DNA from: Mermis nigrescens
Lineage: Eukaryota > Nematoda > Enoplea > Mermithida > Mermithidae
Direction: 5' to 3'
Assembly: GCA_036768485.1 (NCBI GenBank)
Contig: JAVLUZ010000412.1
Location: 558,001 to 622,000, forward strand
Length of the DNA: 64,000 nt
The translations under genes were made by a program, and so were the position numbers. The notes under the pieces were generated by a model that saw only the letters and a program-made list of their open reading frames with translations, made no database searches and was not told the origin of the DNA. Shown piece by piece: positions 1 to 64,000 of the stretch. Position 1 is the stretch's first letter, and every line of letters starts with the position of its first letter.

Positions 1-429
1 GTTTGATTGATAAATCATACCAAATAATTTTTGCAACAGAATTTTGGCGCACAGGAATGTACTACGATTTAAAAGCTACAAATTGTACCAAACCGAATTT
101 CTTTAAACTCAATGGGGAGTTCGGTACGGAATTTTAAAGTTTACAGTGTTCTAAATGATGGAAAATACGTTTTCGTTGCGTTTTTTGTTCGCCACTTTCT
201 CCGTCCAGAAGTCGGGATAAATCTAATAGAATAAAAATAAAGTGCTTTATATCGGGTGCATGTCAAAGCAAATTGTCTATACATTAATATCTAGCGAGTG
301 TAAAGTCAAAAATTTGGAGTTTAAAATGCGTTTCTGTCTTGTTTTTTCTGCCTGCTTCTCCGGTTACGAGTCAGGGACATGCTTATCAAGTCTAGAAATG
401 GACCAGGAACCAAATTTGATATGCCAGTC

Positions 430-1530
430 TGGCGCATATGTTTACACTCTACGGTGTTGTAAAGTAGTTTACACCAATTGTTAGTTTGCCCATAGAACAT
501 TATGTAGACTTAATTCTTTCATAAATATTAATCGTAATATCGGAACAATATCAAAATTACGAATCTGACTAAAATCTTCTTTACACTAGGTGTTTACATG
601 AAGTTTACACTACATATGTATTTATCTTCGTTTTTGAGCATTCCAGAAACCTAATTATTTCCTGGAGTCTAGAAGTTTTCAAAGGATCAAATGTGAGACG
701 TCACGTAGGCGCGTTTGTTTACATCCAACAGTGATGTAAAGTAGTTTACACTCATTGTTTATATGTCCTCAGACCATTGTAGAGACATAATTTTTTCATG
801 AATGTTGATCATAATATCCGAGTAATTTTTTACACTGCATGTTAGCCTTTGTTCTAGAGCATTGCAAAAACCGAAATTTTTTCCTGAGATATAAAAATTT
901 ACAGGGAATGAAATATATACGTCAATTGGGCGCGCTTGCTTACACTCAGCAGTATTGCAAAGTGGTTTAAACCTAATGTTTATTGTCTTTAAAACATTAT
1001 GGAGACTCATTTTTCCATAAATAGTTGAAAGAAATATCGGAGCAATATCAAAATTACGAATCCGACTAAAATATTCTTTACGCTATGTGTTTGTGTAAAG
1101 TTTACGTTACGTGTTAACCTTAATTCGATAGATTTGCAGAGACTTTGTAACTGAAGTCAAGAAATTTTCAAGGATTCATATGTGAGACATCAATTAAGTG
1201 AGTTTGTTTACCCTCAAAAGTAATCTAAAGTGATTTAAAAATTATGTTCAAGTGTCCTTAGATCATTGAAGAGATGTAATTTTGTCTTAAATGGGTTGCA
1301 TTAAAGTTAAATCTTTCTTAGCCGTGTTTATAATATGTTTCACAAAATCTTGCACATGGAGAGCTATCGTTTAATTGATGTAAATTGCCTGCAAAAGTGG
1401 TTTAAAATGAACCAGCAATCACACTACTGTGCACAGAAGTCGACAAAGATATGCAGCTTTATTGTAATCATGTACATTAATAAGCCGTAAACTGTTAGTA
1501 TTCTCTACACCTAGTAGTTGTGTAAAGTTT
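430..1530. repeat. diverged ~250-bp tandem subrepeats inside the macrosatellite unit
   Basis: Blocks starting near 455, 730, 955 and 1215 share an order of motifs: a TGTAAAGTAGTTTACAC-like palindrome, a TGTTTAT/TGTCC stretch, 'accattgtagagac'-like sequence, 'ttcataaatgttga', 'aatatcggagcaatatc', and then a TTTACAC run. A weaker fifth block ends near 1525 (GTGTAAAGTTTGCAC). Equivalent blocks occur in the other two units. Confidence 0.75.
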
Positions 1531-1921
1531 GCACTATTCATTTGTTGTTAATATGTAGTCTATACTACAAATTTATTTTACTACCAAATCAAAGCGTTAG
1601 TGTTCCTTACATTTGATATTTGCGTGAAGTTTTTGAATTTTTGCCGAAAAACTTTGCCTTCTAATTTACCAACATCCCGCCTTTTCCATTTTCTTGAAGT
1701 TTAAAATCTTTTATAATTCTCTTATAATTTAATGGTAGGTTTTAACTTTAAGTTTCTCTTGGTTGTTACAACTCTCGCTTAGCAAGCTCATTTTTCAAAA
1801 CTTTTTTATAGTGATCAGATTAGTCGCGTTTAGTTTGGAATTGGTGGACGGTCGTTATTTTATTACTCGGCTTAAATAAACCAAGTGACTATCTTTTGAT
1901 TATTTTCTTTATCGCAAATTC

Positions 1922-2012
1922 AAACACCCAATTTTCAATTTGAAAATTGACCCAATTTTCAATTTGAAAATTGCCAATTTTCAATTTGAAAATTGAAAAT
2001 TGGGTGTTTTCA
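1922..2012. repeat. palindrome cluster, three copies
   Basis: Three tandem copies of an odd-length palindrome (CAATTTTCAATTTGAAAATT plus G), flanked by ACACCC and GGGTGT so that the whole block can fold back. The equivalent loci at about 7145-7212 and 12340-12405 have only two copies. Confidence 0.85.
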
Positions 2013-2322
2013 ATTTCAAAAGTCACAACACATTGTGCTTGTGTATTGATTGAGTGAGGATTTGCAATGTGAATTCGTTGGTTAAATTTTTGTGCTTGAT
2101 TATAAGTGAACTGCACATTAAGAAGAAATAACTTAATGCAGTTTGCTAATGTTGAAAATGGATGGTGTCAATAAGCGTTGTCTTGGACTGTTAAACAGGA
2201 TAATGCTGCATGTTAAGAACAATATTGTTTTCCGCGTTCTTGGACTGTTGTCATTATTATGGCATGTTACTGATTGTGTTTACTGACTGATGTACTGAAA
2301 TCACGCTAATTAAAAGTAGTGT

Positions 2323-3086
2323 ACTAGCAAAGAAAAATGCTCCGATGGAACAAAAAAGATGAATATACTTGGAATTGTGGATTATTATGGATGTAAAAGG
2401 AGGGGACTAGGAAAAATCTACCTAAAGTCGGAAAATCTGCTAAAAATCACACTTTCTCTAAGCAACGCAAAAAATCGATGTATATTCTGCGGCCTCTAAA
2501 AAAGTGTCTTTTTTAAATAATGTTCGAAGTTTCAGATAAGAGTGTATAAACGAAATCTATCAAGGTTACTTTTTTAAATTGCTGGCACCTGATTGATAGA
2601 AAACTAAGAGGTATTGTATTTAAAGTTGTTTTATTTTATGAGCATTATAGCAAGCAAAGCAGGAGCCGATTGATTAGTGCACACAATCGTTTAGGGCATG
2701 CTAGTGTATCTACATTAAGTCTGTTTCAAGTCAACTTACGCGTTTCCTACTGTTTTAAACCAACCATGTCTTCAATTGTCTTCGATGTTTGCTATTTCAT
2801 TCAATTGGCTTGGAAGACTGTTAGTTTACTTAATATCATTTCCCATAGCTACTGCATAGCTAACGTGCTGCTGTTTCAATCATTGTTATGGTTGAATATT
2901 TATTTTAATCTGTTGGCCGCAGAATATACATCGATCTTTTGCGTTGCTTAGAGAAAGTGTGATTTTTAGCAGATTTTCCGACTTTAGGTAGATTTTTCCT
3001 AGTCCCCTCCTTTTACATCCATAATAATCCACAATTCCAAGTATATTCATCTTTTTTGTTCCATCGGAGCATTTTTCTTTGCTAGT
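2323..3086. repeat. inverted repeat with 172-bp arms (unit 1)
   Basis: The left arm 2323-2494 begins ACTAGCAAAGAAAAATGC and ends TATATTCTGCGGCC. The right arm 2915-3086 is its near-perfect reverse complement. The spacer is 420 bp. This layout suits a foldback or MITE-like element, but no transposase or target duplication was seen. Copies lie at 7513-8277 and 12706-13464. Confidence 0.85.
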
Positions 3087-5223
3087 TGTAAAATACTTCA
3101 ACCGATAAATCAGATCTCCAAGTTTTTTTCGATTTTCCCGATGTTTTGTCATATGGTCTCCCCTTGGTAATATGAAATCCTTGAACGACAGTAACTCTAT
3201 CAATGATGCCGACCCACTCATAATTTTTTCACTTAAATCAGCTCCAGAAACTCTATCGAGTTGACATGCTGCTTGCAATCTTTCGTTTGCTACACATATT
3301 CGCCAGTTTAGCCAGATGGGAATGTATAAATTGAAACGGCATTAGTTTGTAAATTTAGTCTTGCCAGTTAGTTTCTGAGCGGAATAATCGATATTTGCTC
3401 ATATTTAGTAATTTTTGAAATATTATTCTTTATTCTAATCCTTATACGGTTAAATGATAACTGACTCAATTTAAAGGCATAGGCTTTTACAATTGCGAAA
3501 GTCAATGAAACCGGTTTTACAAAAGCAAACTAATGTACAGAATATGGGTTCCGTAAAAATCCCGCCTGGGGGTTATTTTGGTTTCTCGGGGGGTGTATAC
3601 CCCGAAACCCCTCACGCCCAGGTGTGACTGTGACTGAGCAGGGTTACCAATGTCTTATGCTTAGGCTTAGTTATGTGCATTCACATTGATGCCAGCGCAT
3701 GGGCTAAGCCGCAAGCAATTACTGTCGCCACAAATTGAAAACTGAAAATGCCCCCAAACGCCATTTTTTCCTTTTTTCGCCTATCATTAAGCACGTGAAC
3801 TTCAACAGCCTGCCAACTCGGTCAATAATGCCGACCGCCACCTAAATCTTTCAAATATGAAGTTCCCATCCCAAATCAGTTAGAAAATGTATTTTTTTTG
3901 AAAATTTGACATTTTCCAGTATTATAAATTCCGACCAATTTTAAAATGTCTTTTTTTAGCTCAAAAACAAATTTCGAAAAACTTTCTAAAAAATTCGATT
4001 AAATTGAACAACATATAAACAAGAAATGAGTATGTGGCGCGAAGCGCGAAAGTTTGTATCTTTTGAACAATCGACGGCGAAAAATGCTTAAAAAAGCATC
4101 TTTCATACTAGTTTTTTCGGAAATTTTTGAAAATCGATTCCGTTCCTGCACTCCTTGCAGCTATTGGTTGTTTTGCCGTTCTGAATTGATTTAACTTTAT
4201 TTTCGTAAATTAAAAGTCATCTCTGAAGTATGCCTATGGAACAACGAAGTTTTCAATTGATGCATGCAGATCATTAATGTATTGAACTTTGGATAAAAAT
4301 AAATTTAGCATTTTTTGATTGTGTAAAGCGCGTCTTGTTATCTAGCTCGAAAAGCTTCAGACTTAAGATTTTTGGACCTAATTTTCCCCGCTCCGTTTGG
4401 CTCAAGTCAGCATGACCTCTGGCTTTATCTTAGGTAGCGCGTTAGCGCGTACCTATAATATACTTAGGTACCCCAACACCTGTGCACCCCCCTACAGCTA
4501 TAACGGGACACTTCTGGAAGGTGCGGTTTTTTTTAAAGAAAGATAATAAAAAAATTTGCTGCCCGTGTTTTTTTGTTTTTCTTGAAACTCAAAATTGACT
4601 GTGTAAAGAAGGTGTAAAGTTTTTGTGTAACGTTATAACATAGGACAAATTTTGAGACCTTTTTACTGCGGCATGTGGACAACTGAGTATTGATGACTCG
4701 AAGGATTGAACAGGATAGGATAATAGAGGGATGAATTCTACAGATGACGCTATTTTTTTGTTTTTTGAAATTTGCATTAGTTATCGAACGGCAGCGTAAA
4801 GATGGCGAAAATCTGGGGGTGAAAAAGCACTTTTTGGTCGAGTTTTCAACCTTCCTATGTCCGATACTAACTCCGGTTATGAGGTTTTTAAAATGTTTTC
4901 TGACAGAAATGTAGAGCGGATCAAGGGCTACATTCTGCATATAAGCAAAGTCTTCTATGCTCTATGGTAGAGTTAGATCCTGGGGTTTAAAGTTTACACT
5001 CTAGTGGATGGTGTAAAAAACGGATTTTAACTAAGATTTCTCTGCCAAATTTTTCCGCTTATGAGTCAGTGTAAATCGAAGACAGCATTAATAAAGTGCC
5101 TCACAGGGGCTAAACATCGCAGCAAACCGCATTAAAAAAAACGCAATATTGAGTTATTTATGGAGGTGTAAAGTTCGAAATCAAGAGGTAAAAAATGGGC
5201 GAAAAAACACGTTTTTTCCGAAG

Positions 5224-8200
5224 TTTGATTGATAAATCATACCAAATAATTTTTGCAACAGAATTTTGGCGCACAGGAATGTACTACGATTTAAAAGCTA
5301 CAAATTTTACCGAACCGAATTTCTTTAAACTCAATGGGGAGTTCGGTACGGAATTTTAAAGTTTACAGTGTTCTAAATGATGGAAAATACGTTTTCGTTG
5401 CGTTTTTTGTTCGCCACTTTCTCCGTCCAGAAGTCGGGATAAATCTAATAGAATAAAAATAAAGTGCTTTATATCGGGTGCATGTCAAAGCAAATTGTCT
5501 ATACATTAATATCTAGCGAGTGTAAAGTCAAAAATTTGGAGTTTAAAATGCGTTTCTGTCTTGTTTTTTCTGCCTGCTTCTCCGGTTACGAGTCAGGGAC
5601 ATGCTTATCAAGTCTAGAAATGGACCAGGAACCAAATTTGATATGCCAGTCTGGCGCATATGTTTACACTCTACGGTGTTGTAAAGTAGTTTACACCAAT
5701 TGTTAGTTTGCCCATAGAACATTATGTAGACTTAATTCTTTCATAAATATTAATCGTAATATCGGAACAATATCAAAATTACGAATCTGACTAAAATCTT
5801 CTTTACACTAGGTGTTTACATGAAGTTTACACTACATATGTATTTATCTTCGTTTTTTAGCATTCCAGAAACCTAATTTTTTCCTGGAGTCTAGAAGTTT
5901 TCAAAGGATCAAATGTGAGACGTCACGTAGGCGCGTTTGTTTACATCCAACAGTGATGTAAAGTAGTTTACATTCATTGTTTATATGTCCTCAGACCATT
6001 GTAGAGACATAATTTTTTCATGAATGTTGATCATAATATCCGAGTAATTTTTTACACTGCATGTTAGCCTTTGTTCTAGAGCATTGCAAAAACCGAAATT
6101 TTTTCCTGAGATATAAAAATTTACAGGGAATGAAATATATACGTCAATTGGGCGCGCTTGCTTACACTCAGCAGTATTGCAAAGTGGTTTAAACCTAATG
6201 TTTATTGTCTTTAAAACATTATGGAGACTCATTTTTCCATAAATGTTGAAAGAAATATCGGAGCAATATCAAAATTACGAATCCGACTAAAATATTCTTT
6301 ACGCTATGTGCTTGTGTAAAGTTTACATTACGTGTTAACCTTAATTCGATAGACTTGCAGAGACTTTGTAACTGAAGTCAAGAAATTTTCAAGGATTCAT
6401 ATGTGAGACATCAATTAAGTGAGTTTGTTTACCCTCAAAAGTAATCTAAAGTGATTTAAAAATTATGTTCAAGTGTCCTTAGATCATTGAAGAGATGTAA
6501 TTTTGTCTTAAATGGGTTGCATTAAAGTTAAATCCTTCTTAGCCGTGTTTTATGATATTTTTCACAAAATCTTGTACATGGAGGGCTATCGTTTAATTGA
6601 TGTAAATTGCCTGCAAAAGTGGTTTAAAATGAACCAGCAATCACACTACTGTGCACAGAAGTCGACAAAGATATGCAGCTTTATTGTAATCATGTACATT
6701 AATAAGCCGTAAACTGTTAGTATTCTCTACACCTAGTAGTTGTGTAAAGTTTGCACTATTCATTTGTTGTTAATATGCTGAGTCTATACTACAAATTTAT
6801 TTTACTACCAAATCAAAGCGTTAGTCTTCCTTACATTTGATATTTGCGTGAAGTTTTTTGAATTTTTGCCGAAAAACTTTGCCTTCTAATTTACCAACAT
6901 CCCGCCTTTTCCATTTTCTTAAAGTTTAAAATCTTTTATAATTCTCTCAATAATTTAATGGTAGGTTTTAACTTTAAGTTTCTCTTGGTTTACAACTCTC
7001 GCTTAGCAAGCTCATTTTTCAAAACTTTTTCATAGTGATCAGATTAGTCGCGTTTAGTTTGGAATTGGTGAACGGTCGTTATTTTATTACTCGGCTTAAA
7101 TAAACCAAGTGACTATCTTTTGATTATTTTCTTTATCGCAAATTCAAACACCCAATTTTCAATTTGAAAATTGATCCAATTTTCAATTTGAAAATTGAAA
7201 ATTGGGTGTTTTTCAATTTCAAAAGTCACAACACATTGTGCTTGTGTATTGATTGAGTGAGGATTTGCAATGTGAATTCGTTGGTTAAATATTTGTGCTT
7301 GATTATAAGTGAACTGCACTAGAGAAATAACTTAATGCAATTTTAATTTGAAAATGGATGGTGTCAATAAGGTTGTCTTGTTTAAAAAGGATAATGCTGA
7401 TGTTAAGAACAATATTGTTTTCCGCGTTCTTGGACTGTTGTCATTATTGTGGCATGTTACTGATTGTGCTTACTGACTGATGTACTGAAATCACGCTAAT
7501 TAAAAGTAGTGTACTAGCAAGAAAAATGCTCCGATGGAACAAAAAAGATGAATATACTTGGAATTGTGGATTATTATGGATGTAAAAGGAGGGGACTAGG
7601 AAAAATCTACCTAAAGTCGGAAAATCTGCTAAAAATCCACACTTTCTCTAAGCAGCGCAAAAAATCGATGTATATTCTGCGGCCTCTAAAAAAGTGTCTT
7701 TTTAAATAATGTTCGAAGTTTCAGATAAGAGTGTATAAACGTAATCTATCAAGGTTACTTTTTTAAATTGCTGGCACCTGATTGATAGAAAACTAAGAGG
7801 TATTGTATTTAAAGTTGTTTTATTTTGTTATGAGCATTATAGCAAATAAGCAGGAGCCGATTGATTAGTGCACACAATCGTTTCGGGCATGCTAGTGTAT
7901 CTACATTAAGTCTGTTTCAAGTCAACTTACGTGTTTCCTACTGTTTTTAACCAACCATGTCTTCAATTGTCTTCGATGTTTGCTATTTCATTCAATTGGC
8001 TTGGAAGACTGTTAGTTTACTTAATATCATTTCCCATAGCTACTGCATGAGCTAACGTGCTGCTGTTTCAATCATTGTTATGGTTGAATATTTATTTTAA
8101 TCTGTTGGCCGCAGGATATACATCGATTTTTTGCGTTGCTTAGAGAAAGTGTGATTTTTAGCAGATTTTCCGACTTTAGGTAGATTTTCCTAGTCCCCTC

Positions 8201-10417
8201 CTTTTACATCCATAATAATCCACAATTCCAAGTATATTCATCTTTTTTGTTCCATCGGAGCATTTTTCTTTGCTAGTTGTAAAATACTTCAACCGATAAA
8301 TCAGATCTTCAAGTTTTTTTCGATTTTTCCGATGTTTTGTCATATGGTCTCCCTTGGTAATATGAAATCTTTGAACGACAGTAACTCTATCAATGATGCC
8401 GACCCACTCATAATTTTTTTCACTTAAATCAGCTCCAGAAACTCTATCGATTGACATACTGCTTGCAACCTTTCGTTTGCTACACATATTCGCCAGTTTA
8501 GCCAGATGGGAATGTATAAATTGAAACGGCATTAGTTTGTAAATTTAGTCTTGCCAGTTAGTTTCTGAGCGGAATAATCGATATTTGCTCATATTTAGTA
8601 ATTTTTTTTGAAATATTATTCTTTATTCTAATCCTTATACGGTTAAATGACAACTGACTCAATTTAAAGGCATAGGCTTTTGCAATTGCGAAAGTCAAAT
8701 GAAACCAGTTTACAAAAGCAAACTAATGTACAGAATATGGGTTCCGTAAGAAATCCGCCTGGGGGTTATTTTGGTTTCTCGGGGGTGGATACCCCGAAAC
8801 CCCTCACGCCCAGGTGTGACTGTGACTGAGCGGGGTTACCAATGTCTTATGCTTAGGCTTAGTTATGTGCATTCACATTGATGCCAGCGCATGGGCTAAG
8901 CCGCAAGCAATTACTGTCGCCACAAATTGAAAACTGAAAATGCCCCCAAACGCCATTTTTTCCTTTTTTCGCCTATCCTTAAGCACCTGAACTTCAACAG
9001 CCTGTAACTCGGTCAATAATGCCGACCGCCACCTAAATCTTTCAAATATGAAGTTCCCATCCCAAATCAGTTAGAAAATGTATTTTTTTTGAAAATTTGA
9101 CATTTTCCAGTATTATAAATTCCGACCAATTTTAAAATGTCTTTTTTTAGCTCAAAAACAAATTTCGAAAAACTTTCTAAAAAATTCGATTAAATTGAAC
9201 AATATATAAACAAGAAATGAGTATGTGGCGCGAAGCGCCGAAAGTTTGTATCTTTTGAACAATCGACGGCGAAAAATGCTTAAAACAGCATCTTTCATAC
9301 TAGTTTTTTTCGGAAATTTTTGAAAATCGATTCCGTTCCTGCACTCCTTGCAGCTATTGGTTGTTTTGCCGTTCTGAATTGATTTAACTTGATTTTCGTA
9401 AATTAAAAGTCATCTCTGAAGTATGCCTATGAACAACGAAGTTTTTCAATTGATGCATTGCAGATCATTAATGTATTGAACTTTGGATAAAAATAAATTT
9501 AGCATTTTTTGATTGTGTAACTAGCGACGTCTTGTTATCTAGCTCGAAAAGCTTCAGACTTAAGATTTTTGGACCTAATTTTCCCCGCTCCGTTTGGCTC
9601 AAGTCAGCATGACCTCTGGCTTTATCTTAGGTAGCGCGTTAGCGCGTACCTATAATATACTTGGGTACCCCCAACACCTGTGCACCCCCCTACAGCTATA
9701 ACGGGACACTTCTGGAAGGTGCGGTTTTTTTTAAAGAAAGATAATAAAAAAATTCGCTGCCCGTGTTTTTTTTGTTTTTCTTGAAACTCAAAATTGACTG
9801 TGTAAAGAAGGTGTAAAGTTTTTGTGTAACGTTATAACATAGGACAAATTTTGGGACCTTTTTACTGCGGCATGTGGACAACTGAGTATTGATGACTCGA
9901 AGGATTGAACAGGATAGGATAATAGAGGGATGAATTCTACAGATGACACTTTTTTTGTTTTTGAAATTCGCATTAGTTATCGAACGGCAGTGTAAAGAGT
10001 GCGAAAATCTGGGGGTGAAAAAGCACTTTTTGGTCGAGTTTTCAACCTTCCTATGTCCGATACTAACTCCGGTTATGAGGTTTTTAAAATGTTTTCTGAC
10101 AGAAATGTAGAGCGGATCAAGGGCTACATTCTGCATATAAGCAAAGTCTTCTATGCTCTATGGTGAGTTAGATCCTGGGGTTTAAAGTTTACACTCTAGT
10201 GGATGGTGTAAAAAACGGATTTTAACTAAGATTTCTCTGCCAAATTTTTCCGCTTATGAGTCAGTGTAAATCGAAGACAGCATTAATAAAGTGCCTCACA
10301 GGGGCTAAACATCGCAGCAAACCGCATTTAAAAAAACGCAATATTGAGTTATTTATGGGGGTGTAAAGTTCGAAATCAGAGGTAAAAAATGGGCGAAAAA
10401 ACACGTTTTTTCCGAAG
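5224..10417. repeat. macrosatellite unit 2
   Basis: Same part order as unit 1, with small indels. The palindrome cluster holds two palindromes instead of three. The hairpin core at 9227-9239 is the perfect form GGCGCGAAGCGCC, whereas unit 1 lacks its last bases. Confidence 0.9.
7513..8277. repeat. inverted repeat (unit 2 copy)
   Basis: Equivalent of the 2323-3086 foldback structure, with a few substitutions and single-base indels in both arms. Confidence 0.8.
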
Positions 10418-13400
10418 TTTGATTGATAAATCATACCAAATAATTTTTGCAACAGAATTTTGGCGCACAGGAATGTACTACGATTTAAAAGCTACAAATT
10501 GTACCAAACCGAATTTCTTTAAACTCAATGGGGAGTTCGGTACGGAATTTTAAAGTTTACAGTGTTCTAAATGATGGAAAATACGTTTTTGTTGCGTTTT
10601 TTGTTCGCCACTTTCTCCGTCCAGAAGTCGGGATAAGTCTAATAGAATAAAAATAAAGTGCTTTATATCGGGTGCATGTCAAAGCAAATTGTCTATACAT
10701 TAATATTTAGCGAGTGTAAAGTCAAAAATTTGGAGTTTAAAATGCGTTTCTGTCTTGTTTTTTCTGCCTGCTTCTCCGGTTACGAGTCAGGGACATGTTT
10801 ATCAAGTCTAGAAATGGACCAGGAACCAAATTTGATATGCCAGTCTGGCGCATATGTTTACACTCTACGGTGTTGTAAAGTAGTTTACACCAATTGTTAG
10901 TTTGCCCATAGAACATTATGTAGACTTAATTTTTTCATAAATATTAATCGTAATATCGGAACAATATCAAAATTACGAATCTGACTAAAATCTTCTTTAC
11001 ACTAGGTGTTTACATGAAGTTTACACTACATATGTATTTATCTTCGTTTTTGAGCATTCCAGAAACCTAATTTTTCCTGGAGTCTAGAAGTTTTCAAAGG
11101 ATCAAATGTGAGACGTCACGTAGGCGCGTTTGTTTACATCCAACAGTGATGTAAAGTAGTTTACATTCATTGTTTATATGTCCTCAGACCATTGTAGAGA
11201 CATAATTTTTTCATGAATGTTGATCATAATATCCGAGTAATTTTTTACACTGCATGTTAGCCTTTGTTCTAGAGCATTGCAAAAACCGAAATTTTTTCCT
11301 GAGATATAAAAATTTACAGGGAATGAAATATATACGTCAATTGGGCGCGCTTGCTTACACTCAGCAGTATTGCAAAGTGGTTTAAACCTAATGTTTATTG
11401 TCTTTAAAACATTATGGAGACTCATTTTTCCATAAATGTTGAAAGAAATATCGGAGCAATATCAAAATTACGAATCCGACTAAAATATTCTTTACGCTAT
11501 GTGTTTGTGTAAAGTTTACATTACGTGTTAACCTTAATTCGATAGACTTGCAGAGACTTTGTAACTGAAGTCAAGAAATTTTCAAGGATTCATATGTGAG
11601 ACATCAATTAAGTGAGTTTGTTTACCCTCAAAAGTAATCTAAAGTGATTTAAAAATTATGTTCAAGTGTCCTTAGATCATTGAAGAGATGTAATTTTGTC
11701 TTAAATGGGTTGCATTAAAGTTAAATCCTTCTTAGCCGTGTTTATAATATGTTTCACAAAATCTTGTACATGGAGGGCTATCGTTTAATTGATGTAAATT
11801 GCCTGCAAAAGTGGTTTAAAATGAACCAGCAATCACACTACTGTGCACAGAAGTCGACAAAGATATGCAGCTTTATTGTAATCATGTACATTAATAAGCC
11901 GTAAACTGTTAGTATTCTCTACACCTAGTAGTTGTGTAAAGTTTGCACTATTCATTTGTTGTTAATATGTAGTCTATACTACAAATTTATTTTACTACCA
12001 AATCAAAGCGTTAGTGTTCCTTACATTTGATATTTGCGTGAAGTTTTTGAATTTTTGCCGAAAAACTTTGCCTTCTAATTTACCAACATCCCGCCTTTTC
12101 CATTTTCTTAAAGTTTAAAATCTTTTATAATTCTCTTAATAATTTAATGGTAGGTTTTAACTTTAAGTTTCTCTTGGTTTACAACTCTCGCTTAGCAAGC
12201 TCATTTTTCAAAACTTTTTCATAGTGATCAGATTAGTCGCGTTTAGTTTGGAATTGGTGGACGGTCGTTATTTTATTACTCGGCTTAAATAAACCAAGTG
12301 ACTATCTTTTGATTATTTTCTTTATCGCAAATTCAAACACCCAATTTTCAATTTGAAAATTGATCCAATTTTCAATTTGAAAATTGAAAATTGGTGTGTT
12401 TTCAATTTCAAAAGTCACAACACATTGTGCTTGTGTATTGATTGAGTGAGGATTTGCAATGTGAATTCGTTGGTTAAATATTTGTGCTTGATTATAAGTG
12501 AACTGCACATTAAGAAGAAATAACTTAATGCAGTTTTAATTTGAAAATGGATGGTGTCAATAAGGTTGTCTTGTTTAAAAAGGATAATGCTGATGTTAAG
12601 AACAATATTGTTTTCCGCGTTCTTGGACTGTTGTCATTATTGTGGCATGTTACTGATTGTGTTTACTGACTGATGTACTGAAATCACGCTAATTAAAAGT
12701 AGTGTACTAGCAAAGAAAAATGCTCCGATGGAACAAAAAAGATGAATATACTTGGAATTGTGGATTATTATGGATGTAAAAGGAGGGGACTAGGAAAAAT
12801 CTACCTAAAGTCGGAAAATCTGCTAAAAATCACACTTTCTCTAAGCAACGCAAAAAATCGATGTATATTCTGCGGCCTCTAAAAAAGTGTCTTTTTTAAA
12901 TAATGTTCGAAGTTTCAGATAAGAGTGTATAAACGAAATCTATCAAGGTTACTTTTTTAAATTGCTGGCACCTGATTGATAGAAAACTAAGAGGTATTGT
13001 ATTTAAAGTTGTTTTATTTTATGAGCATTATAGCAAGCAAAGCAGGAGCCGATTGATTAGTGCACACAATCGTTTCGGGCATGCTAGTGTATCTACATTA
13101 AGTCTGTTTCAAGTCAACTTACGCGTTTCCTACTGTTTTAAACCAACCATGTCTTCAATTGTCTTCGATGTTTGCTATTTCATTCAATTGGCTTGGAAGA
13201 CTGTTAGTTTACTTAATATCATTTCCCATAGCTACTGCATGACTAACGTGCTGCTGTTTCAATCATTGTTATGGTTGAATATTTATTTTAATCTGTTGGC
13301 CGCAGAATATACATCGATTTTTGCGTTGCTTAGAGAAAGTGTGATTTTTAGCAGATTTTCCGACTTTAGGTAGATTTTCCTAGTCCCCTCCTTTTACATC

Positions 13401-13464
13401 CATAATAATCCACAATTCCAAGTATATTCATCTTTTTTGTTCCATCGGAGCATTTTTCTTTGCT
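10418..13464. repeat. macrosatellite unit 3 (truncated)
   Basis: Follows unit 2 directly and stays homologous until 13464 (TTTTTCTTTGCT). It then switches to unrelated sequence (TTACCTACATATATG). The missing part corresponds to about 3085-5223 of unit 1. Confidence 0.9.
12706..13464. repeat. inverted repeat (unit 3 copy), at the array edge
   Basis: Equivalent of the 2323-3086 structure. The end of its right arm coincides, within 2-3 bp, with the end of the macrosatellite array. Confidence 0.8.
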
Positions 13465-13916
13465 TTACCTACATATATGATTGGACTTTGCGTGGCGTTT
13501 TATTCCAGCGGGCTAAAAAATATAAAAGCATGAAGAAATGGGTGCTAAAATAGACATGAACAGCAAGATTTTTTGCAATTACGCAGAAAGTCCGAAAAGA
13601 GATACTTAAAGAGTTACAGGAAAGCGGACCAATATTATTGGAATAATTAGGCTCTCTTCACAATCATGCAATGTTTTTATCGAAAAATTAGATTTTGAAA
13701 TTACGCGTGGTTGTACAACGAAATTCGCAAAATATTCTATTCAGCTCAATCTGATACAATTTCCGTGGCAGACTGTATTTGCTACAGATAATGTTGTACT
13801 TCAGCCTTTATTTGTTAGCTTATTACTTGGATTGAGATAGAATTTCAGAATTAAGCTGAACTCTGTTGGATGTATAAACATATGTAAGGCGAAAATTATT
13901 TTATAATGGTTCCGTA
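13465..13916. other. unassigned AT-rich intergenic or intronic sequence
   Basis: Nothing recognisable on either strand: no exon with supported splice sites and no repeat shared with the rest of the window. Confidence 0.5.
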
Positions 13917-14524
13917 TATACAGGGCGGCCCATAAAAAAGGCTACGATTAAATAGGTCATTACTTCGGCTGATGTGAACATGAAACTTAAGGACCGGCTG
14001 CATTAGATAGATAAAAGTGTCTTCCTTTGAGCAGTCTTAAATTTTTTTGGCCATATGTCAAGGGTTCGGGCCCCACTACGGTCTGTTTACACCCTACTTT
14101 AATATTGTTTCATTGCCAATAGCGTAATTGGTCCTGCCATCAATTTGCGTCCTCTTTTGACAATATCCTAAAATTTTTGTGCTTAGTAGGACGAGTATCA
14201 GCTCTGAGGGTTTAAACAATGCGCTAATTAATTTTTGTGACTGGAATTATTGCCAAAATATTAAAAAAGGATACCGACATATGCAGTAACATGATACACG
14301 TGCAATGCTGAAACTCTAGGTTTTAAAGAATGTCAGAGTGAGATGTAAACAAATTACTTCAGTGCATGAACCGCTGGTAGCTGACCAAAATTTTCAATGA
14401 GGTTTAAACAAACACACGTTTATCTATCTCATGCAGCTGATACAAAAGTTTTATGTTTACGTCAGCCGAAGTTACGACCTATTAAATCAAAAAGTAGCCT
14501 TTTTATGACACAACATGTATATAG
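13917..14524. mobile_element. family F MITE (Tc1/mariner-like), copy 1
   Basis: Long imperfect terminal inverted repeats. The left end runs CAGGGCGGCCCAT, AAAAAAGGCTAC, then TAGGTCATTACTTCGGCTGA. The right end is its reverse complement (TCAGCCGAAGTTACGACCTA, then GTAGCCTTTTTATG). It is about 600 bp, bordered by TA, and has no ORF. CAGGG-type ends and TA targets are typical of Tc1/mariner MITEs (family knowledge). Related copies lie at 32219-32788 and about 43925-44795. Confidence 0.75.
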
Positions 14525-14794
14525 ACACTGTCTATCATAGATGCACACGGTCAGGGTCGACGTGGGGGGGGGTTAAATCTCAAAAATCCAAAACAGTTAA
14601 TTTAACGTTCACTATCTCTTTTGCTGTATAGCCTATAAAAGTAGTCTACAAAACGTTTTTTCGTGGTGATGTCGCATTTTAAAAGCATTTTTAGTCCATT
14701 TTGACTGCATTATATCACTTTTAACACTAAAAAATGCAAACATTTATCAATTTTTGGCGCTTTTTGAGTAAAAAGTACGTAAAAGTGCTAATCT

Positions 14795-15716
14795 GGGCCC
14801 AGTTGCACCAAACTAGGAGTGTAACAGTTAGGAGTAAAGGTGTAAATTTCGGTTGCACCATCTAGGAGCTAGGAGTCTCCTAAATCAGGAGTGTAGGAGT
14901 AACATTAGGAGCAAAGAGGACGTTTTAGGAGCAAGTTAAGGCGTAATTTTTCAGGTGGGTTGCACCACGATTAGGAGTGTTTTTTAGGAGTAAATTTACT
15001 CCTTATCTTTGCACAAAATGTCAGGAGTGTCCGTTCTCTCCTAAAGCTGTCGGTTGTATTGAATTAGTCTTTTTTTGACCGCGATGAATAGTACTAGCAG
15101 TGATAGCGATGATGAAATTATTGAACAAATACGCCGAAAAAGAGTCTGCAAGCAAGCAGCGTATTAATTTTGATGTTGATAATTTCGAAGAATGCTTTTG
15201 ACTGTCGCGGCAAGACGGAACGTGTTTGGTTGATAATTGGACGGTTTTTACAGCTAAAGAGTTACACAGGGCACTTTCTCCAAAGCGACAGATTTTATCA
15301 GCTCTAAGATTCTTAGCTACCGGAAAATTTTAGGATATTGTTGGTGATGCTCTTGGTTAGCATAAGTCTACTGTTTGTCGGAAAATTCGATCTGTTGTTC
15401 AGCTTATTAATGAACATATTTGGCATACAGTCGCAGATTCTCCAAATAGCTTGGCTGAGTTGACTGAAAATGCTCGAAAATTTATGGACATTGCAAAAAT
15501 CCGGTCTAAGAAACTCCTAGAAACACTCTAAATTACTCCTAAAATTACTCCTAGTTAGGAGTCTAAGAGTGAAGAGAGTTTACTCCTAGAAACCATGAAA
15601 AAATTACTCCTAGGTTAGGAGTAAGTGGTGCAACCCGATTTAGGAGACTCCTGAGCCAGGAGTAAATTTGCTCCTAACTCCTAACTCCTACACTCCTAGT
15701 TTGGTGCAATGGGCCC
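14795..15716. mobile_element. PIF/Harbinger-like DNA transposon relic
   Basis: Terminal inverted repeats begin GGGCCCAGTTGCACCAAACT at 14795 and are mirrored at 15690-15716 (TTTGGTGCAATGGGCCC). Both subterminal zones are packed with AGGAGT/ACTCCT hexamers in both orientations. The interior carries a decayed transposase fragment. The element is about 920 bp, too short to be autonomous. The 2-bp flanks (CT) match, but the canonical 3-bp Harbinger target duplication is not evident. Confidence 0.8.
15084..15531 (+). pseudogene. Harbinger (HARBI1-like) transposase N-terminal fragment, broken
   Basis: From the ATG at 15084 an acidic start reads MNSTSSDSDDEIIEQIRRKR. After a frame change it reads RALSPKRQILSALRFLATGK and then, past a stop, HKSTVCRKIRSVVQLINEHI. 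The pattern 'ALRF-ATG-F...GD--G-SKSTV-R-I' is the helix-turn-helix region of HARBI1-type transposases (family knowledge). At least three in-frame stops (two TAG, one TGA) and one frameshift break it. The DDE catalytic region is absent. It sits inside a MITE-like remnant and has no intact product. Confidence 0.75.
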
Positions 15717-16009
15717 CTGGTACGAAGCGCCGGAAAAATTTTGAAGTTTTTAATGCTTTTGACTTCAAAAATCATGCAAAAAAAAACGTTCTATCAGCTC
15801 AAAATCGCTGGACAGTACCTGTCCGACTGATACTTCGGGGGTGTCTATCATCTGTTTTACATTAGTTTGGGCATGAGTTTTTAGAATTTTTATTAACTAT
15901 GATACGACAGATTAAGATAATTATATGAATATCAGATCAGTACAATAATCGCAACTCAGCGTATTGCCGATGACAATTTTTATGTGTGACTTGTGAAAAA
16001 TTGTAAATT

Positions 16010-16140
16010 CTGGGGTCTGAGGAAGTCAGAAAATTTTCAAAAGTAAAAAGCGTCGAAAAACTGATGGTAGAAGCAAAACATTATTTTTCGACGTCCCATC
16101 GAGCTCTGTCCATTGGCATAAAAAATCACGAAAAAAACGA
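16010..16140. repeat. family A dispersed repeat, partial copy
   Basis: Shares 'tctggggtctga', 'aaaattttcaaaa', 'ttcgacgtcccatcgagctctgtccattggcat' with the better copy at 44385-44640. Confidence 0.6.
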
Positions 16141-16353
16141 AAATTTTATGGTGGATTTTCCGTATTCTATGGAGATGCTCCGTATTCTATCGTAATTTGC
16201 CGTATTCTATGGAAGTATTTTGGATTCTGGTGACTGAACCACAAACCCTTTATGCCCATATGCGATTCATTGATCAAATGTTGAAGCTTTTTTACGCGTG
16301 GTATGACATGGATTACTTAGATTCAAGCGGAGTAAGCCCAAGCTAACCCATAG

Positions 16354-38800
<22,447 letters not shown>

Positions 38801-39015
38801 GACATTTTATTTTCCCAAACTGGCGGATGAGAATAGATTGCGCAGTTTTTTACCCGCAAATGTCATATATCGTGCCTTTTGTTTATTACCGAGTATTTTC
38901 ATATTAACTCCGTATAATCACTTGTCTCTCATCTTGCTGTAATAGATGCAATTATAATTTATTAATGCGCATCGATTTACTTTTCTTTGTTGTAATATTC
39001 ACAGTTTTTGACGAG

Positions 39016-39021
39016 AATAAA
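39016..39021 (+). terminator. candidate polyadenylation signal for XPR1
   Basis: AATAAA about 215 bp after the XPR1 stop, in an AT-rich context. Other near-matches exist, so this is a guess at the functional one. Confidence 0.45.
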
Positions 39022-39184
39022 TATTTTTTAACGTATTTGTAAATGTCTTATTATTATACAAGTTATTTTTCATTGAGACGCACGAAACCTTGTGCGCGAA
39101 TAATTTTTGAATCGGTATACATCGACTACGAAAATGGTTCAAATTGATGGACCAGATGATGCTTATTTTTAGAATGACTTTGGA

Positions 39185-39740
39185 TCAAGGATCGAAAGCA
39201 GGTTTAAAGGGTGGTCGGCCGTCCCCAATCGGCCCAAAATAATTGGCGAGATTAAGAATGGATGTATAATTTGCAATGAATTTTTGCCGTCAGTAATCGT
39301 AATTTCTTAAATTTTCCGGCACTTATTTTAACTTTAGCGAAAATTGCGCGATGCGCCCGAAAATCTTCAAAATCTAGGTGGGAGGATGTTTAGAAGCTTG
39401 AATGACTGCTCGATTTCCTGTTTTTGCTGCATTTAACGCAGAGTGTTAGAAATTTTTGAAGTTACGTTCGAAAATAAGAGGAAAATATGCCGAAATAGCT
39501 ATTTTTGCTCTTGAAATCGTTTTAAAACGTATTTTTTGAGCAAAATTATTGCTTTTTTCGGTTGCCAAGAAAGTAAATAAATGCCATTCATGGGTATTAT
39601 CCAGCGCAAAGCGCCGGAAAAATTTGAGGCATTATGACCACTGACAGCCAAAAATTATTGCAAATTAAATATCAATCCTTTATCTCGCCAACTATTTCGG
39701 GCCAATAGGGAGGCGGCGCCTCCCTTAAATCTGCCCCTGG
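39185..39740. repeat. family E dispersed repeat
   Basis: 'aggtttaaagggtggtcggccgtccccaatcggcccaaaat', 'gtataatttgcaatgaatttttgccgtcagtaatc', core CCAGCGCAAAGCGCCGGAAA at about 39601, ending 'ggcggcgcctcccttaaatctgcccctggc'. Confidence 0.7.
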
Positions 39741-40679
39741 CTCGAACATGTTCTCGTATGTTTGCAAAATCGCACAAAACTTTTGATTAATTAGGCTTCT
39801 GCATATAGTGCTAGTACGTGTGCAGTGTACCTACATATATTTATACAGTGCGCACTGCGCATCGATTTTTGAGCCATTTAAGAAACCAACTTTTTGTGAT
39901 GTACAATTCTTTCCCTGATAATACATAATGTGCCTACTAGCAAAAAACTTCATTGGCCTACATCACTATGGAAAAATCGAAAAACTTCAACAGCAAAAGC
40001 AATGATTGAGCGAAGAACTGAAGAATACAGTCATTCACCAAAACCATTGATGAAACGATAAAAATAACTTCTTTGCATAAGTAGGTATGTACGTACTTAC
40101 CTTTCAGTACTATTGGACACAAAACTAATAATTTGAAAAAATTGTTTAAGCAAAGTGTGTCTTGCCAGGAAATAATATAGGAATTCCTAAAATATAAGAC
40201 ATTTTTTATTCTCTATCGAACATGTTCATGTCCTAGAGACGCGCGCGTGTTTCGGGTTTTTTTGATAAGTGATAGCGGGGAACCCTGACACGTATCTTAT
40301 CGAAGCTTATATATCCGCGAAGCTCTTGTAGCTCATTATTTATAACAAGCCTACGAGGTAAACTGCTAAATCAATAAGTTTACCCACTCGCAACATATTT
40401 TTAAGCTAATGAAAAGCGCAAGACGGTTTTTACGCCGCTTTGTGGATGCTATCGGCCGGCCGGATACAAAGCTGTCGTTCATTGCGTTTCGACACGCATT
40501 CCTCTAATCTTTCTTTAAAACGGGAAAATAAATTAAATTTTTAGAATCGAAGTGTTCTCCAGTTAAATATTCTTGACGCCACTATCGAATTTGATGGATG
40601 AGGAACGTTATTCTTGTGCCGTCACAGTCGGCTGAAAACGTCGGATCTACATAATTTTATTTCGACATATCGCAACGCA
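39741..40679. other. intergenic region between XPR1 and Basigin
   Basis: Expected to hold the Basigin promoter and 5' UTR. No clear TATA box or initiator could be assigned. Short upstream ATGs (for example 40594) precede the chosen start. Confidence 0.4.
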
Positions 40680-40737
40680 ATGCCATTAGCATTATATATC
40701 ATCAGCGCAATATTATTATTAATTGTATTTTTTGAAG
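40680..40737 (+). CDS. Bsg: Basigin exon 1: signal peptide
   Basis: The ATG at 40680 has G at -3. Nineteen hydrophobic residues end FFE; donor GTAAAC, phase 1. Chosen because phase and hydrophobicity fit exon 2; there is no transcript evidence. Confidence 0.78.
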
Positions 40738-43700
40738 GTAAACGTTCTTAGTTTCCATGACGGCTTTTTTATGTTAATTCATATGGATGAGGTATGGAGG
40801 AGTTATAAGCAAGCTTTTACATCACGATGCGTTGCTCATTCAACGATTTTAATTTGATAGATCTTTACCGTTCTTTCTCATGATTCTAACCAGTACATTC
40901 CATTCAGTATCATGTGGTTATCGTTGACATAAAGAGGCACGTAGCTGTGGGGGGGACTTGTTCCCCAAATTCTGAAAGTACGACGAGTTTCTTTCGCAAG
41001 GGTCCCCCCACCCGAAGGAAAAAATGTTAATTCTGGATTTTTAAGTAAACGTGATGAATATGTCAAAATTTTCTGACGCTTTGCGTATGATTATTTATTT
41101 TCCGTACCTATTGCTTTTGTTTGCGATATACAAGATTGAGTTTAATTGAGTAAAACAAGCTTAAAAATTTTTCAGCAGGGTTGAGCTTGGAAAAGATGTA
41201 CATACTTCTTGAATATGATTGAAATCAGCTTGAATTTTTTATATTGTTTTAAAAATATTTTCTCTAAAACGTATAGCTTGCTGAGAAACGGTCAAAAGCA
41301 ACATTATTTTTGTCTATCTTCAAGTAATTGTTGACATATTCGACTTTAAAATTTAAGTCTCCCGAATCCAGAAGGCCAGTGTGCCTCGACATAAATAGCG
41401 TATCCTTGCGATATTTTACAAAAATAAACCAAAATATGAAGAAATAATGCGTCAAACCTTGATCAAATCGTTTGATTTTTTAGATTGTCAGCCAGCTCGA
41501 CATTTAGCGATAACTTTATACAGTCCGAAAGGCATTGCACTGCGTCGGAACGCGTTATACCTAAATTCAAACGATCAGAATGTATATAAAATATTTTGTG
41601 GTCTACCACCGGGAGAGCTGCCAAACTCAGGTAAAGTTGCAAGACTATGAGATTTGCTGAGTACTTTCCTCGTAATGAGCCAGGGAACGGTTGAAAAATC
41701 AACTGCAGACTGTTTTTTTCGTGCTAACATTTTTGGTTCAAACGTTTCGGGTACCTACAAAGATTTTCAGGAAATTTCTCATTTTCAAAATTTCATTTTT
41801 TTTATTGAGAGCAATCAGCAGCAATTTAGTTCCATAGAAATAATAACATAGGTTCGATTTCTCCGTCTTAATTCAGTGCGATGTATCCGAAACTTAGAAA
41901 AATCTAGACTGAAAAATCGCTAAAAATTATTTAAATGCTTCAAACCTATATCTTCGTAGCTGAAGAAAATTGTTGAGTTATTACTAGACATGCGCATGGG
42001 GGTTTTGTGGGGGTCTAAACCCCCAGAATGGAAAAATGGGAAATTTTTGCGGGGAAAGACGGATGAAAATCAAAAATGTTTTTAAAAAGTGCTTAAAATA
42101 GATCAGAAACTGTGTAATAAAGCAGGGTTACATTTTATAGCGCTTAAACAAGTTTTTGAGATCATTTTGGCCCAAAAATCTAAATTCTTGACTCCCTCAT
42201 CGGCTGATCCCTCAGATCGGCCATGCTGTGCATCTATAATTCTTACTCCTTAACTACATTGTGAAATGAGAGGCGGTTGAATCCCAGTTTTGACTCTGCC
42301 TTGTCCCTGTTTTGTCGTGAATTTAAGGGAAATCAGTCGAAAATCCGATGAAAAAATCTGAAATACACAGATTTGCAGCTGGGATACATTCGTTTATTAG
42401 ATTCCCGTTTTTGATTCGCCTCAGTCGTTGAGCGTTATTTACAGGATCCCTTATTTGACTTTTGGTATTTAACTTAAAATCTTTTAAAATTGAAGTTTAA
42501 CTTAAGGAAAAGACTTTCGTTTGGTTTATGATTATTTATCTGCGAGATAATCATTTTTTGATGGTGATTGATTGAAAAGTATTAAATATTAAAATAAAAT
42601 TCATACAGATCAGGTATTAAGTAATGGCTAATAATGTCTTTCGAAATATAAAATGTATCTCGCATTCTTATAATCGCAAGTTTTAGGGCATATCAAGGAT
42701 AGTCTAACATTCACCTGGATTCCGATCGGTGACCATGGATATGGCAATATCACCGATGGATCTTTCAATGCCTCGCTGGCTTTGAGTGGAGCTCTCCCGA
42801 AGTCCATTTTAAATTTCAACTGCACAACGAAGAAACCAACCCAGGAATTCTTGCCAACGACTTTTAAATTCTATAAAAGCAGTATGGTTACTCGTATAAG
42901 AGAATAAATGAAAAATGTTCCCTATTATTTCTATTGAAAAGGTTCGCAGCATAAATGAGAATGCTTTTTTACTAATTTCATGCATTTTCGCTTTCATAAT
43001 CAAATGTTAATTTAGCTTTCGACAAGCATGAAACCGCCCAACAGCTTGTCAAACACATGGATTAATAGCTAACTTTTAAATTAGCAGGACCTCAAACCTA
43101 CAAGAAATTCTACTCTCGCATGCGCAACGAAAAGTCGTTTTTTATATATAACTTCAAACTCAAATACCAGTCTACTCTTGAAATTGTCTGATTGATTCAT
43201 AAATCTTTTAAGAAGCTCATGAAGAACGAAAATTTGAATAACAAGGAGAATTCCGCAGCCTTTACTTAAAGGATTTATGTCACTTTGGACTACCAATGAG
43301 CAAAAATTTCGTGTTAAAATTTTCAATATTGAAGAAATCCATCCTAAATTCATCCTTAATTCGTCAAATAAATTTACCTACATAGATCGCTTTTTTGTTT
43401 ATTCAATGCAGGCACTCATAAACCAAAGCAATCGCACTTATGTACACCAATTTCGTTGGAATAATCTGGTATTGCGATTCTTTTGTCTTTCCTGTATTAT
43501 TGATTGCAAGAAAGTCGAGATTTTTATTTTTCCTAGAAAAAGTTTCGATTTTAAAATGTGTTGACGTTTACATTCCTTGTCTTATTCCTTACTTTTTCCA
43601 GACATTACTTTTTCAGGTATACAATATCATAGACAGGATCGTATTTAAGAGGGGTGGGGGCGGCTGTCCCCCTAGACCGAATGCTTGCAAAGGTGGGAAA

Positions 43701-46700
43701 ACTGTATCAGTTCCTTAGAGAACCTCCAGGTTCTCGGCTCGTGCATTATGTGAAACACTATCTATAATTTTGCCTCAAGCGCGACTTTTCACAGTCTATT
43801 TAGAAAGGAAAATTTTTTTTCAAAAAATTTCGGATTTTGTGACCTTAATGGCTAATAAACGTCTGAAAATGTGACTTTTAATTGTTATTTCAACGAAGTT
43901 TCTTTGCTATATACCAATTAATATAAGGCCCGTTCTGCGAATCCATTGGCCTGTGGCATATAAAAGGGCTACATTTTAATGTCACTTCATAACTTGAGCA
44001 ATTATTGACATAAAATTTTAAAACCAGTTTGCAGTAGATAGATAAAAATGTCTTTGCTTAAACCGTATTAAAAATGTTGGCAAGCTACCAGCGGTTCGTG
44101 CGCTACTGCGATTTGTTTACACCTCACTTTAACATTGTTCAAACCCCAGTGTTTCTGCATTGTTGTATCACATGCTGCGGTAGGTATCCTTTTTTACAAT
44201 TCATGCAGTCAAAAAAATTAGCTAACTCATTGTCTAAACTCTCAGTGTGGATACACGTTCTATTAAGCGCAAAAACTTCAAGATATTGTCAGAGAGAGAG
44301 AGAGCATAGGTGGCAAAACCATGGCGCTTTTGGCGTCATTAAAGTCGGACGTAAACAAATCGCTCTAATACCCGAACCACCATACGTGGGCAGCGAGAAA
44401 ATTCTGGGGGGTGCAAGATTTTTTGAAGGTCGAAAAATGGCCTTAAAAGTGGTGGTATGACGATAAAAACACCATTTTTCGACGTTTCTCATCAAGCGCT
44501 ATCCATTGGCATCAAAAAATTGCGAAAAAGACGAAAAAATTTTCAAAAATTGAATTCTGGGGGGTATTTTGATTTCTGGGGGTATTTTTGGTTTCTGGGG
44601 GGTTGCATACCCCCCAAACCCCCCTTGCAGTGTGCGAACCACTAATATTGGGTCAACATTTTTTGCATAAATTGAAAGAAGACGTTCGTATCTACATAAT
44701 TCAGTTAGTCCTTAAGTTTTACGTTCATATCATCAGAAGTTATGACCTGTTATATCGGAGTGAAGCCTTTTTTGGATTACTCTGTATATGTATTAAATTT
44801 GCATGAGTTCGTAGGAAGTAGGTTTAATATTATATAGGATACAAAGATGCACTCATGTTTTAACTACAGGTAAATTGGTTCTGACTGACACTTCGTCCAG
44901 CTTAATTTTTTTAAATTGGTCGGATCCTCAACTGACGCCCATTCAGCTATCATGTCGTCCGCCCGTTTCTCCTAAATTGCAACTCCATAATTCGAAGATC
45001 AGATGGTTTTTAGATGAGCACGAAATCCAAGACTCAAAAAGGGTACTTATCTACATTTTCCTCCCACTTTGGATATTATCCTGGATAAAACAATAATATA
45101 TTTTCTTAGGTGCAAATTCACGATGGGAATGGCACGCTAACAATTAATCATCCGATGTACACTGATATGGGAATATACTTATGCAAAGTGGCAGACGATA
45201 TGACCGTATTTGCTTCCTACAGTATTGTAGGTAAAAACTATCATTTTTGGTAGCGATTCGCATGATTCTCATTTAATTTCGTTCGCGAGCGATCTTTTCG
45301 AAGAATGCTCAAGTGAATTTATATTTTCAAAAATAGTTATCTTTCTCAATATAAGCCAAATTTGTATTTTATTTTTGGCAATTTGGTTTCTTTTTATATT
45401 TTAAATACTTATTCATTTTATTATGATTACTTAATATTTTTATTCATCATTATTATATTTATTATATTTATTAGTTTATTGCTGTTTTTAATTTATTTTA
45501 TATGGCTAACCACTATTTTGCGAAAGTCAGATCATTTAATTATTTATACCACTATTTTGCGTCATTTTGCATCATATTAGCAGAAGTTATACTGATTTTG
45601 AAAGGAAATTCAAAAAAATGAAAAATGTTCCTCAGAATATTTAGCAATAAAATCGTTTCTACGACACATACATACTTTCCTTTTTTCTTGTAATTTTGAA
45701 CATGTCTTTATGTGGCAAAAGCCTTGATTCTATGGCATCGTAATTTTATATGACGCAAAGATATTATTGAAGTGATTTTTAAGGGTTAATTAATTATCAG
45801 TTCTTTCTTTTCTAGAAACTAGAAATTTGTAATCTGTAAAACACCAAATCTGGCTCTAGGATCTAAAAGTATAATCAATACGAATCGCCATCAACGTACT
45901 TTCTGTCAAGTCTTTACTTGTGATCTGAGAGGATTAAAGCATTTGAGCAAGATTGAACTCGTCCATCTCAAAGGATGATGCCGAGCTGTGCAACGGCACT
46001 ACGGTTGCAAATCCCAGAATGGAAAATGGGAAATTTTCATGGGAAGTATGAGGCAAAATAAAGACCAAGAATGGATAAAAACGAAAATTTTTTCAAAAGT
46101 GCTCAAAATTGAACAGAAACTGTAGATGAGCATATTTTTTACACAGTTTTAGCATTTATGCTAGTTTTCGTGGTCATTTTGTCCCAAAAAAGCTCACTTA
46201 TTAACTCCCCAAACCCCTACAGCAGGTGCACAGCATGGCCACCGTACATGGATTGCAGCCGAATTCTGGGGGTCAGATGGGACAAAATTGTTAAAAATAG
46301 CACCAAAAATTCAGTTATAAGGGGATTTATCGATTTTTGGGGTTTCACTTTCTAGGAGGGTGGAAACCCCCTAAATCCCCCACGCTCATGTACAATGGCC
46401 TTTCTCGATGATAATTAGAGAGAGAGAGCGCTTTGTGATATAAATACTAAAATCGCTAGAAATACGCGTAAATTCACAGTTTTTGGTCAGTATCAAGACT
46501 TTTGCAGAAAAGTATGGATTCTTATGTTTTTTGACCTTAATTTATGCCTTATTCTCCCCAGAAACGTTTCCTGTTCTTCCTTTTGACATGTGTTTTGTGA
46601 GCTAGAAATTCACAATGAAACAATTTGTGGAAATTTAAATCAAATTATGCTTTACTTTCAGAAACGTTATTGTTCAAATATGTTGGTCTACCTTTTCGTA

Positions 46701-49700
46701 ATATATTTCACTCATTCAAAAACTGTCAGGTTGCGAAAGACATCATAAAACACACTTAAACTTTAATTCTCCCTTAAAATTTATAATAAAGGATGTGGCT
46801 GCTTACAATCGCCAACATTGAAAAGCATTTTGCGACTACTGCGCATAACCGTTTTGAAATAAATAATGCTTGTAATTCAGGTGCTCCAACGATACCGTCA
46901 AAATTTGCCGTTGATCAGAAAGATAGTGTTATAGTAAATATCGGCGAAAATGCAACTATTTTTCACGAAATTTTCGCTAATCCGTTAAATCCGATTAAGA
47001 TACGATGGCAGAGAAAAGTTGGTGATACAGTGGAACACTTCGGTAAGTTTAATACATTAAACTGAAATATTTCACACATAAATGGCATCATACGAAACAA
47101 ATGTCGCTCTTAGCATAGTTTTTATTCAAAATATTTCATCGGTACTCAAAACATTTAGTGGGATTGAGTTGTTTCACTTAAGAAAACGTTTAACACGTTA
47201 AAAATTTCTAACTTATGCGGAATACGTATTCATCGCACAAAAGAAAAATAAGTGCTGAACTAGCCCTGCTTTGAACTTCTAACTACTGTAAATGTAGGGG
47301 CCTGCGTCTACAAGAGCGACACAGACCGGCCTAACATTACCTTCGAGATTTCACCTAGGTACGTAGGTACTTAAGTCTACGCTTAGTGCTGGCCCCGATC
47401 ATGCAGCCCTGGATAGCTTTCGATCTTTGGACCCTTACAGACCTTACGGCTTCGATCCCCTCAGCCCTAATATTGCTGGCTGCTTCTTGTCGGGTGATCT
47501 CAGCAGCTACGCCCTAAGACCTAAGGCTACCTACCTAGTCTCGGTATTTGCCGCGGAGGTCAGTTGACCTATCTCAAGCTCAAGTTGTTTATTTAACTTA
47601 TTTTCCAATCAGTGCCAGAATCGAAATGTTTTTGGTTCCTAATACGTGTAGCACGCTGAACTATGAAAACAACAACAACGAGCTCTATGCTGATCAATCA
47701 TCCTTAAAAATTAGATAATATTTTTGAACAATTTTTGGGTTGAGAAATAGAATTATGATTTCCAAATAAAATAAGCTATCATACGAAATTTACCTATCAG
47801 TCCACTATGATGGGAAGAAGTCCTCGACGTGGGTGTGGCCGACCTAACCCTCGGTATAACCAAAAACCACTGGGTAGGTTTTCTATATTTTAATTCGACG
47901 AAGAATTAACGGCCTATAGCCGGACAACAAAAATAAGCAACAAGAAAACGAAAACGTACGGACTATACAATCGTACGACTGGCCAACGAAAAAGCCAACA
48001 GCCAGACTACACTACAACGTTAAGTACACTGGCCTCAAGGACCATTACAGTAAAATAAACAAAGATCAATTTAACATAATACTGATAAGCTTTTATCTCA
48101 GATCGAAAGTTCTCGATTACACAAGCGGTATGCATGAAACAATTACTATTATCATACACTTAACTCTATGCTACCGGACAAGTATCTAGATGTTTTTTAT
48201 TATTGAAAATTTGGGGAAATAATGGGAAGACCGAAGGCATAGCCCACAGTACACTATCATAGATAGCTATTAGTATTGGCTATGTGATGGCTATCGCGAA
48301 CTGCTAAGGCAAGTTCGCCTACCGTGTAACTCTCAGTTACACTCCCCCACGTATAGAAAAAAATTAGTAACGAAGTGGAGAATTTTTTCGGGAGTACTCC
48401 ATCAACACTAGCGTCGGCGACGCTCTACAACTCGGCTCTCTGGCGTTCGCAACGCCTCTACTCTGGCGTTCGCAACGCCTCATCCTGAGCGAACGTGAAA
48501 AACGAAAATAAAAAGAACAAAAAAATAACAAATAACGATAACAAGTAACGGTCAACGCATGACCTCGTTCGCACTCAGGAAACCTCTCGAGCAACACTCT
48601 CAATGGCGCTAGGGATAACTATATTGTTGCCCGAGTAATGATGAACTCCGGTCTTGGACAACATAGCATAATATTCGATTATGCTGTCCCATCAGCCTTC
48701 TTCAGTCCCCGGGTAATGAGAAAAATTTTGAATTGAAAAAGTGTATAGATTGGGTGTAAATTAACCCCTTGTCCGTTAAAGAGTTAAGATACCATAATAG
48801 TAACACCGCTATTTGAGCAAAAGACAAATTAAAATACGGAATGATAAGGCAAAATTATGCTGTGCTGAGCAAAATTAAAGTCACTGACAAGTTAAAACAC
48901 GAGGTAACGATAAAAATGAGAAAAAATGGCAAATTATGCGAGATAACTGGGAAAATACGAGCACCGTCAAAGAAAAATTTACAGCAAGAGAAAAAATGAC
49001 AAGAGCAAAAATACACAGGAAATAAACGATACATGAAGTCCTGGAATCCACATCAGGACAAAAACGAAAAAATTGACGAAAAAGCTGCTGGTCGAATTTG
49101 ACGCCAAACGCAGAGTTCCAAAAAGTTCTGTACGTCAAACTTGTGAAGATAATTGGCCTTCAAGCCATGCGGTTTTCCGCGACGTTGTTGACGTTGAAAA
49201 TATTCTTGATCCGATTCAGGTTTGCGATGCGTATTCGAACGCTCGCGATACTGGTATGGCGATTGCCTACGCCGGTACATATGTTGGCGTAAGCGTCGAT
49301 GTGGATTGACTGGTCGATCGTCCTCCTCAAAATCGTCGTCATCCTCGTAGTCGTCTGCGTAACGACGCGGTATAGGTGGCGTCGGAGTGAATAATTGCTC
49401 CGGCGTAAAACCATACGATTGTTCACGTGAAGGTTCGCGTGGACGCTGTTGTTGTTGCGTAGCAGGCCACGGTTTAGGCAAAAGTGGACCGGGTTGAGGT
49501 TGTGGCTGATAGACCCCAGTGGCTGATTGACTTTGTTCCAACGGTGAGCAATACAATTGATCCCATTGCTGATGTTGACGGGATTGTGACCGGCCCCGAT
49601 GAGTTCCGTGGTTCGACTGAAGCTGACGGCAATATTCATAAGGCTGCTGCTGTCGCGGGCGCGACAGATGACCAGCATCGGCCTGTGAATACGCCTTGGA

Positions 49701-52700
49701 ACGCTCACGCGATTCCGTGAATTGCTGCTGTTGCCGCGGTTGGGTCTGCGGTCGTGTGTGTTGCTGTATATGTGGTTTTACTTGTGTTTGCTGTTGTACA
49801 TGTGATTGTGAGTGATGATGCGTTTGAGCATAGCGTTGCCGGGATGACTGCGGTTCTTGCCGCCTCGATCCCTTTTGGCTTAAACGCGCTCTTAATTTAG
49901 CTGCGACTTCAGCTTGAACAAGTCTTCTGACTCGTTGTTTTTCCAAATTCTTTAACTGATGTAAAGTGTGCTCGGATTTAGTATCGTAAAAACGATTCAA
50001 TTTAGCCTTATGTTTGTCTTCTGACATATGACAAACTTCTGAAGATTCAGCGAGAGAACCGGCGGCGCGTAATCTCGTCGCACGCCTTGGCATTTCCGTC
50101 GCCAAATTCTCATGATCGCGTTGCTCGATCGTCATGCGTGCTCTACGCATTTCAATTTGTGCCTCCAGAGAAAGATCGACTTCTGGCATATCAAGGCTTG
50201 CTGCGGATCCGCTCGGGTCCTGCGAGGATGCCTGCCGCCTCTCTCTTCGGATTTTCTCTAGCTCACCCTGAATTCAATGTTTGAGGTAAAACACAGATTT
50301 TTGTTGACCTCGGAAACGGTCAAACTGAACCGGTACTTCCAGTGGCGGGTCGGTTGCTAACCAAATTTGCCTAATCATGTTATGTAAGACATGTGGGCTT
50401 TCAATTCGTGCCGTTAACTCCGGGAATTCCGGGAAAGCCTCACTTGGCGAAGGTGTATAAGATTCACCAAGGAAAGCAACGCGCAACATGCGACGCAGCT
50501 GCTCCACCATGTGCCAGCCTATTGCGGCATTGCCGTAGGCGTACGCAAAGAAGTGTAACTTTCTATCCAAAAATTCCAATAACACTGTAGCGCACATGAC
50601 GTCAATTGTCGAGAAGATCGTCATGTGTCGATACTCCAAATCGTATAATGATTGAAATTCTCGGAAAATATCGAAAATATCGACCATTTGGCGCGTCGAT
50701 ATTAAGATTGGCGCTAGATGATCTGGCGCTGGAGACATCCTGTGCGGATAGAATTCCGGACAAACCTGATGTGCAACGCCATCAATCACCTCACTCGGTG
50801 CGTCAAGGTGCGGGTGCACGACCAAATACTGTAGCGGAACCTCGTACAACATCATTCCGGTTGTAATAAAGAACCGTATGTGCACAAAATATTGGTCTGG
50901 GTAAAATAATCGGTTAAAGACGCTCATTTTGCTAATAAACCGAGGTGCGGGCTCACAATCAACATCAGCCAAAGGCTGTGTGATTGTAGACCACACTAAA
51001 GGATGCGAGGGTGTGTCAGTCGTAGCCCGCGTAATGCAGATGTGCTGCGTACACTTGGTCGAAGTACACTTGGGCAGTTTCAACCAACTGATCGTACAAA
51101 CGCGTTCCTGCAACCTCACCCAGATAAGAACGTAACTTGTGCAATACGACTGGCGCAATAATGCATGGTGGTTCACGCGTCATATTTTCCTTCATGGTGA
51201 AAAAGTGCTGTACGTAGCGCGAGCGATTTTGCACTCTCGCGCTTTCTTCCGCGGAAATACGTTCGCGAATGGCTTGAATATGCGCAAGTACTGCGACTTC
51301 CATATTTGATGGTTGATTTTGAGTAACCTGTGGTTGAATATTCGCCACAGTACTCGACACACCCGTCATGGCCCTAGGAGCCGTAAAACGAGTATCAGGT
51401 GTCGACACGCCTTGTGGCGTGGACTGAGACGCAACTTGCGTGTACAACGCTACTTGCGGTGCTTCATGTGCAGCTAGTGTGCGTTGCGGTAACAGCAGAA
51501 AGCCTATAATCTCTGTCATGATGACATCAGGGTCAGCTTGACGCTCTGCCCAATCCGGCTGAGAAGTGGGTAAAGGTATGAGCGAACTGATGCCCAGGGG
51601 TGCCTGCTGATCCGCCGCAAGTGATTGCGAGACAATCGGTTGCGCAAGGGTAGTGGCCCCTTTTCGAGCCATTGCCGCGCATGTTACACGCGGTGGCGAC
51701 AAGTTTGCTTGTCTTTCCGCTTCAGCATCAGATAACGCCATCACCAAGCGTTTAGGAGATAAATCGTCATCCTCAGTGGAGATGGATGGTTCTACATCAA
51801 CCATAGGCGAATCGTAAGGAATATCGGTTTGCGAAGAAAACACAGAAGCTGGTGTACTCGAGGTAGTAGGTTTGGACTTAGGTTCTGTGTCAGGCGCATG
51901 AACCGGGCCCAAAACTGAGTCGGCAATGGCCTGCAAACCCTGAACTTGTAGGTCAGGATTGTCAAAAACATTAGCGTGAGCCAACGCTTCCGTTACAGAG
52001 GCAACGGTGGTGGCTGCAGCTATGGCCGCTGACTGTTGCGGAGTTGGTCCGTAAAAGTCCTCAACTCTGACTAATTCTCCGCCATCCGAATCAACTTCAA
52101 CTTCAGTCGCCGTGCTGGTCGACTGGCCTCGTGGTGGTTTACTGGACGACAACGGTATACGCACTCTGGCTTTTGGGCCGGTAGCCTTAATGTGCAATTC
52201 ATCGCCTGTAAACGAAATCGGCATAGGCTTTCTATTGTCAGTAATACGATTATTTTGCGAGCTACCTTCTATCAATATGAAGACATCGATAGTTATTAAG
52301 GCATCCATTGCTAAATAATGCTGCATGTCCCGAGTTAATGGTAAGCTCCACGCCTGTCCGAAATTATCAGGCGCGTTTGGATCAATATACATGTCAAAAA
52401 AGAATTCAGCCAAGCGCTTTAACGTGTGCAAATGCGCTGTGATACGTAAACGACGAGTAAACGCTCTCGCCAATGGCTGAATATCGATAAAATTTGCAAT
52501 GAACGGATCTTTCCAGTGCAGTTTGTTGCGAATCTCTGCATCCGGAATTGCCAAAATTTCCTCAAAAGTTGGCCCGTAAACATGGAAATACGCAAGTCGG
52601 TCTTGCGTAGGGTCATAGCAAACCATATATACGTTTGGTAAACGCGTTTCGAGCAACTGGTGAAGCCCAAACGGAGGTTGTGGGAACTTCGCCAGGTCCC

Positions 52701-55700
52701 AACAGAACACATGGCCGTTCGCGCTCGCAACTTGGACGTAGCGTACGAATGGGCCATGGAGGTCCTGGTAAGTGGGACATAGTTGCTTAAAACGCAAGTC
52801 CCAGGTCTTATAACCTCTGCCTTTTCTGTCATTAACAAATTCGGAATCGTAGCCTAAGAATAACGTGCCATTTGTCATATTCGATGGCTGAATCAACGCC
52901 AAAATGGCCCCAAAAGACTTCTGGTCATTGGTGATTATAACAGTGGGTAGAAGTCTGTTCTTTGGTACACGTGGGGTTACCAAAGGAAATCTACCAAATC
53001 TGTTCTCCCACCAGAGCTCTTGGTCGTTAATACGCTTTCTGTGATTTGTGACTATATGTGTTGCTTTATGTTTTATCCATTTTGCGGTAAGTGACTCTAA
53101 ACCGCCAACACGACTACCGTCATTTTGTGGCAGCGGGTCTGGTACAACCAAGCCCCGCTCCAAAGCCATATTGGTCAAAGCCGAACGAAACTCATCTAGG
53201 GACGCGGGATCACGCCCCTCGAATTTGCATCGGCGACCAGCTGCCTCCAGCAATGCCTCCTTGCTTGGGGTACCTTGTGCAGCCATGGGTCTGCAAAAGG
53301 AAAAACATTAGATAATGGTACGGCATGTGCTGTTTTAGAGCCATTTAATAAACGTATAGGCGCGCAGTCCTTAGCTTTTTGTTCCCTGCCCGGTAAATCC
53401 TCAAAACTTATGACTACTGCCGGGGCAAGAGGGCGATGTGGTAATTTTACCAACACAAAATCGCCAGGGACATACGCGTGTTTTTCCACAATTAAGTCAG
53501 AATAAGGTAGTTTAGGCTCAGGCAGAAGTCTATTCCTGTGAACGAGGTGAGTGATGAGAGGGTTATAGACATATGCGATTTTCGCAGTTTCAGGCGTAGG
53601 TAAGTCGATAATTCGATATGGACCAACACGCTTGGGTGATAGTTTACCGATTTCGGGTTGAATGACTGAGGTATTATTAAGATAGACTATATCCGAGAGA
53701 TTAAAATTTGTGTGCGTTACGGACTTGTCATATTGCGATTTTTGCTGCTTACGCGCTTGAGTTAAATTTTGAGACGCAATCTCATGTAGATCTTGTAAAG
53801 TCAGCTTTAAATCAATGACGTATTTTTCCGCAACAGATGGTAAGTTCGGATTTATCACGAAGTCATTTATAAGTAAAGTGTCAAGTGGAAATGCTGGTTC
53901 ACGACCATAAAGCATTTCAAAAGGAGATATGTTAGTCGATGATTGCGGAGTCGCGCGGTATGCAAATAATGCGAAAGGTAGAAATTGCTCCCAATCATAC
54001 TGGGATCGCGCACTCAGCTTAGACAAACAATCAATCAATGTGCGATTATAACGTTCCACCAACCCATCACACTGGGGGTGATATGGGGTTGTAAATATTT
54101 TTTGAACGTTTAATAGTTTGCAAACTTCCGAAATAAGGGTAGATGTAAAATTTGACCCCTGATCTGTCAAAAATTTCTTGGGAACTCCATAACGTGGTAT
54201 AATTTCTCTTAGTAATAAATTTGCGATAGTTGTTGCTTTTATGTCAGAAACAGCAAAAGCTTCCACGTATTTTGTAAAATAATCCATAAAAACTACAATT
54301 TGGTCATTTCCGGAGGGGATCGCGGCATATGCAAACAATTGCACGCAATGAGTTCAAAGGGCGCGGATACTTCGATTGGTTGCAATGGAACGGATGTGGA
54401 ATTTAATGCGACCTTACGTTGTAAGCACACATCACAATTCCGACACCACGCGATCACATCATTTTCCATGCGCGGCCACCAATAACGCATTTGAATGGCG
54501 GGCAAGATTTTGCGCGATGAAAAATGAGCTCCAAAAATAGAGTCATGAAATTCCGTTAATATAAAGCGACGCAAAGATTTGGGTATGACTATTTGATGAA
54601 CGACAGTTGGTGAACGCTTAGGTTGGAATCGACAAAAAAGTACATCGTTTACGAGAAAAAATTCGTCACGATATTTTTTCGTTGTTAAGTCATTCAATGC
54701 GATGCGAATTTTATGCAATTCGTCATCTGCACGTTGCTCAGCGAGTAAACGCGCAGGTGTTAGCATTTCAGCTTTTTCGGCATCGGTAAGTAACAGGCGT
54801 TCACGAAATGTAGGTGGTTTTGAATTAGTAGGATTGGTTTGCGCAGTAGGATTATTATTTTGCGCATTTGGATGATTAATTGGTGCAGTAGGCGCATTAT
54901 CGCGCGATCGGTCAGGTGGAACCGATTCATCATCTGACTCAGAGTCTTCCGATTCTAAATTTGTGATGTTAACGACGTTTTTGCGCTCGACTTTATATTT
55001 GCGTTCTGCATGATCATATTTAGGATGTCGTGAAAGAAGATCAGCTGCGCAGTTATATGCACCAGGAACATAAACGATATCATATTCGTATTCCTGTAAC
55101 TTGAGACCCCAACGGCGTAATCGACTCGATGGGTCTTTAACATTTACTAGCCAGGTTAATGCTTGATGATCAGTTTCGACAATAAATTTTTTACCGTAAA
55201 GATAATGTCGATAATGCTTGATGGCCCACACTACCGCTAACGCTTCTTTTTCCGAAGTAGCATAGTTACATTCGGCAGAATTTAGCACGCGACTAGCGTA
55301 GCTAAGAATAAAACGATTTTTGGATGGTAAATGTTTTTGCGTCAAAATAGCACCTAACGCATAGTTACTTGCGTCAGTTGTTAAAATAAATTGGTGCTCA
55401 TCATCGAATTTTGGTAGTTGCAAAATAGGTGGGGACGTAAATGCTTTCTTCAGAAGCTCAAAGGCGGTTTGGTGTTCAGCCTTCCAGCAAAATTCGACAT
55501 CTTTACGAAGAAGATGGAATAACGGTTTAGCGATTTTAGCGAGATCTTTAACGAATTTCTTAAACCATTGGACTAAGCCAAGGAATTTCTGCAAGGATTT
55601 AACGGTTTTTGGTACGGGAAACGAGATTAAGTCTGCGACTTTGGACATATCAGGAGCTATGCCCATTGCACTAATGCTGTGGCCAAGAAATTTTACCTCT

Positions 55701-58700
55701 GCATGCGCAAGATGGCATTTATCAGGCTTTACGCGTAAGTTTGCCTTTTCAAGAGCAATAAAGACATTTTCAAGATCTTTTAAATGTTCTTTGAAAGTAC
55801 GTGAAAAAATAATTATGTCATCGATATAAACGAGACAAGATTTCCAATTTAGACCGGCGAGCACAAGCTCCATTAGTCTTTGAAAATCTGCGGGCGCATT
55901 CTTTAAACCAAAAGGTAAAACTTCAAATTCATAATGACCAACAGGACATATGAATGCAGTTTTTTCGCGAGATTTATTATCGAGTGGAATTTGCCAGTAT
56001 CCAGATTTTAAATCGAGTGTGCTAAAATATGCAGCATTGCCTAAGGTATCAAAATAATTGTCTAATTGTGGAAGAGGATAAACTTGCGTTTTAGTAACGT
56101 CATTTAACCGTCGATAATCGACGACCGGCCTAAGGGAACCGTCCTTTTTTCCAATGAGAAATAATGGACTTGCCCATGGGCTGGTTGTAGGTCGAATAAT
56201 TTTATCCGCAAGCATTTCATTTATAATTTTCTGCATAGATTCTCTTCTAGAATGTTCAACACGATAAGTTTTTCCAACAACGGGTGGATTATCCCCTGTA
56301 TCAATATGATGTTTCATCAAGGGGGTACGTCCGAGAGGTTCGTTTTTTAATGCAAAAATTGAGTCGTATTTTAAACAAAGTTCACGAATTTGTTGCTGTT
56401 GTCTAGAATCAACGGCGGAGCCGTTTAAAGCTTTATTTATTGATGCAAAAAGTTCTGGTGTCCTATCATCAAAAGATGAAACATGTGACACGACTTCGGC
56501 ATCAGAGGTTAAAGAACCTATTATTTCACCAGAGTCAATGCGAATTGGCGCTTTAGAGATGTTACAAACGCGAACAGGTATTAAGGGTTGTGAAGCATCG
56601 ACTATAGACGGAGCAACAAAAAGTGAAGTTTTTTCCATAAAATCGGGATTTGGTTCGAATAATGCGAAATCAAAATTGCAAGAACCGTGACTTATATAGC
56701 CAGGTGTAATTAATTCATGCCTAGGTTGTATTATAACAGGCTCAGGTAACGAAACATGCACACACACAACACCAGAGGTAGTTGTGTTGGGTTTCGCGCG
56801 AAATTGCAATTTTTCATGAGATGATAGTAAATTAACCTTTATGCCGTTTATAAAAGCACAACGCTCAATAGGATTAACCCACATGAGTGCGGATTCGCAA
56901 AAATCATATCCTAAGAGCATGTCTTCCGGCAAATGATCAATTATAGCTACTGAGGTAGAAATAGATTGTTCCGCGATGGTTAAAGTCATGTTTACTCTAT
57001 AACGAACTAATGCAGTGATTTCGCCTACACCATGTACGACTTGTGAAACTTGTTTAGGTGGTAAATTAAAACCAAGATGTAAGAATGCAGACGTGGTCAT
57101 CATGGTGACCTGTGAACCCGTATCTATGAGAGCAGGCATGTCAACGCCATGAACTTTAACGAGAATGGTGGGTAAATTTGTCCCAGCATGGCTTACGATA
57201 GGAATATTAGGATCTAAAGTCTTAGATGGAGGTAGATTAATTTTTTCATAAGTTGCAAGACGACGTTGTAAACGTTCGTACTCTTCAAGAAATTCTTGCG
57301 ACGCGAATAGATTAGGACGCGCGCTAGATTCTGGCCCTTTCGCAGTAACCGTGTTTACATCATGAGGAGATGTAAGGGTTGGCTGCGGTGGGGGCACATT
57401 CATGGCGGGTTGGTTATCTGGCGGTATATGTGACATACGGGCGATTAAGGTTATTGTCGTTGCGATAGTTCGAGTTATAGTATGTCCCACGTTGTTCATT
57501 TGGGAATTGCACAAAAGGTGTATTTTGGCGCGGTTGATTATTATAACGATTATCGTAACGCGAATTTTGATAATTAGCACGCGAATTTTGGTAATAATCA
57601 TTACGATTTTGCCGAAAATTCGATCGTGATTGCTTTGATTCAAAGCGATTATCATTATTCGCATAGTTAGATGAACGATGTTGACTAGAGTTACGATATC
57701 GTGATTGAGATTGATGTCTATTTTGCGAATTCGAACGCGATGGTGAACAATTTTGACGCGAAAAAGAACGCGATTGGCTGCGATTGCGAGCCATAGAGTT
57801 ATTATTTTGATCAGCTTGGGTATTATTATTAGTATTATTAGACGTTTCTTGCCTTTGACGCGTGAAACATTCCTCATAAATGTCACCTATGCGCTTTGCA
57901 AAAGGTACAATATTTACGAGAAGAACTTTCTGGTTTCTCAGCACGTGATGAGCGATGAAACGTTCTATGACGTGAACGATTTGAATCATTTTGATTAGAT
58001 GCGCGAGGAGTATCTTTAGGTACTGCGCTGTCTACGGGAGCAGCTGTTACCGATACGTAAGGCGTTACTGCCTTTTTATCCTCAAATTCTTTGTTAGCAA
58101 ATTCAGCGCTTAGCGCATTGTCCAAAAATTCAGCTAATGATGCTCTAGGTTTTTTATGATATGCCTCTTTCGAAATGTGTGGTAATAAACCTTGTTTTAG
58201 TTGATGTCGCATTAAATTATTGAAATGTGGCGAGTCAACTCCAAGATAAGGATCAGATTAAATTAACTCTTCGCGAAGCGAGAGATAATAAGCTTTAGCC
58301 GATTCGTTAGGCTGCTGTTTGTATGACAAAAAACGATTAAAGAGCACACCGGTGTCCATTGGACAAAATTCGGTTATTAGCGCTTGTTTTGTTTTTGAAT
58401 ACGATTGTTGTATATCAGCAGGTAACAAACGGTATAAACGCATAGCATAAGGATCAAGAAATCCAGTCGCGAATTTTAAACGATCAGCTTTGTCAATATC
58501 ATAGGTATTGGCAAGTGATTCAAATTCTGCAAAATATGCTTTCATATCCGATTTATCGCCATCAAAAAATTTTTATTAGCAATTGCAAATTGCATTTGTG
58601 TCAAAAATGGTCCGCGATTCAAGGAATCAGCGAGACGTGAGTCACCACGCAAGCTTTCAGATGAAGAACCTGAACTATAACGATGACGTCGTCTGCGCGA

Positions 58701-61700
58701 TCGACTTTTGCGACGCGAGTGACGACTGCGCGGGCGCTCATATCTGTTAGATGAGCTTTCGTCAGAAAATTTGACATGTTTTCTCCTACTAGATGATTCA
58801 GGTAGAGGCGCAGATTCATTTTGCAAATTTGCAGGTTCGTGATTAATACCAGATAAATTTATCTCAACAGGTTGCATTTCGATATTAGAAGAATGCAAAA
58901 TAGGGTTATTAGGTGGTATTTCTACGTTGATGGGATTAGGTACATAGTTATTTGGTAAAATTTCGCCTTGAGGTGGAAAATACTGCAGCGGTGGTGGATT
59001 TAATTGCTGCTGCGAATTCGTAGTAGAAAGATTAGGTACAAAAGAAGGCGCATTACGATTTAAGGGCAGCGAAGGCCGAGATCGCGACGTCTGCAAAATC
59101 GGTACCGACGGCTACAAAATTGTAGGTATATTTTCCGAAAAACCCGAGTTTTGCACTGGTTGCAAACCCGTGTTTACAGGATTCTGTGACAAATTAGGTA
59201 TCTCAGGCGTGCGATTCGTAGCAATTTTGAATAATATTTTCAGGAACAGTTTCCGAAGGTGAGCGTGAATTTGATGCGCTGTTGCCAGTGGACAACAGTG
59301 AAGATGCCCGATGCGTACTTTGTGCACGATTCGCACTTTGCGCATTAAATTCAGAAAAATTTGCGCTATCGATTGAGTGGTTAACGCGCTCAGATGAATT
59401 ATTCTCTATGCGATTCAACACTGGTTGGGGTTTAAGCATAGTGCTTAGCTCCAGACGCAGTTTACGCATTTCATCCACATTTTCCTTTTTATCTTGATCA
59501 ACGCGCGTAGAAAGGTCCGAAAATTGCAAATGAATGGCTTGTAGCGCTTTCAAAATAAGATCATTAGTCACATTAGCATTAGCACACTCTCTGTCGGCAT
59601 TTATGCTGTGACTATGATTACTTTCTACGTCAGAATCGGGATTTTCGCGCTCCGAACTGGTTTCAGGATTATTTGCCATATTAATAGTAGTCGTATTATC
59701 AATCATTGTATGATTAGATGAATTGTCTATGTTAGGGTCCGATCTAGTTATCGAAGTTTGATTAATGCGCGATCGCATGGTACTCAATGACAGTTCATCT
59801 ACGGACTGTGTATTACTCGCGGCATTTAGTGACGCGGGTAATTTATCATTATTTGCCTTACTAGTTACGTCTCTCGTATTTGTGTCATTACTCGCAGAAT
59901 TACTCGCGCTATTAGAGTCAACAGGCGCGGTAGGTAATTGGCGAGCTGAAGTAGGTGGCGTAGAAGGTTTTTTCAATTTAGCGGGCGGTGTCCGCAAAAC
60001 CCTTTTTTCCTGCCATTTTTGGGTATCAAAAATGTCGAAAAATATGACCTTGGGTAAAATAAATTTCAGTACGTCGAAATTTAGCCCAAAATAAATGTTT
60101 CGAATTTGGCCTTTGTCGATCCGAAAAACAGGTTTTTCCACGTAAATAGTATTTCCTTACGTGAAGTAAGATATACCTGACGTGAAATGATCGAAAACAG
60201 GTAGGACTAAGCCTAGAGCGCAAGAAAGTGTACGTGGTTAGAAAAACAGGTATATAGGTAAAAACCTAAATGACGGAATTTCGTCGTCAGGAGAGAAAAA
60301 TGATAAATCGTCGCCTGAGGGTCGACGTTTATAGAAAAATGCGAGCGTGAAAGCTGCCTTCGTTGATGAAGGTTCGACGGAAATAGAAAAATAACGATGG
60401 CTTTACCACGATACACAAAATCTTTACCACGGACGCTTACTTAAATTGCGCACTGCCACGATCGCGGTCGATACAACAACAAAGGTGAACGAAATGTTAC
60501 ACATTCTTAGATGGCCAAAATGATAAATTTTTGGATCGAAAAATAATTTTACGATGATTGATCAGTTCGGCTGTAGCTAGCAGCCTAAAGGAGGGAACGT
60601 CCAATGTAAATGTAGGGGCCTGCGTCTACAAGAGCGACACAGACCGGCCTAACATTACCTTCGAGATTTACCTAGGTACGTAGGTACTTAAGTCTACGCT
60701 TAGTGCTGGCCCCAATCGTGCAGCCCTGGATAGCTTTCGATCTTTGGACCCTTACAGACCTTACGGCTTCGATCCCCTCAGCCCTAATATTGCTGGCTGC
60801 TTCTTGTCGGGTGATCTCAGCAGCTACGCCCTAAGACCTAAGGCTACCTACCTAGTCTCGGTATTTGCCGCGGAGGTCAGTTGACCTATCTCAAGCTCAA
60901 GTTGTTTATTTAACTTATTTTCCAATCAGTGCCTGAATCGAAATGTTTTTGGTTCCTAATATGTGTAGCACGCTGAACTATGAAAACAACAACAACGAGC
61001 TCTATGCTGATCAATCATCCTTAAAGATTAAATAATAATTTTGATCAATTTTTGGATTTGAGAAATAGAATTAAGATTTCCAAATAAAATAAGCTATCAT
61101 ACGAAATTTACCTATCAGTCCACTATGATGGGAAGAAGTCCTCGACGTGGGTGTGGCCGACCTAACCCTCGGTATAACCAAAAACCACTGGGTAGGTTTT
61201 CTATATTTTAATTCGACGAAGAATTCACGGCCTATAGCCGGACAACAAAAATAAGCAACAAGAAAACGAAAACGTACGGACTATACAATCGTACGACTGG
61301 CCAACAAAAAAGCCAACAGCCAGACTACACTACAACGTTAAGTACACTGGCCTCAAGGACCATTACAGTAAAATAAACAAAGATCAATTTAACATAATAC
61401 TGATAAGCTTTTATCTCAGATCGAAAGTTCTCGATTACACAAGCGGTATGCATGAAACAATTACTATTATCATACACTTAACTCTATGCTACCGGACAAG
61501 TATCTAGATGTTTTTTATTATTGAAAATTTGGGGAAATAATGGGAAGACCGAAGGCATAGCCCACAGTACACTATCGTAGATAGCTACTAGTATTGGCTA
61601 TGTGATGGCTATCGCGAACTGCTAAGGCAAGTTCGCCTACCGTGTAACTCTCGCAGTTACACTACGGATAACAAGAGAAACACAGCTTAATCAGTCTGGG

Positions 61701-63450
61701 TCAATTTCGAAAAATTTCCAAATTCTCAGCTTTATCGCTCTCATTTTCGTTTCCATTTTCCCATTTTTTGGCAAAATTTAAATGGCGTGGATCTATAATT
61801 TTCCCCTTGCTATAAAAATTTCGGAAATCAGTTATTATTTTTTTATACCGTTTGACATGTCATTTTAAGTATATTGACCTTGTCGACTTCGATTTGTTCG
61901 AGCTTCTTGAAAATATGTTCAAATTGATGCTACATATTTTGGATATTTAAATATTTGATATTTTAACATATGAATCTAGACGCCGCTTTTTACGATCTGT
62001 TGTTTTTAAAATTAAGCAGTTGCTTTTCAAAAAATATTTATTTTCTCCACTATTATGTTGCTCTCTGGATCAAAAACGAACAGATATGCATCAAAAATAA
62101 AAAAGTTGCGCGGAAAAGTGTTTGAAAGCATTGACCGATTGTGGGCTAGTTTAACTTGACCTTTTTTGAGGACATCTTAGCCTGATAAAGGTAAGCATTT
62201 TGCCTTTGCTGGCCTCCTTCTTATGATAAACTAAAAGACTAATACGCACGCAGTGTGCAATCAAACCATGCTATAGTCTGAAGCTCTGAAATGCCTCAAA
62301 ACCTACTGCTTATTTTCAATTTGCATAACATTTTTTCATAAGTTCGATAGAATTATCTTTTTTCAATCATTTTTAATGATGCTTTACATATTCGGTTTTA
62401 TTTACTTTTTATTATACAACTGTTTAGATGACAACTTCGTCGTGGATAATCCTGAATTTCAAAATAGAATAGTTTTTAGTCCTAATGATTACGGTCCCAA
62501 CGCTCGGTTGCTTCTGATTGATGTGCAAAAGAATGACAGGGCTGAATTTATAATTTTTGTTGAAAATGATTTTGGCAAAGCTAATTTTACGACCCTTGTT
62601 CGCGTAAAAGGTGATTATTATTACTCGTATTTACATGTATGTTTTTATTGAATTTCAATTAGATAACGATTTCGAACACAATGTAGGAAACTGTAAAAAA
62701 TGTAAGTACCAAAATTTTAATTCAATGCATTGTGATTTTAATTATCTAATGCTAATTGTGTTATCAGCTCAATAAAGGTAATTGTTTTTCATGATAGGGG
62801 CAGATGACAGTGAATCCGTATTCACCCATTTAACGAAATAGTCAGCTTCGGAATTTGATTTTTACTATGAAATTACTTATCATTTCAATTTGCTTTACTT
62901 AAATATTAAATGGCGATTTTAACGATCCACAGTCCCGCTTGTAGCTTTTATGTGTCATGTGCTCTCACTCGTTAGTTAGTACCATTACGAAATGTTTCAA
63001 ACATTTTGTTCATTTCTCGCTAAGCCGACATATCGCTTGATATTTGAAGTCATTCTGTGTGAAATTCTGCCGTCAATCTAACACTCTTTGTCGGAAATTG
63101 GAAAGTTTGAGTTACTCGTCTACATTTGCATAGAATTATGCTCCTTGTTATACACATTACACTCTTTTAGTTTTTCAGCCAGAAACAAAAGCATATGATT
63201 ATGAAAGTGTGTGATAATTTGGATAGTCTAGGGGAAACTGCATGTTTTGAGCAATAGACGAGAAATTAAAGAACTATTTTGTAGTAATTTAAGGGATGTC
63301 AAATTTGCGACTTGTTTGTTCAGGAATGATAGACGCGTTGTATCCCAGTATTGGCATAATCGTTGAAGTCATTTTGTTGTTTGTAATTATATTTTTATAC
63401 GAAAAACGGAGAGCCTTGAAGGAACAGCGGGCCGACTTCGAGGACGAAAA
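40680..63450 (+). CDS. Bsg: Basigin-like three-Ig transmembrane receptor (3' end open)
   Basis: Eight exons: 40680-40737, 41484-41630, 42687-42881, 44870-45042, 45110-45230, 46881-47042, 62428-62610, 63324-63450. All are GT-AG and every phase joins, giving 388 codons plus 2 bases. Order: signal peptide ([19 protein letters not shown]); Ig1 (IFCGLPP, FTWIPIG, NFNCTT); Ig2 ([34 protein letters not shown]); Ig3 ([36 protein letters not shown]); then [20 protein letters not shown] and the [10 protein letters not shown] cytosolic start. A Glu in the middle of the membrane helix followed by YEKRR is the hallmark of Basigin/neuroplastin/embigin, which chaperone monocarboxylate transporters and act in adhesion (family knowledge). 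Several N-glycan sequons. The last exon is phase 2, so a short terminal exon follows. Confidence 0.92.
40940..41400. repeat. family G dispersed repeat, copy 2
   Basis: GTAGCTGTGGGGGGGACTTG, CCCGAAGGAAAAAATGTTAA, 'ctgacgctttgcgtatgattatttatttt', 'cttcaagtaattgttgacatattcgac', 'ccgaatccagaaggcc'. Lies in Basigin intron 1. Confidence 0.6.
41484..41630 (+). CDS. Bsg: Basigin exon 2: Ig1 first half
   Basis: Acceptor GATTTTTTAG, donor GTAAAG. Encodes [19 protein letters not shown] and the B-strand Cys in [13 protein letters not shown]. Phase 1 at both ends, as usual for Ig exons. Confidence 0.82.
41985..42235. repeat. family D dispersed repeat
   Basis: GACATGCGCATGGGGGTTTT, CCCCCAGAATGGAAAAATGG, 'ggtcattttggcc'-like, ending 'gatcggccatgctgtgcatctat'. 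Basigin intron 2. Confidence 0.75.
42240..42686. other. Basigin intron 2 remainder, no features seen
   Basis: No repeat or coding signal recognised. Confidence 0.45.
42687..42881 (+). CDS. Bsg: Basigin exon 3: Ig1 second half
   Basis: Acceptor AAGTTTTAG. The donor GTATGG gives phase 1 (a later GTTACT would not fit). Contains LTFTWIPIG (C-strand Trp), NITD, NASL and NFNCTTKK (F-strand Cys). Confidence 0.82.
42882..43635. other. Basigin intron 3, first part, no features seen
   Basis: Short ORFs on both strands lack any family resemblance and splice support. Confidence 0.4.
43640..43700. repeat. family E terminus
   Basis: GATCGTATTTAAGAGGGGTG, 'ggggcggctgtccccctagaccg' resembles the 37310 start. 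Confidence 0.5.
43925..44795. mobile_element. family F MITE, copy 3, with a family A insertion
   Basis: Left AAGGGCTACATTTTAATGTC, 'cataacttgagcaattattgacataaaattttaaaaccag' parallels 32240-32300. Right 'cagaagttatgacctgttatatcggagtgaagccttttttgg', ACTCTGTATATG. A family A copy (44385-44640) interrupts it. Confidence 0.65.
44385..44640. repeat. family A dispersed repeat (best copy)
   Basis: ACGTGGGCAGCGAGAAAATT, CTGGGGGGTGCAAGATTTTT, 'gtggtggtatgacgataaaaacaccatttttcgacgtttctcatcaagc', GGGGGGTATTTTGATTTCTG, ending 'gcataccccccaaacccccc'. No ORF of its own. Confidence 0.75.
44870..45042 (+). CDS. Bsg: Basigin exon 4: Ig2 first half
   Basis: Acceptor TAACTACAG, donor GTACTT, phase 0 out. Contains [11 protein letters not shown] and [16 protein letters not shown], a Cys-Trp Ig pair. 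Confidence 0.88.
45110..45230 (+). CDS. Bsg: Basigin exon 5: Ig2 second half
   Basis: Acceptor ATTTTCTTAG, donor GTAAAA. Encodes [20 protein letters not shown], then CKVADD, a standard D-x-G-x-Y-x-C ending. The intron before it is 67 bp. Confidence 0.92.
45231..46010. other. Basigin intron 5, first part: T-rich tract
   Basis: 45360-45520 is low-complexity (TTATTTA-type). The rest shows nothing recognisable. Confidence 0.5.
46015..46235. repeat. family D dispersed repeat
   Basis: CCCAGAATGGAAAATGGGAA, 'tgaggcaaaataaagaccaagaatggat', 'ggtcattttgtcccaaaaaagctcac', ending GGTGCACAGCATGGCC in a variant end. Confidence 0.65.
46240..46395. repeat. family A variant, reverse orientation
   Basis: ACATGGATTGCAGCCGAATT, CTGGGGGTCAGATGGGACAA, 'gggtggaaaccccctaaatcccccacgctcatgtac', the reverse of the 26250 type. 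Confidence 0.6.
46881..47042 (+). CDS. Bsg: Basigin exon 6: Ig3 first half
   Basis: Acceptor TTGTAATTCAG, donor GTAAGT. Encodes [20 protein letters not shown] and [10 protein letters not shown]. The Trp is kept, but the expected B-strand Cys is replaced (TIFHE). Confidence 0.87.
47283..47286. other. target-site duplication, left copy (CTAC)
   Basis: CTAC directly precedes TGTAAATG of the left LTR and recurs right after the other LTR at 61662-61665. A 4-bp duplication suits Gypsy-type integrases. Confidence 0.85.
47287..48341 (-). repeat. 3' LTR (left)
   Basis: Plus-strand TGTAAATGTAGGGGCC ... CTCAGTTACA, repeated at 60605-61661. On the minus strand it runs TGTAACTG ... CATTTACA. It contains a minus-strand AATAAA (plus 47588-47593), a candidate poly(A) signal. 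Confidence 0.95.
48342..48350 (-). promoter_or_regulatory. polypurine tract
   Basis: Minus-strand GTGGGGGAG lies directly before TGTAACTG of the 3' LTR, the expected plus-strand priming site. Confidence 0.75.
48351..49052 (-). other. retrotransposon 3' untranslated region
   Basis: Between ORF5 and the polypurine tract. Carries a small direct repeat (CTGGCGTTCGCAACGCCTC twice near 48440-48480). No ORF of note. Confidence 0.6.
49053..50189 (-). CDS. ORF5: Gln/Arg-rich, 378 aa from first Met
   Basis: Same frame as ORF4, separated by one TGA. The 28 codons between the stop and the first Met are open ([19 protein letters not shown]). A charged helical start ([40 protein letters not shown]) is followed by long Gln/His/Pro/Arg-rich low complexity and an acidic patch ([13 protein letters not shown]). 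This looks like a nucleic-acid-binding or assembly tail, not a recognised family. Confidence 0.65.
   Translation of the reverse strand: MPEVDLSLEAQIEMRRARMTIEQRDHENLATEMPRRATRLRAAGSLAESSEVCHMSEDKHKAKLNRFYDTKSEHTLHQLKNLEKQRVRRLVQAEVAAKLRARLSQKGSRRQEPQSSRQRYAQTHHHSQSHVQQQTQVKPHIQQHTRPQTQPRQQQQFTESRERSKAYSQADAGHLSRPRQQQPYEYCRQLQSNHGTHRGRSQSRQHQQWDQLYCSPLEQSQSATGVYQPQPQPGPLLPKPWPATQQQQRPREPSREQSYGFTPEQLFTPTPPIPRRYADDYEDDDDFEEDDRPVNPHRRLRQHMYRRRQSPYQYRERSNTHRKPESDQEYFQRQQRRGKPHGLKANYLHKFDVQNFLELCVWRQIRPAAFSSIFSFLS
50274..51176 (-). CDS. ORF4: unrecognised protein, up to 300 aa
   Basis: The frame overlaps the ORF3 end by 161 bp. The upstream part reads poorly in it, so coding probably begins at [10 protein letters not shown] (about 50927) or by a frame change from ORF3. 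Contains [55 protein letters not shown], and no clear transmembrane segment or catalytic motif. The family is unknown to me. It ends at a TGA after VFYLKH; the same frame continues open into ORF5. Confidence 0.6.
   Translation of the reverse strand: MNHHALLRQSYCTSYVLIWVRLQERVCTISWLKLPKCTSTKCTQHICITRATTDTPSHPLVWSTITQPLADVDCEPAPRFISKMSVFNRLFYPDQYFVHIRFFITTGMMLYEVPLQYLVVHPHLDAPSEVIDGVAHQVCPEFYPHRMSPAPDHLAPILISTRQMVDIFDIFREFQSLYDLEYRHMTIFSTIDVMCATVLLEFLDRKLHFFAYAYGNAAIGWHMVEQLRRMLRVAFLGESYTPSPSEAFPEFPELTARIESPHVLHNMIRQIWLATDPPLEVPVQFDRFRGQQKSVFYLKH
51016..53286 (-). CDS. ORF3: DEDDy 3'-5' exonuclease (WRN/RNase D type), 756 aa
   Basis: Intact single frame. After about 110 residues of unrecognised N-terminus comes the exonuclease fold: motif I GYDSEF (Asp147, Glu149), motif II CYDPTQD (Asp229), FIDIQPLAR (266-274), LKRLAEF, WSLPLT (313-318), motif III YLAMDA (Tyr324, Asp328). 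All four acidic positions and the Tyr of DEDDy enzymes are present. Such enzymes remove nucleotides from 3' ends of DNA or RNA. Residues from about 345 to 650 are low-complexity, Pro/Ser/Thr-rich; the last 100 are helical. The region is GC-richer than pol: one sampled 60-base line is 53% GC against 33% in pol. Plausible roles are proofreading or trimming of reverse-transcription ends, or RNA processing; none is shown here. It overlaps integrase by 91 bp. Confidence 0.85.
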   Translation of the reverse strand: MAAQGTPSKEALLEAAGRRCKFEGRDPASLDEFRSALTNMALERGLVVPDPLPQNDGSRVGGLESLTAKWIKHKATHIVTNHRKRINDQELWWENRFGRFPLVTPRVPKNRLLPTVIITNDQKSFGAILALIQPSNMTNGTLFLGYDSEFVNDRKGRGYKTWDLRFKQLCPTYQDLHGPFVRYVQVASANGHVFCWDLAKFPQPPFGLHQLLETRLPNVYMVCYDPTQDRLAYFHVYGPTFEEILAIPDAEIRNKLHWKDPFIANFIDIQPLARAFTRRLRITAHLHTLKRLAEFFFDMYIDPNAPDNFGQAWSLPLTRDMQHYLAMDALITIDVFILIEGSSQNNRITDNRKPMPISFTGDELHIKATGPKARVRIPLSSSKPPRGQSTSTATEVEVDSDGGELVRVEDFYGPTPQQSAAIAAATTVASVTEALAHANVFDNPDLQVQGLQAIADSVLGPVHAPDTEPKSKPTTSSTPASVFSSQTDIPYDSPMVDVEPSISTEDDDLSPKRLVMALSDAEAERQANLSPPRVTCAAMARKGATTLAQPIVSQSLAADQQAPLGISSLIPLPTSQPDWAERQADPDVIMTEIIGFLLLPQRTLAAHEAPQVALYTQVASQSTPQGVSTPDTRFTAPRAMTGVSSTVANIQPQVTQNQPSNMEVAVLAHIQAIRERISAEESARVQNRSRYVQHFFTMKENMTREPPCIIAPVVLHKLRSYLGEVAGTRLYDQLVETAQVYFDQVYAAHLHYAGYD
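53196..54344 (-). pseudogene. integrase catalytic core and C-terminus, frameshifted from pol
   Basis: Carries FLTDQGSNF (second catalytic Asp), [15 protein letters not shown] (catalytic Glu) and a GPY-type C-terminal motif ([13 protein letters not shown]). It is separated from pol by a frame change between about 54302 and 54323, consistent with loss of one base. The first catalytic Asp, expected just upstream in the pol frame, reads Asn. Its 3' end overlaps ORF3 by 91 bp. Confidence 0.88.
53281..53305 (-). promoter_or_regulatory. candidate 3' splice site for a subgenomic ORF3 RNA
   Basis: Minus strand TTTTTCCTTTTGCAG, then ACCC, then ATG of ORF3. An 11-pyrimidine tract and CAG lie 4 nt before the start codon, inside the integrase frame. 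Env of gypsy-type elements is expressed from such spliced RNA (established for that family); use here is inferred. Confidence 0.55.
54293..57435 (-). CDS. retrotransposon pol: protease, RT, RNase H, integrase N-terminus
   Basis: The frame is open from 57886, but the part above about 57435 overlaps the gag tail and reads as out-of-frame text. Meaningful sequence starts near [10 protein letters not shown]. Domains: protease with ALIDTGSQV (about 57110-57135); reverse transcriptase with [15 protein letters not shown] and catalytic YIDD (about 55815-55830); RNase H with [10 protein letters not shown] and [10 protein letters not shown]; integrase zinc region (HDSIFGAH..., CRNCDVC). The move from gag frame to pol frame corresponds to +1 on the coding strand. 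The ORF ends at 54293, at the start of the integrase catalytic core, where homology continues in another frame. Confidence 0.92.
57414..60141 (-). pseudogene. retrotransposon gag, broken by frame changes and stops
   Basis: Pieces in order: 60141-59203 (Asn/Ser-rich, then a coiled-coil-like stretch [20 protein letters not shown]); 59345-59112 and 59096-58542, one frame split by a TAG, Pro/Asn-rich then Arg/Ser-rich; 58545-58258 and 58212-57883, one frame split by a TAA, with capsid-like text ([32 protein letters not shown]), then a Cys-rich YCTFCKAHR; 57989-57414, which carries [10 protein letters not shown] and a Ser/Arg/Asn-rich tail. The Cys pair and later Cys suggest a degraded CCHC knuckle, split by a frame change. 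Net: three frame changes and two internal stops. Homopolymer-associated assembly errors remain possible. Confidence 0.8.
60142..60589 (-). other. retrotransposon leader between primer site and gag
   Basis: About 450 bp with no long ORF that resembles a protein; expected to hold packaging signals and the 5' splice donor for ORF3. The donor was not pinned down. Confidence 0.45.
60590..60604 (-). promoter_or_regulatory. primer-binding site
   Basis: On the minus strand the LTR end CATTTACA is followed by T, then TGGACGTTCCCTCC. TGG matches the CCA end of a tRNA, as expected. The exact tRNA was not identified. Confidence 0.65.
60605..61661 (-). repeat. 5' LTR (right), likely promoter of the element
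   Basis: Near-identical to 47287-48341, with a 2-bp indel near its end (CTCGCAGTT versus CTCAGTT) and a denser cluster of differences at about 61025-61080. Transcription of the element should start here, leftwards. Confidence 0.95.
61662..61665. other. target-site duplication, right copy (CTAC)
   Basis: CTAC directly follows ...CAGTTACA of the right LTR, matching the left copy. Confidence 0.85.
61666..62427. other. Basigin intron 6 remainder
   Basis: AT-rich; nothing recognised between the retrotransposon and exon 7. Confidence 0.5.
62428..62610 (+). CDS. Bsg: Basigin exon 7: Ig3 second half
   Basis: Acceptor CAACTGTTTAG, donor GTGATT. Encodes [20 protein letters not shown], then [10 protein letters not shown]. 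The F-strand Cys position holds a non-Cys residue, complementary to the loss in exon 6. It is separated from exon 6 by 15.4 kb because of the retrotransposon. Confidence 0.87.
62611..63323. other. Basigin intron 7, no features seen
   Basis: AT-rich with no repeat shared with the rest of the window. Confidence 0.5.
63324..63450 (+). CDS. Bsg: Basigin exon 8: transmembrane helix
   Basis: Acceptor TTTGTTCAG, donor GTATGT. Encodes [20 protein letters not shown] and [17 protein letters not shown]. It ends in phase 2, so coding continues downstream. One in-phase candidate acceptor is CTAG at 63525-63528, but the resulting tail does not look like Basigin. Confidence 0.92.
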
Positions 63451-64000
63451 GTATGTTATTTTATATTATTATTATTCATTTGTTTATTCATTACTCTCGA
63501 AATTGAACGACCTATTTATTTAGCTAGGGAATCACGTGTTCAGGCAAAAATTTTCAAACAAACTTTTTTCTGGGATTTTCGACGCATATCGAAAGTTATG
63601 AGCAATTTTTTTCTTCCGGAAATTTGAAACAAGACAAAAGGCAATGTAAGTATTCGCTTTTAAGACATTTATCTGAAAAAAGTAAATTATTGACTCTCTG
63701 ATTTAAAAATTTGTATTTCTTGTTTAATCTATTTATCGTAATCAACTGACTTGTGCTGCAAAATTATATCATCCATGTTCCACTCGCAGACTGAAGACTT
63801 TGTGCTAACTTATTTAAAGCATCGAATCCTTCAATATTATGAATCCCCACCAAACCGATATTATCGTATTTTTGGGAAGAGTTAAATAACATTCCTATTT
63901 GACGGCGACTGTTTAATAACGCCTTGGAGAAGACTTTTTCGCGGACTTATCACAAAATTTTTTGAGACTAATATAAAACGAGATGATGTAAGATTAGTTT
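63451..64000. other. Basigin downstream intron or terminal exon region
   Basis: A phase-compatible acceptor (CTAG, 63525-63528) would extend the protein about 37 residues to a TGA, but the sequence (beginning ESRVQAKIFKQTFF) does not resemble a Basigin tail. The true last exon may be past 64000. Confidence 0.35.

Follow-up and report, generated by a model that had tools for sequence, protein, structure and literature searches.

A Gypsy LTR retrotransposon of Mermis nigrescens with a third open reading frame encoding a predicted DEDDy 3'-5' exonuclease

The DNA analysed here (the window) is a 64,000-nucleotide stretch of a Mermis nigrescens contig. It contains an LTR retrotransposon on the minus strand, whose features are as follows, in the order of transcription.

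61662..61665, no strand: target site duplication GTAG, 5' side
60605..61661, minus: 5' LTR, 1057 bp, with TG...CA ends and 98.3% identity with the 3' LTR
57883..60156, minus: gag region, split across several frames
54293..57886, minus: first pol frame (protease, RT, RNase H, integrase H2C2)
53196..54353, minus: second pol frame, frameshifted in this copy (integrase core)
53291..53312, minus: putative splice acceptor (CTAAT, pyrimidine tract, TTTTGCAG), last G at 53291
51016..53286, minus: first part of ORF3, 756 codons up to an early stop
52231..52971, minus: DEDDy exonuclease domain assigned by profile homology, ORF3 residues 106-352, dN/dS 0.060
52840..52848, minus: Exo I, D147-x-E149
52600..52602, minus: Exo II, D229
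52303..52317, minus: Exo III, Y324-xxx-D328
50274..51023, minus: second part of ORF3 (C-domain, residues from 755), ending at a stop at 50274; its frame differs from that of the first part in this copy and is the same as that of the exonuclease in other copies
49137..50273, minus: third part of ORF3, a basic Q-rich tail up to residue 1383
48342..48352, minus: purine-rich tract GTGGGGGAG adjoining the 3' LTR, a putative polypurine tract (by eye)
47287..48341, minus: 3' LTR, 1055 bp, paired with the 5' LTR
47283..47286, no strand: target site duplication GTAG, 3' side

The LTRs with their TG..CA ends, the target site duplication, the purine tract and the pol order protease-RT-RNase H-integrase identify the element as a Gypsy (Metaviridae) LTR retrotransposon. 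Its two LTRs differ by 9 transitions and 5 transversions over 1054 sites (K2P 0.0134). Reading the sequence that follows the 5' LTR for a primer binding site led to no tRNA assignment. Within the gag region, the frame 58258-58572 gave a Retrotrans_gag match under the cut-off (E=3.7e-4; 21.1 bits, cut-off 24.1), and the frame 57883-58257 has a Cys/His stretch at its end (by eye). The region of the second pol frame, which is a single frame in another copy (L012), has at its C-terminus a weak PWWP-like match, also under the cut-off (E=0.042). Rfam and tRNA scans of the 64-kb window produced no matches.

The original prediction described a 756-codon third ORF downstream of Gypsy pol. The position was right and the length was not: in long-frame copies ORF3 is a single frame of about 1383 aa, in which the DEDDy exonuclease domain is followed by a linker rich in Pro, Ser, Thr and Ala, then by a conserved C-domain and the basic Q-rich tail. 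The window copy is broken by a frameshift (around 51025) and a stop (50274), and the two frames that follow the 756-codon frame are therefore parts of ORF3. The proposed search for further copies recovered 59 scored copies in the genome, with 85-100% identity, and the arrangement LTR-ORF3-LTR, with a spacing of about 13.3 kb, recurs at five further places. ORF3 thus belongs to the Gypsy element, as had been predicted.

The start codon of ORF3 lies 4 nt past the acceptor-like site. Among the 1432 CAG triplets of the window (both strands), this was the sole one with at least 12 pyrimidines in 15 positions and an upstream CTAAY, criteria which were set after the site had been seen; a stricter rule (at least 13 of 15) missed it. 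The site is identical in 24 of 28 type C loci (the type of the window element, see below), and carries a single T/C change in the other four; an acceptor-like site also precedes the ORF3 ATG in the sister type E, while clear sites of this kind were absent from most of the type A, B and D loci inspected. It overlaps pol codons (NVFPF), and this overlap alone could preserve it. We infer that ORF3 is probably made from a spliced mRNA.

A third gene in this position invites comparison with env. Besides the exonuclease, which is assigned through relatives (see below), no Pfam domain was seen in the window's three pieces of ORF3, and none of them matched a Pfam env. The highest 19-residue Kyte-Doolittle mean in the ORF3 of one full-length copy was 1.69 (residues 325-343, within Exo III), which is marginal against the usual transmembrane rule of 1.6. 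By this rough test, consisting of Pfam and hydropathy, ORF3 is unlikely to be a retroviral env.

The window protein is not recognisable by direct searches. Its best Pfam match was not significant (E=0.22), the whole frame and the domain found nothing significant in a set of 5.8 billion proteins, and the same was true of direct searches of PDB (by phmmer), NCBIfam and PHROGs. With a profile of ten bacterial RNase D/PolA/exonuclease domains the window domain was indistinguishable from shuffles, and hhalign of this profile against it gave P=0.022 (probability 2.2%). The genome, however, has Gypsy ORF3s of at least five types (A-E, the window element being C) in distantly related families, in which the ORF3 homologues come after integrase. 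A profile of types A and B, from which the window protein was left out, scored 65.0 bits on the window domain, compared with 8.3 for the best of 20,000 shuffles. This profile comprised 17 of 20 aligned A/B rows (L047, L061 and L063 were dropped as partial), and the row ends were trimmed using an alignment that included ORF3, then realigned without it.

An 11-row A+B+C profile matched, in PDB, the WRN exonuclease (2fbt, E=2.5e-12), EXD2 (1.9e-8), NrnC (5.9e-7), Egalitarian (2.2e-6) and mut-7 (1.4e-5), and reached 96.7% against bacterial RNase D by hhalign. When A and B were excluded (C+D+E profile), the best PDB match was Egalitarian (6.7e-5), with WRN at 0.0027. Among single proteins, all nine type A/B frames tested exceeded the PF01612 cut-off in Pfam, a count which is circular because the frames came from a PF01612 search. 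Type C and E proteins had no significant direct Pfam match, L081 (type B by profile) had none at E<=0.01, and L076 (type D) fell under the cut-off. The HMM comparison put forward with the original prediction thus fails for the window protein by itself and becomes significant through profiles of its relatives. Since these relatives from the same genome bridge the gap that direct searches left, we regard the identity of the window domain as settled: ORF3 begins, by homology, almost certainly with a DEDDy 3'-5' exonuclease domain, and the reading of its motifs as a chance occurrence was rejected.

The motifs D-x-E, D and Y-xxx-D occur in the window domain in DEDDy order, and D147, E149, D229, Y324 and D328 are invariant in 20/20 aligned type C copies. 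In an 11-row alignment (A2) the first residue is present in 10 rows and the other four in all 11; Exo II and Exo III are also intact in the four rows of a second alignment (A3). Taking both alignments together, 13 of 14 distinct family rows have all five residues. Two B-like loci each miss one: L052 (Y for D147) and L048 (K for E149); one of the underlying comparisons left aside L057 and frames shorter than 280 aa. Constraint within ORF3 is strongest in the exonuclease, which is under purifying selection with a dN/dS of 0.060, compared with 0.132 for the C-domain, 0.137 for the tail, 0.191 for the N-terminus and 0.275 for the linker. These values come from 20 long-frame copies (18 distinct, with two identical pairs) and from 174-184 of 190 pairs per region, pairs with dS<=0.03 having been dropped; because copies were chosen for long frames and two pairs are identical, the absolute values are biased low, which leaves the contrast between regions unaffected.

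Whether the several ORF3 types go back to one acquisition was addressed with trees of integrase and exonuclease. Their well-supported nodes agree: C+E and D are recovered by both (100/100 each), and none of the conflicts tested between them reaches p<0.05 (lowest value 0.0699). Our interpretation therefore leans towards one old acquisition that types B, C, D and E share. Repeated capture of the exonuclease, or its exchange among Gypsy lineages, of the kind reported for Juno and Vesta in rotifers, is possible but rather doubtful. It would fit the RT tree, in which type A lies outside the B/C clade (84/86), the viral-type fusion glycoprotein that type A carries upstream of protease, and the C-terminal regions of A, B and C, which showed no detectable relationship when compared; the bdelloid DEDDy ORFs, too, were reportedly acquired at least twice (PMC5408684). 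Against it, besides the concordant trees, stand a segment after Exo I that A, B and C have in common and that is missing from the RNase D alignment (by eye), and the type C C-domain found in type E (E=7e-8). Moreover, holding A together with B/C on RT was not rejected (p=0.107, with 26 hand-picked relatives out of 120 listed pol relatives); this test replaced a first one (p=0.0008), discarded as unfair since it excluded close relatives of C and B. A search of viral contigs with the A2 alignment and the pol relative P0002 found no relative. Between types, divergence on the terminal branches is about 3-6 times faster for the exonuclease domain than for integrase.

We propose that the third gene of the element is expressed through a spliced mRNA, as env is in retroviruses, and that its product would be an active 3'-5' exonuclease working in trans, which the basic tail may keep on the element's nucleic acid and which may trim RNA or cDNA 3' ends during the replication cycle. 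As a whole, this proposal seems to us somewhat probable. Its components differ in strength: that the enzyme is catalytically active is likely, whereas placing its substrate in the element's own replication is a reasonable suggestion that falls a little short of probable.

The exonuclease could instead be directed at the host, degrading or trimming small RNAs or their precursors and so blunting silencing of the element. ORF3 is separate from gag-pol, with its own start and acceptor-like site, and host-facing proteins often diverge fast, as this domain does relative to integrase. In addition, when discussing the rotifer ORF3s, PMC5408684 brings up DEDDy relatives that belong to small-RNA pathways (mut-7, EXD1, Maelstrom). 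The basic tail, however, equally fits binding of element RNA and conservation inside the family is strong, and we judge such host action to be unlikely. Less likely still is a catalytically dead domain that would only bind RNA, similarly to the inactive exonuclease-like domain of Egalitarian or to that of EXD1. The Egalitarian match of the C+D+E profile and the substitutions in L052 and L048 point in this direction, and EXD1 and Maelstrom are given as inactive in PMC5408684; the active-site residues retained in type C copies and in most family rows, together with the lowest dN/dS in ORF3, argue against it. That the frame could be a host gene, or a chance transduction foreign to the element, is practically inconceivable, as it is contradicted by the many copies, the LTR pairs flanking ORF3 at five further places and the homologues after integrase in other families, and nothing was found in its favour.

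Retroelements are usually without a 3'-5' exonuclease. A lineage in which one has survived deep divergence, most rows having intact active-site residues, allows its role (3'-end trimming, editing or counter-silencing) to be asked, and the presence of several linked pol/ORF3 families in a single genome turns shared versus independent capture into a tree problem. Only tentatively would we go further and suggest a non-rotifer Gypsy radiation in which the gain of a WRN/RNase D-type exonuclease was a single event that predates the separation of B, C, D and E, the enzyme persisting since then as an active accessory with its own spliced message, editing reverse transcripts or disarming small-RNA silencing. 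Spliced-leader searches gave no mark of the host: nematode SL1 had one match, at 2 mismatches, and a rotifer spliced leader had none with up to 2 mismatches; COX1, when read with table 5, looks ecdysozoan by eye.

With the cellular WRN exonuclease/EXD2/RNase D/NrnC/mut-7 group (Pfam DNA_pol_A_exo1), the domain shares the order of Exo I-III, D-x-E, D, Y-xxx-D and a W before PLT; it differs in an additional segment after Exo I (by eye) and in that the window protein is not directly detectable. Among mobile elements, Dada DNA transposons have a DEDDy exonuclease with a suggested role in 3'-end processing, located within the transposase of a DNA transposon (PMC3706591). A 2019 opinion paper, which refers to Rodriguez 2017 and others, describes a DnaQ-like 3'-5' exonuclease as well known among the accessory domains of LTR retrotransposons; the passage thus names a domain of this kind, and it gives neither families nor sequences (PMC6338049). 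Beyond the rotifer work, DEDDy ORF3s of LTR elements were not found among the titles and abstract openings listed (subscription papers and preprints lay outside the scope).

The closest precedent, as judged by description, is the one that had been named in the original prediction and that Rodriguez et al. 2017 (PMC5408684) bears out: the DEDDy ORF3s of the bdelloid rotifer LTR elements Juno and Vesta and of the Athena/Terminon Penelope-like elements (Terminons are also treated in PMC6431247). Juno and Vesta are, like the Mermis element, LTR retrotransposons with a third ORF downstream of pol and a DEDDy domain of the RNase D/WRN type, and their ORF3s are reportedly expressed from spliced messages. 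The four acidic residues, reportedly changed to DEED in the rotifer ORF3s, are DEDD in the Mermis element. The window-type ORF3 is further distinguished by its length of about 1383 aa, which includes a linker, the C-domain and the basic tail, and by sharing a single genome with other Gypsy ORF3s, of at least five types in all.

The frame that the original prediction placed downstream of Gypsy pol is part of the Gypsy element itself. The element which harbours this third gene (ORF3) is 14.4 kb long, lies on the minus strand and has GTAG at both of its outer ends. Its features in the window are listed below.

60605-61661 and 47287-48341, minus strand: LTR pair (98.3% identity, K2P 0.0134, TG start, CA end)
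60407-60441: donor-like GTAAG/GTAAA sites in the 5' leader
53286, minus strand: ORF3 ATG, with an overlap of about 90 nt with the end of pol, in a different frame
53286-51028, minus strand: ORF3 residues 1-753, by comparison with one long copy
51023-49137, minus strand: ORF3 residues 755-1383, in another frame; a stop lies at 50274

The gag of this copy is split across several frames. An LTR search of the same genome (40 scored of 2744 candidates) revealed ORF3 copies bracketed by same-orientation LTR pairs, approximately 13.3 kb apart, on five further contigs (C59, C61, C533, C64 and C424); because their ORF3 scores are equal, a single duplicated insertion may account for the first three.

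The predicted open frame of 756 codons (51016-53286) is present, but the full ORF3 is longer. Further copies were found in the genome (524 Mb, 860 contigs), where 59 were scored out of 2785 candidates. Their identity to the 756 residues was 85-100% throughout; 8 had an in-frame stop within the match, and for 25 the open frame listed reached 1370 aa or more. Twenty copies, selected for long frames, were fetched, and these measured 1389-1392 aa in 19 cases and 1373 aa in one. As residues 755-1383 match in another frame, the two frames which follow 51016-53286 in the window represent the remainder of ORF3.

The sequence directly before the ORF3 ATG, TCTAATGTTTTTCCTTTTGCAG followed by ACCC, resembles a splice acceptor. 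It is the sole CAG of 1432 (window, both strands) with at least 12/15 pyrimidines and an upstream CTAAY, by a rule set after the site had been seen, a stricter one having missed it. The site is identical in 24 of 28 loci (23 of the 28 being distinct over 700 codons) and has one C difference in the other four. It also doubles as codons for the pol residues NVFPF, and coding constraint therefore rivals splicing as the reason for its conservation. Among the other ORF3 types of this genome (designated A-E, C being the window's own family), CGTTTTCCCTTTTTCAG ends 19 nt upstream of the ATG in type E, and TTTCCTAG lies immediately upstream of it in the type A locus L041; in eleven further A, B and D loci, inspected by eye, no equally clear acceptor site was seen, the true start being unsure in several. 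ORF3 is probably expressed from a spliced mRNA.

The original prediction had read the domain as a DEDDy exonuclease of the WRN/RNase D kind. Direct searches with the window's ORF3 protein gave no significant exonuclease match; the relationship emerged from profiles. A search of the genome with PF01612 (Pfam DNA_pol_A_exo1) gave 90 matches, 46 of them above the Pfam cut-off, many in open frames of 200-550 aa spread over many contigs. Three sub-cut-off matches (L077, L078 and, judged by position, C11) are copies from the window's family, and the remaining matches examined sort into types. A profile of 10 type A and 7 type B rows, from which the window's protein was excluded, recognised the domain in the window with 65.0 bits (E=8.2e-18, 24,736 models); the single-type profiles gave 38.9 (A) and 41.6 bits (B), and the best of 20,000 shuffles reached 8.3 (A+B), 7.6 (A) and 11.6 bits (B). 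The sister copy L022 scored 64.7, 38.6 and 40.0 bits with the A+B, A and B profiles. All nine tested A/B frames passed the PF01612 cut-off, as did the L043 frame, a count which is circular for the nine because the PF01612 search itself had found them. Of the frames found later with other queries, L080 (type D) lies above the cut-off and L076 (type D) below it (20.8 of 23.6 bits), while neither L079 (type E) nor L081, which a profile places in type B, has a PF01612 match at E≤0.01. An 11-row profile (A, B and the window) matched the Werner exonuclease (2.5e-12), EXD2 (1.9e-8), NrnC (5.9e-7), Egalitarian (2.2e-6) and mut-7 (1.4e-5), and bacterial RNase D at 96.7% by hhalign; a profile from C, D and E only matched Egalitarian (6.7e-5) and WRN (0.0027). 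Homology thus establishes the ORF3 domain as a DEDDy exonuclease domain.

The proposed catalytic set (D147, E149, D229, Y324 and D328) proved invariant in 20/20 C copies. The five residues are also kept in 13 of 14 distinct rows of two family alignments, the exception being L052, with Y for D147; its near relative L048, outside both alignments, carries a K in place of E149. Pairwise dN/dS (ratio of means) was lowest for the exonuclease (0.060), followed by the C-domain (0.132), tail (0.137), N-terminus (0.191) and linker (0.275). Of these values only the contrast between regions should be used, since the 20 C copies (18 distinct) were chosen for long frames and the pairs are non-independent.

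An integrase like the window's adjoins 17 of 30 PF01612 loci (tblastn E≤1e-3) and, by eye, L044 and L053. Type D frames (L076, 546 aa; L080, 534 aa) and the type E frame L079 (922 aa up to the end of the stretch) directly follow the integrase. Type E is the nearest relative seen for the window's family (integrase 62%, exonuclease 34-35% identity; C-profile match at 7.4e-35). It is also the sole relative seen for the C-terminal ~630 residues of ORF3 (window 49137-51023; E=7e-8, 22% over 309 residues, against the C-domain), for which no significant Pfam, NCBIfam or PHROGs family was found; between types A, B and C, no relation of the C-terminal regions is detectable. With a B-type query, 748 candidates yielded 146 matches, the lowest identity being 24%.

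Several further observations concern these loci. The integrase C-terminus is a PWWP domain in B, D and E (L081:1-1398, 2.1e-15; L076:3-1322, 7.2e-11; L079:364-1803, 2.6e-9; Pfam, all above cut-off); the window copy (53196-54353) has a PWWP-like match below cut-off (E=0.042). By analogy with chromodomains, PWWP may steer integration to marked chromatin; literature searches of titles found none on such a fusion. In the type A element L069 (268-4875), a match to a viral fusion glycoprotein of the Monjiviricetes type (Pfam E=1.3e-17) lies upstream of the protease and in the same frame, so that a single element combines an env-like gene with an exonuclease gene. The PF01612 match over four short frames at G000:C728:216624-221285 (L039, L055) resembles an intron-containing DEDDy gene of the host, and L043 (C147:10885-11184; 161-aa frame, PF01612 E=8.4e-9), for which no adjoining integrase was found, is possibly a host exon. 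In the window, an EXS domain (24040-24414, plus strand; E=1.3e-20) marks a fragment of a host gene, presumably XPR1.

The history of the domain was examined in integrase and exonuclease trees of 11 loci that carry the two in physical linkage. C+E, D and A each received 100/100 in both trees, and support for B as a clade was weak in either tree (41/42; absent from the best exonuclease tree, p=0.42). At deeper nodes the integrase tree joins C/E to D (93/92), whereas the exonuclease tree joins C/E to B (63/91) and leaves D unplaced; there is no significant conflict between the two trees (lowest p 0.0699). Long branches were flagged in these trees. Terminal exonuclease branches are ~3.5x longer than those of integrase in C and E and ~6x longer in L067 and L051. 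In the RT tree, a single 12-row clade (100/100) holds C and B together with their respective pol relatives, P0001/P0002 and P0004/P0006; A groups outside it (84/86), and holding A with the clade was not rejected (p=0.107). P0001 and P0002 are gag-pol proteins from short contigs (9980 and 7483 bases) which share 58% and 53% identity with the pol of the window, and close relatives of this pol therefore exist in other samples. The bacterial-rooted exonuclease tree gave B+C (85/78), with A+B (p=0.30) and A+C (p=0.135) not rejected. A single old acquisition of the exonuclease thus appears the likeliest for types B-E.

Both exonuclease activity and its substrate are inferred. ORF3 is encoded separately and has a basic tail, which would fit a nuclease acting in trans on the element's own nucleic acid. 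The exonuclease diverges faster than the integrase, which would also be compatible with a role directed at the host.

DEDDy ORF3s of LTR elements have been described before. The rotifer precedent named in the original prediction is borne out by a 2017 paper (PMC5408684), which describes such ORF3s in the bdelloid elements Juno, Vesta and Athena. There DEDD has become DEED, two or more acquisitions are reported, and a function in 3'-end processing is suggested. The host in the present case is probably not a rotifer, although the evidence for this is weak. The domain is likewise counted, in a 2019 paper (PMC6338049), among the well-known accessory domains of LTR elements.
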